From assembly GCA_016781085.1 (NCBI GenBank), contig JADDQZ010000036.1:26902-90901 (forward strand): a stretch of DNA of 64,000 nt, in the 5' to 3' direction. A model generated the notes under the pieces. That model saw only the letters and a program-made list of their open reading frames with translations, searched no databases and had not been told where the DNA came from. Position 1 is the stretch's first letter; each line of letters begins with the position of its first letter. The DNA comes from Actinomycetota bacterium (GTDB lineage: Bacteria > Actinomycetota > Thermoleophilia > Solirubrobacterales > Solirubrobacteraceae). Below, in pieces: positions 1-64,000 of the stretch. The translations under genes and the position numbers were made by a program.

Positions 1-119
1 TCGCCGGCGACGCTCAACTCCAAGACGACGGTGCCGTCGTCTTCCGTGAACTCCTCGACCCGCACCGCTTCCGGGCGATCGACGAGCGCACGAACCAGAT
101 ACTCCAAGAGCTCCCGCAT
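1..119 (-). CDS. khpA: KH-domain RNA-binding protein (KhpA-like), truncated by window edge
   Basis: Minus-strand reading from ATG at 119 gives MRELLEYLVRALVDRPEAVRVEEFTEDDGTVVLELSVAG; sits next to rpsP as usual. Not in the ORF track because it is truncated. Confidence 0.8.
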   Translation of the reverse strand, partial: MRELLEYLVRALVDRPEAVRVEEFTEDDGTVVLELSVAG

Positions 120-134
120 CGGGAGGACGTCGCC

Positions 135-380
135 TCAGCGCGCGATGCCCTGGATCTTCAGGAGCTTGCGGACAGGCTCCGACGGCTGGGCACCCTTGGA
201 GAGCCAATGACGGACCCGCTCCTCGTCGAGCACGATCGTCGACGGGTCGGTTTGGGCGTTGTAGCGGCCGACGGTCTCGATGGCGCGGCCATCGCGCGGT
301 GCGCGGCTGTCGGCGACGACGACGCGCCAGACAGGATCCTTTTTCCCACCTATGCGGGTGAGTCGCATGTTGACGGACAT
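135..380 (-). CDS. rpsP: 30S ribosomal protein S16
   Basis: MSVNMRLTRIGGKKDPVWRVVVADSRAPRDGR is typical S16. Confidence 0.97.
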   Translation of the reverse strand: MSVNMRLTRIGGKKDPVWRVVVADSRAPRDGRAIETVGRYNAQTDPSTIVLDEERVRHWLSKGAQPSEPVRKLLKIQGIAR

Positions 381-402
381 TCGGCGCGACAGGTTAGCGG
401 AC

Positions 403-1737
403 TCAGCGCTGCTGTCGCATCAGCGCGCCGAGGTCCGGCATCTTGCCCTGTGCGAGTCCGCGCATCAGCTTACGCATCTCGCCGAACTGCTTGACGAGCT
501 GGTTGACCTGTTGAACCGATGTGCCGGAGCCGCGCGCGATACGCAGCCGGCGGGACCCCTTGATCAGCTCCGGCCGGGCGCGCTCCTGTGGGGTCATCGA
601 GAGGATCATCGCTTCGACGCGGTCAAGCTCCTTCTCGTCCACGTTCATCTTCGAAAGCTGGTGGCCAGCCAGGCCGGGCATCATTCCGAGAAGCGAAGTC
701 AGCGGCCCCATCTTGCGCACGCGCTTGAGTTGCGTGAGGAAATCCTCGAGCGTGAACTCGTTCTTGCGCATCTTGCGCTCGAGCTCTTTGGCGTCGTCTT
801 CTTCGATCGTGCGCTCAGCCCTTTCGATGAACGACATGACGTCGCCCATGCCAAGGATGCGCTGAGCCATCCGGTCCGGGTGGAAGCGCTCGAAATCCGG
901 CAGCTTCTCGCCTGTGGAGGCAAACATGATCGGCTTGCCGGTGACCGCCTTGACCGATAGCGCCGCGCCGCCGCGGGCGTCGCCATCGAGCTTGGAGAGG
1001 ATCACGCCGTCGAAGCGCGCGACTTCGGCGAACTGCTCGGCAACGTTGACGGCGTCTTGTCCGGTCATCGCATCGACTACGAGCAGCACGACGTGCGGCT
1101 TGACCGCCTTGCGGACGTTGGCGAGCTCGTCCATCAGCGCCTGGTCGACGTGCAGGCGACCGGCGGTGTCGACGATCAAGACGTCCTTGCCGTCACGCTT
1201 TGCCTGGTCCCACGCCCAGCGCGCGATGTCGACCGGGTCCTTGTCCGTGCCCTGCTCGTAGACGGTGGCGCCGGCCTGCAGGCCGACCTTGATCAGCTGC
1301 TCGACGGCCGCCGGGCGGTAGACGTCGCACGCGGCCACGGCAACTGATGAGCCGTTTTCTTCGCGCAGGTAGCGCGCGAGCTTGGCGGTGGCGGTCGTCT
1401 TGCCCGACCCCTGCAAGCCCGCCATGAGGATCACGGTCGGCGGCCGGGGTGAAAATGTCAGGCCGGCCGAGTGACCGCCCATCAGCGCGGTCAGCTCGTC
1501 GTTGACGATCTTGACAACCTGCTGGCCGGGATTGAGCTGCTTATGGACTTCTACGCCAAGGCAACGCTCTTTGACCGCCGACGTGAACTGCTTGACCACC
1601 TTGAAGTTGACGTCGGCTTCAAGCAGCGCCAGCCGGATCTCGCGCATGGCGCGCGCGATGTCGTCTTCAGACAGCGATCCGCGCTGGCGGACGCCGGCGA
1701 GAGTGCCTTGCAGCTTGTCGGCGAGCGAGTCGAACAT
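403..1737 (-). CDS. ffh: Signal recognition particle protein Ffh/SRP54
   Basis: GLQGSGKTT, DTAGR, TKLDGDARGGA and M domain with KMGPLTSLLGMMPG. Confidence 0.97.
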   Translation of the reverse strand: MFDSLADKLQGTLAGVRQRGSLSEDDIARAMREIRLALLEADVNFKVVKQFTSAVKERCLGVEVHKQLNPGQQVVKIVNDELTALMGGHSAGLTFSPRPPTVILMAGLQGSGKTTATAKLARYLREENGSSVAVAACDVYRPAAVEQLIKVGLQAGATVYEQGTDKDPVDIARWAWDQAKRDGKDVLIVDTAGRLHVDQALMDELANVRKAVKPHVVLLVVDAMTGQDAVNVAEQFAEVARFDGVILSKLDGDARGGAALSVKAVTGKPIMFASTGEKLPDFERFHPDRMAQRILGMGDVMSFIERAERTIEEDDAKELERKMRKNEFTLEDFLTQLKRVRKMGPLTSLLGMMPGLAGHQLSKMNVDEKELDRVEAMILSMTPQERARPELIKGSRRLRIARGSGTSVQQVNQLVKQFGEMRKLMRGLAQGKMPDLGALMRQQR

Positions 1738-1752
1738 GCTTGGAAGTAGAGA

Positions 1753-3015
1753 CTACGACTCGCCCGTGGGAGACGGGCCAGCCGGCCGTGCGGCTGGGTC
1801 GGCCGGGATCGCAGCCGGGGCGCCCTGCCCGGTGACCTTATCGACGCTGCCTGCCCCCACACCCCGCCCTAGAGCCCGACGCGCCTGACCTGCCGTGGTC
1901 CCATCGCCCACTGCCCCGCGGGCACCTTGGCCGTCTGACGGCGAGCGCCCGCCGTCTCCCAGCCCCGGACGAACACCCCCCACGGGTTGCGTCGCGCCGG
2001 CCGCTTCGGCCGCGGCGTGCTGGGCAGCGCGCGCCGCTTCGGCGGCGTCGGCGGCGGCTTGTGCGCCGATGGCGTCGGTGTCCGGCGGGGCGATGGTCGG
2101 CCGAGGCGCCGGCGTAGGAGCACTGCTCGCGCCCGCCGCGGCACCGTGGCCCGCGAGCGCGCCGCCGATATTGCCGAGCGCTTGTGAGAACTCGCTCGGA
2201 ATGACGAAGATCTTGTTGGCGTCACCCCGGGCGAGCTCAGGCAGCATCTGCAGATATTGGTAGGAGAGCAACCGCTCGTCCGGAGCTCCGGCGTGGATGG
2301 CTCCGAAGACTGTCTCGATCGCCTTCGCCTCACCCTCCGCGCGCAGGATCGCGGCGGTTCGCGCGCCTTCGGCGGTCAGGACCGCCGCCTGCTTTTCGCC
2401 TTCCGCGGTCAGGATCTGCGACTGCTTGACGCCTTCTGCAGTGAGGATCGTGGCACGGCGGTCGCGCTCGGCCCGCATCTGCTTTTCCATCGCCTCTTGC
2501 ACGGTGCGAGGCGGGTCGACCGACTTGAGTTCCACCCGGTTCACGCGAATCCCCCAGCGACCCGTCGCATCGTCGAGGACAGCGCGCAATTGCGAGTTGA
2601 TCTGGTCGCGCGAAGTCAGAGTGTCTTCCAGCGTCATTCCGCCGATGACGTTGCGCAGCGTGGTGACAGTCAGCTGCTCGATCGCTTGTAGGGGATTGGC
2701 GACCTCGTAGCTCACTGCCTTGGGGTCGGTGATAGTGAAGTAGATGACGGTGTCGATCTGCACCACGAGGTTGTCTTCGGTGATGACGGGCTGCGGCGGG
2801 AAGGTCACCACCTGCTCCCTGAGATCGAGCAGCGGCCTCATGCGGTCGATGAACGGCACGATGATGCCTAGACCCGGCTCCAGCGTGCGGCTGTAGCGGC
2901 CCAGGCGCTCGACGACTCCGGCGCGGGCCTGCGGGATGATCTTCACCGCCGCCGCGGCCAACACGAACAGAAACACCGCGAGCACTACAAGCGCGATCAA
3001 ACCCGGATCGAACAC
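1753..3015 (-). CDS. SPFH/Band 7 (stomatin/paraslipin-like) membrane protein with Ala/Pro-rich C-terminal tail
   Basis: VFDPGLIALVVLAVFLFVLAAAAVKIIPQARAGVVERLGRYSRTLEPGL...; GTG start at 3015 with AAAGGA SD; the ORF-track extension to 3162 overlaps the NfeD gene and is unlikely. Confidence 0.9.
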   Translation of the reverse strand: MFDPGLIALVVLAVFLFVLAAAAVKIIPQARAGVVERLGRYSRTLEPGLGIIVPFIDRMRPLLDLREQVVTFPPQPVITEDNLVVQIDTVIYFTITDPKAVSYEVANPLQAIEQLTVTTLRNVIGGMTLEDTLTSRDQINSQLRAVLDDATGRWGIRVNRVELKSVDPPRTVQEAMEKQMRAERDRRATILTAEGVKQSQILTAEGEKQAAVLTAEGARTAAILRAEGEAKAIETVFGAIHAGAPDERLLSYQYLQMLPELARGDANKIFVIPSEFSQALGNIGGALAGHGAAAGASSAPTPAPRPTIAPPDTDAIGAQAAADAAEAARAAQHAAAEAAGATQPVGGVRPGLGDGGRSPSDGQGARGAVGDGTTAGQARRALGRGVGAGSVDKVTGQGAPAAIPADPAARPAGPSPTGES

Positions 3016-3034
3016 TGCTGTTGTTCCTTTTGTC

Positions 3035-3460
3035 TCATTGCATGACGAGCGCCGTAGCGCCCCGGATCTCGACCACTTCGACGCGAGTGCCGGCCTCGTA
3101 GACCTCGTCTTCGAGGTATGACCGAGCGGTCCAGATCTCGCCTTCGAGCTTGACCGCACCAACGCCCTCGTGGTTGGCGATGCGCTCCACCACCGTGGCC
3201 GGGCGCCCGGTCAGCGCCGCCGTGCCGGTTCTCAGCTGCGGCGGCATCCGCTTGCGTGCCAGCGGCCTCAGCGCGGTGAGCAGGGCCGCCGAGGACACCA
3301 GAAAGACACCGCCTTGCAGCAGCGGGTCACCGCCCGCCGCCGCCACTCCACCCGCCAGCAACGCGCCGCCCGCGAACGCCACCAGATAGAAGGTGACCGT
3401 GAACATCTCGCCGACGCCGAGAATGACCGCCACGATGAGCCAGAGCAGCCAAGAGTCCAC
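3035..3460 (-). CDS. NfeD-like membrane protein
   Basis: TM segments plus C-terminal OB-like domain (GAVKLEGEIWTARS); adjacent to SPFH partner. Confidence 0.88.
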   Translation of the reverse strand: MDSWLLWLIVAVILGVGEMFTVTFYLVAFAGGALLAGGVAAAGGDPLLQGGVFLVSSAALLTALRPLARKRMPPQLRTGTAALTGRPATVVERIANHEGVGAVKLEGEIWTARSYLEDEVYEAGTRVEVVEIRGATALVMQ

Positions 3461-3506
3461 TGCAAATCAGCCTAACCGGTTTGAGCGCCGGTGCGCAGCC
3501 TTTAGT

Positions 3507-4508
3507 TCAGGCCGTCAGTAGCGCTTCGGCGAAGGCGTCAGGGTCAAAGGGCCGGAGGTCTTCGAGCTTCTCGCCTATCCCGATCAGCTTCACGGGTATG
3601 TTGAGCTCGTTGGCGATCGCGAGCGCGATCCCGCCCTTGGCGGTGCCGTCTAGCTTCGTGAGGACTATGCCGGTCACGTTCACGGCTTGTCCGAACAACT
3701 GGGCCTGACGCAACCCGTTCTGGCCCGTGGTGGCGTCGACGGTCATGAGCGTCTCGTGCGGGGCGTCGGGCATCTGCTTGGAGATGACGCGCTTGACCTT
3801 CTCGAGCTCGGCCATCAACTCACGCTGGGTATGCAGGCGTCCGGCTGTGTCGATGATCACCACGTCGGCGGCGCGCTCACGGCCCCGGGCGATGGCGTCG
3901 AAGGCCACGGCGCCCGGATCGGATCCTTCGGGGCCCTTGACGACATCGCAGCCCGCGCGCTCCCCCCAGCGTTCGAGCTGCTCGACCGCTGCGGCGCGAA
4001 AGGTGTCGGCGGCGCCGATCACCACGGTCTGGCCGAGCGTCTGGCGCAGGTGCCAAGCGAGCTTTCCGATCGACGTCGTCTTACCGGTGCCGTTGACGCC
4101 GACGACGAGGATCACCGTCGGGTCCGGGCGGATGTCGATGTGCTCGTCGCCGGTGCGCGCGAGCTCGGCCAGCAACTCTGAGAGCCGCTTGGTCAGCTGC
4201 TCGCCGCCGACGAGCTGGCCTTCCTGGGCTTCCTGCTCCAGGCGCTCGACTACTTCGGCGGTCGTCTTGGCGCCAACGTCGGCGTAGATCAGGGCTTCTT
4301 CGAGGCGCTCCCACGTCTGCTCGTCGAGATCGCCCTCGAACAGCGTGGCCTGGACTTCGGCCGCCAGCGCCTCGCGTGTCTTCTTCATGTTCTCGCGCAG
4401 GCGCTTGAAGAAGCCGCGACGTTCCTGCTCCCGGCCCGTTTGCGGGACTTCGGCGGCGGCGCCACCCGGGAAGTCGGTGATGAAGAGGTCGTACCAGTCG
4501 CGAGCCAC
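3507..4508 (-). CDS. ftsY: SRP receptor GTPase FtsY
   Basis: GVNGTGKTTSIGKLA, DTAGRLHT, TKLDGTAKGG. Confidence 0.96.
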   Translation of the reverse strand: MARDWYDLFITDFPGGAAAEVPQTGREQERRGFFKRLRENMKKTREALAAEVQATLFEGDLDEQTWERLEEALIYADVGAKTTAEVVERLEQEAQEGQLVGGEQLTKRLSELLAELARTGDEHIDIRPDPTVILVVGVNGTGKTTSIGKLAWHLRQTLGQTVVIGAADTFRAAAVEQLERWGERAGCDVVKGPEGSDPGAVAFDAIARGRERAADVVIIDTAGRLHTQRELMAELEKVKRVISKQMPDAPHETLMTVDATTGQNGLRQAQLFGQAVNVTGIVLTKLDGTAKGGIALAIANELNIPVKLIGIGEKLEDLRPFDPDAFAEALLTA

Positions 4509-4607
4509 GGGTCCGGCAGGATACCCGCGGCGTCCGCCGGAGATCGATCAGCCGGGCTGCGCCGGGAAGCAGATCAGCCGGCAAGCAGCATCCTCGACCG
4601 CCGGGGA

Positions 4608-7600
4608 TCAGGCGGCGCTCAGCGCGGGCGGCTCTTGCGGCAGCCGGCGCGAGATCACTTTGGAGACGCCATTGCCGGCCATCGAGACCCCGTAAAGGCA
4701 GTCGGCGGCTTCCATGGTGCGTCGCTGGTGCGTCACAACGACGAATTGAGCTCGATCGGAAACCCGCCGCAGCAACGACAGGAACCGGTCGATGTTCGAG
4801 TCGTCGAGTGCCGCTTCGACCTCGTCGAGGATGTAGAAGGGACAAGGTCGAGCGAGAAAGACGGCGAAGAGGAAGGCCAGCGCGGTCATCGACTTCTCGC
4901 CGCCGGACAGCAAAGACAGGCGGCGCGTCGCCTTGCCCGCGGGCGTGATCTCGATTTCCACTCCGTAAGCAGCTTCGGCATCATGGCCGACAGCTTCCTG
5001 ATCCACCCCATCGACGTCTGTCGCGGGAACATCGACGTCTCCCGCCGAGGAGCGCCCACCGTCGCCACCGAGCACGGAGCGCGGCCCGGAATCCTCGCGA
5101 ATCAGACGCAGGCGGCCGCGCCCTCCCGGAAAGAGCTGGCCCACGACTTCTTCGAAGTTGCGAGCAGCCGCTTGGAAGGTCTCGTCGAACGCGTCTCGGA
5201 TGCGCCTGTCGGTGTCCCGGATCAGATTCGAGAGCTCCCGCAGCGCGGCCTCGAGATCTTGGCGTTGGCGTTCGAGCTCTTCGACGTGTTCCAGCGCTTC
5301 GGCGTACTCCTGCTCGGCGAGGGGATTGACAGGACCTAGCTGCTCCCGGCGGCGGGTCAAGCGCTCCACCCGTTGTGAGAGCGCCTGCCGGGCCTCTTCG
5401 TCCAGCGCTTCGACGGCGGGCTCGCTCTCCAACCCGAGCCGCTCCGCCACAGCGGCGAGCCGCTCGCGCGCGTCGGCGGCTTCGTCACGCGCTCGTTGCG
5501 CCTGGATCTCCACCTGCGTGACGCGTTCCCGGAGTCCCTTGAGCTCACTTTGCACGCGGTTCTCTTTCGCCGCGAACTCGCTGAGCTCCGCCGACAAACG
5601 GTTGCCCGTCGTGCGTTCGTGATCGAGCTCGGCTTGAGCTATCTCCTCGCGTGCCGCCACAGCAGCGCGGGCGCAGTCAAGCGCCGCGACGAGTCGTTTT
5701 GAATGCGGCACCAATTGCTGCTCTTGCGTCAGCCGAGCTTGTTCGGCACGAATCTGCCGCTCGCGCTCGACCCGCTCGCGCTCGACTCGGTCGATCAGCT
5801 TGCGTTCGCTGTTGAGCGCGCTCTGCAGCTCTTCCCGACGAGTGACGTCCGTGTGATGGCCATCGTCGCGCTCGCGGGCCTGCCTCAGGACGCGCAAGTG
5901 GCGCTCGCGCTCCTGCCCTTCGGTCAGTTCACGCCGGGCCGCACGCAGAGCATCTTCGACTTCTTCGCGCGCTGAGTCGGCGTGGGCGGCCGCTGCTTCG
6001 GCGTCGCGCGCGCGAGCCCGAGCCGCTTGCTCGGCTTGAGCCGCCATGTCGACGGCGCCGACAAGTTCGTCCCGGCGGTTGCGCTCGGCCAGGAACCGGT
6101 CTTGGCCCCCGGCGGGCACTTGGCGCAACTCACAAGCGCTCGCCGACCAGACGCGTCCCGCCGCGGTGACGGCCACCCCCTGAAAACCGGTCGCCAGAGC
6201 TTCGAAATCCTCAACCAGCCAGGTATCGGCCAGCAAGACGGCGAGCAGTCCTGCCGCGGCACCGTCTGCCGGACGGACGTAAGCCATCAGAGGCTCAGCG
6301 CCGGGAGCGGGAGCTCCGTTGCCATCTGAGTCCGCATCGACGCTTGCCGGCACTCCCGGCAACCGGACCAGCGCGGTGCCACCGTCGCCACCGGTCGCGT
6401 TGAGCAGCGCTTGCGCTTCGCCGAGGTCGCTTGCCACCGCGGCGCGGAGCCTCGGCCCGAGCACCGCTGCCACCGCGAGCTCGTATCCCGGCTCCACAGA
6501 CAGCGCGGCAGATAGCGCATGACCGCCCCCGGGCGCGCCAGCGTGCAGGCGCAGGACCTGATTTGCCGCGGCAAGTTCGGCCCCGATCCGCGCCGCGTCC
6601 CGGCGTGCCCGGTCAACCGCGGCTTCGGCATCGCGCCGCGCTCGCCGGGCGCCCTCGCACTCGGCGTCGGCTTTCTCGCGCTCTCGCTCCCAACCACGAA
6701 CCGCTTGAAGGCGTTGCTCCACCTGCTCAGCAACAAGCGCCCGCCGTTGCTCGAGCTCGGCCACTTCTTGAGCGCGGCGCTCCTCGTGGCTGCGGTCAAG
6801 CTCCGCCAGCTCGGCTTCGAGCGCGGCCACGCGCTGCGAGCTGCCGGCATCGAGTCCGGTGGTTACGTCCTCACGTTTCAGCGAAGACAGCAGCTCGCTG
6901 CGCCGCTGCACCCTCGTGCGGAGACCGGCGAGTATCCGTGCGGCCGACTCCTGGCGCAGCTCGATCTTCTCGGCGACAGTGCGAGTCCTGAAATAGCGAG
7001 CCGAGAGCGCCTCGCGCTCTGCGGCACGCGTGCTCAAGGCCCGCTCGGCTTGGGCACGCCGCTCGGAAACCGTGGCGAGCCGCCCTTCGACCCTTGTCGC
7101 TTCCTCGCGCGCCGCAAGCGCCTGCTGCTCGGCGTCGGTCAATACCGCTCCAGCCGCTCGCGCGATTTCGCGCGCCAATTCCCATGCCGCCTCGTCGAGC
7201 TGGCGCTGTAGCCGAGCGTGATGTTCTGCTGCCTCGGCTTGTCGCTTGAGCGGCTTGAGTCGCGAGCGCGCCTCTCGTTCGACGTCAAGCGCGCGATCGA
7301 GATTCTCCTGCGTGCGGTCGAGCTTCAGTTGAGCTTGGCGCCGGCGGCGGCGGTGCTTTCCGAGACCCGCCGCTTCTTCGATGAGCATCTTGCGGTCACG
7401 CGGCTTAGAAGTGACGATCGCCTCGACCCGCCCTTGGGAGACCACCGAGTGCATCTCCCGGCCGAGCCCGGTGTCCGAAAGGACTTCGAGCACGTCCGTG
7501 AGCCGGCAGCGTGCGCCGTTCATGCGGTACTCGCCTTCGCCGGAGCGGTCGATGCGGCGGCTGATGGAGATCTCGGAAGCTGGCAGATCGATCGCGCCGT

Positions 7601-7862
7601 CGGAGTTGTCGAGCACCACCTCGACCAGCGCCTCGGCCCGCGCCTGCTGGCCGTGAGCGCCGGCGAAGATCACGTCCTGCATGGACTGTCCGCGCACGGC
7701 CAGTGGAGACTGCTCGCCTAGTGCCCAAAGCACCGCGTCGGTCACATTCGACTTGCCGGACCCGTTGGGCCCGACGATCACCGAAACGCCCGGCGTGAAG
7801 TCCAGCCGGGTGCGATCGGGAAAGGACTTGAAGCCTTTGAGCGTGAGCGACTTCAGGTACAC
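4608..7862 (-). CDS. smc: Chromosome segregation ATPase SMC
   Basis: VYLKSLTLKGFKSFPDRT...GPNGSGKSN at N-term; SLLSGGEKSMTALAFLFA and DEVEAALDD at C-term; GTG start at 7862 avoids overlap with rnc. Confidence 0.95.
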   Translation of the reverse strand: MYLKSLTLKGFKSFPDRTRLDFTPGVSVIVGPNGSGKSNVTDAVLWALGEQSPLAVRGQSMQDVIFAGAHGQQARAEALVEVVLDNSDGAIDLPASEISISRRIDRSGEGEYRMNGARCRLTDVLEVLSDTGLGREMHSVVSQGRVEAIVTSKPRDRKMLIEEAAGLGKHRRRRRQAQLKLDRTQENLDRALDVEREARSRLKPLKRQAEAAEHHARLQRQLDEAAWELAREIARAAGAVLTDAEQQALAAREEATRVEGRLATVSERRAQAERALSTRAAEREALSARYFRTRTVAEKIELRQESAARILAGLRTRVQRRSELLSSLKREDVTTGLDAGSSQRVAALEAELAELDRSHEERRAQEVAELEQRRALVAEQVEQRLQAVRGWEREREKADAECEGARRARRDAEAAVDRARRDAARIGAELAAANQVLRLHAGAPGGGHALSAALSVEPGYELAVAAVLGPRLRAAVASDLGEAQALLNATGGDGGTALVRLPGVPASVDADSDGNGAPAPGAEPLMAYVRPADGAAAGLLAVLLADTWLVEDFEALATGFQGVAVTAAGRVWSASACELRQVPAGGQDRFLAERNRRDELVGAVDMAAQAEQAARARARDAEAAAAHADSAREEVEDALRAARRELTEGQERERHLRVLRQARERDDGHHTDVTRREELQSALNSERKLIDRVERERVERERQIRAEQARLTQEQQLVPHSKRLVAALDCARAAVAAREEIAQAELDHERTTGNRLSAELSEFAAKENRVQSELKGLRERVTQVEIQAQRARDEAADARERLAAVAERLGLESEPAVEALDEEARQALSQRVERLTRRREQLGPVNPLAEQEYAEALEHVEELERQRQDLEAALRELSNLIRDTDRRIRDAFDETFQAAARNFEEVVGQLFPGGRGRLRLIREDSGPRSVLGGDGGRSSAGDVDVPATDVDGVDQEAVGHDAEAAYGVEIEITPAGKATRRLSLLSGGEKSMTALAFLFAVFLARPCPFYILDEVEAALDDSNIDRFLSLLRRVSDRAQFVVVTHQRRTMEAADCLYGVSMAGNGVSKVISRRLPQEPPALSAA

Positions 7863-7875
7863 GCCGGCAGCCGAT

Positions 7876-8547
7876 TCAGGCCAAGCCCTCGAGCGCCGCT
7901 GCTGCGGCGGCTTGTTCAGCGTCCTTCTTGGACCGCCCGGATCCCTGCGCGACAACTACTCCGTCTACGACCGCCGCCACGTCGAACACGCGATTGTGCG
8001 GAGGCCCTTCCTGTGCCGTGACCTCGTACGAAACGGTGGTTCGCCGCCGCGCAAGCCGCTCTTGCAGCGCGGACTTGTAGTCGGCAGGACTGTTGAGGGC
8101 GTTCTCGATCTCCGGCTGAAAGTCCGTCACGACCGCGGCCGCCGTGAGTTCGAAGCCGTGGTGCAGGTAGCAGGCACCGATGACTGCTTCGACGACGGAC
8201 GCCAATACCCGCTCGACTTGGACGAGCTGTTCCACCACGCCCCCCTGCTGATCCGCGGGCGCCCGGTTGCGGAGCTTCTCCGGTAGGCCGAGTCGCTCGG
8301 CGACCTCGCGGCACGAACGACCTGACACCGCTTGGGCGCGGATCTTCGTCAGCTGCCCAGGACCGAAGGCCTCCGCTTGCAAGCGGGGATAGAGGTGGCT
8401 CGTCACCGCGAGGTTGAGCACGGAATCGCCTAGGAATGCCAGCCGCTCGTAAGAGGACGCTCGCCGCCCGGTCCACGAAGAGTGGGTGATCGCCTCTTGT
8501 GCGAGTTCCGCCGGAACCGCCTCCCAGAGCTCACCGAGGGCGGTCAG
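7876..8547 (-). CDS. rnc: Ribonuclease III (probable CTG start)
   Basis: EAITHSSW...YERLAFLGDSVLNLAV catalytic motif and C-terminal dsRBD; the conserved domain extends upstream of the first GTG (8421) given in the ORF track. Confidence 0.9.
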   Translation of the reverse strand: MTALGELWEAVPAELAQEAITHSSWTGRRASSYERLAFLGDSVLNLAVTSHLYPRLQAEAFGPGQLTKIRAQAVSGRSCREVAERLGLPEKLRNRAPADQQGGVVEQLVQVERVLASVVEAVIGACYLHHGFELTAAAVVTDFQPEIENALNSPADYKSALQERLARRRTTVSYEVTAQEGPPHNRVFDVAAVVDGVVVAQGSGRSKKDAEQAAAAAALEGLA

Positions 8548-8549
8548 GG

Positions 8550-8810
8550 TCAGGCTCCTGGTGTCCGGTCGGCTGCGACCGCCACTACGAAGTCGACCGC
8601 CTCTCCCACAGTTCGGATCTTGAGCGCCTGCGCGTCCGGGACCTTCACGCCGTAGGCGTCTTCGAGCTCTTGCAGCAGCGTGTAGAGATCGAGGGAATCC
8701 GTGCCCAGATCCTCACGAAGGCGCGTCTGCTCGCCGATCGCGTCGGGATCCATCCTGAGCTCATCGGCTAGATGCGCTTTGACGCGCGCGAAGACTTCAC
8801 TCTTGATCAT
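8550..8810 (-). CDS. acpP: Acyl carrier protein
   Basis: LGTDSLDLYTLLQELEDAYGVKVPD phosphopantetheine site (DSL). Confidence 0.95.
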   Translation of the reverse strand: MIKSEVFARVKAHLADELRMDPDAIGEQTRLREDLGTDSLDLYTLLQELEDAYGVKVPDAQALKIRTVGEAVDFVVAVAADRTPGA

Positions 8811-8851
8811 CGGGAGTGGCCACGCTAGTGGCCGGTCCGGACGGTAGGACG

Positions 8852-9940
8852 CTAGGGCGCCTCAGCGGGCGCAGACGACGGCGTGGCGTCAGATGGTTCC
8901 GGTGCACGAGGCGCCACCGCCGCTTCGGCCCCCGGTGGAGGCGGGCGCAAGGCATGCGCGGCGCCAAGCTGTGAAAGGGTGAGGCCCAACAGGTCGTTGC
9001 GGATGGCTTGAGCCGCCAGCTCGACCGCACGCCCAAAGCCCGGAGCAGAGAAGGATCCGTGCGCCATGACGCCCACTGCCCGCAGCCCCAGCAGGACAGC
9101 GCCCCCCTGCGCCTCGGGATCCACCGTGTTCCGCAGGTCCCCCAGCGCGGGCTTGAGCAGCAACCCGCCCAGCGCCGCCCGCGGCGAGGCGTGCGCCGAA
9201 GACCGCACAGCTCGGAAGATCGCCGCTGATGTTCCCTCCATCACCTTCAGCGCGACGTTGCCTGTGAATCCGTCGGTGACTATGACGTCGGCCGCTCCCG
9301 AGCCGATCGCGAAGCCCTCGATGTTTCCGACGAAGTGCAAACCCAGGCCGGCATCGCCGGACAACGCCGCGTGCGCGGCCACGATCTCTTCGCGGCCGCG
9401 CTCGGCTTCCTCGCCATTGGAAAGCAGCGCGACGCGGGGGTGCGCCACTCCCAGCGCGGCCCGCATGAAGGCGGCGCCCATGTGAGCGAACTGCACCAAA
9501 TGCTCAGGACGGACGATGACGTTCGCGCCGGCGTCGAGCAACAGGAAAGGATGGTCCGGCATCGGCACCAGGGCTGCGAGTGCCGGGCGGTGGATGCCGC
9601 GCGCGCGCTTGACAGTGAACAAACCCGCTGCCAGCGCCGCCCCCGTGGATCCGCCGGTAACCACGGCCTGTGCGTGGCCATCGGCGACAGCCCGCCACGC
9701 CTGCACGATCGAGGCATCAGGGTGCAGTCTCACCGCGCGTGCCGGATCAGCCGATTTGGCGATGGACAGCGGCGCGTCGACGACTTCAACGGACTCCGGC
9801 AAAGATCCCATCTCGCGCGCAGGCCCGAAGATCAGGACGTTGACGCCGGACTCTGCGGCCAGCACCGCTCCGCGAGCCACTTCCGCTGGTCCAGCGTCGG
9901 CCCCGTTGGCGTCAACAGCGACGGTGAGCGACAGACTCAC
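8852..9940 (-). CDS. plsX: Phosphate acyltransferase PlsX
   Basis: AVDANGADAGPAEVARGAVLA...VTGGSTGAALA...VTDGFTGNVALK. Confidence 0.93.
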   Translation of the reverse strand: MSLSLTVAVDANGADAGPAEVARGAVLAAESGVNVLIFGPAREMGSLPESVEVVDAPLSIAKSADPARAVRLHPDASIVQAWRAVADGHAQAVVTGGSTGAALAAGLFTVKRARGIHRPALAALVPMPDHPFLLLDAGANVIVRPEHLVQFAHMGAAFMRAALGVAHPRVALLSNGEEAERGREEIVAAHAALSGDAGLGLHFVGNIEGFAIGSGAADVIVTDGFTGNVALKVMEGTSAAIFRAVRSSAHASPRAALGGLLLKPALGDLRNTVDPEAQGGAVLLGLRAVGVMAHGSFSAPGFGRAVELAAQAIRNDLLGLTLSQLGAAHALRPPPPGAEAAVAPRAPEPSDATPSSAPAEAP

Positions 9941-9955
9941 CTCCGAGGGCGGCGG

Positions 9956-10165
9956 TTAGTGGTCGTGGTCGTGGTCGTGCACGTCGACATCCGACTGTGC
10001 GACGACTTCGCGGCCACCGTAGGAGCCGCAATTACCGCATACGCGATGCGGACGACGCGGCTGGTGGCACTGCGGGCACTCGTTGAGCACAGGAGCGCCG
10101 ACCTTGTGCTGCGAGCGGCGCTTGTTCGTGCGCGAATGCGATTGCTTCTGCTTGGGGACAGCCAT
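9956..10165 (-). CDS. rpmF: 50S ribosomal protein L32 with His/Asp tail
   Basis: MAVPKQKQSHSRTNKRRSQHKVGAPVLNECPQCHQPRRPHRVCGNCGSYGGREV; tail DVDVHDHDHDH. Confidence 0.96.
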   Translation of the reverse strand: MAVPKQKQSHSRTNKRRSQHKVGAPVLNECPQCHQPRRPHRVCGNCGSYGGREVVAQSDVDVHDHDHDH

Positions 10166-10186
10166 GCGACGCGGGAGATTAGCGGA

Positions 10187-10708
10187 TCACTCGTCGAACT
10201 TCAGTTCCGCCAGCTTCGCCCAGCGTGGATCGGGCTCGCTCTCGTGCGCGTGATCCGGATGCTCATTGAGGTTCACGCCACAGCGCCCGCATAGCCCGCG
10301 GCAATCAGGGCGGCAGGTGATCTGGGCGGACAAGGCCAGCGCGAGCGCGTCCCGCGCCCATGACTTCAGATTGAGCTCACCGTCATCGACGTACGGCGAG
10401 CTGAGTTGGTCATCACCGCCGCTTTGCTGGTCGACCTCACGCACGTCGACTTTGAAGCCCGGCGTGGCCTCCTCCAAGCAGCGCATGCACGGACCGCGGA
10501 GCTGGGCGGCGAACCGCAGCCGCAGCGCCCAGCCGCTGCCGACCGTGCGCGACAAGTCGAGCGTTGCGGGCAGCAGGGACGGATCGACCTCGTAGCGTTG
10601 ACCGCCGTAGGAGAAGGGCTCTACCGCGATGTGCAGATCGAACCGGCGGGCTTCACCGGAGGTCAACCCGAGGCGACCCAGGTCCAGGGAATCCGTGCGC
10701 TGTGCCAT
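10187..10708 (-). CDS. YceD/DUF177 family protein (rpmF-linked)
   Basis: Location upstream of rpmF; CxxC and CRGLCGRCGVNLNEHPDH motif. Confidence 0.88.
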   Translation of the reverse strand: MAQRTDSLDLGRLGLTSGEARRFDLHIAVEPFSYGGQRYEVDPSLLPATLDLSRTVGSGWALRLRFAAQLRGPCMRCLEEATPGFKVDVREVDQQSGGDDQLSSPYVDDGELNLKSWARDALALALSAQITCRPDCRGLCGRCGVNLNEHPDHAHESEPDPRWAKLAELKFDE

Positions 10709-10770
10709 TGCCTGAGCCTACCCGCGTCCAGGCGGCAGCTCGAGATCGGCCGGTGACCGCCCCGTTTCGA

Positions 10771-11264
10771 TCAGGCGGTAGACGCACCCTCGATCCGCGC
10801 CAGGGTGGCGTCCTCATGCTCCTCCACGGAAACCGGGTTGGCCGGCCGACCACCGAGCCGGGCGATCGCTTCGGCAACGCGCAGAGGATTGCGAGCGCCT
10901 AGCGGCTCGGCCAGTCCTGCGACGGGGATTCCAGCAGCGCGGACGGAACGGCGACGGCTTGGGCGCGAAGCCGGTCGATGTGTCCAGCCTGCTCGTCGAA
11001 TGCCACAGCGGCCAACTCTTCCAAGTCCGCGAGTTCGACAGGATGGGCGCCCAGCGCGAGCACGAGGAAGCCTGGGACCAAGCGTCCCAACGAGCAATCG
11101 CGCGTCCGCGGTGGTCGCCGTCGGCGCCACACCACCGAGTTCCACGAGGGCCCCGACGACGGCCGCCACTCCTGGACGTCAACACGATCGCACCGTATCC
11201 GTGACGCGGCGAACCCGACGACCGCGGTACGGGGCCGTGCCGGCTTTTCCGTCAGGACGGTCAC
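10771..11264 (-). pseudogene. Possible frameshifted hypothetical gene remnant
   Basis: Protein-like, non-Arg-rich segments occur alternately in two minus frames: AAVVGALVELGGVAPTATTADARLLVGTLGPRL, then PGFLVLALGAHPVELADLEELAAVAFDEQAGHIDRLRAQAVAV, then GLAEPLGARNPLRVAEAIARLGGRPANPVSVEEHED. Confidence 0.35.
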
Positions 11265-11285
11265 CTACCGTGCGACTCACTGCTC

Positions 11286-12584
11286 ATGGAAGCCGCCACT
11301 CCCCTTCGCCAGCCCCGGGTCCACATCTTTTCCAACGCCTTCGTCGTCGACGGCCTGACGATCGACGACCGCTGCGCCGCGGAGCTTCTGCGCTCGCGTA
11401 GCGATGCCGGCGAAGATCCCGTGCGCGTCGTCACCGAGGCGATCGAGATCGGGGCACGGGTGCTGGACCGCGAGCAGGCGGGCGCAACAGTGGAGCTTTT
11501 CCGGGCCGACCTCGAGAAGTCCACGCGCGAAGCCGAGGCCGCGCTCGCGGCCCGCGTGGTTGAGATGTCGGAAGCCTTCGCCCGCAAGTTCGATGAGGCC
11601 TTCGCAGCCGACAGCGGCCACGTCTCACGCTCACTGGAACGCCATTTCGGTGAAGGCTCCAGCGAAGCGGTGCAGCATCGGATCCGCCAAGTGATGAGCG
11701 AGGCTTCCGTCAAAGCGCGCGAAGAGATGGTGCGCCAGTTCTCATCAGACAGTGCCGGCAACCCGCTGGCGGGCTTTCAGCGCATGGCCATCGCGACGAT
11801 CAAGCAGGGTGCCGACCAACAGGCCACTCATCTGCGCGCTCTCAACGAGCAGATCAGCGCGATGAAGGTGGAACTGCGCTCCTTGCGCGACGAGAAGGAG
11901 AAGCTCCAGGAAGTGGCCGCCGAGCGCGAGCGCTCGACCGCGAAAGGGCGGCCGTACGAGGAAGCGGTCTGCGAAGCAATCGACGCGATCGCCCGTGCCC
12001 AAGGCGACGATTGCGACGCGGTCGGCGACGTCCGTGGCGCCGGCGGGCGCAAGGGCGATGTGCTGGTCGACATCGACGGGTGCGGAGGCCGTCCTCGGGG
12101 CCGGATCGTCTTTGAAGCCAAGAACTCCCACCGGCCACGCAAGCAGGCGCTGGCCGAGCTCGACGCCGCACTTGGTCAGCGTGACGCCGATTACGGGGTG
12201 TGGGTCGTCCCCTCGCAAGACTTGCTGCCCTCGAAGGGACACCAGCTCCGCGAGATCAACGGCGACAAGCTCTTCGTCGTCTACAACCCCGAAGAGGACT
12301 CGCGGCTCAACCTCGAGGTCGCCTACTCACTGGCGCGGGCGCGCGTGCTGATGGCCAAAGCCGACGGCGAGGGGGTTGATGGCGGCGCGCTCAGTTCCGA
12401 GGTCGAGCGTGCGCTGGGAGCCCTCGACGACGTCCGCCGGATCAAGTCTCAGCTCACCGCGGCAGCCAAGGGGATCGACGAAGCCCGCGGCATCGTCGAG
12501 ACGATGGCCGAAACGGTTCGCGGTCATCTTCGGCGGATCGACGAGCTGGTCGCCGCTGCCGCTAGCCCCGCCGATAGTGACTGA
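11286..12584 (+). CDS. Coiled-coil protein with C-terminal PD-(D/E)XK nuclease-like fold (DUF2130-like)
   Basis: Long Glu/Arg/Ala coiled coil, then KGRPYEEAVCEAI...GRKGDVLVDID...GRIVFEAKNS...DADYGVWVVPSQDLLP. Confidence 0.72.
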   Translation: MEAATPLRQPRVHIFSNAFVVDGLTIDDRCAAELLRSRSDAGEDPVRVVTEAIEIGARVLDREQAGATVELFRADLEKSTREAEAALAARVVEMSEAFARKFDEAFAADSGHVSRSLERHFGEGSSEAVQHRIRQVMSEASVKAREEMVRQFSSDSAGNPLAGFQRMAIATIKQGADQQATHLRALNEQISAMKVELRSLRDEKEKLQEVAAERERSTAKGRPYEEAVCEAIDAIARAQGDDCDAVGDVRGAGGRKGDVLVDIDGCGGRPRGRIVFEAKNSHRPRKQALAELDAALGQRDADYGVWVVPSQDLLPSKGHQLREINGDKLFVVYNPEEDSRLNLEVAYSLARARVLMAKADGEGVDGGALSSEVERALGALDDVRRIKSQLTAAAKGIDEARGIVETMAETVRGHLRRIDELVAAAASPADSD

Positions 12585-12610
12585 GGCGCCGGACGCGGAA
12601 CTCGGCTCCC

Positions 12611-13228
12611 TTACTCAGTGGTGTAGGCGGCTGACCCGAAAGTCGTGGTGAAGACGGCCGCCGGCGCGCCGTGCGAATTCGGATCGGGAGCGTCGAAGAC
12701 AATCCCGATTCCAATCTGGCTGTAGCGCGGATCGAGCATGTTGCGGCGATGACCAGGGCTGTCGAGCCAGAGCTGCAGAGCGTTTCCTGCGGTGCCCTTT
12801 TCGCGCTCGCCCCAAGCCAGATTTTCGCCCACGAGGCTGGCCCGGTAACCCGTCTTCGCTATCCGCATCCATGGCTGAACGCCTTCTGGCGTGTTGTGCT
12901 CGAAGTAGTCACGCCGCGCCATATCGATCGAGTGCTCAATGGCCGCTTCTTCCAGAGCCGGATCCTCCACTAGGACACTCAGTCCGCGACGGGCACGCTC
13001 GCCGTTGACCAGACACAGCGTCGCCTGCTTCGTCTGCCCTATCTCGCCTTCTTCCGGCAGGAGCCATGCTCCCGGACAACCACCATCGGGCCGGGCTACT
13101 GCCGTCGTTGGAGCTGAAGGGGTCCATTGCACCAGCAGCACAACACCGCAGAGCAAGGCCACGGCCATGACCAGCCGGCGCGGACCGGCCTTACGCCAAG
13201 TGATCTCTTCGCCTGGCTCCATGCCCAT
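12611..13228 (-). CDS. CAP/SCP-domain secreted or membrane-anchored protein
   Basis: N-terminal hydrophobic segment; LVNGERARRGLSVL, GENLAWGE, WLDSPGHRRNMLDPRYSQIGIGI. Confidence 0.92.
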   Translation of the reverse strand: MGMEPGEEITWRKAGPRRLVMAVALLCGVVLLVQWTPSAPTTAVARPDGGCPGAWLLPEEGEIGQTKQATLCLVNGERARRGLSVLVEDPALEEAAIEHSIDMARRDYFEHNTPEGVQPWMRIAKTGYRASLVGENLAWGEREKGTAGNALQLWLDSPGHRRNMLDPRYSQIGIGIVFDAPDPNSHGAPAAVFTTTFGSAAYTTE

Positions 13229-13278
13229 GTCATCGGACAGCCCGGCTCAGCTTTGTAGCGCCAAGCCAGCCTTCTTCA

Positions 13279-13297
13279 CCTTGACCGGCTAGGTCAA
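13279..13297. repeat. Inverted repeat CTTGACC-GGCTA-GGTCAAG upstream of CAP gene
   Basis: Perfect 7-bp arms, 5-nt spacer, in the 13229-13349 gap. Confidence 0.6.
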
Positions 13298-13327
13298 GTT
13301 GGATGGGCCCGCTGGCCGCTACGTGTT

Positions 13328-13343
13328 TACGGGCCGCGGCCCG
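13328..13343 (-). terminator. GC-rich palindrome just downstream of the DivIVA-like gene
   Basis: ACGGGCCGCGGCCCGT perfect palindrome a few nt after the stop at 13350; no U-tract. Confidence 0.45.
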
Positions 13344-13349
13344 TGAGCT

Positions 13350-13814
13350 TCAGCCGACTTCGGCGGGCTCGTCTTTGCCTTGCAGACGCTCGCGCCCGCG
13401 CTGAACCGCTCCGATGAACTTGGAGAGATTCACTTCCAGGGTGTTGAGGATGTCGTCGGCGTAGTCCTCGGCGCCCAAGCGAATCTCACGCTCGCGCGCC
13501 CGCGCGTCCTCGATGATGTCTTCGGCCGTACGCTCGGCCTGCTTGGTTACTTCTTGCTCGGAAGTGAGCTGGTTCTGGCGCTCACGCGCCTCAGCGACGA
13601 TGCGCTCGGCTTCGCGCTTGGCTTCGGCCAGCATCTCCTGGCGCTCCTTGACGATCCAACGAGCTTGCTTGATCTCTTCCGGGATCGTCGCTCGCATCTG
13701 GTCGAGGAGGTCGTAGATCTCGTCCTTGTCCACGCCCACGCGCCCCGTCAACGGGACTTGCTTGGCGTTGTGGACAAGGTCGTCCAGCTTGTCGATCAAT
13801 ACAAGGACGTCCAT
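13350..13814 (-). CDS. DivIVA/SepIVA-like coiled-coil cell-division protein
   Basis: MDVLVLIDKLDDLVHNAKQVPLTGRVGVDKDEIYDLLDQMRATIPEEIKQARWIVKERQEML; next to coaD-rsmD as in many actinobacteria. Confidence 0.82.
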   Translation of the reverse strand: MDVLVLIDKLDDLVHNAKQVPLTGRVGVDKDEIYDLLDQMRATIPEEIKQARWIVKERQEMLAEAKREAERIVAEARERQNQLTSEQEVTKQAERTAEDIIEDARAREREIRLGAEDYADDILNTLEVNLSKFIGAVQRGRERLQGKDEPAEVG

Positions 13815-13831
13815 GGCTGCCGTTTCGTTCG

Positions 13832-14329
13832 TCAGCGGCCTAGTTCTTCCTCCAAGCGCTGCGCGACGCGCTCGGGGACCAGGTCGGAGATGTCGCCGCC
13901 GAAGGTGGCCATCTCCTTTATTCCGCTGGAGGAGAGGAAAGAGTACTGTGGCCCGGCCATCAGGTAGACGGACTCTATGTCAGGGGCGAGCCTGCGGTTG
14001 AGCTGATTCATCTCGAATTCGTATTCGAAGTCCGAGATCGCTCGTAAGCCTTTGACGATCGCCGTCGCCCCGCGTTCGCGTGCAAAGTCGACGATCAGGG
14101 TGTCAAAGAGCTCGACCTCGACGTTCGGCAGATGCCGGGTTGCCTGCTGGATGAAGCCAACGCGCTCTTCTGCCGTGAACAGCGCTTTGTTCTTGCGCAC
14201 CGACGTGTCGACGACGGCGACGATGACCTTCTCGAAGACGCTTGAGGCGCGTGCGATGACGTCGAGATGCCCGTTCGTGACGGGATCGTAGGAGCCGGGG
14301 CACACGGCGTAGCGTTTATCGGAAGGCAT
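13832..14329 (-). CDS. coaD: Pantetheine-phosphate adenylyltransferase
   Basis: AVCPGSYDPVTNGHLDVI...YSFLSSSGIKE. Confidence 0.96.
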   Translation of the reverse strand: MPSDKRYAVCPGSYDPVTNGHLDVIARASSVFEKVIVAVVDTSVRKNKALFTAEERVGFIQQATRHLPNVEVELFDTLIVDFARERGATAIVKGLRAISDFEYEFEMNQLNRRLAPDIESVYLMAGPQYSFLSSSGIKEMATFGGDISDLVPERVAQRLEEELGR

Positions 14330-14852
14330 GAATGCTGATCAGGGTGTCGCCGTAGCGGCGTTGGTCTTCAAGAGGCAGGTCTAGGTTCATCGGTGTCCGG
14401 CGAGCGGTTTCACACACCACCGTCGCGCCGGGGACGAGCACGGCGGGCAGCAGTTCGGAAACGTCCACTCCGAAGTCCGCCGCCGAGCGGTACGGGGGAT
14501 CTAGCAAGGCGAGATCGTATTGACGCGCCGCGGTACGTGCGGCTCGGAGGAATCCGCGGGCGTCCGCGCGCCTCACTTCGGCGTCGATCCGCAGTGTCTC
14601 CAAGTTCGCGCGGATGACACGAATGGCGGCCGGCGAGACGTCGACAAAAGTGGCGTCAACGGCGCCGCGCGAGAGCGCCTCGATCCCCAGCGCACCGGAG
14701 CCCGCGAAGAGGTCCAGCACGCGCGCACCTTCGACGCGGTTTGAGAGCACCGAAAACAAGGCTTCGCGGACCCGGTCGCTCGTGGGACGGGTTTCTACGC
14801 CCGGGGGAGCCTGTAGGCGCCGGCCGCCATAAGCGCCCGCGATCACCCTCAC
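14316..14852 (-). CDS. rsmD: 16S rRNA (guanine966-N2)-methyltransferase RsmD
   Basis: MRVIAGAYGGRRLQAPPG...RPTSDRVREALFS...LDLFAGSGALGIEALSRGA...DPPY. Confidence 0.95.
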   Translation of the reverse strand: MRVIAGAYGGRRLQAPPGVETRPTSDRVREALFSVLSNRVEGARVLDLFAGSGALGIEALSRGAVDATFVDVSPAAIRVIRANLETLRIDAEVRRADARGFLRAARTAARQYDLALLDPPYRSAADFGVDVSELLPAVLVPGATVVCETARRTPMNLDLPLEDQRRYGDTLISIHAFR

Positions 14853-16975
14853 GCTGGAATCGGCTCGAACTCGTCCGCTCCCTGCGCGGCCAGCACCGCC
14901 TCGGCGAGCAATCTATGTTCCGGCTCCGCCAACTCCGGATCGCCGTCGAGTATTCGCAGCGCCCGCGTCCGCGCGCGCTCGAGCAGCTCGGCGTCTTCGG
15001 GCAGGCAAGCGTGGCGGAACTGCGCGAGACCCGACTGGCGCGTCCCGAGCATCTCCCCCTCCCCCCGCAGCTCGAGGTCGATTTCTGCAAGTTTGAAGCC
15101 GTCGGAGTGCTCAGCCAGCGCCCGCAGCCGCGCCGACTCGCGTGGCCCGAACAGCAGGCACAGCGAATCGAAGTGCCCGCGCCCGATGCGGCCACGAAGC
15201 TGGTGCAATTGTGAGATGCCGTAACGCTCGGCGTCTTCAATCAGCATCACCGTCGCATTGGGGACGTCGATTCCTACTTCGATGACAGTGGTGGCGACGA
15301 GCACGTCGGCGGCGCCGGCGGCGAACGCTTCCATCGCTGCCTGCTTGCCACGCGCGGGCATCTGGCCGTGAAGGAGCGTCAAGCGGAAGTCCGCAAGCTC
15401 TGTCTGAGCCAGCCGCTCGTATTCGGCCGTCGCGGCACGAGCTTGCAGGGCTTCGGACTGCTCGACGAGCGGACAAACGACAAACGCCTGCCGGCCCGCG
15501 CGCAGCTCCTCACGCATGCGATCATAAGCGCGGGCGCGCTGGGCATCGCCGGCAGCGACGTAGGTCTCGATCGGCCGGCGGCCTGCCGGCAGCTCGCGCA
15601 AGACGGTTACGTCGAGATCGCCGTAAGCCGTCAGCGCCATCGTCCTGGGAATCGGCGTCGCAGTCATGTGCAGCACGTGTGGCGACAAACCGGAGGGCGC
15701 CTTGCGATCGAGGGCGCGGCGCTGATTGACGCCGAAGCGGTGCTGCTCGTCGACCACCACGACGGCCAGATCGGCGAAGCAGACGGGATCCTCGATCACC
15801 GCGTGCGTTCCGACCAGCAGTTTGAGCTCCCCGTTGGCCAGCCGGCCGAGGAGCTCCGTGCGGCGCCCGGCAGGAGTCGAGCCGGTGAGCAATCCGAGTT
15901 GCAGCAACTCCCCTGGCATGAGCTTCTGCAACGTTGCGAAATGCTGTTCGGCCAGGACTTCGGTCGGCGCCATCAACACCGCTTGAGAGCCTTGCTCGAC
16001 GGCTCGCAACATCGCGTACAACGCCACGACGGTCTTTCCTGAGCCGACTTCGCCCATGAGCAAGCGCTGCATCGGGCGCTCCGAGCAGACGTCGGCGTCG
16101 ATTTCGGCCATCGCCAAGCGCTGGTCGCTGGTGGGCTCGAACGGCAAGCCGGACTTCTGCCAGCGTTGCGTCAACTGCCCGCCCGCCTCCAGGGCTGCCG
16201 CTTTCGCCCCAGCCCGCCGTGTCGCCCTCCGGCGCAGCAGCGCTATCTGGATCAGCAACAGCTCTTCGAAAGCCAGCCGCCGGCGTCCGGCTTCGAGTTC
16301 GCCGAAGTGAGCGGCCAGCAGCGCCGCCGCCCTGTCGGGCAACCGTTCCTGAGTGCGGATGCGCGCCGGCAGCGGCTCCGGTGAGTGCAGGACCGCGTTG
16401 CGGTGCTCGCGCACGAGAGCCAAGACCTGCGTCGAACTCAGCCCCTCGCTGACGGCGTAGGTGGCAACGCCAGATTGCGCCGGCTGCCCTGTCTCGTGGT
16501 GGGCGCCCATCTGCTCGCCCGTCAGAGCGTGCGCTTGCACGCGAAAGGCGTTGCGGCCGTCGTACTTGCCTTGCAGCATGAGGCGCGTCCCGGGGCGATA
16601 CTTTCGCTCAAGCCACGGCTGGTTGAAAAAAGTGGCCTTCATCGGGCCGGTCGCATCGGAAACCACCGCCTCGACGAGAGGGCGCATTCCGCGCCGGCGA
16701 ACCGGCCGCGAAGAGATCGACCTCACTTCGACGACCACGGTCGCCACTTCACCGGGCGAAAGCTCGGCCACGGAGCGAGCGGCACCCCGATCGCGCGGAA
16801 GGTGCTCGAGCAGGTCGCCGACGGTGTGCAACCCCATGCGGGCTGCCGCTTCGGCCGCCTTGGCCGGGGTGATTTCAAGCGGCGCGCTCCACTTGTCCGG
16901 ATCGGGGTAGCGCGGCGGATCCGCCGCCCGCAACGCCGCTTCGGGAAGAGCATCGCTCGAAGCAAACGCGCGCAC
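14849..16975 (-). CDS. recG: ATP-dependent DNA helicase RecG
   Basis: GEVGSGKTVVA, DEQHRFGV, ATPIPRTMA, QLRGRIGRG; start chosen at GTG 16975 to avoid overlap with the downstream-frame DhaL gene. Confidence 0.93.
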   Translation of the reverse strand: MRAFASSDALPEAALRAADPPRYPDPDKWSAPLEITPAKAAEAAARMGLHTVGDLLEHLPRDRGAARSVAELSPGEVATVVVEVRSISSRPVRRRGMRPLVEAVVSDATGPMKATFFNQPWLERKYRPGTRLMLQGKYDGRNAFRVQAHALTGEQMGAHHETGQPAQSGVATYAVSEGLSSTQVLALVREHRNAVLHSPEPLPARIRTQERLPDRAAALLAAHFGELEAGRRRLAFEELLLIQIALLRRRATRRAGAKAAALEAGGQLTQRWQKSGLPFEPTSDQRLAMAEIDADVCSERPMQRLLMGEVGSGKTVVALYAMLRAVEQGSQAVLMAPTEVLAEQHFATLQKLMPGELLQLGLLTGSTPAGRRTELLGRLANGELKLLVGTHAVIEDPVCFADLAVVVVDEQHRFGVNQRRALDRKAPSGLSPHVLHMTATPIPRTMALTAYGDLDVTVLRELPAGRRPIETYVAAGDAQRARAYDRMREELRAGRQAFVVCPLVEQSEALQARAATAEYERLAQTELADFRLTLLHGQMPARGKQAAMEAFAAGAADVLVATTVIEVGIDVPNATVMLIEDAERYGISQLHQLRGRIGRGHFDSLCLLFGPRESARLRALAEHSDGFKLAEIDLELRGEGEMLGTRQSGLAQFRHACLPEDAELLERARTRALRILDGDPELAEPEHRLLAEAVLAAQGADEFEPIPA

Positions 16976-17030
16976 GCAACGAATGATGACTACGGCAGTG
17001 GACGGTCGACCTGCCCGTCCCCACTCGCCT

Positions 17031-18662
17031 TCACTCTGCCGAAAGCAACCACCACCAGTTCTCCTGACCGCCGAAGGAGTACTCGACTTCAACGTGCTGC
17101 GGGCCGAGGGCCGCTACGCGTGCCTCGTCGAGCGGAGCGTCTTTGCCTTCGATGCAAGTCATCAGCTCAACATCTCCGCCAGCCAGTTCCTGCATGATCT
17201 TCGCGAGCGTGGCCGCCGGGTCACCCCAAGCTCGCAACTCCTCTTCGACGAAGCCGACCGCTTCACCGCGCTGAAAGCGACCGTCCGAGTCATCCTTTCC
17301 CGCGCCCGCCACGGCGGCGGTGCGCACGCGCTGAAGGACCCTGCTCATCTCGCCGGCATTCGTGTCGGCGGCGGCGCTCGGGTCGTGGGCCAAAGCGGCC
17401 GCCAATCCCGCTTGTGGCGATCGCGAAGCCACCACGCTGACGACCTTGTGGGAGAGCTCGGCCGCGCGCTCGGCGGCCATCAAGACGTTGCCGGAGTTCG
17501 GTAGGACGACGACTTCCTCGGCGGCCACGGCGTGAATGCCCGCCAGCACGTCGTAAGTCGACGGATTGAGCGTCGCGCCCCCAGGCAACGGCGTCACCCC
17601 GAGGGCGCGGAACAGATCCGCCATCCCCTCGCCGGAACAGATGGCCAGCACACCGCACTTCGCGGGCGAGGCTTCATGCCGCTCGGCTCGCTGCTCAGCT
17701 TGAGAGCGCATGTCGGCCACGTCGAGCCGCGACACCTTTCCGGCATCCGCGAACAGTCCTACGGCCGCGTCAGGATCGTCGGTGTGGACGTGCACCTTGA
17801 CAATCGAGCGATCGCCGACGACGAGGACCGAGTCGCCAACCTGCTCGAGTTTGAGCGCCCAAGCGACCTCGTTCAGCGCATTTCCGCTGACCACGAAGTT
17901 CGTGCAGTAGCGAAAGGTCCCCGACTCGTGACGTGGCCAACTGGCGGCGGGCGGCGCGTAGTGCTCGACTTCGGGCGGATCCTCGCCCCGCAACGCTGCG
18001 ACCACGCCGGAAAAGATGACGACCAGCCCGTAGCCGCCCGCGTCGACCACGCCGGAATCGCGCAGGACCGGCAGCAGGTTCTGGGTGCGGCGAACGGAGT
18101 CACGCCCCGTGGAAACCGCGGATTCCATCAGCGCAGCCAGCATTCTGTCCTGCTCGGCGTCCGTCGCTTCCCGGCGCAGTCGCGGTTCTGCCAGCTTCGA
18201 CGACTCCATCGCCACGCGATGGGCCATCTCGCGCATGACCGTGAGAATGGTCCCCTCCGCCGGTTCTCGCACGGAGGCATAGGCCCGGTCGGCCGCGCGG
18301 GCCATGGCGGCGCTCACCAGCACGGGATCGACGAGCTCGCCGGGTCGCGAGATGAGCTCCTCGGCTGCGCCGCGGATGAGTTGCGAGAGGATCACGCCGG
18401 AATTTCCGCGCGCACCAAGCAGCGCGGCGCGCGCGACCGAGTCGACCAGCGCTTCGCGCCCGATGTCGTCGATGCTGCCCCGTTCCGACAGCCGGTCGAG
18501 CTCGTCGAGCACCGCCCGCAGCGTCAGCGCCATGTTGTCGCCCGTGTCGCCATCCGGCACGGGAAACACGTTTAAGTCGTTGACTTCCTGGCGGCGTGCT
18601 TCAAGCGCGGCCAGCGCGGATCGCACTACGGCCCGGAAGCGCGCGATGCTGGGATCGGCCAA
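17031..18662 (-). CDS. DAK2/DhaL domain protein (YloV/FakA-like kinase)
   Basis: NVFPVPDGDTGDNMALTL and LLGARGNSGVILSQLIRG motifs. Confidence 0.92.
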   Translation of the reverse strand: MADPSIARFRAVVRSALAALEARRQEVNDLNVFPVPDGDTGDNMALTLRAVLDELDRLSERGSIDDIGREALVDSVARAALLGARGNSGVILSQLIRGAAEELISRPGELVDPVLVSAAMARAADRAYASVREPAEGTILTVMREMAHRVAMESSKLAEPRLRREATDAEQDRMLAALMESAVSTGRDSVRRTQNLLPVLRDSGVVDAGGYGLVVIFSGVVAALRGEDPPEVEHYAPPAASWPRHESGTFRYCTNFVVSGNALNEVAWALKLEQVGDSVLVVGDRSIVKVHVHTDDPDAAVGLFADAGKVSRLDVADMRSQAEQRAERHEASPAKCGVLAICSGEGMADLFRALGVTPLPGGATLNPSTYDVLAGIHAVAAEEVVVLPNSGNVLMAAERAAELSHKVVSVVASRSPQAGLAAALAHDPSAAADTNAGEMSRVLQRVRTAAVAGAGKDDSDGRFQRGEAVGFVEEELRAWGDPAATLAKIMQELAGGDVELMTCIEGKDAPLDEARVAALGPQHVEVEYSFGGQENWWWLLSAE

Positions 18663-18678
18663 GCCGCCAGCGCCGCGA

Positions 18679-18867
18679 CTAATACTTCGTGACCTTGCCG
18701 GCCTTCAGGCAGCGCGTGCAGACATACACGCGACGTGGAGCGCCACCGACGGCGATCCGGACCTTCTGGAGATTCGCGTCGAAGCGTCGCTTGGTGGCGA
18801 CCATGGAGTGGGAACGGCTCTGCCCGAAGGCAGGACGCTTGCCGCAGGAGTGACACAGACGCGCCAT
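18679..18867 (-). CDS. rpmB: 50S ribosomal protein L28
   Basis: MARLCHSCGKRPAFGQSRSHSMVATKRRFDANLQKVRI; ORF-track extension to 18939 is not L28-like. Confidence 0.94.
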   Translation of the reverse strand: MARLCHSCGKRPAFGQSRSHSMVATKRRFDANLQKVRIAVGGAPRRVYVCTRCLKAGKVTKY

Positions 18868-18913
18868 AGGACGGCGAAGAATAGCGGGTTCAAACCCCGG
18901 GTAGGGATCCGGA

Positions 18914-20512
18914 GTGCCTTCAGTCCCCGCGAGCAACATCCCGCTACCTGCCCGCTATGAAAACGTAAGGCACGTCGCCAACGGCGGCATGGCGAGTGTC
19001 TGGGCCGCTACCGATTCGGTCCTCGGCCGCGAAGTCGCGATCAAGATCCTCGCCGAGCACCTCACCCAGGACAACACCGCGCGTGTGCGGTTCCAGCGCG
19101 AGGCGCGCGCCGCCGCGGGCCTGTCCGGTCATCCGTACGTGGTGACGATCTTCGACGTCGGCGAGTACGAGGGCCGTTCTTTCATCGTGATGGAGTTGAT
19201 GAGCTCGTCGATCGCCGACGTGCTGCGCAGCGGCACGAGGGTCGAGCCCGGCGAAACGCTGCGCTGGCTGGGCGAGGCCGGGTCGGCACTCGACGCTGCG
19301 CACGAGGCGGGCATCGTTCACCGCGACGTCAAGCCGGCGAACATGCTGCTCGACCGGCATCGCCGACTTGCGCTCGCGGATTTCGGCATCGCGCGACTGG
19401 CTTACGAGTCGCAGGTGACGGAAACCGGCGTGGTGCTCGGCACGGCGTCCTACATCTCTCCCGAGCAGGCGCTCGGCGAGCCGGCATCGGCCTCGTCTGA
19501 CCTCTACGCCCTTGCGACGGTGGCTTTTGAGCTGTTGACCGGCGGACGGCCCTTTCCCGCAGAGCATTTCGCCGCCCAAGCGCGGGCCCACATCGAAGAC
19601 CCTGTTCCGAGAGCTTCCGAGCGCCGCCCTGAACTCCCAGCGGAAGTCGATGCCGTCCTTGAGCGCGGTATGGCCAAGGATCCGGCACAGCGCTGGCCGA
19701 CGGCCGCGGCCTTCGTCGGCGCTCTGGAGCCGGCGCTCACAGCGGGTCCCGCTGCCGTGTCCGAGCCGACTCGCGTGATGGCGGCCACGGAAATCGCTGC
19801 GGCACGTCGCAAGCGCTCTGCGCAACCGCTCCCCGCGGTGGCTGGAGCACCGCTCGAGCGCACAACTGACGACAACGTGGCGACCGGTCGTTCGCGCGGG
19901 AGGTCCGCAACCGCAGCACTGGTCGCGCTTGCGCTGGTCGCCTTGGCGGCAATAGGAGCCGCCATCGCGATGTCGAACGGCGGCAACGACGATCGAGCGG
20001 CGACGACGACGCCCGAGCCGACTGCGCAGCCAGCCAAGAAGACGCCGAAGCCTAAGCGCAAGCCCAAGAAAACGCAGACGCCGGTTCCGGCGGCCACCGC
20101 TGCGCCGGAACCGTCGCCGGCGCCTACCCCTGTCCCGACGCAAGTCCCAACTCAAGCGCCGACGCCCGCCACACCGACCCCGACGCCAGCCACGCCCACG
20201 CCCGCGCCGGCGACTGGTGCAGTCGACCTCACGACGGCCCGTCGCAATAACGACCAGGGCTATGCCTTGCTTCAGCAGGGCAGTCCCGAGGAGGCCGTCG
20301 CGCCACTGCAAGCCGCGCATCAAGCTTGCGGGAGCTCGAATCAGCTCGACCCGTGTGGCTTCGCGGTCTTTAACTACGGCGTCGCGCTACGCCGCTCCGG
20401 CCGGCCGGCCGAGGCCATACCCCTCCTCGAAGACCGCTTGGCCCGCTTCAGTTTCAAGCGCGACGTCGTGCGGCAGGAGTTGGAGCTCGCCAGGCGCGAA
20501 GCTGGACAGTAG
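18914..20512 (+). CDS. Membrane Ser/Thr protein kinase with Pro/Thr linker and C-terminal TPR-like domain
   Basis: Kinase motifs (VAIKIL, HRDVKPANMLL, DFGIA, SPEQALGE); TM ALVALALVALAAIGAAIAM; P/T-rich linker; NNDQGYALLQQGSPEEAVAPLQAAHQ. Confidence 0.93.
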   Translation: MPSVPASNIPLPARYENVRHVANGGMASVWAATDSVLGREVAIKILAEHLTQDNTARVRFQREARAAAGLSGHPYVVTIFDVGEYEGRSFIVMELMSSSIADVLRSGTRVEPGETLRWLGEAGSALDAAHEAGIVHRDVKPANMLLDRHRRLALADFGIARLAYESQVTETGVVLGTASYISPEQALGEPASASSDLYALATVAFELLTGGRPFPAEHFAAQARAHIEDPVPRASERRPELPAEVDAVLERGMAKDPAQRWPTAAAFVGALEPALTAGPAAVSEPTRVMAATEIAAARRKRSAQPLPAVAGAPLERTTDDNVATGRSRGRSATAALVALALVALAAIGAAIAMSNGGNDDRAATTTPEPTAQPAKKTPKPKRKPKKTQTPVPAATAAPEPSPAPTPVPTQVPTQAPTPATPTPTPATPTPAPATGAVDLTTARRNNDQGYALLQQGSPEEAVAPLQAAHQACGSSNQLDPCGFAVFNYGVALRRSGRPAEAIPLLEDRLARFSFKRDVVRQELELARREAGQ

Positions 20513-20654
20513 ACCTACGCGCGACCGGTGGCCGTGAGGTCACAAGCCGAGGGACTCCGGCTGGAGCACCGCGCGCTCGAGGAATTGCACGAACCGAGGA
20601 CGCCGCCCAACGGCCTTTGGCGGGCGACTCGCGGTAGCGGCGAGTGCACCCGCG

Positions 20655-21080
20655 TCAGGCGGCGAGCCGCTGCTTGATGGCAGCGAGCGCAAGTACCGCT
20701 TCGGCCGCGTGGCGGCCCTGGTCTCGCTTGCCGCCACCGGTGCGCGCGAGCGCTTGCTCGAGGTTCTCGACGGTGAGGACGCCGAACGCGCACGGAACCT
20801 GCGTGCGCAGCTGCACGTCTTGAATCCCGCGGGCGGCCTCGGCGCAGACGTAGTCGTAGTGACTCGTTTCGCCACGGATCACCGCTCCTAGGCAGGCGAC
20901 TCCCTCGTAGCGCCCGCTTTCCGCCAGATAGAGCGCCGTCAGCGGCAGTTCGTAGGCGCCGGGAACCTCGAAGACGTCCGCCGGCCCGACCCCGGCTGCG
21001 GCGAAAGTCTCCTGGGCGCCGCGCACCAGACGATCGGCGAGCTCCTCATAAAACCGTCCCACGGCGATCGCATAGCTCAC
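20655..21080 (-). CDS. ribH: 6,7-dimethyl-8-ribityllumazine synthase
   Basis: VFEVPGAYELPLTA, LGAVIRGETSHYDYVC. Confidence 0.95.
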   Translation of the reverse strand: MSYAIAVGRFYEELADRLVRGAQETFAAAGVGPADVFEVPGAYELPLTALYLAESGRYEGVACLGAVIRGETSHYDYVCAEAARGIQDVQLRTQVPCAFGVLTVENLEQALARTGGGKRDQGRHAAEAVLALAAIKQRLAA

Positions 21081-22447
21081 CGGCTGCGCGCCTTGTCGCC
21101 GGAGCGACGTTCGTCGCTGGAAACACCGGTGTCGCTGGATTGGCCCTTGTCGCTGAAAGGCCAGTCCGTGGCCTTGCGCTCCTCGCTGCGGTGACGCTCG
21201 TCATGGACTAGCTGCTCGTCCAACGCCAATCCCTGGTGATGCAGCGTATGGCCCATCCGCTCCTGCTTGGCGCGAAGATACGCCTCGTTGTGCGGGTTGG
21301 GCGCGTGGACGATCGGCACCTGCTCGGAGACGGACAACCCGTAGCCCTCAAGCCCGCGGATCTTCTTCGGATTGTTGGTCAGGATGCGGATCGACGACAA
21401 CCCTAGATCGACGAGGATCTGCGCCCCGATGCCGTAGTCGCGCAGATCTACGGGCAAGCCAAGCTCCAGATTCGCGTCGACGGTGTCCATGCCGCCGTCT
21501 TGGAGGTTGTAGGCCTTGAGCTTGTTGAGCAGTCCGATGCCGCGCCCCTCCTGGGCGAGGTAGAGCAAGACGCCCTCGCCCTCTTCCTCAATCATCGCCA
21601 GTGCCGACTCCATTTGCTCGCCGCAGTCGCAACGCAAGGAGTGAAAGACATCGCCGGTGAGGCACTCGGAGTGCACGCGTACGAGGACATCGCGTTTGCC
21701 GGCGACATCGCCCTTGACCATCGCTACGTGGTGCTTGTCGTCCACCAGCGAGCGGTAGCCGACCACCGTGAAAGTGCCGAAGCCGGTCGGCAGCCGCGTG
21801 GAGACGACGCGTTCGACCAGTCGGTCGTGACGGCGACGATAGGCGATCAGATCGGCGACCGTGACCATCTTGAGTTCGTGCCGCGCGCAGTACGGCTCGA
21901 GATCGTCGATCCGGGCCATCGTGCCGTCGTCGTTCATGATCTCGCAGATCACGCCCGACGGGTTCAGTCCAGCCAGCCGGGCCAAGTCGACCGCGGCTTC
22001 GGTTTGGCCTGTCCGTTCGAGCACGCCGCCGCTTTTGGCCTTCAGTGGAAAGACGTGGCCGGGCTGCACCAGATCGCGCGGCGCGGACTTCGGGTCGATC
22101 GCGACTTGGATCGTCCTCGCCCGATCGGCCGCCGAGATACCCGTCGTAACGCCTTCGCGAGCTTCGACCGACACCGTGAAAGCGGTTTCGAACGGCGATT
22201 CGTTCTTGGCCGCCATCAAGTCGAGACCCAGCTCGTCGCAGCGCTCCGTGGTCAAGGCTAGGCAGATCAATCCGCGGCCCTCGCGCGCCATGAAGTTGAT
22301 CGCCTCGGGAGTGGCGAACTGCGCGGCCATCGTGAGATCGCCTTCGTTCTCGCGGTCCTCGTCGTCACAAACCACGACCATCCGCCCGGCGCGGATCTCT
22401 TCGATCGCTTCCTCGATCGACGCGAACACGCGCTGATCGGAGCTCAT
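21077..22447 (-). CDS. ribBA: Bifunctional DHBP synthase / GTP cyclohydrolase II
   Basis: [46 protein letters not shown]. Confidence 0.96.
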
Positions 22448-23034
22448 CGCGTGGCCATCAGCTTTTCCACGTATTTCGCCAGCACATCCACCTCCAGGTT
22501 GACCAGGGTGCCCGGCGCCGCTTGGCCGAGGTTCGTGCGCTCCAGCGTCTCGGGAATCAGCGAGACGTCGAAGCCCGAATCCTGAACCGACGCGACGGTC
22601 AGCGACACTCCGTCGACCGCAATCGAGCCCTTCTCAACCACGTAGCGTAGGAGCGCAGGATCGACGGGCTCGATAGTCAGCACGCGCGCAAAGCCTTCTT
22701 GGCGCGCATCGCGCACATGCGCGGTGCCGTCAACGTGTCCCTGCATGAGGTGGCCGCCGAGGCGATCCTGCGCGCGCAAAGCGAGCTCGAGATTCACGCG
22801 GGAGTCCGGCGCGACGCTTTGTAGCGAAGACCGCCGCAGCGTCTCATGCATGACCTCGGCGCGAAAGGAACCAGCTTGCACTTCGGTAGCCGTAAGGCAG
22901 ACCCCGTTGACGGCGACGGAATCGCCGCTTCGGAGCTCCGCGGCGCACTCGGCCCTCACCGTCACGCGAACACCCTCGGCGCTCCCGTCTACGGCTTGAA
23001 CCATGCCCAACTCCTGTACGAGACCCGTGAACAC
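22444..23034 (-). CDS. ribE: Riboflavin synthase
   Basis: MFTGLVQELG; DSVAVNGVCLT; GHLMQGHVDGTA; GSIAVDGVSLTV. Confidence 0.95.
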   Translation of the reverse strand: MFTGLVQELGMVQAVDGSAEGVRVTVRAECAAELRSGDSVAVNGVCLTATEVQAGSFRAEVMHETLRRSSLQSVAPDSRVNLELALRAQDRLGGHLMQGHVDGTAHVRDARQEGFARVLTIEPVDPALLRYVVEKGSIAVDGVSLTVASVQDSGFDVSLIPETLERTNLGQAAPGTLVNLEVDVLAKYVEKLMATR

Positions 23035-23072
23035 TTCAGCGAGGCGTGTCTCGGCGGTGCAATTTCATTTCT

Positions 23073-24194
23073 TCACCACTCTTGCAGGCGGGCGATGAGC
23101 AGAACGTCTCCGGCGACTTGGGTGCACTCGAGAGACAGGGCTCGCATGGCCTGCGCGATCTGCTCGGCGCCCGTGCCTTCGAGCGGGTCACGAGCGGCGG
23201 CGCTACCGACGACCAGAGGCGCCATGAACAACCGCATCTCGTCGATTTCGCCGGCATCGAGGAAAGCCCCCGCCAGGCGCGGGCCCCCTTCGAGCAGTAT
23301 CGAGGTGATGTCCGCGCCACCAAGCTGATCGAGCGCCGACTTCACGCGCGCCGGCTCGTTGCCCCCAGTAGCGACGATGATCTCGGCGCCCGCCGCTTCG
23401 AGCGCGTCAGTGGCCGTCCGCGGCGCGGCGCGCGAGACGACGACGGTGAGCGGGAAATCACGAGAGGTCTTCACCAGCGCAGAAGAAAGCGGCAGCCGAC
23501 CTTCCGCATCGAAGACCACGCGCCGCGGCTGACGCGGTGCACCCTCGTAGCGAGCCGTCAGCATGGGGTCGTCGGCGAGCGCCGTCCCGATACCCACGAC
23601 TACCGCGTCGCAATGCCCGCGCCACCGATGAACCAGCGTCCTTGAGTCCTCGCCCGATATCCACTTGGAATCACCGCTGCGAGTCGCAACCTTTCCGTCC
23701 ATCGACATCGCGGCTTTGAACATCACCCACGGCCGGCCTGTGCGGGCGTGCTTTCGGAACGGCTGGTTGATGCGCCTGGCGCGGGCAGCGAACTCACCGT
23801 CGGCCACCGTGACCTCGACGCCCTCATCCCGCAGTATCCCGAGCCCACGGCCCGATGCCTTTCCGGTCGGGTCATCCGAAGCAACGACGACGCGAGCGAT
23901 GCCGGCCTCCAGGATCGCATCCGTGCAAGGGGGAGTCCTGCCCTCGTGGCAACAAGGCTCCAGCGACACGTAGATCGTCGCATTGCGGGTGTCGGCGTTC
24001 CCGCACGCGGCGAGAGCTTCCCGCTCGGCGTGCAGACCACCGAGCCGCTCGTGCCAGCCCTCGCCAAGCACTTGTCCGTCCTTCACCACGACGGCGCCGA
24101 CCACCGGGTTAGGGCTGGTGTGGCCGCGTCCACGCTCGGCGAGCTCTATCGCTCGTGCGAGGTGGACTTGGTCGGTCTGCAGGAGAACTCCCAA
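23073..24194 (-). CDS. ribD: Riboflavin biosynthesis deaminase/reductase RibD
   Basis: RGHTSPNPVVGAVVV, GLHAEREAL, VSLEPCCHEGRTPPC; start uncertain (TTG at 24194 chosen). Confidence 0.92.
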   Translation of the reverse strand: MGVLLQTDQVHLARAIELAERGRGHTSPNPVVGAVVVKDGQVLGEGWHERLGGLHAEREALAACGNADTRNATIYVSLEPCCHEGRTPPCTDAILEAGIARVVVASDDPTGKASGRGLGILRDEGVEVTVADGEFAARARRINQPFRKHARTGRPWVMFKAAMSMDGKVATRSGDSKWISGEDSRTLVHRWRGHCDAVVVGIGTALADDPMLTARYEGAPRQPRRVVFDAEGRLPLSSALVKTSRDFPLTVVVSRAAPRTATDALEAAGAEIIVATGGNEPARVKSALDQLGGADITSILLEGGPRLAGAFLDAGEIDEMRLFMAPLVVGSAAARDPLEGTGAEQIAQAMRALSLECTQVAGDVLLIARLQEW

Positions 24195-24256
24195 GGGATC
24201 ATCAGAATACGAGAGCGCGACGGTTAGTTGACCGGGAAAGCATTGACACGCCGCGG

Positions 24257-24496
24257 TTAGGACTTCGGCGCTCGTTGCGACGCCCCCCGAGGTGCCACGG
24301 CGCGCGACCTCCGTGACCACCTGGTAGGTCCCTGCTTCGGCCGCGCCTCCGAGGATGCCCGATATGGGCGCTCACGGCCAGATCTTGTGTTCGCGCCTGC
24401 TTCGCGGATGTAGAGCGCGGTCAAGATGACGACTCCGACGGCTGAAAGCGCCAGCCAACCGGTCACTGCGACGAGGACAAGCGAGCCGAGGTCCAT
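24257..24496 (-). CDS. Small single-TM protein with basic tail
   Basis: MDLGSLVLVAVTGWLALSAVGVVILTALYIREAGANTRSGRERPYR. Confidence 0.4.
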   Translation of the reverse strand: MDLGSLVLVAVTGWLALSAVGVVILTALYIREAGANTRSGRERPYRASSEARPKQGPTRWSRRSRAVAPRGASQRAPKS

Positions 24497-24678
24497 AATG
24501 ATCAAACGCGGCAGCCGCGCTTGAAATTGCAAGTGCACATGGTTTTTTCTGTAGACCCAGCGAAGGCAGATCGACCCCGTGAGGATCAGATTTCGACAAC
24601 GGATCTGCGCGGGGATCTGGATCGATTTTCGGCCTCTGGCCAGGTACACACCCGCTGGCGCGCACGGTACTGTCGCTG

Positions 24679-25740
24679 GTGGCGATGAAGCTGATAATCC
24701 AGATTCCGTGCCTCGACGAGGAACAGACGCTGCCGGTCACGCTGCGCGACCTCCCGCGAGAAGTTCCCGGCTTTGACGAGGTCGAGTGGCTTGTCGTAGA
24801 CGACGGCTCCACCGATCGCACCGTTGAAGTCGCGCGCGCGCACGGGGTCGAGCACATCGTCCGCCTGACCAACAACAAAGGGTTGGCGAGCGCCTTTCAA
24901 GCAGGCTTGGACGCGGCCTTGAAGCTCGGTGCCGACGTGATCGTTAACACCGACGCCGACAACCAGTACGACGCGCGCGACATACCCAAGCTCCTGGCGC
25001 CAATCCTCGCCGGCGACGCCGACATGGTTGTCGGTGACCGCCAGGTGATGACCATCGAGCACTTCTCGCCGTTGAAGAAGACGCTGCAGCGGACGGGGTC
25101 CTGGGTTGTCCGTCAGGCGTCGTCGACTTCGGTGCCCGACACGACTTCGGGTTTTCGGGCTTACAACCGAGAAGCGGCGATGGCCCTGCAGGTCGTTTCA
25201 AAGTTCACTTACACGCTTGAAACGATCATCCAGGCCGGCAAGCTGTTGGTCGCCGTCGACCACGTCCCGGTCAGGACGAACGACAAGCTGCGCGAGTCGC
25301 GGCTGTTCCCGTCAATGTGGTCCTACGTCCGGCGCAACGGACTGTCGATCTTCCGCATCTACGCGATGTACGAGCCGCTGCGCGTGTTCATGTCGACCGC
25401 TGCGCTGGTCGGGCTGCTCGCTCTCGGGGTGTGGGCACGTTTTCTCTACTTCTTCGTGCAAGGCGACGGCAGCGGTCACGTCCAATCGCTGATCCTCGGT
25501 GCCATGCTGTTCAACGCGGCGATGTTGCTCGCCGCCTTGGGCGTGATCGGAGACCTGCTGTCGGCCCAGCGCACCATGTTGCAGCGCACATTCGAGCGTG
25601 TCCGGCGCGTGGAGCTCGAGCTCGGAGTGCCGCCATCGCATTACGAGCCTGGCGAGCTGTCGAGCGAACGTGCGCCGACCACCGGAGCGCGCGCCGGCGG
25701 ACGCGGCCGTACCGAGGAACACGAACCGATTCAGCTTTGA
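24679..25740 (+). CDS. GT2-family polyprenyl-phosphate glycosyltransferase with C-terminal TM helices
   Basis: IIQIPCLDEEQTLPVTLRDLP...VDDGSTDRT...NTDADNQYD; two C-terminal TM segments. Confidence 0.92.
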   Translation: MAMKLIIQIPCLDEEQTLPVTLRDLPREVPGFDEVEWLVVDDGSTDRTVEVARAHGVEHIVRLTNNKGLASAFQAGLDAALKLGADVIVNTDADNQYDARDIPKLLAPILAGDADMVVGDRQVMTIEHFSPLKKTLQRTGSWVVRQASSTSVPDTTSGFRAYNREAAMALQVVSKFTYTLETIIQAGKLLVAVDHVPVRTNDKLRESRLFPSMWSYVRRNGLSIFRIYAMYEPLRVFMSTAALVGLLALGVWARFLYFFVQGDGSGHVQSLILGAMLFNAAMLLAALGVIGDLLSAQRTMLQRTFERVRRVELELGVPPSHYEPGELSSERAPTTGARAGGRGRTEEHEPIQL

Positions 25741-25795
25741 GGGTCCCGCTGTCGCGCTTCTTGCGCCAGTTGCAGTGGGCTGAACAGGAGACTCC

Positions 25796-26422
25796 TTGAC
25801 AACCATCACGCGCGACGCCGAAGGCACGGTCACCGGTAACACGTACGACAAGTACGGATCCACTAACCCGGCCGTCCGGCTGATGATGGAGAACTTCGAG
25901 CGCACGCTCGACGAGCTCTGGGGCAAGGCGTGTCCTTCGTCGATCCTCGACGTTGGCTGCGGTGAGGGTGTGCTCACGCACAAGTGGGCTCAGCGGCTGG
26001 GCGACCGACGGGTCGTCGGGATCGACCTCGAGGACCCGGCGATCCAGCACGAGTGGGTCAAGCGCCAAGCGCGCAATCTCGAGTACCGGATCATGAAGGC
26101 GGAAAGCCTTCCCTTCGCTGAGGGCGAGTTCGGGATGGCGAGCGCCATCGAAGTGCTCGAACACCTGCCAAACCCCGCCCAAACGCTTTCGGAGATGGCA
26201 CGGGTCGCCCGCGGAGGCCATCTGCTCGTGTCCGTACCGCGAGAGCCGCTGTGGCGGGGGCTCAACATGGTGCGCGGGGCTTACGTGAAGGAGCTCGGCA
26301 ACACGCCGGGTCACCTCAATCACTGGTCCAGGCGCGGCTTCGTGAACCTCTTGTCCGGCTACGGCGAAGTTGTGGCGACGCGGTCGCCGTTCCCCTGGAC
26401 GATGCTGCTCGTTCGCGTTTGA
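25796..26422 (+). CDS. Class I SAM-dependent methyltransferase
   Basis: SILDVGCGEGVLTH; TTG start with upstream CAGGAG. Confidence 0.88.
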   Translation: MTTITRDAEGTVTGNTYDKYGSTNPAVRLMMENFERTLDELWGKACPSSILDVGCGEGVLTHKWAQRLGDRRVVGIDLEDPAIQHEWVKRQARNLEYRIMKAESLPFAEGEFGMASAIEVLEHLPNPAQTLSEMARVARGGHLLVSVPREPLWRGLNMVRGAYVKELGNTPGHLNHWSRRGFVNLLSGYGEVVATRSPFPWTMLLVRV

Positions 26423-27786
26423 GCGATACGCGCTCGTACGGGCGCGGCGCTCGCATCCTCTCGATCGGGATCGCGACCACCGGGCTCGTCACTTTCGCTT
26501 ACTTCTCGCTGGCCAAGCACGCCCTGACCGGGCCCCAGTACGAGGACGTGACCGTCCTGTGGGCCGTCCTGTTCCTCATCATCGCGATCATCTACCGGCC
26601 GGTGGAGCAGCTGCTTGCGCGGACGATCTCGCGCGACCAGGCCCGCGCCGCGGGCAGCGGTTCGGCGGTCAAAACCGCTTTGACGATCCAGGCGGGCGCC
26701 GGACTGCTCTTCCTGCTGGTTGCCCTGTTGGCACGCGAGCCAATTCGTGATGGCCTGTTCCGGGGCTCCGACGGCCTTTTCTGGATCTTCGTCGTGGCAG
26801 CGCTGGCCTACGCCGCGTCTTACTTCGCGCGCGGATGGCTGGCCGGTAACGGCAAGTTCGGCCACTACGGCGGCTTGGTCTTTCTCGAAGCCTGCTCCCG
26901 CTGCCTGTTCGCTCTGGCGGTCGTCGTAGGTATCGCTCAAGGCCAAGCCGCCGTGGCGCTCGGCATCGCCGCCGCCCCGCTGGTTTCTCTCGTCGTCGTG
27001 CCTTGGGCGCTGCGCCGCCACGAGCTCGCCGTGGCCTCAGCGCAGGCTGCGGGCTCGACGGATGCAGCCGCGCTAGACCTGCCCGACTCCACGGACGCCT
27101 CGGGCGCCGCGGGCGCAGTTGACGCGGCCGCCGATGTTGCGGCTGAGGACCGCAAGGACTCCATCACCTTGCGCGAGGGCGGGAGCTTCGCCGGGGCCGT
27201 GGTGGTGATCATGGCCGCCGAGCAGGCGCTGCTGAACGCCCCGGTGTTGATCGTCGACGCCAGTTCCTCCGATGAGGCGCTCGCGAGCTTTGCTTTCAAC
27301 GTGCTCCTGATCACGCGCGCGCCACTCCAGCTCTTTCAAGCCATCCAAACGACTTTGCTGCCGCACCTGACGGGCCTGGCGGCAACCGACGGCGAGGAGA
27401 ACTTCCGCGATGCGCTGCGGGTCACGCTGCTCGCCACGGCCGGCTTCGCCGCCCTCGTGGTGGTGAGCCTGGCCGCGATCGGGCCCTGGGTGATGGAGCT
27501 GCTGTTTCCGCTCAAGGACGAGTCGCTTGAGTACGGCCGCCTCGGGTTGATGCTGATAGGTGCCGGTATGGGATTTCACCTGGCGGCGGGCACGCTCAAT
27601 CAAGCGGCACTCGCTCGTGGCCGAGCGCGGGCAGCGGCGGCGGCGTGGCTGGGGGCCGGCGTCTTGTTCATCGGCTGGCTCGCCATGTCACCGGTCGACG
27701 ACACCATCTTCGCCGTAGAAGCCGGGTACTGCGCCACTACCGCGCTGTTGGCGCTGGCCCTGTGGCACATCGAGAAGTCGGGCTGA
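26419..27786 (+). CDS. Polysaccharide flippase-like multi-TM protein (MOP superfamily)
   Basis: Many TM helices; TTG start overlapping the upstream stop (TTGA); linked to GT2 and methyltransferase. Confidence 0.8.
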   Translation: MSDTRSYGRGARILSIGIATTGLVTFAYFSLAKHALTGPQYEDVTVLWAVLFLIIAIIYRPVEQLLARTISRDQARAAGSGSAVKTALTIQAGAGLLFLLVALLAREPIRDGLFRGSDGLFWIFVVAALAYAASYFARGWLAGNGKFGHYGGLVFLEACSRCLFALAVVVGIAQGQAAVALGIAAAPLVSLVVVPWALRRHELAVASAQAAGSTDAAALDLPDSTDASGAAGAVDAAADVAAEDRKDSITLREGGSFAGAVVVIMAAEQALLNAPVLIVDASSSDEALASFAFNVLLITRAPLQLFQAIQTTLLPHLTGLAATDGEENFRDALRVTLLATAGFAALVVVSLAAIGPWVMELLFPLKDESLEYGRLGLMLIGAGMGFHLAAGTLNQAALARGRARAAAAAWLGAGVLFIGWLAMSPVDDTIFAVEAGYCATTALLALALWHIEKSG

Positions 27787-27829
27787 CCAGCCGGATCACG
27801 GCCTCAGTGGCTTCGAGCTGATCGACGCT

Positions 27830-28504
27830 TCAGGATGCGGCTTCGGCAGCGGCCTGAGCCAGGCGTCGGACCGCTTCTGCCGGCTCATCCGTCCCGAAGA
27901 CGGCGGATCCGGCGACGAAGAGAGAGGCACCGGCAGTGGCGCAGCTTCCGATCGTCCGAGCGTCGATGCCGCCGTCGACTTCCACCGCCACTCCGGGACC
28001 CCCAAGCGCTTTGAGGGCCGCCACCCGTCGCTCGGAGCCGGGAATGAAAGGCTGTCCGCCCCACCCCGGGTTGACTGTCATGCACAGCAGCACGTCGACG
28101 ATCGACGCCACGTCTTCGGCCACATCGGGCCGCGTGGCGGGATTAATGGCCAACCCCGCACGACAGCCGGCTTCGCGGATGGCCGACAGCGCGTAGTGGA
28201 CATGCGGGGTCGCTTCGGCGTGAATGGAGATCACATCGGCGCCCGCCTTGGCGAAGTCGGCGATGTGGCGCTCGGGGCGCTCGATCATCAGATGAACGTC
28301 GAGCAAGCCTCCGGCTTCGTGGACCAACCCGGCGAGCGCGTCGACCACCAACGGCCCCATGGTGATCGGCGGAACGAAGTGACCGTCCATCACGTCGACG
28401 TGGATGACGCGTGCCCCAGCGGCGACGACCTCCTGAACCTGCGCGCCAAGACGCGAGAAATCCGCCGCCAGGATCGACGGAGCGATGCCGCGTAGATCGC
28501 TCAT
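27830..28504 (-). CDS. rpe: Ribulose-phosphate 3-epimerase
   Basis: IAPSILAADFSRLG, HVDVMDGHFVPPITMGP, MTVNPGWGGQPFI, VDGGI. Confidence 0.95.
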   Translation of the reverse strand: MSDLRGIAPSILAADFSRLGAQVQEVVAAGARVIHVDVMDGHFVPPITMGPLVVDALAGLVHEAGGLLDVHLMIERPERHIADFAKAGADVISIHAEATPHVHYALSAIREAGCRAGLAINPATRPDVAEDVASIVDVLLCMTVNPGWGGQPFIPGSERRVAALKALGGPGVAVEVDGGIDARTIGSCATAGASLFVAGSAVFGTDEPAEAVRRLAQAAAEAAS

Positions 28505-28734
28505 CAGATCGGCTGCAACATCGACACACGGCAGTGATTGCAGGCGTAGAGCTCCGTGCGCGACATCCGCACGATCGTCGAATGCTCTCCGCAATTCGGG
28601 CAGACCGAGCGCAGCTCGAAGCGTTGCATGCAGTTGGCGCAGCGGTAGCGCCCAGGAAGATTCGTGGACCGCAACCACGGCTCATGGCACGCCGGACAGA
28701 CGTCGCCGAGAGCAGACTCGCTTTGCTCGCTCAT
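28504..28734 (-). CDS. Small double zinc-ribbon protein
   Basis: Four CxxC pairs: CPACHEP, CANCMQR, CPNCGEH, CNHCRVS; ATGA overlap with rpe. Confidence 0.75.
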   Translation of the reverse strand: MSEQSESALGDVCPACHEPWLRSTNLPGRYRCANCMQRFELRSVCPNCGEHSTIVRMSRTELYACNHCRVSMLQPI

Positions 28735-30068
28735 GCCGCATCGCTCCGCCGTAGGCGCGCGTAGAAAAAGCCTTCGGTCCCGTCGCGATGCGGCAGCGTC
28801 TGAGCGAATTCGGGCACGCTGGGATGCTCCCAGACCGGCAGGTCAGAGCGCAGCTCGACCGCCTCGAAGTTCCCGTGTTCAGTCAGGAAGCGGCCCACCA
28901 GCAGCTCGTTCTCGTCGGGAGAAATCGTGCACGTGGAATAGACGAGCGTGCCGCCAGGAGCTAGGGCAGCCGCTCCGGCTCGCAAGATCTCGGCTTGAAT
29001 TCGCGACAGTCGCTCCACGTCTTCGAGATCCTTGCGCCAGCGCGCGTCAGGCCGCGATGCCAGCGTCCCGAGATCGCTGCACGGTGGATCGACGAGGACG
29101 CGATCAAACTGCCCCAGCCCTCCCAGTTCCCTGGCGTCGCCCGTGTTGACCGTGACGCAATCCGCTCCCATCCGCTGCACCGTGCGTGTCAGCGCCTGCG
29201 CTCGCCCTGGGTGGCGCTCGACCGCCAACACTTCGCCCCGGTTCTCCATCAGCGCGGCGATGTGCGTGGTTTTCCCGCCGGGCGCCGCGCACAGGTCGAG
29301 CACCCGCTCCCCCGGGCGCGGCGCAAGTATGCGTGCAACCGCCATGGCGGCGCGCGACTGGGGCATCAGAAGTCCCGACTCCCATTCCGGCCGCGAGAAC
29401 ACGTCGAACTGGCCGTCGAGCATGATGCCCTCGGCCAGATCAGGAGCTGGTCGGGCGGTCGGCCCGAAAGCTGCAATGAGCTCCTCGCGTGTGGCGCGCA
29501 GCGTGTTGACCCGGATGGATCCCTCCGCGGGGTGATTGTGAGCCGCCATCAACGCGCGGGCGTCGGTCGGGCCGAGCGCGTCCCACCACATCTGTGCGAC
29601 CCACTCGGGATGCGAGTGACGGAGAGCGGCTTGCTGGGGCGTGGCTTCGGGAAGCTGGGACACCAGCTCGCGGCCTTGCCCGGCCGCTCGGCGCAGCACC
29701 GCGTTGACCAGTCCGGCTGCCCGCGGGGCTTGCGCCTTGACCAATTCCACGGATTCCCCCACCGCGGCGTGAGCCGGGATCCTGTCCAGCCAGCAGAGTT
29801 GAAACAGGCCAAGGCGCAAGCCGGCGAGCACCGGCGCTTGAAGCTCGTCGACGCGCCGGCCCGCGAACATCTCGATCAAATGGTCGATCGTCTTTTGCCG
29901 CTGGACGGTGCCGTAAGCCAGCTGCATCGCCAGCGCCCGCTCGCGACCCGCGAGCTTGTGCCGCTGTGCTTCGGCGTGCAAGGCGCGGTCCGCCCAGGCC
30001 CCAGCTTCAAAAACACGCCGCACAACGACGTAAGCGCAGGCACGCGCGGGCGAGACGGACGGCGTCAC
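28731..30068 (-). CDS. rsmB: 16S rRNA m5C967 methyltransferase (RsmB/Sun)
   Basis: NusB-like N-term; VLDLCAAPGGKTTHIA; VDPPCSDLGTL; YSTCTISPDENE. Confidence 0.95.
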   Translation of the reverse strand: MTPSVSPARACAYVVVRRVFEAGAWADRALHAEAQRHKLAGRERALAMQLAYGTVQRQKTIDHLIEMFAGRRVDELQAPVLAGLRLGLFQLCWLDRIPAHAAVGESVELVKAQAPRAAGLVNAVLRRAAGQGRELVSQLPEATPQQAALRHSHPEWVAQMWWDALGPTDARALMAAHNHPAEGSIRVNTLRATREELIAAFGPTARPAPDLAEGIMLDGQFDVFSRPEWESGLLMPQSRAAMAVARILAPRPGERVLDLCAAPGGKTTHIAALMENRGEVLAVERHPGRAQALTRTVQRMGADCVTVNTGDARELGGLGQFDRVLVDPPCSDLGTLASRPDARWRKDLEDVERLSRIQAEILRAGAAALAPGGTLVYSTCTISPDENELLVGRFLTEHGNFEAVELRSDLPVWEHPSVPEFAQTLPHRDGTEGFFYARLRRSDAA

Positions 30069-30985
30069 GGTTGCGTAGGCACCGGGCCTTCAAGCCACTG
30101 GACATCCGCGTGACCGCGCAGCCAGTCACCTACCGGCATCGGCTTCCCACCGGGCGGTTGGATGCGCAGCAGGGCAAGGGCCCTATCGGCGCAGCCAAGG
30201 AGCATCAGCCCGTCTCCGACGCGGACCTCGCCGGCCGGAACGGGCGTCTCGTGGATCGCTGCTTCGTGGACGCCTAGAAACGACTCGTCGGGCAGCCGGA
30301 GCCGCGCGCCGATGTGCGGGCGCAGCGCGCGAACCCGGTGGGCCTCGGCTTCGGCGCTGTTTCCGGCATCGAGCAGTCGGTCGCGCGCCTCGACCTTCTC
30401 CGCGTAGGTCACGCCGTCAGATGGCTGCTCACGGTAAGGCGGACGCTCCGACAGCGCCCGCACCAGCAAGCGCCCGCCGAGATCTTGCAACCGCTCGCCG
30501 AGCGTGCCGGCGTCGTCCTCGCCGGAAATTGCCACCTGCTCTTGCAAGCAGACCGGCCCAGCGTCGAGCTCGGCCACCAGACGCATGATCGAGACCCCGG
30601 TGCGCTCGTCGCCGGCCATGATCGCGCGCTCGATCGGAGCCGCCCCGCGCCAGCGCGGCAGCAGCGAAGGGTGCACGTTGACGAGCTCGTACAGCGACAT
30701 GAGCGGCTCTCGAATGAGCACCCCGTAAGCGCACACGCAGAGCGCCTGCGGCTCGGCGCCGGCGATAACTTCTAGCGACTCGGGCGCGTGCAGATCATCG
30801 GGCTGCACGGTCGGCAGCCCGAGCTCGGCGGCGACGGTGGCAACCGGAGGAGGCTGTAAGCGGCGGCCACGGCCACGTGGCCGGTCCGGTCGGGTGACCA
30901 CGAGCTGCGGGCGATGCTCCGAGCGTGCGAGCGTTCGCAGCACCTCCCCCGCGAAGTCCGAAGTGCCTAAAAAGACGGTGCGCAT
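30065..30985 (-). CDS. fmt: Methionyl-tRNA formyltransferase
   Basis: VFLGTSDFAGEVL; NVHPSLLPRWRGAAPIERAI. Confidence 0.95.
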   Translation of the reverse strand: MRTVFLGTSDFAGEVLRTLARSEHRPQLVVTRPDRPRGRGRRLQPPPVATVAAELGLPTVQPDDLHAPESLEVIAGAEPQALCVCAYGVLIREPLMSLYELVNVHPSLLPRWRGAAPIERAIMAGDERTGVSIMRLVAELDAGPVCLQEQVAISGEDDAGTLGERLQDLGGRLLVRALSERPPYREQPSDGVTYAEKVEARDRLLDAGNSAEAEAHRVRALRPHIGARLRLPDESFLGVHEAAIHETPVPAGEVRVGDGLMLLGCADRALALLRIQPPGGKPMPVGDWLRGHADVQWLEGPVPTQP

Positions 30986-30999
30986 CGCGCGCGGAGCCG

Positions 31000-31683
31000 T
31001 CAGTCCGGGCGGCGAGCGGCGGCGTCGGCTTCGCGCAGCACTTTCATCGCCTGCTTACGCTGCTCGCGCGAAGTACGGTCGAGGATCAACACGCCGTCGA
31101 GGTGGTCGATCTCGTGCTGGATCACGCGCGCCTCCAGCTCTGAGACTTCCAGTGAGATGGAGTTGCCGTACTGGTCTTGCCCGCGGACACGGATGGCGGC
31201 CGGCCGCTCCACATCGACGAGAACGCCGGGAATGGAAAGGCAGCCCTCTTCGCCTACGTCGGTCTCGGGACTGGACCACTCGATGACAGGGTTGGCAAGG
31301 ACGCCGAGCGGGCCGTCTTCTTCGACGCGGTAGACGAGCAGCCGGCTGAGCACCCCCACTTGAGTGGCGGCGAGGCCGATGCCCAAAGCGTCATCCATGA
31401 TCCGTTCCATCCGCTGGACTTCCAGCTGGAGCTGCGCGTCGAAGTGCTCCACCGGCAAAGCGCGGCTGCGCAGGATCGGGTCGCCGATCTTCAAGATGTG
31501 AGCTAGCGCATCATCGCGGCGCGCTCGTGTCTCAGGGTCGAGCCGGCGGCCGTTTTCGCCCTTTTGCTCCCGTTCAGCGACTTCCTCGACGGGGATCGGA
31601 TCTTCTGATGCCATGCGGGAGGCGATTCTAGAGGGCACCAGCCGGTTAACGAGGCGGCCGAGTAGGTTCGGGTTGCTGCTCAT
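31000..31683 (-). CDS. def: Peptide deformylase
   Basis: GIGLAATQVG, EEGCLSIPG, QHEIDHLDGVL; ATGA overlap with priA stop. Confidence 0.95.
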   Translation of the reverse strand: MSSNPNLLGRLVNRLVPSRIASRMASEDPIPVEEVAEREQKGENGRRLDPETRARRDDALAHILKIGDPILRSRALPVEHFDAQLQLEVQRMERIMDDALGIGLAATQVGVLSRLLVYRVEEDGPLGVLANPVIEWSSPETDVGEEGCLSIPGVLVDVERPAAIRVRGQDQYGNSISLEVSELEARVIQHEIDHLDGVLILDRTSREQRKQAMKVLREADAAARRPD

Positions 31684-33749
31684 TGCGGGTCCACGTCGAC
31701 GGAAAACGACACCATGGAATGGGCGCGATCGCGCGCCGCCGCCTCGACTGCGCTTCCTACGCACGCAACGGCTTCTGCGCGGCGACGGGCTTTGAGCACT
31801 AGCTGCATCCGCTCGCGGCTACGCAAGCGGAACAACGGCGCCGGGCCGAGGAGATCCGCGTCTGCCACCCGCAGGCGTTCGGCGACGTCGGCAGCCGCAG
31901 CACGCACAGCGCGAGCGTCCGGCGCCGAGCACACGATGCGAATCAAGTCGCTGAAGGGCGGATAGCGCAGCGCGCGGCGGCGCTCGAGCTCCTCGGCGAG
32001 GAATCCGCGCGCGTCGTGGCGAGCCGCGAAAGCTATCGAGCTCGCGTCCGGCGAACTGGTCTGCACGAGCACTCGTCCGCCCGCGCGCCCCCGACCCGCC
32101 CGGCCCGCGAGCTGCGTGATCAGCGCGAAAGTTCGCTCTTCGGCCCGGAAGTCTGGAAAGCGCAGCGTCGAGTCCGCATCGAGGACGACGCCCAGGGACA
32201 CGTCCGGGAAGTCATGTCCTTTGGCGACGATCTGGGTTCCGAGCAAAACACCGGCGTGCGCCGCCGCGAACGCGCCAAGCACATCCGTGACGGCGTCCTT
32301 GGCGGCGGCAGTGTCTGCATCTAGGCGAAAGACGGGCACGTCGAGCGTTTCCGACAGCTCAGCTTCGAGCCGCTCGGTTCCCGCGCCGTGGCGGCCGACC
32401 GTCAGCGATCCACACTGCTCACAGCGCCGCGGCACCGGCTCCCGGTGACCGCAATGATGACAAGAGATCAAGTTGGCCTGGCGGTGCAAGACCAGCGCAA
32501 CGTCGCAGTTCGGGCACTCCCAGGCGTGTCCGCACGATCGGCACGACAAGAAGTTCGACCAGCCGCGACGATTGAGCAACAGGATCGATTTGCGCGACTC
32601 CGACAGCGCCTGTCGGGTTTCGGGATGCAGCTGGTGCCGGGCGGCGCGCATGTCGAGCACCTTGACCGTGGGCAGTGGCTGTCCGTCGACACGGTCGGGG
32701 AGCACGATTCGCGGCAGCGCATGCCAGCTCTCCGGGCGCGGAGTCGCCGACCCGACGACGACCGTGGCTCCAGTGAACTCCGCACGGCGGGAGGCCACCA
32801 GGCGCGCGTCATAACGAGGGTCACCCTCGTGCTTGAAAGAAGAGTCGTGTTCCTCGTCGATGACCACGAGCCCCAGATCGGCGACGGGCGCGAACACCGC
32901 CGAGCGGGGGCCGACCACCACCCGGGCCTCCCCCGATCGCAGTCGTCGCCACTCGTCGTAGCGCTCGCCTTCAGACAATCCGGAATGAAGTAGTGCCACC
33001 GTGTCGCCGAAGCGAGCCTGGAAGCGCGAGACGGTTTGCGGCGTCAGCGCGATTTCAGGGACCAGCACCATCACGCCACGGCCGCGCGCGAGGGCAGCGG
33101 CAGCAGCGCGTAGATAGACCTCGGTCTTCCCTGAGCCCGTCACGCCGTGCAGCAGCCATTCGCGCTCTGTGCCGCTGATCAGCCCTGCCACGGCCTTGTC
33201 TTGCGCGTGGGTCGGGTCGATCCGGCTCCTTGCTGTCCCGGGTGGAGCGGGGGCGCTGCGTCGCTGCTCGCGCGACACCAATTCCACCAAGCCCCGGGAC
33301 TCCAATCGGCGCAGCGCCGGCAAATCCGGTCCGGCAGGGCCAGGGAGCCGCTTCAGCAGCTCCCGCTGGCGCTCGGTCATTCTGGGGGGCGGAGCGTCGG
33401 CGGCGGGTTCGACTCGCCGCGCCCACAGGACTGTTCGCGGTTTGCCGGGTGGCGGCAGCACCAGCGACAAGGCGCGCGCGGAGGTCGAGCAGTATTCGCC
33501 GGCCATCCACAGCGCCAACTCGACCAGCTCGCCGGGAATCGTCTCCGGCCGTACGGAGCCGATTTTCATCAGCTTCTCCGCCGGCACGTCTGTCGAAAAA
33601 GCCAGTTCGACGACCACGCCGCTGAGGCGCTGACGCCCGAAAGGAATGGAGACGATGCTGCCGACGGCCACCGGTTCGTCGCCGATCGCGTAGTCGAAGG
33701 GCCCCGAGACCTTGCGCGTCGTGGTGAGCGGCTGAATGCGCGCGATCAC
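31680..33749 (-). CDS. priA: Primosomal helicase PriA
   Basis: GVTGSGKTEVYL, VIDEEHDSSFK, zinc-binding CRSCGHAWECPNC...CHHCGHREPVPRRCEQC; GTG start 33749 overlapping the methyltransferase stop. Confidence 0.95.
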   Translation of the reverse strand: MIARIQPLTTTRKVSGPFDYAIGDEPVAVGSIVSIPFGRQRLSGVVVELAFSTDVPAEKLMKIGSVRPETIPGELVELALWMAGEYCSTSARALSLVLPPPGKPRTVLWARRVEPAADAPPPRMTERQRELLKRLPGPAGPDLPALRRLESRGLVELVSREQRRSAPAPPGTARSRIDPTHAQDKAVAGLISGTEREWLLHGVTGSGKTEVYLRAAAAALARGRGVMVLVPEIALTPQTVSRFQARFGDTVALLHSGLSEGERYDEWRRLRSGEARVVVGPRSAVFAPVADLGLVVIDEEHDSSFKHEGDPRYDARLVASRRAEFTGATVVVGSATPRPESWHALPRIVLPDRVDGQPLPTVKVLDMRAARHQLHPETRQALSESRKSILLLNRRGWSNFLSCRSCGHAWECPNCDVALVLHRQANLISCHHCGHREPVPRRCEQCGSLTVGRHGAGTERLEAELSETLDVPVFRLDADTAAAKDAVTDVLGAFAAAHAGVLLGTQIVAKGHDFPDVSLGVVLDADSTLRFPDFRAEERTFALITQLAGRAGRGRAGGRVLVQTSSPDASSIAFAARHDARGFLAEELERRRALRYPPFSDLIRIVCSAPDARAVRAAAADVAERLRVADADLLGPAPLFRLRSRERMQLVLKARRRAEAVACVGSAVEAAARDRAHSMVSFSVDVDPQ

Positions 33750-34615
33750 GACGCGGCCGGAAGCGGGCTCGCGAGCCGCTGGCGCATCACTTCGATCGCG
33801 TCGGGATTGCTGTCGACGAGCACGAACCGCCGGCCGAGTGCGCGACAAGCCGAGCCGAGCGTGCCCGAGCCGGCAAAGAAGTCCAGACACCAGCCGCCCG
33901 GGCGCGACGAGGCCGAGACGACGCGCCGGAGGATGCCTTCAGGTTTTTGCGTCGGGTATCCCGTGCGCTCGGCTCCGGAGGTCGGCACGATGGTGTGCCA
34001 CCAGCAATCGGTCGGCAGCTTCCCGCGCGCGGCCTTTTCCGGTCCGACGAGGCCCGGAGCCATGTACGGCTCCCGCTCCACGGCGCTCGAATCGAAGTGG
34101 TAGTGGTCGGGGTCCTTCACGTAGACCAGGATGGTGTCGTGCTTGGCCGGCCAGCGACGCCGCGTGCGCGCACCGTAGTCGTAGGCCCAGACGATCTCGT
34201 TGAGAAAGCAATTCCGGCCGAAGAGGTCGTCGAGCAGGATCTTGCAGTAGTGCGCTTCGCGGTAGTCGAGGTGCACGTAAAGCGTGCCGTGGTCAGCGAG
34301 TACGCGCCGAGCCTGCTCGAGGCGAGGCGCCAAGAAGGCCATGTAATCGCCGTGATTTGAGTCGGCGTAGGCGAGCTCGGACACCACTTCTGTGCTGTAG
34401 CGACGCCCGCCGAACCCGACGCGTGCGCCTGCTTCATCGCTGCGCGTTTGAAGTGACGTGAGTTTCTGCGTGCTGCCGGTGTTGAAAGGCGGATCGATGT
34501 AGACGAGATCAAAGCCGGCGTCGGGCAGCAGCGGCAGGACGGCGAGGTTGTCCCCGTGGATCACGAGGTCGTCCTCGAGAGTCTGCGGGACGCTGTCGGC
34601 GTTGATGGGGTGCAC
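33746..34615 (-). CDS. Orphan site-specific DNA N6-adenine methyltransferase (beta-type motif order)
   Basis: Motif IV YIDPPFNTG precedes motif X GYPTQKPEGIL and motif I CLDFFAGSGTLG. Confidence 0.92.
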   Translation of the reverse strand: MHPINADSVPQTLEDDLVIHGDNLAVLPLLPDAGFDLVYIDPPFNTGSTQKLTSLQTRSDEAGARVGFGGRRYSTEVVSELAYADSNHGDYMAFLAPRLEQARRVLADHGTLYVHLDYREAHYCKILLDDLFGRNCFLNEIVWAYDYGARTRRRWPAKHDTILVYVKDPDHYHFDSSAVEREPYMAPGLVGPEKAARGKLPTDCWWHTIVPTSGAERTGYPTQKPEGILRRVVSASSRPGGWCLDFFAGSGTLGSACRALGRRFVLVDSNPDAIEVMRQRLASPLPAAS

Positions 34616-34664
34616 TCCGACGACGGTACCCGGAGATCGACGGCGCCGTCATAGGCTCCGGAAG

Positions 34665-35437
34665 ATGCCGGACCTCGAAGTCGTCCTCCTGCTTTGCGCG
34701 GCGGCGCTCCTGGCGGGGTGGGTGGACGCGGTAGTCGGAGGCGGCGGGCTGATCCAAATCCCGGCGCTCCTGTTGCTCTTGCCAAGCGCCACTCCGGCCC
34801 AAGTGCTCGCGACCAACAAGCTGTCGAGCGTTTTCGGGACCGCCGTCGCGGCTCGCATGTATCTCCGAGAAGTGCGGCCGGACATGCGCACGGCCTTGCC
34901 GATGGCGGGATCGGCGGCGCTGGGCTCAGCGGCGGGAGCGGCGTGCGCATCGCTTCTGACCGAAGCACTTTTCCGACCTCTGGTGTTGGTGCTGCTGATC
35001 CTCGTCGGCACCTACACATTCCGCCGGCCGGCTCTCGGAGACGTACAGGACCTGCGCTTCACCGGTGGGCGCACGTCGCTGCCGCTATTGGTGCCGCGGT
35101 CACCATCGGGTTCTACGACGGCATATTCGGCCCTGGGACCGGCTCATTCCTGGTCTTTGCCCTCGTGACGCTGATGGGCTATTCCTCCGTTCAAGCTTGG
35201 GCGAAGGCCAAGATCGCCAACCTGGCCACCAATCTCGGAGCCCTGGCGATCTTCGTTTCTCAGGGATCCCCGCTTTACGGGCTGGGCCTGGCGATGGCCA
35301 TGTGCCACATGCTCGGCGGGCACCTCGGCGCCGCTGCCGCCATAACGAGAGGTAGCCGGTTCGTGCGGCTCGTTTTTCTCGTCGTGGTGGCAGTTCTGGT
35401 GGTGCGTCTCGCGGTGGACGTCCTGCGCGGAATCTGA
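34665..35437 (+). pseudogene. TauE/SafE-family sulfite exporter, interrupted by a frameshift near 35060-35085
   Basis: AGWVDAVVGGGGLIQIPALLL...LATNKLSSVFGTA in one frame; IGFYDGIFGPGTGSFLVFALV...AWAKAKIANLATNLGALAIF in the -1 frame. Confidence 0.88.
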
Positions 35438-35603
35438 CTAGACGTGGCTTCTCAGGGCTTCGCGGGAAGCGAGCGCGCGTACGCGACGCCGCATTCGACC
35501 CAGGCCTGGAGGTCCGCGCTGGCTGCGCAGCGCTTGCGGGTCTACTCGCAGCCAGCCGTCCACCGGACGAAATCTCAAACGGCTGAGCGTGCGGTCTGCC
35601 GCT

Positions 35604-36377
35604 TCAGTCACCATCAAGGTCAGGCAGCGCAGCCCGGATGTACCGGTCGGGGGCTTCGAGAAAGCCGCGGGTCAGGCGCACGGACTCCAGGTCGTCGTAC
35701 TCGCAAGCGCTGATGCAGTCCTCGTCAAGCTCGTAGATCCGCGCCTGAGGACACGCCAGAAGGACCGGCGAGTGTGTGGCCACGATGAACTGCGAGCCGG
35801 CGCGTGCCGCGCGGACCATGATGGCCAGCAGGGCGAGCGCACCACTGACGGACAGTGCCGCTTCGGGCTCGTCGAGGACGTAGAAGCTCTCGGCACCGAA
35901 CCGATTCGCCGCCAAGGCCAGAAACGACTGACCGTGAGATTGCTGGTGCAGCGGGATGTTCCCGTAGAGGGAAATGTCCGGCGCGAAGATCCCGCCACTG
36001 TCGACCAAGCCGGCGACGTTGAAGAAGCTCTCCGCGCGCAGGAAGTAGCCGGTTCGCGGCTTGGTCGAAGACAGGACCGGCTCCAACGCTCCGTTCCAGA
36101 CCGCGCGTGGCACCGCCGGCAATTCGCCGGATCGTTCGAGCTCACCGCCTTGGGTCGCGAATCCCATCGCCTCGGCGATCGCCTCGACGAGCGTCGACTT
36201 ACCGGTGCCGTTGTCGCCGGCCAACAAGGTGATCGGCGCATCAAGCCGCACGTCGTCGATTCCGGCCATGACCGGGAGATCGAACGGAAAGCCTCCGCCC
36301 CACCTCCCCAGATCTCGACGCAATCCGACGACATACGGGCCGCGCCCGAAGCGGCGGACGTCTTTACGGCGAGCCAT
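35604..36377 (-). CDS. AAA family ATPase (COG3910-like, ABC/SMC-type head)
   Basis: Walker A GDNGTGKST, signature-like SHGQS, Walker B FYVLDEPEAAL, H-loop VATHSPVLL. Confidence 0.85.
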   Translation of the reverse strand: MARRKDVRRFGRGPYVVGLRRDLGRWGGGFPFDLPVMAGIDDVRLDAPITLLAGDNGTGKSTLVEAIAEAMGFATQGGELERSGELPAVPRAVWNGALEPVLSSTKPRTGYFLRAESFFNVAGLVDSGGIFAPDISLYGNIPLHQQSHGQSFLALAANRFGAESFYVLDEPEAALSVSGALALLAIMVRAARAGSQFIVATHSPVLLACPQARIYELDEDCISACEYDDLESVRLTRGFLEAPDRYIRAALPDLDGD

Positions 36378-36398
36378 GGCGGGACCGTAGCCTCAGCG

Positions 36399-36734
36399 CT
36401 ACGCCCGCGCGAGTCCGAACGGGCTTCCCTCGGAGTCCTTGCAAATCGCCCAGTTGTCTCCGGGGTGGACCACGCTGCCCCCCAGCTCCTCGACGCGGCT
36501 TAAGGCTTCCGCCATGTCACTCACCTGGAAGTAGGGCAGCGAGAACGAGTCCCCAGGACCGCGTCCGCGCGCGTGGACGCCGACGGCAGGCGACTGCGAG
36601 TGTGTCTGCCAACCCTCCCCTTCGCCATCGCGACGCGGTTCCAAGTCCGCTTGCAGTAATCCAGACCAAAAGCGCAGAGCGCGCTGGGGCTCGTCGGCGG
36701 GGAATTCGATCAGCGACAGCGGTGATTTGGGCAC
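36399..36734 (-). CDS. VOC (glyoxalase/bleomycin-resistance) family protein
   Basis: IEFPADEPQRALRFWSGLLQADLEP...GSVVHPGDNWAICKDSEGSPFGLA. Confidence 0.85.
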   Translation of the reverse strand: MPKSPLSLIEFPADEPQRALRFWSGLLQADLEPRRDGEGEGWQTHSQSPAVGVHARGRGPGDSFSLPYFQVSDMAEALSRVEELGGSVVHPGDNWAICKDSEGSPFGLARA

Positions 36735-36818
36735 CGCGCCAACGTAACGCCTCGCGAGTACTGCGATGTCCTTGCCGACACAGCCGTGGGGCGAGAATGA
36801 CCCGGCCTCGTTTTCACT

Positions 36819-38297
36819 TCACCACGGCGAGACCTTGTAGTCCTTCAGGAAGACGCCGTAGAGGTCTTCCCCGGCCTCCCCGCGCACGATCGGGTCGTAG
36901 ACCCGTGCCGCCCCGTCGACGAGATCGAGCGGCGCGTGAAAGCCCGCGTCGGCGAGCCGCATTTTCGTCGGATGGGGCCGCTCGTCGGTGATCCAGCCGG
37001 TGTCGACGCTGGTCATAAGAATACCGTCGGACAGCATTTCCTTGGCACTGGTCCGGGTCAGCATGTTAACCGCGGCTTTCGCCATGTTCGTATGCGGATG
37101 GCCGGGACCCTTGTAGCCCCGGCTGAACTGGCCTTCCATGGCGGAGACGTTGACCACGTAGGTGCGCCGGGCGCGCGAGCTTGCAAGGGCCGAGCGCAGC
37201 CGGCTGATCAGGATAAACGGCGCCGTTTCGTTACAGAGCTGCACTTCTAGCAGCTCGATTGCGTCGATCTCATCGACCACCTGGCTCCAGCTGTTGTGGG
37301 GTTGTAGATCGGGAATCAGGCCGCCGGCGTCAATCGCCGAGCCGCTCGAAATCCGATCGGGCGACGCCGAGCCGGCAGTCAGCGCAAGGGCGGCAAGCGC
37401 GTGCGGCGACGTGGACCATGTGCCGCCGGCGAGTGCGGTCGGGTTGCGCTGAATGCCCCGCCCGATGGTCATGAACTCGGGTAACGGGCCGCTCGGCAAC
37501 GGCACCTTCTCCGCCGCAGCCAAGTGCGCATATGCGGCAGGCGAGCGGCGCACTGTCTGAGCGGCGTTGTTGATCAGGATGTCGAGCGGGCCTTGAGCGG
37601 CGACCTCGTCGGCGAGGGCGATGACGTTGCCGGGGTTGCGCAAATCGATCCCGACGATGCGCAGGCGGTCGATCCAGTCCGCGCTGTCTTGCATCGCGCT
37701 GAAGCGCCGCACCGCGTCGCGCGGGAAGCGAGTGGTGATCGTTGTGTGCGCGCCGTCGCGCAACAGTCGCAACGCGATGTACATGCCGATCTTCGCGCGC
37801 CCACCAGTCAACAGCGCGCGGCGGCCGGTCAAGTCGGTGCGCGCGTCGCGGCGCGCATGGTTGGACGCCGCACAGTCAGGACAAAGCTGGTGGTAGAAGG
37901 CGTCTACTTCGCGGTAACGCCGCTTGCAGATGTAACAAGCCCGAGCACGCAGGAGCGTTCCCGCACGGTCGCCGCTGGCGCCGGGAACGAGCGTCAAGCC
38001 GTGCGTCTCATCGTCGATCCGCCCTGGTGCAGCGGTCGCCGTGGCCGCCGTCACGGCCTGATCGTTGGCCAGGACAGCCGCGCGCCGCTCGGCGCGACGT
38101 TGCTGCTTGACGGTCTTGAACAACGACCCGGTCGCGCGCCGTATTGCCACGGCGTCAGGGTGTTCGGGGGGAAGCTGCTCGACTTCGGCCAGCACGCGCA
38201 GCGTGTCGGTGAGGCGGTCGGGATCGATGCCGGTCATGATCCGGTCAAGAGGGTAGGCGCTCGCAGATGCCGTCCCGTGGGCCGCTGTGCGACCCAC
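36819..38297 (-). CDS. Short-chain dehydrogenase-like protein fused to N-terminal zinc-binding region
   Basis: CYICKRRYREVDAFYHQLCPDC, then ALLTGGRAKIGMYIALRLLRDG, NNAAQT; lysine motif appears as TNMAK rather than YxxxK. Confidence 0.8.
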   Translation of the reverse strand: MGRTAAHGTASASAYPLDRIMTGIDPDRLTDTLRVLAEVEQLPPEHPDAVAIRRATGSLFKTVKQQRRAERRAAVLANDQAVTAATATAAPGRIDDETHGLTLVPGASGDRAGTLLRARACYICKRRYREVDAFYHQLCPDCAASNHARRDARTDLTGRRALLTGGRAKIGMYIALRLLRDGAHTTITTRFPRDAVRRFSAMQDSADWIDRLRIVGIDLRNPGNVIALADEVAAQGPLDILINNAAQTVRRSPAAYAHLAAAEKVPLPSGPLPEFMTIGRGIQRNPTALAGGTWSTSPHALAALALTAGSASPDRISSGSAIDAGGLIPDLQPHNSWSQVVDEIDAIELLEVQLCNETAPFILISRLRSALASSRARRTYVVNVSAMEGQFSRGYKGPGHPHTNMAKAAVNMLTRTSAKEMLSDGILMTSVDTGWITDERPHPTKMRLADAGFHAPLDLVDGAARVYDPIVRGEAGEDLYGVFLKDYKVSPW

Positions 38298-38333
38298 GGG
38301 ACAAAGCGGTCGGGCCTTACACCCGCTAACCGG

Positions 38334-39572
38334 TCAGGAGACCGCGGAAGCGTGTGCGGCACCGAGGCCGGCGTCGACCCGCAGCGCCTCCGCCTTGTCG
38401 GTCTTCTCCCACGTGAAGTCGCGGTCCTCGCGGCCGAAGTGCCCGTAAGCGGCGGTCTTCTGATAGATCGGGCGGTGCAAGTTCAGCGCCGCGCGGAAGG
38501 CGCCGGGGCGTAGATCGAAGTGGCGGTCGACGAGCTCGTGGATCAGCCCGCGGCCGACCTTCTCGGTGCCGAAGGTCTCCACCATCACCGACACCGGGTG
38601 CGCGACGCCGATGGCGTAGGCGACCTGCACCTCACAGCGGTCGGCGAGGCCGGCGGCGACCACGTTCTTGGCGACGTACCGCGCCGCGTAGGCGGCCGAG
38701 CGGTCGACCTTCGACGGGTCCTTGCCGGAGAAGGCACCACCCCCGTGACGCGCCATGCCGCCGTAGGTGTCGACGATGATCTTGCGGCCGGTCAAGCCCG
38801 CGTCGCCGACGGGACCGCCGATGACGAAGCGGCCGGTCGGATTGACCAGGAAGTTCTTGCGCAGCTTCTTGGCGTCGTAGAGATCCTTCGGCAGAATCGG
38901 CTCGACGACGTGCTCCCAAAGGTCCTCGGGAATGAGGGATTCGGCCCCTTCGCGGTGCTGGGTGGAGATCAGCAGCTTCTCGATCTCGACCGGGCGGCCG
39001 TCGCGGTAGCGCACCGAGACCTGTGTCTTTCCGTCCGGGCGCAGATATGGGACGACTTCTGCCTTGCGCACGTCGGCGAGACGCTTGGCCAGGCGGTGCG
39101 CGAGGGAGATCGGCAGCGGCATGAGCTCGTCGGTCTCGCGCGTGGCGTAGCCGAACATCATTCCCTGGTCGCCGGCGCCGGCGATGTCGAGGTCGTCCTC
39201 GTCAGCAGGGTCCGTGCGCGTCTCGAGCGCGTGGTCGACGCCCTGGGCGATGTCGGCCGACTGCTTGTCGATCGCGTTGATGACCGCGCACGAGTCCGCG
39301 GAAAAGCCAAGGTCGGCATCCGTGTAGCCGATCTTGCGGATCGTCTCACGCGCGATCATGGGGATGTCCACGTAAGTCGACGTGGAGATCTCACCGGAGA
39401 TCACGACAAGGCCCGTGTTGACCAGCGTTTCGCAGGCGACGCGGCCGTCGGGATCGTCGCGCATGACCGCGTCCAGGATGCCGTCGGAAATCTGGTCGGC
39501 GATCTTGTCGGGATGTCCTTCGGTGACGGATTCCGACGTGAAGAGATACTCGTTGTCGCTGAACGTACTCAT
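38334..39572 (-). CDS. metK: S-adenosylmethionine synthetase
   Basis: [48 protein letters not shown]. Confidence 0.97.
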
Positions 39573-39595
39573 TGAAGGGCGCCTCCGCAGGTCAT
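39569..39595 (-). CDS. Putative 8-aa upstream ORF of metK (MTCGGALQ*)
   Basis: AAGGAG-ACCAC-ATG ACC TGC GGA GGC GCC CTT CAA TGA; the stop TGA overlaps the metK ATG as ATGA. Confidence 0.5.
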
Positions 39596-39810
39596 GTGGT
39601 CTCCTTCCGCGGGGTGCGGTACCGCTGGCGCGGAGGTGCTCGCAAAGGCACCGCCCGCGGGCGTCTTTTCCGAAGATTTGAGCCCGCGCTCCCAGCAAGA
39701 GGAGGTGTTTGACGTAAAAGCCTACCGGCTTTGGGCGGTTTGCTTGCCACGCATCTGTGCACAAGGTTTTCCGCGGCTTCATGCGTCCTCGTGGATCCAC
39801 CGTGTACGGC
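39573..39810 (-). promoter_or_regulatory. Structured metK 5' leader with alternative stems and anti-SD
   Basis: GGTGC (39648-39652) can pair with GCACC at 39635-39639 or 39613-39617; CCTCCGC (39630-39636) complements the metK SD GCGGAGG (39582-39588); AAAGCC-GGTA-GGCTTT hairpin upstream. Confidence 0.45.
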
Positions 39811-39817
39811 TGCCACT

Positions 39818-39846
39818 CAAAATGCCGGCGGCCCAGCCGGCGGGCC
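39818..39846 (-). terminator. Probable der terminator
   Basis: GCCGGC-TGGGCC-GCCGGC followed by ATTTT, just after der stop on minus strand. Confidence 0.55.
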
Positions 39847-39861
39847 CTGATCCGACGGCCG

Positions 39862-41244
39862 TCAGCGTGACTCGCGCCGACCGCGCTGTCGCGGAGCCTT
39901 CGCCTTGCTTTCCGCTGACTCGTTGCGGCCCTCGGCCGGCTTGCCTTTGCGCTCGGGGAAGTCGATGATCAACGGCACGCCTTCCATCCCGTAACGCTCA
40001 CGCAGCCGGTTTTCCACGTAGTAGGCGTAGTCACGCGTCAACCGGGCGCGTGAGTTCACTTGGATGGCAAAGCGCGGCGGCCGGACCTCGAACTGGGACA
40101 TGTACAGCAACCGCAGGCGCTTTCCCTGCTTGGCGGGCGGCTGGCGCGCAGCGACCAGTTCAGACAGGAAGCGGTTGAGCTCCGGCGTCGCAATGCGGTG
40201 CGCCGAACGGTCGGCCAGGGATAGAGCTTCGATCAACAGCCGCTGGATGTGGCGTCCGGTCAGGGCCGAAGCGGTCAGGACGCGGGGGCGCAACCGCAGC
40301 TTCTGGGCGACGCGCGCTCGCTCGTGGTCGAGATCCGCTTGCTCGGGATCGGTGAGATCCCATTTGTTGAGCACCAGCGCCGTGGCACAACCGGACTTCA
40401 TCGCCAGTTCAGCGATGCGCAGGTCTTGGGAAGTCACCCCGTCCGTCGCGTCGCACACGACCAAGGCGACGTCGGCGCGCTCGGCGGCTCGCTGTGACCG
40501 CAGGACCGTGTAGTACTCGACGGACTCCCGCACTTTCGCCGCGCGCCGGATGCCCGCGGTGTCGACCAGCAGCATGCGGCGGCCTTCGACTTCGATCGGC
40601 GTGTCGACGGCGTCCCGGGTGGTTCCGGCGACGTCGGAGACGATCATCCGCTCGCGGCCGAGAAAGGCGTTCACCAGCGAAGATTTGCCGACGTTTGGAC
40701 GGCCTATGACCGCAAGGCGGACCACGTCGGAGTCGTCTTGCGCTTCTTCTTCGTCGTCGGGAGCAAGCTCGACCAGCCGATCGAGCAAGTCACCCGTGCC
40801 GAGGCCCTGCGCCGCGGACACGGGCAGTGGATCGCCGAAGCCGAGACCATGGAAATCGTGGGCCAGCACGAGGTCCTGCGGCGAGTCGATCTTGTTGGCC
40901 GCCACGACGACGGGAACGTTGCCGCGCCGCAGGATGTCGGCGATCTCTTCGTCACCGGGCCGTAGCCCACCGCGCGCGTCGACGACGAACAGCGCTGCTT
41001 GAGCGTCGGCAAGTGCTGCGCGAACCTGATCTTGAATCGAGACCGCAAGCGGATCGACGTCTTCGAGGTCGACTCCGCCGGTGTCGATCAGAGTGAGGCG
41101 GCGACCGTTCCACTCCGTTTCGAGCTCCTTGCGATCCCGGGTCACCCCCGGGCGCTCGTGCACGACAGCTTCGCGAGTCTGTGTCAGCCGGTTGACGAGC
41201 GAGGACTTGCCGACGTTCGGGTAGCCGACGACTGCGATCTTCAT
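39862..41244 (-). CDS. der: Ribosome biogenesis GTPase Der (EngA)
   Basis: Two GTPase domains: [14 protein letters not shown] and [16 protein letters not shown]. Confidence 0.96.
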
Positions 41245-41861
41245 CGGGCGACTCCCGCGGAAGCGGCGAGGGCGACTATGTGGTCGACGACCTCGTCGCT
41301 GCTCAAGCGGGTCGTATCGAGCTCTACTGCGTCAGACGCCCTCACCAAGGGAGAATGCTGGCGAGCCTCATCCTGCTCGTCGCGGCGCTTGAGCTCGTAG
41401 AGGACGGTGTCCACGTCGGCGTCGAGCTCGACCGCGCGCCGGCGCGCACGCTCCTGCGGGTCAGCGGTGAGAAAGACCTTGACCGCGGCGTCGGGTACGA
41501 CCACCGTGGCGATGTCGCGGCCCTCCGCCACCCAGTTGCCGTCCGACAACAGGCGCTGCTGTTGTGCAACAAGTGCATCGCGCACTTGCTGATCGGTGGA
41601 AACCTCTGATGCCGCGGCGGAGACTTCCGGCGTGCGGATCGCCTCGGTGACGTCTCGACCGTCAAGCAGCACCCGGCCGCTCAGCGCGATGCGCGCGTCG
41701 CGAGCGATTTCCGCCGCGGGGAGTCCGCTTTCGGTCGCCGCCAAAGCGACGCATCGATACATGGCGCCGGTGTCGAGAAAATGGAAGCCCAGGCGTTGGG
41801 CGACCGCACGAGCGACGGTGGACTTGCCGGCTCCCGCGGGGCCGTCGATGGCGATGACCAT
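41241..41861 (-). CDS. cmk: Cytidylate kinase
   Basis: [21 protein letters not shown]...FLDTGAMYR...[10 protein letters not shown]. Confidence 0.95.
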
Positions 41862-41871
41862 GGGACTTAGG

Positions 41872-43167
41872 CTAGTTGACTAGCATTTGAGCCAGGTCGG
41901 CGCTGAAGCGCGGGTAGGAGACGGCAGCCGCTTCCATGCCGACGACTTCTACGCCTTCGCGGCTCGCCAAGCCGGCCACCGCGCCGAGCATCGCCAACCG
42001 GTGATCGCCGTGCGCGACCAGCCGGCCGCCACGCAGCCCACCCGTCCCCCGGACGACAAAGCCGTCTTCGGTGGCCTCGATGTCGCCGCCCAGAGCGGTC
42101 AGCCCTTCCACGACGGTGGCGATGCGGTCGGATTCCTTCACGCGCAGCTCCTGCGCGCCGCGCACCAGCGTCTCGCCTTCGGCGAAGCAGCCCAGCAGCG
42201 CAACCAGGGGCAGCTCGTCGATCGCCAGCGGGACTTCGCCGGGCTCGACGACGGTTCCGCGCAACTCACCGAAATCGACGCGCAGGTCACAAACAGGCTC
42301 GTTCGGGGTCAGCCTCGCCCCCGGCTCCTCCAGCTCACCTTCGAAGCAAGCACCCATGCGCTCGGCGATGCGCAGGAACCCGGTGCGCGTCCAATTCGTT
42401 CCCATATTGGCGACGGTCACGCTCGATCCCGGCACGAGCAGCGCGGCGGCTACGTGGAAAGCTGCTGAAGAAGGGTCGCCGGGAACAGCGATCGACTCCA
42501 GGAAGATGTCCTCGGCGGTGGCCACGGAGATGCGCGATCCGCTGCGCTGCACTTCTATGCCGGCGCCGACGAGCATGCGTTCGGTGTGGTCACGGCTGGG
42601 CACCGGCTCGATCACCGTCGTGGTTCCCTCCGCCAGCAAGCCGGCGAGCAGCACGCATGACTTCACTTGCGCAGAAGCGACCGGAAGCTCGTACTCGATT
42701 CCGCGCAGCTGAGCGCCTTGAACGGTGAAAGGAGGCAAGCGCCCGTCGCGGGCGTCGATGCGGGCGCCCATGCCCCGTAGCGGCTCAGCGATCCGCTTGA
42801 CGGGACGCCGCCGGATCGAGTCGTCGCCGTCGAGCGTCCAGCGCCCGCCCGGCAGCCCCGCCAGCCAGCCGGGCAGAAGGCGCATCAGCGTCCCCGCGTT
42901 GCCGACGTCGATTTCGGCTGCCCGCGCGCAGTCACGCAGACCGGTCCCTTCGATGATGTAGTCATCGCCGTCCCCACGAACCCGAGCGCCCAAGGCCTGG
43001 ACCGCCGCGAGCGTGGAAAGGGTGTCTTCGCCGCGCAGGTAGTTGGAAACGTGGACAGGACGGCGGCTCATCGCCGACAGCAGGGCGGCGCGGTGGGAGA
43101 TCGACTTGTCCGGCGGCGCGACTGCGCTGCCGCGCAAAGGGCCGGAGGGCGAAAAGGTCTGGTTCAC
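41872..43167 (-). CDS. aroA: 3-phosphoshikimate 1-carboxyvinyltransferase (EPSP synthase)
   Basis: PPDKSISHRAALLSA; GNAGTLMRLLPG; RVKESDRIA; DHRLAM. Confidence 0.96.
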   Translation of the reverse strand: MNQTFSPSGPLRGSAVAPPDKSISHRAALLSAMSRRPVHVSNYLRGEDTLSTLAAVQALGARVRGDGDDYIIEGTGLRDCARAAEIDVGNAGTLMRLLPGWLAGLPGGRWTLDGDDSIRRRPVKRIAEPLRGMGARIDARDGRLPPFTVQGAQLRGIEYELPVASAQVKSCVLLAGLLAEGTTTVIEPVPSRDHTERMLVGAGIEVQRSGSRISVATAEDIFLESIAVPGDPSSAAFHVAAALLVPGSSVTVANMGTNWTRTGFLRIAERMGACFEGELEEPGARLTPNEPVCDLRVDFGELRGTVVEPGEVPLAIDELPLVALLGCFAEGETLVRGAQELRVKESDRIATVVEGLTALGGDIEATEDGFVVRGTGGLRGGRLVAHGDHRLAMLGAVAGLASREGVEVVGMEAAAVSYPRFSADLAQMLVN

Positions 43168-44234
43168 GGCCGCACCACCGAAAGCCCCAGCGACTCGACG
43201 ACGTCTTCGGCGTCGCTGGCAGCGTCATCGCCGGCCACCCACAGGCCGATCGCGCCCGTGCGGCCGTCGGGGGCGGGATGAAGCGCCATGTCGGTGATGT
43301 TGACGCCGGCGCGGCCGAGCGCCAAGGCGACGTCGGCGACGACGCCCGGCCGGTTCAGCACTGCGACGCGCAACTCGTGCAACGGTCCGCCCGGCACGTC
43401 GGACTCCAGCAGCCGGCGCCGATCCGCGCGCGCCGCCTCGTTCCACTGCGCCACGCGCTCGCCATCGCGCGCAGCCAGGGTGTCACGGACGTCGGTGAGG
43501 CGAGCGATGCAGTCGTCGATCGCTTCGACCAGCACATCGGCGTTCGCCAGATAGATGTCTCGCCACATCGCCGTGTTGGCGCCCGCCACGCGAGTGGCGT
43601 CGCGCAGGCTCGGACCGGCATGAGGGAGACGCTCGCCGTATTCCTCGACGACGGAAGCGGCTTGGGCGATCATCACGTTGGCGAGCACATGTGGCAGATG
43701 CGAGATACCAGCCATCACCCGGTCGTGCGTGTCCGCGTCGACCGCAAAAGGTCGCGCACCGAGATCTACCAGCAAGCGATGCAATCGCTCGTAGAGCATC
43801 CCGTCCGTGATGGAGGATGGCGTGAGAAACCACGGCGCTCCGTCGAACAGATCGCTCCGGGCGTGGGCGACTCCCGCGGTGTGCGCTCCGGCCAGCGGGT
43901 GCCCGCCGATAAAACGCGGATCGCAGACCGCGGCCATGACCGCGCGCTTCGTCGATCCGACGTCGCAGACGACGCAATCCTCGGGCGCAGCGGCGAGCGC
44001 CTCTGAAAGCGCCCCCGCAAGCGCGGCGACGGGCGCCGCCACGAACGCGGCGTCGGCGCCCTCGAGCGCCTCGCGGACAGAGCCGCAGGCATGGTCGAGG
44101 GCGCCGCGCTCAAAGCCCTGAGCGACGGCATCCGGATCGGGATCGAAGCCGCGTACTTCGGCTTGCACGCGCTCGCGGGCCGCCAAGCCGATCGAGCCGC
44201 CGATCAAGCCGACGCCGATGAGCGCGATTCTCAC
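43164..44234 (-). CDS. tyrA: Prephenate dehydrogenase with C-terminal ACT-like domain
   Basis: IGVGLIGGSIGLAARE; GGHPLAGAHTAGV; C-terminal ELRVAVLNRPGVVADVALALGRAGVNITDMAL. Confidence 0.92.
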   Translation of the reverse strand: MRIALIGVGLIGGSIGLAARERVQAEVRGFDPDPDAVAQGFERGALDHACGSVREALEGADAAFVAAPVAALAGALSEALAAAPEDCVVCDVGSTKRAVMAAVCDPRFIGGHPLAGAHTAGVAHARSDLFDGAPWFLTPSSITDGMLYERLHRLLVDLGARPFAVDADTHDRVMAGISHLPHVLANVMIAQAASVVEEYGERLPHAGPSLRDATRVAGANTAMWRDIYLANADVLVEAIDDCIARLTDVRDTLAARDGERVAQWNEAARADRRRLLESDVPGGPLHELRVAVLNRPGVVADVALALGRAGVNITDMALHPAPDGRTGAIGLWVAGDDAASDAEDVVESLGLSVVRP

Positions 44235-45262
44235 GCGGGAATGCTCGAAAGCACCTTGCCCGCGACTGCGGCCGCACGCTCCACTTGCTCGAGGTAGTCC
44301 GGGAACGTGTCTGAGTACAGCGCCTGCGGGCCGTCGCAGACCGCTTCCTCGGGATGCGGGTGGATCTCCACCATGATCCCGTCGGCGCCCACAGCCGCAG
44401 CCGCCAAGGACAGCGGAGTCACGAGGTCACGCCGCCCTGCGGCGTGACTGGGATCGATGATCACCGGCAGGTGCGACATCTCCTGGAGGACCGGCACGGC
44501 GGTCAAGTCCAGCGTGAAGCGGTAGGCCTTCTCGAACGTGCGAATGCCCCGCTCGCACAGCAGCACGTGCGGGTTGCCTTCTTTGAGCACGTATTCCGAC
44601 GCCATCAGCAGCTCTTCCAGCGTCGAAGAAAGCCCGCGCTTGATCATCACAGGGCAGCCCGCGCGGCCGACTTCCGACAGCAGCGAGTAGTTCTGCATGT
44701 TGCGCGCGCCGATCTGGATGATGTCGGCGACTTCGAGCACGGGCTCGAGGTCACGCGCGTCCATGCACTCGGTGACGATCGGAAGGCCGGTCTCTTCCTT
44801 GGCTTCCTTGAGCAGCTCTAGACCCTCCTCGCCGAGCCCTTGGAAGGCGTACGGCGAGGTACGGGGCTTGTACGCGCCGCCGCGGAACATCGTCGCTCCG
44901 GCGTCCCTGACGATGCGGGCGGTGTCGAGTGTCTGCTCACGAGTCTCGACCGTGCAGACGCCGGCGATCATCGCGAAGTTCTCGCCGCCTACGCGACGGC
45001 CGCCGATCTCGAAGACCGACCGCTCGTTGCTACGGAACTGCGACGAAGCGAGCTTGTACGGCTTGAGAATCGGTACGACCTGCTCGACGCCCGGAGAGCC
45101 TTCCAAGCCGAGGCGGGCCACATGCTCGCGGTCGCCGACGGCGCCGATCACGGTGACTTCCTCGCCCCTCGAGGGGTGGGCGTGCGCTCCGCACGACTCG
45201 ATTCGGTCTATGACGGCCTGGATCTCGTCCTCGGTGGCCGTCGCCTTCATGACGATCATCAT
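44231..45262 (-). CDS. aroF: 3-deoxy-7-phosphoheptulonate synthase (DAHP synthase, AroFGH/KdsA-like type)
   Basis: [52 protein letters not shown]. Confidence 0.95.
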
Positions 45263-45314
45263 CTTCGGTCTCCTACTTCAAAGGTCTTCAGCAAGCGTTC
45301 GGGCGCGGGGATGC

Positions 45315-45372
45315 GGCGCTCGGCACGGGGCCGTTGTGCTCCGGCGCTTCAGCGAAGCGCCAGCCGAGCGCC
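45315..45372 (-). promoter_or_regulatory. aroF leader stem-loops (candidate attenuator)
   Basis: 10-bp perfect stem GGCGCTCGGC (45372-45363) / GCCGAGCGCC (45324-45315) enclosing 8-bp hairpin GGCGCTTC-GCT-GAAGCGCC (45361-45343). Confidence 0.65.
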
Positions 45373-45479
45373 TAGCTAAATCGCCAGGCGCGGTAGGAGA
45401 ACGCGTAACGGCGGCCAGCGACACGGGCACCGGCGAAGACGGTGTCAGCGGTGCGTTGACGAGGACGGCAAAAAGCCAT
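45372..45479 (-). CDS. Aromatic-rich leader peptide upstream of aroF (MAFCRPRQRTADTVFAGARVAGRRYAFSYRAWRFS)
   Basis: 36 codons from ATG to TAG on minus strand between hisC and aroF; Y, F, Y, W, F codons within the last 11 sense codons. Confidence 0.65.
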   Translation of the reverse strand: MAFCRPRQRTADTVFAGARVAGRRYAFSYRAWRFS

Positions 45480-45520
45480 GACGCTGGCGGTTATTTGTAG
45501 CACCCGTCGCGGCGCCCGAC

Positions 45521-46606
45521 TCAACCCTGCAACAACGCGCGTAGCTCCGCGAGGAAGCGCTCGTTGTCGCGCTCGGTCCCGATGGTTACGCGCAAAGCGC
45601 CTTCGCGGCCCAAAGCCGTCCCGCTCCGCACCAGCACTCCGCGGGCGGCAAGGTCTGAAACCACTTGCCGATCATCGACGCTGTCGGGCAGGTCGAACCA
45701 GACGAAGTTCGATTGGGATTCGGCCGGTTGCAATCCCAACTCGCGCAGTTCGTATTCCACGGTCGTCCGCTCGGCGAGATTGAGCTCGACGCGCCGCGTC
45801 ACCTCGTCGGAGTGCCTGAGCGCCTCGACGGCAGCGGCCTGCGCGGCGGCGTTGCAAAAGAACGGCTGGCGCACCTGGTCGAGGGCGACGCGCAGGTCTT
45901 CAGATCCGCACAAGCCGTAGCCCACGCGCAACCCGCACAAGCCGTGGATCTTCGAGAAAGTCCGCAGGAGGATGAGGTTGGCGTGGCGGTCGAGCAGCTT
46001 CAGCGAGGCATCGGGATCTTCCAACAGGCTGAACTCGCAGTAAGCCTCGTCGAGCATCACGCACACGTGACGCGGCACAGCATCGAGGAAAGCGGCGATC
46101 TCGTCGAGCGCGAGCGCCGTGGAAGTCGGGTTGTTCGGGTTGCAGACGATGACCAACCGGGTGGCGACGTTGATTTCGGCCAGCATCGCGTCGAGATCGT
46201 GACGATGCTCACCGTCGAGCGGGACCTCGATGGCGCGTGCTCCGGAAGCCGCCGCGAGATGCGGATACACCGAGAAGCTCGGCCACGCGTAGACGATCTC
46301 CGAGCCCGGCTCAAGCAGCGCTTCGCCCGCCGCGAGCAGGATGTCGCAAGAGCCGTTTCCGACCGCTATGCGGCTCGCGGGAACGTCGTAGCGGTCCGAC
46401 AACGCGCGCCGCAGAGCGCTGTTGGTCGGGTCCGGATAGCGGTTGACGCCGGTCAGCGCACGCGAAGCGGCTTCGATCACCTCGGGCAGTGGCTGGTACG
46501 GCGATTCGTTGGAAGCGAGCATCGCCACTTCCTCGCCGAGGGAGTAGCCCGAAGCCGCCGGATAGACCGGGATGCGGCGGATGCGCTCACTGAACTCAAG
46601 GGCCAT
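45521..46606 (-). CDS. hisC: Histidinol-phosphate/aromatic aminotransferase (HisC-like)
   Basis: LASNESPYQPLPEV; VCNPNNPTSTAL; LDEAYCEF; RTFSKIHGLCGLRVGYG. Confidence 0.93.
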   Translation of the reverse strand: MALEFSERIRRIPVYPAASGYSLGEEVAMLASNESPYQPLPEVIEAASRALTGVNRYPDPTNSALRRALSDRYDVPASRIAVGNGSCDILLAAGEALLEPGSEIVYAWPSFSVYPHLAAASGARAIEVPLDGEHRHDLDAMLAEINVATRLVIVCNPNNPTSTALALDEIAAFLDAVPRHVCVMLDEAYCEFSLLEDPDASLKLLDRHANLILLRTFSKIHGLCGLRVGYGLCGSEDLRVALDQVRQPFFCNAAAQAAAVEALRHSDEVTRRVELNLAERTTVEYELRELGLQPAESQSNFVWFDLPDSVDDRQVVSDLAARGVLVRSGTALGREGALRVTIGTERDNERFLAELRALLQG

Positions 46607-46639
46607 GGCAAAAGTGGTCTGAAATGACCGAAGCGAAGG

Positions 46640-47005
46640 CTACTGCGCGCCCGAGAGGTCGAGGCGCAGACCCTGGGCATCGCGCAAGTAGACGTGCTGC
46701 GGCTCCGTGCCGTTGGGAGCGTAGGCATGGAGCAGCACGCGGATGACCTTCGGCATCGCGCCGGGCACGGGGATTTCCCGTGCGCAGAGCAGCGGAACCG
46801 AGGTCAACCCGATGCGCCTGGCCGCAACGGCGGGAAACTCGGCGTCAAGGTCTTCCGTCAGGGTGAAGATGCAGGAAACGAGGTCTTCCGCTGCGAGCTG
46901 GTTGCGCTGCAAGAGCTCGCGCATCAGTTCCTCACTGGCTTCCAGGATCGCGTCGGCCTCGTTGACCGTCACGGTGACGGCGCCGCGAAGAGCATAAAGG
47001 CGCAT
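46640..47005 (-). CDS. aroH: Chorismate mutase AroH type
   Basis: MRLYALRGAVTVTVNEADAILEASEELMRELLQRN...VPLLCAREIPVPGAMPKVIRVLLH. Confidence 0.93.
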   Translation of the reverse strand: MRLYALRGAVTVTVNEADAILEASEELMRELLQRNQLAAEDLVSCIFTLTEDLDAEFPAVAARRIGLTSVPLLCAREIPVPGAMPKVIRVLLHAYAPNGTEPQHVYLRDAQGLRLDLSGAQ

Positions 47006-47018
47006 CGCCGGGATTCAA

Positions 47019-47768
47019 TCAGTGGCGGGCGCCGGACGGCCGCGCGCGCTTGGCTGCCGGCTTGCGTGCCTTGGCCGTCTCGGTGAGCGCCGCGACTTCC
47101 GCGCGGTTGAGCCGGCGGTGCGATCCCGCTGGAAGGGCACCCAGCGCCAGCGACCCGAAAGCCACGCGTTGCAGTGACGCGACCGGAAACCCGACTTCCT
47201 CGAACATTCGCCGTACTTGTCGCTTGCGGCCCTCGTGGATCGTCAGCTCGATTTCGTCCGGAGCCACGCGGCGCGCGCGGGCCGGCGACGTGAGGCCGTC
47301 GTCGAGCCTCACTCCTTCGCGCAGCTGCCGCAGGGCACGGTCGGGGATCGGCCCTTTCTTGACCCGCGCGCGGTAGGTCTTCGGGACTTCGAAAGAAGGA
47401 TGTGTGAGCCGGTACGCGAGATCGCCGTCGTTGGTGAGCAGGATCAAGCCCGTCGTCGGTGCATCCAGACGCCCAACGGGATACAAGCGCTCTCCGGTTC
47501 TGACCATGTCGACGACGGTGGGCCGTCCCTGGGGATCGCTGGCCGTGGAGACAACGCCGGCGGGTTTGTGCACCGCGTACACCGCCAGCCCAGACTCCTG
47601 AGCCTTGACGGTGGCGCCGTCAACGGTGACGACCTCTCGCTCACTGACGTCGCGCGCGGGGTCGCGGACGACTTCTTCGCCGACGCGCACGCGTCCCTGC
47701 TCGATGATGCGCTCGGCCGCCCGGCGCGAAGCTACGCCGGCGTGTGCGAGGTACTTGGCAAGTCGCAT
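47019..47768 (-). CDS. rluB: Pseudouridine synthase RluB/RsuA family
   Basis: S4 domain MRLAKYLAHAGVASRRAAE; VGRLDAPTTGLILLTNDGDLA. Confidence 0.94.
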   Translation of the reverse strand: MRLAKYLAHAGVASRRAAERIIEQGRVRVGEEVVRDPARDVSEREVVTVDGATVKAQESGLAVYAVHKPAGVVSTASDPQGRPTVVDMVRTGERLYPVGRLDAPTTGLILLTNDGDLAYRLTHPSFEVPKTYRARVKKGPIPDRALRQLREGVRLDDGLTSPARARRVAPDEIELTIHEGRKRQVRRMFEEVGFPVASLQRVAFGSLALGALPAGSHRRLNRAEVAALTETAKARKPAAKRARPSGARH

Positions 47769-47797
47769 CCGGCTGCCACCATAGGTGACAGACCACT

Positions 47798-48799
47798 ATG
47801 GATCTCGAGCTTCTCAATAGCACTCTCGCTGCGCACGGGCAGCCCGCCTTCCGGAGGAGCCAGGTGTGGCGCTGGGCGGCAGGTGGAGCGCACCACTACG
47901 ACGAGATGACGAACCTTCCGGCGAAGCTGCGCGCGCAGCTTTCCGAGCACGTTCCCTTTTCCACGCTGGTGCTCGAGCACGAAGCGACAGCTTCCGACGG
48001 AACCGTCAAGGCGTTGTTCCGCACGCATGACGGCCGGCCGGTCGAAAGCGTTCTGATGCGCTACCGCGACGGGCGCCGCTCGGTGTGCGTCTCCTCGCAA
48101 TCGGGCTGCCCGCTGACGTGCACCTTCTGCGCCACCGGCAAGATGAAGTTCGGGCGCAACCTCACAGCGGCCGAGATCCTCGACCAGGTTCTGCACTTCC
48201 GCCGCATCGAGCCGCTCAACCACCTCGTGTTCATGGGCATGGGCGAGCCGCTGATGAACCTCGACAACGTGCTCGCCGCGGCGCGCAAGCTTCCCGACGT
48301 GGGCATCACCCACCGGCGGACAGGCATCTCCACGGTCGGCTGGGTGCCCGGCATCCGCGCGTTGACCGAAGCCGACATGCCGGTTCGCCTCGCCCTGTCG
48401 CTGCATGCTCCCGAAGACGAACTGCGCTCGCGGATCATGCCGATCAACGACCGGTTCAAGATCGCTGAAGTGCTCGACGCCTGCGAGGAGTACTACGAGA
48501 AGCGCCGGCGCAAGGTCTTCGTCGAGTACGTGATGCTCGCCGGCGTCAACGACGGTCCCGAACAGGCGGCGCAGTTGGCTTCATTGCTGGATCCGCGAAT
48601 GTACAAGGTGAATCTGATTCCTTACAACCCGACCGACTCGGTCTACGACGGTTCTTCGCGCAACGCCATCGCGACGTTCCAGAGCGCGCTCGAAGTCCAG
48701 GGCATCGACGCCACGGTCCGCTTGACCCGCGGTCGTGACATCGATGCGGCCTGTGGACAACTGGCGGCCAAGAGCCCGGTGGCGGCGGAGGTTGGCTGA
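47798..48799 (+). CDS. rlmN: Radical SAM 23S rRNA/tRNA adenine-C2 methyltransferase RlmN
   Basis: CVSSQSGCPLTCTFCATGKMKFGRNL; FMGMGEPLMNLDNV. Confidence 0.96.
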   Translation: MDLELLNSTLAAHGQPAFRRSQVWRWAAGGAHHYDEMTNLPAKLRAQLSEHVPFSTLVLEHEATASDGTVKALFRTHDGRPVESVLMRYRDGRRSVCVSSQSGCPLTCTFCATGKMKFGRNLTAAEILDQVLHFRRIEPLNHLVFMGMGEPLMNLDNVLAAARKLPDVGITHRRTGISTVGWVPGIRALTEADMPVRLALSLHAPEDELRSRIMPINDRFKIAEVLDACEEYYEKRRRKVFVEYVMLAGVNDGPEQAAQLASLLDPRMYKVNLIPYNPTDSVYDGSSRNAIATFQSALEVQGIDATVRLTRGRDIDAACGQLAAKSPVAAEVG

Positions 48800-48869
48800 A
48801 GGCGCGGGCGCGCAGTCGGCCACTCGAGACGACGTTGCGCCGCCACCGTAGGACTCTTGCTCGGGCGCT

Positions 48870-51230
48870 CTAACGACGCGGCAGTGTCAGCACCACGGTG
48901 CGGCTGGTCGAGTTCCCGGACCGGTCGGTGGCGCGCACACGGACCTTCGCCGTGAGAGCCCCGCGACCCAGCCGCCGGCGCTCGGCCCTGGTCAGGCGCA
49001 ACACGACTGCTCGAGTCCGGGCGCGGGAGAAGGCCAACCTCACACTGCCATCTCGCGGCAAGCGGACCAGCTTCTTCCGGCCGTTGACGATCACTGCGCT
49101 CAATCGAGTATCGCCGGCTTCATCGAGCCGAAGACTGAGCGTCAACCGCCCGCGCCGCCGCAGATCCCGAACGGTGCTCGGAGTCCGCAAGGCAAAGCGA
49201 GGTGAGACGACATCCTGGGCGGCTGGCACTACAGGGGTTGAAGGGCTCGGCGAGGCCTGGACCGGCACGGGTGCCACCGGACCAGGCGACGACGCCACCG
49301 GAGCGGACGCCACCGGGTCAGGCGACGGAGCGGGCGCCGGGGGGCTGGGCGACGGCTGAACCGGAGTGGGAGTGCTGGATGGCTGCGGCGTCGGATTCGG
49401 CGTCGCAACAGGAGCCACTACCGGAGCCGGTACGTCGGCCCGGCTTTCGCCCACGTAGACCCATTCGGCCACCGACGGCTTGCCGGTCGGACTGAGCCCG
49501 AAGAGCATGTAGTACCCGGGCGGCGCAATGTTGGCGTTGGCGGGAGCGGTCACGGTTGCCCCGCTGCCATCGGCGCGCGGAGTCATGGTCAGCGGCACGA
49601 GGCGCTGTCCCATGTCGTTGGCATGCGTGGTGGTGCCAGGCGCCACCAGCACCGCTTTGGTCACGGCGGAGCTCGTGCCGATGTCGAACGTCTGGCCGAA
49701 GTCGATGCCCGCCGGTGCGCTGGTGATGCTTGGCCTCGGTCCTTCCTTGAACAGGTACGCGGGCTCGTAGACCTCCGCGCGGTCATTCATTCTGTAATCC
49801 GTGCCCCGGACCGGATCGCGATCGTCCCCGGCTGACAACACGCGACCGTCGGGAAGGAGCACGGCGGTCGAGTGGTAGGCACGCTTGTAGACCTGCGACG
49901 GCCCCAGACGCCAGGTATCGGACCCGGCATCGAGGATCTCGACGGCCTTGTGCTCGGGCCCGGCTGCCGCTTCGACATTGTTCACGTTCTCGTCGCTCGC
50001 GGTCCCTGGCTGCGCCCCATAACCTCCGCCGAGGTTGAGCAATGACGAGTCGGGCAGTAGGACGGTGTTGTGGCTGGAACGCGCGACGCGCATCGACGGG
50101 CCCGCAAACGGCGCTCGAGTCGGCGTCGCCTCGTCGAAGATCTCGGTCGAAGCCACCGACGCCTTCTCCGTCGTCGAATGGTCGTAGCCGCCGAGCTGCA
50201 TGACGCGCGTCGAGCCCGAGGCCGAGCCCGGCAGCAACACGGCACTGCCGTACTTCCGTGTCATTGACCAGTCGGGACGGTCGCTGCCGGTCACCGACCC
50301 TGGCGTCGGGTTCAACAGCCATGACTCGCGGCGAGTGAAGCCGGCGTTGAGCACGCCTCCACTCGGCATCACGAACCAGTGCGGGTACCAATGCGGCGTG
50401 GTGGGCGCTCCCGCCAACTGCCCGTAGCGGGCGATCCGCGTGAGGCTTCCCTGTCCCCCGCGCGCTGCCGGCGGGTTGAATACGTCGATGTCGGTGTTCC
50501 AGACGTACCCGTCGGATTCGTCGTAGCCAGACGTGATCAACGTCCGCCCGTCCGGCAGGAGCGTCTGCGTGGGATACCAGCGACCGCGGGCCATGTCGGG
50601 CTGGCGCGTCCAGCTCTCGCTCCACGGGTCGAAGGTGAAGACCGATTTGAGCCCCGCGAATCCGGTGGTGGCCGTCGCGTATCTGAGATTGCCACCTGTG
50701 ACCAGCAGCTGCCCGTCAGCCATCAGCGACTGGCCCGCGCAGAAGATGTTGTCGCCCGGCGGCACCGCCTTGAACTCACCCGGGGCACCGGGATTCTTGG
50801 TCGGATCCCAGAGGTAGGCGGCTGCCGCCCGCGTCTTGTAGTCATGCACTTCCTGGGAGAAGATCATCACCTTGCCGGTGGGAAGCACCGCGGAATGCAC
50901 GCCGACCACCGGCATCTTGAACGGTGTGCTCCAGCGGCCGACCGAAGCCAGATCGACGTCAGCCGAAGCCCGCGCCACCGGCCGCAGCGCGCGCCGCCGG
51001 TGTCTGGGCGACAGCTTCTTCCAGCGTGCGCGTTCGCGCCGCTCGGTGAGCCGGGCCAGACGGTGATCCCGGGCGTGAGCGCGACCAAGCAGCCGGCTTT
51101 CGAGTCGTCGCAACTCCGTTTCCGACAGCTTTCGTCCGCCTGCGCCGTCCGCGTGCACTACCGCGGGCGTCGCGAACAATCCGGTGGTCAATCCCACCAG
51201 TACCACCGCCGACCATGTCCTGCTGCGCAT
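48870..51230 (-). CDS. Secreted galactose-oxidase-like copper radical oxidase (kelch + DUF1929) with Pro-rich linker and C-terminal domain
   Basis: Signal peptide; active-site-like NIFCAGQS (Cys), RWYPTQTLLPDGR (Tyr), RAYHSTAVLLPDGR (Tyr-His), GTTTHANDMGQR (His). Confidence 0.9.
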   Translation of the reverse strand: MRSRTWSAVVLVGLTTGLFATPAVVHADGAGGRKLSETELRRLESRLLGRAHARDHRLARLTERRERARWKKLSPRHRRRALRPVARASADVDLASVGRWSTPFKMPVVGVHSAVLPTGKVMIFSQEVHDYKTRAAAAYLWDPTKNPGAPGEFKAVPPGDNIFCAGQSLMADGQLLVTGGNLRYATATTGFAGLKSVFTFDPWSESWTRQPDMARGRWYPTQTLLPDGRTLITSGYDESDGYVWNTDIDVFNPPAARGGQGSLTRIARYGQLAGAPTTPHWYPHWFVMPSGGVLNAGFTRRESWLLNPTPGSVTGSDRPDWSMTRKYGSAVLLPGSASGSTRVMQLGGYDHSTTEKASVASTEIFDEATPTRAPFAGPSMRVARSSHNTVLLPDSSLLNLGGGYGAQPGTASDENVNNVEAAAGPEHKAVEILDAGSDTWRLGPSQVYKRAYHSTAVLLPDGRVLSAGDDRDPVRGTDYRMNDRAEVYEPAYLFKEGPRPSITSAPAGIDFGQTFDIGTSSAVTKAVLVAPGTTTHANDMGQRLVPLTMTPRADGSGATVTAPANANIAPPGYYMLFGLSPTGKPSVAEWVYVGESRADVPAPVVAPVATPNPTPQPSSTPTPVQPSPSPPAPAPSPDPVASAPVASSPGPVAPVPVQASPSPSTPVVPAAQDVVSPRFALRTPSTVRDLRRRGRLTLSLRLDEAGDTRLSAVIVNGRKKLVRLPRDGSVRLAFSRARTRAVVLRLTRAERRRLGRGALTAKVRVRATDRSGNSTSRTVVLTLPRR

Positions 51231-51405
51231 TGTGCTCCTTGGTGCTGCTCGAACTCAGGCTCCGTTACGAGCAACAACGCGGCAGGGTCGCTCCAAGTTC
51301 CAGACCATGCCGCAGAGGTCATTTCGGTGACGCCAATACCACCTCCCCGCTCATCATCCGCACCGGCTTCCCGTTCTGGTTGCGATCCTCGACCCCGATC
51401 ACGTC

Positions 51406-51592
51406 CTAGCCGGACACTCCCACTCCGGCATCAGCCCGCTGCTCGCCGGCCCGCAGCAGCCGTCGCGCAGCGCCGCCTCCTCGCCAGGAGAGGGATCGAA
51501 CGACTCGCCGCCGGAAGCTCGTCGAGCGATGCGAACCCGAAGGTCTTCAGGAACACCGTCGTCCGGTACAAGACGGCGCCGAACTGTGAGTG
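51406..51592 (-). pseudogene. scpB 3'-end remnant with two frameshifts
   Basis: HSQFGAVLYRTTVFLKTFGFASLDELP / SGGESFDPSPGEEAALR / RRLLRAGEQRADAGVGVSG* in three frames, matching intact ScpB RSQFGAVLYRTTTQFLASFNLSSLRDLPDVQTFDPSPQDEAALRDRLLRAGEQRAESLGSSR. Confidence 0.88.
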
Positions 51593-51654
51593 ACCGGCGG
51601 CACTGACCCGTAAGTGGCCGGCCGGAGCCATTGGGCTGCCAAGCTGTGAGCACC

Positions 51655-51870
51655 ATGAGCGATATCGAACGCCGGCGTGGCAGCGGACTCACGCGTAAGC
51701 AACGCGAAGAACGGGCCTACAAGCTCGTCTTGGCCACGGGCGCTGCGGGCGCCGTGGCCGTGGTTACGGCGATCCTCGCCGCCATCGATTTGATCGGGAC
51801 GAACATCCCCGTCCTCGCAGCGATCCTGGCGGTCATCTTCTTTGTGATGCTGCGCCGGACGCTGCGTTAG
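51655..51870 (+). CDS. Small two-TM membrane protein
   Basis: MSDIERRRGSGLTRKQREERAYKLVLATGAAGAVAVVTAILAAIDLIGTNIPVLAAILAVIFFVMLRRTLR. Confidence 0.65.
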   Translation: MSDIERRRGSGLTRKQREERAYKLVLATGAAGAVAVVTAILAAIDLIGTNIPVLAAILAVIFFVMLRRTLR

Positions 51871-51929
51871 CAACGACCGACGCCTACGGGGCGGGCGGCA
51901 CGCCGCCGACCACCCCTTCCCGCGGAACT

Positions 51930-54131
51930 TCAGACCTTCAAGGTGAAGCGACCGACAAGCTCTTCGAGCTGGTCGGCGGTGTGCGCGAGCTGTTGCGCCC
52001 CTGCGGACACTTCCTGAGTGGCGGCGCTGGTCTGCTCGGTCGAAGCGCTGACGTGCTCGGCGCTTTCCATCGACTGGTTGGCGACCGTGCTGACTTCTGT
52101 CATGTCGTCGCGCATCTTCTGCGCACTTTCGGCAATGTGCTCCACCGCGATGGCGATCTCGCCGATCCGGCCGGTCACGTCTTCGAACGACTGACCGATG
52201 AGCGCGAACTGCGACCGGGCCTTCTCGACGGTGACAGCACCTTCGGCGCTGAGGCGGCCGCTTTGCTCGACCACTTCGGTCGTCTTGCCGGTTTCGCTCT
52301 GGATCTCTGCGGTGAGGCGCGAGATCTGATCGGCGGCGTGCGAGGACTCTTCGGCGAGCTTGCGCACTTCCTCGGCGACGACGGCGAAGCCGCGCCCCTG
52401 CTCGCCGGCGCGCGCCGCTTCGATCGCGGCATTGAGCGCCAGCAGGTTGGTTTGGTCGGCGATGCTGGTGATCGTCTCGACGATCCCGCTGATCTGGGAG
52501 TTCTTCTCGCCAAGATCGCGCATCGCCCCCATCACTTCTTCGCTGGACTTCCGTACCGCCGCCATCGCTTCGGTGATCTCAGTCACGGCTTGCTCGCCTT
52601 CCTCGGCGATGGCGCGCGCTTCGCGTGCCGCCACCGCCGTGGCCTGAGCGCGATCGGCGGATTCCGCCGTCGATGCCGTGATGTCCTCGGTGGAGCGCTG
52701 AGCCGACATGATCGCTTCCGCTTGACGGGACCCGCCGAGGGCTACCTCGTTGATCGCCGTGGCGATTTCGCCCACCGCGCTGCCGGTCTGCTCAGCCGTG
52801 GCAGCCATTTGCTGCGACGAAGACGAGACGTCAGTCGCCGTCAGCGCCACTTGCCCGATCATGTCGGCCAACGCGCCGCGCGTGGCTTCATAGGCATCAA
52901 GCGATGCATGAGTGGAACCGATCAGCTCGTTGAGCGTGTTGGCGGCCACGCCGATCTCGTCTCGGCGCGATTGCTGAACCGGCTCGGTGTGCGCATGCGC
53001 CGCCACCGTCATGTCGCCCTGCGACAAGGCGTGCATGCCCTTGTTGAGCTCCGCGACGTCGCCGTCGCTGAGCGTCCGCAGGTGCTCGACGAAGTCGCGC
53101 ACGGGCGCGGTGATACGACGAGCGAGCCAAGCGACCGCGCCGGCGACGAGCAGCACGGCAATGAGGCTCATGATCAGCAGGGTGTTGCGCAGATCATTGA
53201 CGCTGGCCATCATTTCGGCTTCCGGCGCCACCATTACGTAGCCCCACTTGCCCGTCTGCACCGGCGCGTAGAAGACACGCACCTTCTTGCCCGTGGCCGG
53301 GTCTGTGGTCGAGACCTTGCCGCCACGGCCGGCCGCGATGTCGCTGGCGACCTTGGCCAGCTGGGCGTTGTCATGCTTCTTGGCGTAGTCGGCGAGTGTG
53401 GTCTTGCCGATCAGCTTCTCGTCTTGCGCGGACACGAAGATGCCGCTGTTGGAGACGAGCAGGACGTAACCGCTGTCGAGGACCTTGAGCTTGCTGACTT
53501 CTTCGTGAATCTTCGACAGCGTGACATCGACGCCACCGATCCCGACGGGCTTGCCGTCGCGCACGACCGGCGAGACGTAGCTCGTCATCAGCACGCCCTC
53601 GTAGAGGTAAGGCTCGATCACAACGTCACGGTTGAGCTTCTTGGGCAGGGTGTAGTAGTCGGAGACGTCGGCATCCACGAGTGCTTCGAGCGTCACTTCA
53701 CCTGTCAGCTTGTTCCAGTACGGACCGAAACGGCCGTCTTTCATGGAGTAAGGCTTGCCCTTGTGGTCGGCGTCGGCACCACCGAAGGCGCCGGCGTCGA
53801 AGCCGGCGTAAGCGCCGACGACGCGCGGGTTGCGGTCGAGGGCTTCCTTGACGATCGCGCTGGCTTCCTTGCGGTCGCCCTGCCTGTAGCGGCTGAATGT
53901 GCTCGCCAAACCGCGTCCCGTCGCGGCGGCGTCCCGCGCCTCGGCTTCGAAGTCGCCAGCGTGCGTCTGTGCTGATTCGCTCAACTGCCCTTCGACGGAG
54001 GCGCGCTGGGCTTCGGTGACTCGAGTGATCGTCAGCCACGTTGTTACCAGCATGACGATCGCGATCACCGCCGCGAGTTGAATGGTCATGCGCGCCTGCA
54101 GCGAGCGGGCGATGAAGTGAGGGGGCGACAA
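51930..54131 (-). CDS. Methyl-accepting chemotaxis protein, dCache-type sensor
   Basis: Periplasmic Cache-like region ([12 protein letters not shown]...[10 protein letters not shown]), HAMP, signalling tip [43 protein letters not shown]. Confidence 0.93.
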
Positions 54132-54263
54132 GGAACGACCTCGGCGAAGAAGCGGTGGGCAGTTACGCCGGTAATCGGCGCCGTCCGCACCCTCTTTACG
54201 GTTTGCGTGCGCAATCAGCCATGCTGGCGCAGAGGCACCGAATGATCGGCCCACTCCGGTCAT

Positions 54264-54298
54264 GGGCGAGGCAGCCGGCTGCGCCGGCCGCCTCGCCC
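54264..54298 (-). terminator. Strong stem-loop between the two MCP genes
   Basis: GGGCGAGGC-A-GCCGGC-TGC-GCCGGC-C-GCCTCGCCC: 9 bp + 6 bp around one mismatch; no U-tract. Confidence 0.55.
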
Positions 54299-54311
54299 TT
54301 ACCGATCCACT

Positions 54312-56132
54312 TCAGGCCTTGACCTGGAAGCGGCTGACGAGCTGCTCCAGCGTTTGGGCCGTCGATGCAAGCTCCTGCGCCGAGGCGTTGATCTCTTGAG
54401 CTGACGCGCTCGTCTGCTGCGTGGACGCCGAGACTTGCTCTGCGCTCGCCGAGGAAGCCTCGCCGACTGCCGCAACTTCTGTCATTTCGTCGCTGACACG
54501 GCTCGTACTCGCATTGATTTCTGTGGTCGCCGCAGAGATGGCGGCGATTTGAGCCGTCATTGCCTCGACCGACTCGCCGAGCTCGCCGAAAGCGGCTTCG
54601 GCCCGGGCCACGATCACGCTCGAGTGCTCGGTGCGTTTGACGCTCTCGTCAACCACGCCAACCGTGTGCCTTGTTCCCTTTTGGATGTCGTTGACGAGCG
54701 TAGAAATCGTCGAAGCTGCCTGCTGTGACTCTTCGGCCAGCTTGCGCACTTCCTCCGCGACGACGGCGAAGCCCCGGCCTTGCTCGCCGGCACGGGCGGC
54801 CTCGATGGCGGCGTTGAGTGCCAACAAGTTCGTCTGCTCGGCGATTCCGGTGATCGTGTTGATGAACTCGCCGATCTGCTCAGATTTCTCCGCGAGTTCG
54901 GAGATTGCGGTAGACGCCTGTTGGGAGGACTCGCGCACCGATTGCATCGCCTCGGTCGCCTCCACCGCCGCCTCGATGCCGCCGCGCGCGAGGTCGCGCG
55001 CATGCTCCGCTGAGACCGTGGTCTCTTCAGCCGCACGCGCGCTATCTGCGACGGCGCGCATCGTCTCGCCGACCGCGTCGCGGACTTCGCCGACGCGACG
55101 AACCTGAGTCTCAGAGCCCTGCGCGACATCGCCGATCGCCGACGCGATCTCGTCGATGGCCCGCGACGTCTCGTCGGAGCTGCCGCTGAGTTGCTGTGAT
55201 GCAGACGAAACCGTGCCGGCCGACTCGTTGAGCTCGATGACTAGCGCCCGCAGTCCCTCCACCATCTCAGCCATCGCCACGCGCAGCTCGTCCTTGGAGG
55301 AATACGGCTCGATCGTCGCTGTCAGGTCGCCCTGGCCAATGCGCGTGGCGACGCTTGCCGTCTCCCGCAGATAGGCCGTCATCTCGCCGAAGGCATCCGC
55401 CATCTCCCCGAGCTCGTCGCGTGTCTTGACCTTGACGTCGCGATCGAGCTCGCCACGGGCGATGCCCTCGGCGGCATGCAACACCTGTTGAACGCCGTTG
55501 CGGATCTGTCGCGACAGCAGCAGCGAAACGGCTGTTCCAAGTGCGAGCACGAGGACAAGCACGATCACGACGAAGGTGCGCGCCGCCTTGAAGGAGTCAT
55601 TGGCCTCGCTCGCGGTCTTCTTGCCGAAGTCCTGGTTCCAGTCGACGAGCCCGAGCACCTGATCGGACAATCTGTCGAACGTCTGCTGAGCGTCGCCGTG
55701 CAGGTATTTGATCGCTGCTTGAGGGTTGCCGGCACGGCTCAGCTTGAGGAAGGGCGCCGACTCGCTCTTATAGCGTTCCCATGAGGCGACTAGCGCATCG
55801 AACTGCCTACGATCTTCGGGCAACGTGATCGTGGGCTCGTAAGCCTTGATCGCCGCGTCCATATCGCTGTTTTCGTCTTTCATGGCGGCCTCGGCCGACT
55901 CGAGCTGGCGCGAGCCCGGCTCGGCGATCACATGGTCGAGCTGAGCGGCGCGGTAGTCCGAGGTGATGCCGTTGATGTCGCCGATGACGGCGACGCCGGG
56001 AACTACCATTTCTGATTGGAACTTCGTGGATTCGTTGATCGAGGCCATCTTCACCAGGGCGACGACGCCCACAGCCATAGCCAACGCCACCACGAGGGCG
56101 AACCCCGCTAACAACTTGGTCCGAACCGACAA
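54312..56132 (-). CDS. Methyl-accepting chemotaxis protein with four-helix-bundle sensor
   Basis: 4HB-like N-terminal domain, HAMP, MCP signalling tip [36 protein letters not shown]. Confidence 0.93.
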
Positions 56133-56269
56133 ACGGATTGAAGCCCCTTTGCAGCCTTAGGTTTGTCGGGGTCATCGGCATGCCAATCTGGCACCTTGAC
56201 GCTGTGGTCAGAAACCGACCTGGCGCGTCCGCTATAGGCGCTCCGGTTACTGGAAATCCCCGTCCCGAT

Positions 56270-56291
56270 CGCTGACGCTCCCGCGTCAGCG
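56270..56291 (-). terminator. Hairpin embedding the scpB stop codon
   Basis: CGCTGACGC-TCCC-GCGTCAGCG on plus strand; perfect 9-bp stem; the scpB TGA lies in the stem. Confidence 0.55.
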
Positions 56292-56867
56292 ACTGCTGCC
56301 GAGGCTTTCAGCGCGCTGCTCGCCCGCTCGCAACAACCGATCCCGCAGCGCCGCCTCGTCTTGCGGTGAGGGATCGAATGTCTGTACGTCCGGGAGGTCT
56401 CGCAACGACGACAAGTTGAAGGAAGCCAGGAACTGCGTCGTCGTGCGGTACAAAACCGCCCCGAATTGCGAGCGCCCGGCTTCCTCGATCAGCCCGCGCT
56501 CGACGAGGGCGTTCGTCGCCGACTCAGCGGCCACCCCGCGGATGCGCGCGACTTCTGGGCGCGACACGGGCTGAAGGTAGGCGACGATCGCCAGAGTCTC
56601 GGCTTGCGCTGGTGTCAGTGCGTTACTGCGTGGACGGGCGAGCAGTTCACGCGCTGCAGTCTCGGCTTCGGGCGCCGAGACGAGCGTCCAGCTGCCCGCG
56701 ACTTCTCGCAATTGAAGGCCTCGCCCCAGCAGTCCGGCCCGCAGCTGTGCCAAAGCGGCGTCGATGTCGGCCTGGTGGGCGCCCGTCGCGGCGCTTAGAG
56801 CTTCTCCGCTGACTGGCTCCGGAGACAAGAACAACAGTGCCTCAACGACACGGGCGAGCGGGCTCAT
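56286..56867 (-). CDS. scpB: Segregation and condensation protein B
   Basis: VVEALLFLSPEPVS...LAIVAYLQPVSRPEVARIRGV...FGAVLYRTTTQFLASFNL. Confidence 0.95.
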   Translation of the reverse strand: MSPLARVVEALLFLSPEPVSGEALSAATGAHQADIDAALAQLRAGLLGRGLQLREVAGSWTLVSAPEAETAARELLARPRSNALTPAQAETLAIVAYLQPVSRPEVARIRGVAAESATNALVERGLIEEAGRSQFGAVLYRTTTQFLASFNLSSLRDLPDVQTFDPSPQDEAALRDRLLRAGEQRAESLGSSR

Positions 56868-57622
56868 GAAGCGACCGCCCGGGCCGCCGCGTTCCCTCCG
56901 ACAGCGACCGTGATCGGGGCAAACGGCACCTCTTGCTCCCAGTCGGCTTCACCTCGCTTGTACAGCTCGAGCAGCGCATACAACGTCACCGCCACCGTCA
57001 TGCGGTCCTGGCCGGCAACGGCTCGCTCGAAGTCAAAGCGCCCGCGCCGCAGGAGATCGCGCAGGATGGTCAACCGATCCGCGACCGAGACGCGAGGATT
57101 GCGGAGGTGACGCAGGTCAGGGGCGGGCGGCATCTTCAGCAGTCCGCCCACGGCACGCGCCAGCAGTTGGGGATCGTGCGTCGCTCGAGGCTTTTCAGCA
57201 GTCTTGGACAGTTCGGCGGGCGGTCCCGACTCGCGCAGCAAGAACTGCTGTCCCGCCTCCTGGCGCTCAATCAGCCATTGTCCAGCGTTCTGGTAGCGCG
57301 CATAGCGCAGCATCCGGTCGAGAAGCTCTTCCGCGGCCTGCGCGGGCTCGAGCTCGTCGAGTTCCTCAACTTCCTCGCCGGGAAGCATGAGCCTCGACTT
57401 GAGCTCCAGCAACGCCGCGATGAGTACCAGGAACTCGGTGGCCGCCTCGAGGTTGAGCCGCTCACGCCGCTCGAGGTGGTCCAGATAAGCGATGACGATC
57501 TCGGCCAGCTGGACTTCGAGCAGATCAAGCTCTTCGCGCAGGATCAGCGACAACAGAAGGTCGAACGGCCCGCTGAAGACATCGAGATCGAGCTCCAGGT
57601 TGCGCAGCATGTCGCTCGGCAT
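56864..57622 (-). CDS. scpA: Segregation and condensation protein A
   Basis: LDVFSGPFDLLLSLILREELDLLEVQLAEIVIAYLDHLE...AATEFLVLIAALLELKSRLMLP. Confidence 0.95.
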   Translation of the reverse strand: MPSDMLRNLELDLDVFSGPFDLLLSLILREELDLLEVQLAEIVIAYLDHLERRERLNLEAATEFLVLIAALLELKSRLMLPGEEVEELDELEPAQAAEELLDRMLRYARYQNAGQWLIERQEAGQQFLLRESGPPAELSKTAEKPRATHDPQLLARAVGGLLKMPPAPDLRHLRNPRVSVADRLTILRDLLRRGRFDFERAVAGQDRMTVAVTLYALLELYKRGEADWEQEVPFAPITVAVGGNAAARAVAS

Positions 57623-57669
57623 CGAGCCACCGTACGGCAGGAGCCCGACAGATCTTCGGGTCTCCGCCC

Positions 57670-58662
57670 TCAGGAGCTGCGCGGGCCCACGCCCATGGCG
57701 TCGCACACGTCGGCCAGCGTGGCCGACGCAATGACGCGCGCCTTGGCGGCTCCGGCTTGGAGCATGGCCTCGAGCGCCGACTCGTCGGCGCGCAAGTCCG
57801 TGTAGCGCTCGCGCACCGGCTCCAAGTAGTCCACCACGGCTTCGGCCGTCGCCTTCTTGAAGTCCCCGTAGCGTCCGCCCGCGTATTCCGCTTCAACGGC
57901 ATCCGGGGTGATGCCGCGAGCGACGGCCATGACCTCGATCAGATTCGTGATCCCCGGCTTGTCATCGCGACGGACGATGTCGGTGCCCGAATCGGTCACC
58001 GCGCGTTTGAACTTGCGCGAAATCGCGGCCGGCTCGTCGAGCACGTACACCGTGCCCTGCTCTGTTCCGCCGGTCGTCGACATCTTGCGCTCGGGTTCTT
58101 GGAGGTCGCGTACCCGGGCGCCGACGTCGGGAATGCGCTGTTTGGGCACGGTCAGCACCGGACCGAAGCGCCCATTGAAGCGTTCTGCGATGTCGCGCAT
58201 CAACTCCAGATGCTCGCGCTGGTCTTCGCCGACGGGCACCTCGTCTGCTTGATAGGCGAGCACGTCTGCGGCCTGCAACACGGGATAAAGCAGAAGACCG
58301 GCAGAGACGAGCTGTCGCTGTTGCACGGACTTGTCGCGGAACTGGTGCATCCGGTTGAGCTCACCGACCGCTGTCACCGCCACGAGGAGCCAGCAAAGCT
58401 CCGTGTGCTCGTGGACGTCGCTTTGGCGAAACAGAATGCAGCCCTCGGGATCGAGCCCGGCGGCGATGAGCAGGGCTGCCGTGTCGTAGGTCTTCTCGCG
58501 CAATTGCTGCGGGTCGTATTCGACCGTGATGGCGTGTAGATCGACGATGCAGAAGATCGCGGGATTGCCGCGCTCTTGAGCCGCCACGTACTGGGTGATG
58601 GCGCCGATGTAGTTGCCGAGGTGCTTTGTGCCCGTCGGCTGGATGCCCGAGAAGATGACCAT
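57670..58662 (-). CDS. trpS: Tryptophanyl-tRNA synthetase
   Basis: MVIFSGIQPTGTKHLGNYIGAI; KMSTT; VPVGEDQREHLEL. Confidence 0.96.
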   Translation of the reverse strand: MVIFSGIQPTGTKHLGNYIGAITQYVAAQERGNPAIFCIVDLHAITVEYDPQQLREKTYDTAALLIAAGLDPEGCILFRQSDVHEHTELCWLLVAVTAVGELNRMHQFRDKSVQQRQLVSAGLLLYPVLQAADVLAYQADEVPVGEDQREHLELMRDIAERFNGRFGPVLTVPKQRIPDVGARVRDLQEPERKMSTTGGTEQGTVYVLDEPAAISRKFKRAVTDSGTDIVRRDDKPGITNLIEVMAVARGITPDAVEAEYAGGRYGDFKKATAEAVVDYLEPVRERYTDLRADESALEAMLQAGAAKARVIASATLADVCDAMGVGPRSS

Positions 58663-58725
58663 GCGCGCGCCCAGCGTATTAGGGAGCCGCAAAGGTGAGC
58701 GGTGCGCCCTCGTGGCGAGTCGCGC

Positions 58726-60288
58726 TCAGGCGCCTAGCGGTGTGGCCCGCGGTTGCCGCAGCACAGGCCGTTTCGCTGCACTTGCCTCGTCCAAGCGCCG
58801 AACCGGGGTTGTGTAAGGCGCCCCGCGCGCGATCTCAGGGTCTTCGCCCGCTTCGCGGAGAATGGATGCGATCGCTTCGGCGAAGGCATCGAGCGTCTCC
58901 TTGCTTTCGGTTTCCGTCGGCTCGATCAGCAGTGCTTCGTCCACGAGCAGCGGGAAGTAGACGGTCGGCGGGTGAAAGCCGAAGTCCAGCAACCGCTTCG
59001 CCAGGTCCAGTGTGCGGATTCCGAGCTGACGGCGCATGGACCCGCCGCTCAACACGAACTCGTGCATGCAGGTGCGCTCGTAGGCCGGTGGCAAGTAGTC
59101 GCCGGCCACTTCCGTGAGGCGCGCCATCAAGTAGTTGGCGTTGAGCACGGCGGTTTCGCTCGCTGACTGCAAGCCGTCTGCACCGAGCGAGAGGATGTAG
59201 GCGTAAGAGCGGACGAAGACGCCGTAGTTACCTTGAAAGCCGCGGAGCCGCCCGATCGATCTTGGACGGTCGTCGTCGAGGTCGAAGAACGGCTCCTGAC
59301 CGTCCGCGCCCGCGCAGCGCCGCACTACCTGCGGGCGCGGAAGATAGGGCTCGATCTCAGAGGAAACGGCGATCGGCCCGGCGCCCGGCCCGCCGCCGCC
59401 GTGCGGCTGGGTGAAGGACTTGTGCAGGTTGAAGTGCACGATGTCAAAGCCCATGTCGCCGGGACGCGACTTGCCCATGATGGCGTTGAGGTTCGCGCCG
59501 TCGTAGTAGAGCGTCGCCCCGACGCCGTGGACGATCTCTGCGATCTCCTCGATTCGAGGATCGAACAACCCGAGCGTGTTCGGGTTGGTGAGCATCAGGC
59601 ACGCCGTCCGCTGGTCGGCTTTGGCACGCAGGTCCTCCACGTCAACGCCGCCGTACTCATTCGTGCCGACTTTGACCACCTCGTAACCGGCCATCGCGAC
59701 CGTCGCGGGATTGGTGCCGTGGGCGGTGTCGGGCGTAAGGATGCGGGTGCGCTCCTCGCCCCGGTCCTCGTGGTAGGCGCGCGTCAGTAGCACCCCCGCG
59801 AGCTCGCCGTGCGAACCGGCGCTGGGATGCAGCGAGACGTGGGGCAAGCCGGCGATCTCCGACAACGCCGCCTGCAGGCGCCACATCAGCTCAAGGGCGC
59901 CCTGGGCCCGCCGCGGGTCCTGAAGCGGATGCAGGCGGGCGTTGCCGGGCAGCGCGGCGATTCGCTCGTGCAGGCGCGGGTTGTGCTTCATCGTGCACGA
60001 TCCCAGCGGATAGAAGCCAGAGTCGAGATCGAAGTTGCGCTTGGACAGGCGAACGTAGTGGCGGACGATCTCCGGTTCGGAGACTTCCGGCAAGCGTGCC
60101 GGTTCGATGCGCCGCAACCGCGCCGGTAGCAACTCGTCGAGCGGACGCACGGGCACGTCGATGGGCGGCGCCACAAACGCCCGCCGACCGGGTTGAGACT
60201 TCTCGTAGATGGTCCGCACGCCTTCGTCCTGCAAAGGCGCCCTGCTCAAGCCGTCGGCGGCGGTTGCCATCACGCCCGGCATACTCAC
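58726..60288 (-). CDS. gcvPB: Glycine dehydrogenase (decarboxylating) subunit 2
   Basis: FYPLGSCTMKHNPR; DTAHGTNPATVAMAGY; DIVHFNLHKSFTQPHGGGGPGAGP. Confidence 0.96.
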   Translation of the reverse strand: MSMPGVMATAADGLSRAPLQDEGVRTIYEKSQPGRRAFVAPPIDVPVRPLDELLPARLRRIEPARLPEVSEPEIVRHYVRLSKRNFDLDSGFYPLGSCTMKHNPRLHERIAALPGNARLHPLQDPRRAQGALELMWRLQAALSEIAGLPHVSLHPSAGSHGELAGVLLTRAYHEDRGEERTRILTPDTAHGTNPATVAMAGYEVVKVGTNEYGGVDVEDLRAKADQRTACLMLTNPNTLGLFDPRIEEIAEIVHGVGATLYYDGANLNAIMGKSRPGDMGFDIVHFNLHKSFTQPHGGGGPGAGPIAVSSEIEPYLPRPQVVRRCAGADGQEPFFDLDDDRPRSIGRLRGFQGNYGVFVRSYAYILSLGADGLQSASETAVLNANYLMARLTEVAGDYLPPAYERTCMHEFVLSGGSMRRQLGIRTLDLAKRLLDFGFHPPTVYFPLLVDEALLIEPTETESKETLDAFAEAIASILREAGEDPEIARGAPYTTPVRRLDEASAAKRPVLRQPRATPLGA

Positions 60289-61658
60289 GCCACTTCCGCC
60301 GGTGCGCGCTCGGCCGCGACCGCCACCGAGAGCACCTCAGCGAGGCGGTCGATGTCGGCGCGCGAGCGGCGTTCGGTAACCGCTACGAGTAATCCCTCGC
60401 CTAGTTCGGGATAATCGCGGTTCAGCGCATAACCGGGATTGACGCCCTCGGCGGCGCACCGCTCCAGCACCCGCTCCACGGGCGCATCAACCCGGATTGC
60501 GAATTCCCGCACGACTGGTTGCTGGTGAACCAGCGTCACTCCGGGGATAGCGGCCAATTGCTCGCGCGCGTAGGCCGTACGCTGCACGAGCAGCTCGCAG
60601 AGCTCGACCAGCCCTTGTTGCCCGAGCCAGCTCAAATGGAGCATCGCCGACAACGCGTTGAGCGCTTGCGCGGTGCAGATGTTGTGTGTCGCCTTCTCGC
60701 GACGGATGTGCTGCTCGCGCGTCTGAAGCGTCAACACGAAGCCGCGCCGTCCGTCGGCGTCGCGCGTCTCCCCCGCAATGCGCCCCGGCATCCGCCGCAA
60801 GTACTCCTCGCGCGCGGCAAAGAAGCCGAACGACGGCCCTCCGAAGTCAAGGCGGTTGCCCAGCGGCTGGCCCTCGCCGACAGCGACGTCGAAACCTGAC
60901 TCGCCCGGCGTGCGCAGGATGCCGAGCGCGATCGGATCGCATGAAACCACGGCCACGGCCCCTGACTGCTTGATCGGCGCGACCAGTTCATCAAGGTCCT
61001 CGACGGCGCCGAGGAAGTTCGGCTGGGCGACGAAGACGGCGCAGACGTCGTCGCCCATGGCTTCGGCGAGGGCACGCGCGTCGGTCAATCCATTGTGCAG
61101 GTCGATCTCGTCGATCGTCGTTCCCCAGCCGGCGCTCGTGGTCCTCAGGGCCTCGCGGGCGTGCGGGTGCACTCCCCGTGACACGACGAACCGGGAACGC
61201 CCGTTGTGCAGCTTCGCCAGATAGCCGGCCGATGCAAGCGCACTCGGTCCGTCGTAGACCGAGGCGTTTGCGACCGGCAGCCCCGTCAGCTCGCAGATCG
61301 CCGTCTGGTACTCGAACATCGCCTGCAGGTTGCCTTGCGAGACCTCGGGCTGATACGGCGTGTAGGGCGTCAGGAACTCCGAGCGAGTGGTGATCGCTTC
61401 CACGAGCGCCGGCACGTAGTGGTCGTACATGCCCGCGCCGAGAAACGACAGCTCGTCTTCGCTCGAGACGTTGCGGGCCGCGAGTGCGCGCAACTGCTCA
61501 TAGACCTCTTGCTCGGACTTGCCCGGCGGCAGATCGAGCGGCCGCTTGAGCCGTGAACCGCCCGGCACGTCGGCGAAGAGCTCCTCGACCGACCCAACTC
61601 CGATGGTCGCGAGCATTTCTCGCAGGTCGGAGTCGGTGACGGCCGTGTAGCGGGTCAT
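60285..61658 (-). CDS. gcvPA: Glycine dehydrogenase (decarboxylating) subunit 1
   Basis: SFLGAGMYDHYVPALVEAITTRSEFLTPYTPYQPEVSQGNLQAMFEYQT. Confidence 0.96.
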   Translation of the reverse strand: MTRYTAVTDSDLREMLATIGVGSVEELFADVPGGSRLKRPLDLPPGKSEQEVYEQLRALAARNVSSEDELSFLGAGMYDHYVPALVEAITTRSEFLTPYTPYQPEVSQGNLQAMFEYQTAICELTGLPVANASVYDGPSALASAGYLAKLHNGRSRFVVSRGVHPHAREALRTTSAGWGTTIDEIDLHNGLTDARALAEAMGDDVCAVFVAQPNFLGAVEDLDELVAPIKQSGAVAVVSCDPIALGILRTPGESGFDVAVGEGQPLGNRLDFGGPSFGFFAAREEYLRRMPGRIAGETRDADGRRGFVLTLQTREQHIRREKATHNICTAQALNALSAMLHLSWLGQQGLVELCELLVQRTAYAREQLAAIPGVTLVHQQPVVREFAIRVDAPVERVLERCAAEGVNPGYALNRDYPELGEGLLVAVTERRSRADIDRLAEVLSVAVAAERAPAEVA

Positions 61659-62050
61659 GACTCTTGAGCGAGAAGCTCCTCATAAGCCGGTGGCTCCAGC
61701 AGCGCGTCGAGCTCGGCGGGATCTGACAGACGCACCCTGACCAGCCAGCCGTCGCCGTACGGGTCTTCGTTGACCTTCTCAGGTTCGGCGGCCAACGCCT
61801 CGTTTACTTCGACAATCTCGCCGCTCAAGGGAGCGATCACGTCAGACACCGCTTTAACCGATTCCAACTCGGCGTAGGACTCGTCTTTGGTCACCTGCGT
61901 CCCGACTTCCGGCGGATCGAAGAAAACCACTTCTCCCAGCTGATCCTCGGCGTAAGCCGTGATTCCGAAGGTCGCCACGTCGCCTTCGACGCGCGCCCAG
62001 TCGTGCTCTGGGTGGTACTTGAGATCCGCGGGGTAAGTCACTTCAGCCAA
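61655..62050 (-). CDS. gcvH: Glycine cleavage system H protein
   Basis: YHPEHDWARVEGD...GITAYAEDQLGEVVFFDPPEVG...ESVKAVSDVIAPLSGEIVEVN. Confidence 0.97.
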   Translation of the reverse strand: MAEVTYPADLKYHPEHDWARVEGDVATFGITAYAEDQLGEVVFFDPPEVGTQVTKDESYAELESVKAVSDVIAPLSGEIVEVNEALAAEPEKVNEDPYGDGWLVRVRLSDPAELDALLEPPAYEELLAQES

Positions 62051-62051
62051 G

Positions 62052-63146
62052 TCAGCTCTCCTTTGAGTAAAGCGGCTTGGATTTCACCGTTGCCTTACGT
62101 GTCTTCCCGCGGACGTCGATACGCAAGCGAGCTCCAGGTACAGCGAGTGCCGCAGGCACGTAGGCCATGCCGATTCCAACGCCGAGACTCGGCGAGAGCG
62201 TGCCACTGGTCACCACGCCGCCTTCCACAACCGGGTTTCCGGGCCTCGGGATACCTCGATCGTCGAGCACGAACGCCGCCAGCAACTCACCCGTGCCGGC
62301 AGCACGCGCACGCGCGACCGCCTCTGACCCGATGAAACCGGTGTCTTCCTTGCAGCACCAGCCCAAGCCGGCTTCGATCGGGTTGCGCTGCTCGCTCAAA
62401 TCCTGGCCGTAGAGGTGAAAGCAGGCTTCCATGCGCAACGTGTCGCGGGCGCCCAGACCGGCCGGCAGCGCGCCCGCCGACACCACCGCGTCCCAGATCT
62501 CAATGGCCTGCCCCGGGTCGGCGAGCAATTCAACCCCGTCTTCGCCGGTGTAACCCGTACCGCAGACGAGGACCCCAGGCACGCCGGCAATGGAGAGCAC
62601 GGCGGTGCGCATTCTCACCGGCAGCGCTTGAGCCGCCAATCCCTCGACGATGGTGCGCGCGTGCGGACCCTGTACGGCGAGCATGGCGTAGTCGCGCAAG
62701 CGATCGGTAAGGGTGACCTCGAAACTCGCGGCATGCTCCGCCATCCACGCGAAGTCGCGTTCATGGTTGGCGGCGTTGGTGACCGTAAGAAAGCGGTCGA
62801 CATCAAGCCGATAGGTGAAAAGGTCGTCCAAGACGCCGCCGTCTTCGCGGCAAAGGAGCGAGTACTGCGCTCCGCCCGGGACCATCCGCGCCACGTCGTT
62901 GGAAAGGATTCGCTGCAGGAACGCCTCGGCATCCGGTCCGGAGGTCTCAATCTGCCCCATGTGCGAGACGTCGAAGATCCCGGCACTGGTTCGCACCGCC
63001 ATGTGTTCTTCGCGTATGCCGCCGTACTGCACCGGCATCTCCCAGCCGGCGAACGGCACAAGGCGGGCGTCCGCGGCCACGTGGCGGTCGTAGAGCGCAG
63101 TGCGCTTCAGCGAACGGGTCGCAGCTGGGCTGGGCGATGGCTGCAT
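62052..63146 (-). CDS. gcvT: Glycine cleavage system T protein (aminomethyltransferase)
   Basis: FAGWEMPVQYGGIREEHMAVRTSAGIFDVSHMGQ; GYTGEDGVELL; ORF-track N-terminal extension trimmed. Confidence 0.95.
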   Translation of the reverse strand: MQPSPSPAATRSLKRTALYDRHVAADARLVPFAGWEMPVQYGGIREEHMAVRTSAGIFDVSHMGQIETSGPDAEAFLQRILSNDVARMVPGGAQYSLLCREDGGVLDDLFTYRLDVDRFLTVTNAANHERDFAWMAEHAASFEVTLTDRLRDYAMLAVQGPHARTIVEGLAAQALPVRMRTAVLSIAGVPGVLVCGTGYTGEDGVELLADPGQAIEIWDAVVSAGALPAGLGARDTLRMEACFHLYGQDLSEQRNPIEAGLGWCCKEDTGFIGSEAVARARAAGTGELLAAFVLDDRGIPRPGNPVVEGGVVTSGTLSPSLGVGIGMAYVPAALAVPGARLRIDVRGKTRKATVKSKPLYSKES

Positions 63147-63235
63147 CGGTGCAGGCAACCTAGTCCCACATAGCCATTTCGGAAAGGCCGCCTCTCCACG
63201 TCTAGCCGAGCGTGGCAGCGGGGTAGCACGCTGGC

Positions 63236-64000
63236 GTGCCGACGCTACGCCGTGTTGCCTCTGCGCTTGCCCGTGCTGCCTTTGGAGGAGGCCCTGGCCG
63301 CGCCCAAGCTGCGCCCCCGCGACCGGATATGCCACGGGATGCTTACGGGCCCTCGGGGCGGCCTGGCACCGCGCCGACGCTCATATCGCCGCTGGACCTG
63401 CTGGGGCAGATGATGTCGGGGCCGGCGGTCGGCCCGCGGTCGCACACCGACCCCCGCTCAGGAACGTGGACCCGCTCGCTGGAGTTCGACGAACGCACGG
63501 GTCGCTGGGTCGACGTGACCGACACCATGCCGCGGTTCTTCGGGCCTCCGGGTTCCTCTACGCATGAGCAAGCACGGGACCGGCGGGCGCGGGCGCGGTC
63601 CGGCGGGCGCACCAACCGCCCAGGCGGCCTTATGGGGGCCATGGGCGGCGGCGACGGTAGCGGCGAGTTCAAGGTGGAGCGCCCGGACGGCCTGCCGGAC
63701 TTCAGCGACGTCGGCGGGATGGAGTCGCTCAAGCAAGAAGTCGCCAACACGGTGGGCTTGATGCTCGAGCATCCGGAAGACGCCGCGCGCTACGGAATCG
63801 AATGGAACGGCATCCTCCTGCACGGGCCGCCCGGCGTCGGCAAGACGTTCTTCGCGCGCGCGATTGCTGGCCAGTACGAGATGAGCCTGATGCACGTCTC
63901 GACGGGCGATCTCGTCTCGGGGACTCAGGGCGGCTCCGCACGCAACATCGCCAAAGCGTTCGAAAAGGCGCTTGACAACCTTCCGTGCCTGTTGTTCTTC
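63236..64000 (+). CDS. AAA+ ATPase (CDC48/FtsH-like), truncated by window edge
   Basis: Open frame from GTG 63236 to the edge: VPTLRRVASALARAAFGG...DGLPDFSDVGGMESLKQEVANTVGLMLEHPEDAARYGIEWNGILLHGPPGVGKTFFARAIAGQYEMSLMHVSTGDLVS. Absent from the ORF track (no stop). Confidence 0.85.
   Translation, partial: MPTLRRVASALARAAFGGGPGRAQAAPPRPDMPRDAYGPSGRPGTAPTLISPLDLLGQMMSGPAVGPRSHTDPRSGTWTRSLEFDERTGRWVDVTDTMPRFFGPPGSSTHEQARDRRARARSGGRTNRPGGLMGAMGGGDGSGEFKVERPDGLPDFSDVGGMESLKQEVANTVGLMLEHPEDAARYGIEWNGILLHGPPGVGKTFFARAIAGQYEMSLMHVSTGDLVSGTQGGSARNIAKAFEKALDNLPCLLFF

What the first reader, a model, noticed from the sequence alone, without database searches (positions are those of the whole stretch)
45263..45510. 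Unannotated aromatic-amino-acid leader peptide and competing stems upstream of aroF: candidate ribosome-mediated attenuator
Seen directly: in the hisC-aroF gap on the minus strand, ATG(45479)...TAG(45372) encodes MAFCRPRQRTADTVFAGARVAGRRYAFSYRAWRFS. Five aromatic codons, covering Tyr, Phe and Trp, fall in codons 25-34. RNA pairing options are mutually exclusive: GCGCCT (45391-45386, overlapping the Arg-Ala-Trp codons) with AGGCGC (45373-45368) at the stop; or GGCGCTCGGC (45372-45363) with GCCGAGCGCC (45324-45315), a perfect 10-bp stem enclosing the 8-bp hairpin GGCGCTTC-GCT-GAAGCGCC. The downstream genes are DAHP synthase, tyrA and aroA, which fits sensing of all three aromatic end products. 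Established: leader-peptide attenuation controls aromatic operons in several bacteria, and I recall an aroF leader in Corynebacterium. Inference: stalling at Tyr/Trp would cover the first arm and switch pairing. No U-tract follows, so output may be Rho-dependent or translational (the aroF SD AGGAG is about 50 nt downstream). A TGC-TACAAA extended -10-like element sits just before the ATG, so the transcript could be near-leaderless.
Basis: partly seen in the sequence, partly recalled or inferred. Interest (0 to 1): 0.85.

Follow-up and report, generated by a model that had tools for sequence, protein, structure and literature searches.

The report
Aromatic leader-peptide switch before DAHP synthase
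Soil bacteria of the order Solirubrobacterales carry a tiny, unannotated gene rich in tyrosine, tryptophan and phenylalanine codons in front of the enzyme that starts aromatic amino acid synthesis; its RNA can cover or uncover that enzyme's ribosome-binding site, and this little switch stayed in place while the enzyme gene behind it was swapped for another type several times.

Summary
A 35-codon ORF ending ...YAFSYRAWRFS* lies between hisC and aroF. Equivalent leaders precede DAHP synthase in 136 of 139 distinct instances of its DNA core, CGATTTnnCTAGGCG. The core occurs about once per genome across three families of Solirubrobacterales and at chance level elsewhere in Actinomycetota. Aromatic residues fill 33% of the last 12 codons before the core, against 4% and 1% out of frame. 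The enzyme behind the leader changed between type I-beta and type I-alpha DAHP synthase at least five times on a hisC tree, hisC and tyrA being kept. A third pairing was missed: aromatic codons pair with the DAHP synthase RBS (in the window TCTCCTAC:GTAGGAGA). This suggests translational attenuation: a ribosome stalled for lack of Tyr, Phe or Trp uncovers the Shine-Dalgarno site. There is no U-tract. An extended -10 just before the leader start implies a near-leaderless mRNA. The layout resembles the leuA LEU element and C. glutamicum AroR. This family and its invariant CGATTT core appear undescribed. Nothing was tested experimentally.

The parts
45494..45502 (-). extended -10 element TGC-TACAAA of the predicted leader promoter; predicted start of transcription near 45487, about 8 nt before the leader ATG
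   Evidence: sequence; TGnTAnAA in 75 of 124 relatives upstream of the leader, under 1 expected; -10 to start distance mostly 7-13 nt
45372..45479 (-). leader ORF, 35 codons plus TAG, MAFCRPRQRTADTVFAGARVAGRRYAFSYRAWRFS
45393..45400 (-). arm A, UCUCCUAC within the Phe-Ser-Tyr codons (TTC TCC TAC, 45401-45393), complementary to the aroF RBS
   Evidence: 8 contiguous pairs; pair probability 0.98 in free RNA; enrichment across relatives
45269..45276 (-). arm A', GUAGGAGA, contains the aroF Shine-Dalgarno AGGAG (45274-45270)
45369..45383 (-). invariant core CGATTTAGCTAGGCG (codons CGA TTT AGC, stop TAG, first bases of P2)
45383..45391 (-).
45368..45376 (-). 3' arm of hairpin H1 (GCUAGGCGC), overlaps the 5' arm of P2
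45363..45372 (-). 5' arm of stem P2, GGCGCUCGGC
   Evidence: covarying in relatives
45315..45324 (-). 3' arm of stem P2, GCCGAGCGCC
45343..45361 (-). hairpin inside P2, GGCGCUUC-GCU-GAAGCGCC; the interior of P2 is not conserved between genera
44231..45262 (-). aroF, type I-beta DAHP synthase (TIGR01361), the regulated gene

Best explanation
This is a cis-acting leader-peptide attenuator of DAHP synthase, most likely acting on translation. A near-leaderless mRNA starts just before the leader ATG and ribosomes translate the leader. With enough charged aromatic tRNA, ribosomes clear the Tyr/Phe/Trp tract and reach TAG; the freed tract (arm A) pairs with the Shine-Dalgarno region of the DAHP synthase gene (arm A') and the gene is not translated. 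When aromatic tRNAs are uncharged, a ribosome stalls on the tract and covers arm A; P2 forms and the RBS is open. Shown by sequence: conservation of the leader, in-frame aromatic coding, P2 covariation, the -10 element, enrichment of A:A' pairing. Inferred: translation of the leader, stalling, the switch and its direction, and any Rho-dependent loss of transcription when aroF is not translated.
For: Leader before DAHP synthase in 136 of 139 core instances, kept through at least 5 enzyme exchanges. Aromatic coding only in frame. Covarying P2. A:A' pairing stronger than all 2000 permutations across genomes and than codon shuffles within the leader (p = 4.5e-6). Mean energy to open the SD: 4.5 kcal/mol with the native tract, 3.35 with shuffled codons (p = 6e-6), 2.7 with the tract covered. 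In the window the SD is paired in free RNA and with a ribosome at the stop codon, and 25-46% open with a ribosome on the aromatic codons. P2 is followed by a U-tract in only 1 of 122 loci.
Against: 21 of 117 loci show the opposite accessibility change (stalled less open by more than 0.5 kcal/mol). Own A:A' pairing beats nearest-relative swaps only modestly (p = 0.014). The start codon of aroF stays mostly paired in all window states. Mutation of regulatory codons in the similar LEU element was reported not to affect regulation (PMC1262725). The invariant CGATTT is not explained. No expression data.
Confidence: 0.58

Rival explanations
1. Transcriptional attenuation: H1 and P2 are mutually exclusive and set Rho-dependent or non-canonical termination before aroF.
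For: H1 and P2 share GGCG and are exclusive; H1 is enriched over codon shuffles; RNA between P2 and the SD is richer in C (37%) than G (28%); C. glutamicum aroF is regulated at the transcript level through AroR (PMC11802643).
Against: No U-tract; H1 is under 6 bp in over a third of loci; it does not account for the A:A' pairing with the RBS.
Confidence: 0.24
2. The CGATTTnnCTAG core with P2 is a binding site for an unknown protein or ligand, and the leader peptide is secondary.
For: Nucleotides invariant at synonymous positions (108 of 108) and kept where the stop codon is lost (L288); authors of the LEU element favoured a protein (PMC1262725).
Against: The aromatic codon tract is under clear in-frame selection with varying residue order, which a binding site would not need; no second conserved unpaired element inside P2.
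Confidence: 0.1
3. The leader is an independent small protein gene with its own terminator, and aroF is driven by a separate promoter next to its RBS.
For: A TAnnnT element lies about 31-37 nt before the DAHP synthase start in 78 of 124 loci against 26% in shuffles.
Against: Only the aromatic tract and core of the peptide are conserved; it is found only before DAHP synthase; no -35 or extended -10 accompanies TAnnnT, and the window's copy lacks it.
Confidence: 0.06

Closest known systems
LEU element of actinobacterial leuA (Seliverstov et al. 2005, PMC1262725)
   Same: Leader ORF with a run of codons for the pathway end product; [quoted passage not shown] no terminator; an internal structure is enclosed.
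   Different: Leucine and leuA, with a conserved pseudoknot and no conserved unpaired nucleotides; here Tyr/Trp/Phe and DAHP synthase, a covarying P2 and an invariant CGATTTnnC.
AroR attenuator of Corynebacterium glutamicum aroF (Neshat et al. 2014, as cited in PMC11802643; also PMC4046766)
   Same: Aromatic leader peptide before a DAHP synthase gene, in the same phylum.
   Different: F-Y-F motif and described as transcriptional attenuation; the CGATTTnnCTAGGCG core was at chance level outside Solirubrobacterales, though the AroR sequence itself was not compared.
Leaderless leader peptides of Streptomyces and mycobacteria (PMC8079986; polycysteine ORFs, Canestrari et al. 2020 as cited in PMC13236596)
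   Same: Leaderless short ORFs that control amino acid genes; translation attenuation is reported for the cysteine case.
   Different: Other amino acids and other RNA structure; the cysteine paper itself was not held and not read.
Classical trp and phe attenuators (E. coli trpL, pheL)
   Same: Regulatory aromatic codons and mutually exclusive stems.
   Different: Those end in an intrinsic terminator with a U-tract, absent here.

Membership tests
Ribosome-mediated leader-peptide attenuator (general) | short ORF enriched in codons of the pathway end product | tested here: met
   33% aromatic in frame against 4.0% and 1.2% out of frame
Ribosome-mediated leader-peptide attenuator (general) | RNA pairings that depend on ribosome position | tested here: met
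   predicted only: SD opening and window folds with masked footprints
Ribosome-mediated leader-peptide attenuator (general) | response to limitation of the sensed amino acids | not testable with these tools
   needs reporter or Ribo-seq experiments
Transcriptional attenuator with intrinsic terminator | GC-rich hairpin followed by a U-tract | tested here: not met
   1 of 122 loci
LEU element (leuA) | codon run pairs with the Shine-Dalgarno of the regulated gene | tested here: met
   the window pair is 45400-45393: 45276-45269
LEU element (leuA) | leucine leader upstream of leuA | tested here: not met
   aromatic leader upstream of DAHP synthase
LEU element (leuA) | conserved pseudoknot | not tested
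   no pseudoknot model was built; no conserved complement of the core was found inside P2
AroR (C. glutamicum aroF) | sequence or structure homology to aroR | not tested
   aroR sequence not retrieved; the core is at chance level outside the order
Any Rfam 15 family | score over the gathering threshold | tested here: not met

The most novel reading that the evidence does not exclude
The invariant CGAUUUnnCUAG segment is a dedicated RNA or codon-level device, either a hairpin-loop receptor for an unknown factor or a programmed slow-termination site (CGA-UUU-nnC-UAG), that sets the timing of the switch. That would make this a new mechanistic class of leader-peptide regulator.
Probability: 0.22. 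Interest if true: 0.82.

Novelty: new variant of a known kind. Interest (0 to 1): 0.64.

Why it matters
It appears to be an undescribed regulatory RNA family in a common soil order, found from one unannotated 35-codon ORF. It offers a testable case of translational attenuation in which the sensing codons themselves are the anti-Shine-Dalgarno sequence, a design debated for leuA since 2005. The leader outlived the enzyme it controls: at least five changes between type I-beta and type I-alpha DAHP synthase kept it in place, which suggests that selection acts on control of the pathway step and not on one protein. The invariant CGATTT core is an open problem that a few synonymous mutants could settle.

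Tried and rejected
Intrinsic terminator: rejected, no U-tract. Known riboswitch or other Rfam RNA: none. A conserved pairing partner of CGATTT inside P2: none found; after P2 a TAnnnT motif was found, which could be a -10 box or an RNA partner and is left open. The core as a general element used at other operons: rejected, 136 of 139 instances precede DAHP synthase and the other three look like chance. Presence in other orders and classes: not found at this sensitivity. No covariance model was built because P2 interiors differ greatly in length; permutation tests were used instead. Paper searches: no hit for leader peptide with Thermoleophilia, and none on this leader in the others. One cited paper was not held.

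Full report
Observation. On the minus strand of the hisC-aroF gap (258 nt) the ORF 45479-45372 encodes MAFCRPRQRTADTVFAGARVAGRRYAFSYRAWRFS*. The gene order on this strand is chorismate mutase (aroH type), hisC, gap, aroF (type I-beta DAHP synthase), tyrA, aroA, then cmk and der by inspection of the translations.

Conservation. Relatives come from Solirubrobacterales and other Thermoleophilia, mostly MAGs. In nearly all relatives with a hisC-aroF gap of about 170 nt or more, a short ORF ends in ...WRF(S/R/I/T/L)* some 90-200 nt before aroF, with a variable N-terminus. The DNA around its stop codon, CGATTTnnCTAGGCG(n)(Y)CGG, was found in 67 of 101 relatives, once per genome but for one, with no hit for the reversed control. 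The shorter core CGATTTnnCTAGGCG was found in 127 of 399 genomes of the class, almost only in three families of one order, and at chance level in the rest of the phylum. Of 139 distinct instances, 136 precede a DAHP synthase: 96 of type I-beta and 40 of type I-alpha (TIGR00034).

Enzyme exchange. hisC lies upstream in 107 of 124 deduplicated loci, 33 of them alpha loci. tyrA (or aroA) was found downstream in all 17 alpha loci with enough sequence. On a tree of hisC the enzyme type changed 6 times, at least 5 forced by well-supported branches. The tree uses 67 loci and partial hisC, and a changed label could also reflect local exchange of hisC. The simplest reading is that the leader stayed and the enzyme gene was exchanged in place.

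Coding. In 124 deduplicated leaders the last 12 codons before CGA-TTT are 33% aromatic in frame, 4.0% and 1.2% in the other frames, and 4.2% in the window's genes, without an in-frame stop. Trp and Tyr occur together in 123 leaders, and the TTT in the core adds Phe. The order of residues varies, as expected for a codon sensor.

Constraint on nucleotides. A peptide-level search for RFx* after an aromatic-rich frame at aroF-anchored loci found 108 cases, all CGA-TTT-nnn-TAG. In the window's genes CGA is about 6% of Arg codons and TTT 25% of Phe codons. These loci include some that were fetched through the core, so the figure is partly circular; the loci, fetched through aroF alone, show the same. 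In L288 the TAG has become CAG while CGATTTCGC is kept. Two relatives have CTAG changed to TTAG (L003, L243). So the nucleotides, or these codons as such, are under selection.

Stems. P2 pairs 9 of 9 in 96 of 128 loci against 5% of shuffles. It covaries: 5' arms with CT go with CGAG and never with GGAC; arms with TC go with CGGA or CGGG and never with CGAG. P2 is followed by a U-tract in 1 of 122 loci.

The missed pairing. The aromatic codons are complementary to the RBS region of the DAHP synthase gene. Examples are CUACGCCUGG:CCAGGCGUAG next to AAAGGA (L192), GUAUUCCUACG:CGUAGGAGUAU (L005, one mismatch) and UCUCCUAC:GUAGGAGA in the window. Its strength exceeds all 2000 permutations across genomes and codon shuffles within each leader (p = 4.5e-6). 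It exceeds swaps with nearest relatives only modestly (p = 0.014), and related sequences are not independent, so the p-values are optimistic. The N-terminal half of the leader shows no such pairing. The energy to open the SD is 4.5 kcal/mol with the native tract, 3.35 with shuffled codons and 2.7 with the tract covered. In the window the SD is fully paired when the RNA is free or a ribosome sits at the stop codon, and 25-46% open when a ribosome is on the aromatic codons.

Start of the leader. A TGnTACAA-like extended -10 precedes the leader start by mostly 7-13 nt (14 in the window), with weak -35 similarity. An SD-like tetramer lies there in 6 of 77 cases. The leader is probably read from a leaderless or near-leaderless mRNA, as reported for leader peptides of Streptomyces lividans (PMC8079986).

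Mechanism. The best-supported model is translational attenuation: clearing of the aromatic tract lets it sequester the aroF RBS, while stalling on it uncovers the RBS and leaves P2. Conservation and pairing potential are shown; translation, stalling, direction and output are inferred. Rho-dependent loss of the untranslated message may follow.

Comparison. The LEU element of leuA was described with this same base stem, codon run against Shine-Dalgarno (PMC1262725). C. glutamicum aroF has an aromatic leader, AroR (PMC11802643, PMC4046766). The present element works like the first and controls the same step as the second. It is not a LEU element by codon and target gene, and homology to aroR was not tested. 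In most loci read from other Thermoleophilia orders hisC abuts aroF without room for a leader, so this looks like an innovation within one order. No Rfam family and no paper found in the searched library describes it; most subscription papers are not in that library.

Open points. The role of CGATTTnnC; the TAnnnT near the RBS in 63% of relatives but not in the window; and the loci that show no accessibility effect.

Noticed in passing
L017, L025, L031 and 75 other loci, about 31-37 nt before the DAHP synthase start; absent in the window at 45314-45277: A TAnnnT element lies between P2 and the RBS in 78 of 124 loci (26% in shuffles). It may be an internal -10 box or an RNA partner of the core.
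   Followed up: partly
L246 and L247 (family f4), hisC-aroF gap: These relatives lack the leader core and have another inverted repeat, CACCAAAG...CTTTGGTG, in the same gap; it may be a different control element.
   Followed up: no
L288 (genome G028): A leader in which the TAG stop has become CAG while CGATTTCGC and the P2 arm are kept, so the ORF runs on to a later TGA.
   Followed up: partly
L114-L120, L122, L129, L172 and other alpha loci: In-place exchange of type I-beta for type I-alpha DAHP synthase between hisC and tyrA, with at least 5 changes on the hisC tree.
   Followed up: yes
L141 (G356, family f10): One core match outside the three main families carries a sequence identical to one from them, possibly contamination of that MAG.
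   Followed up: no
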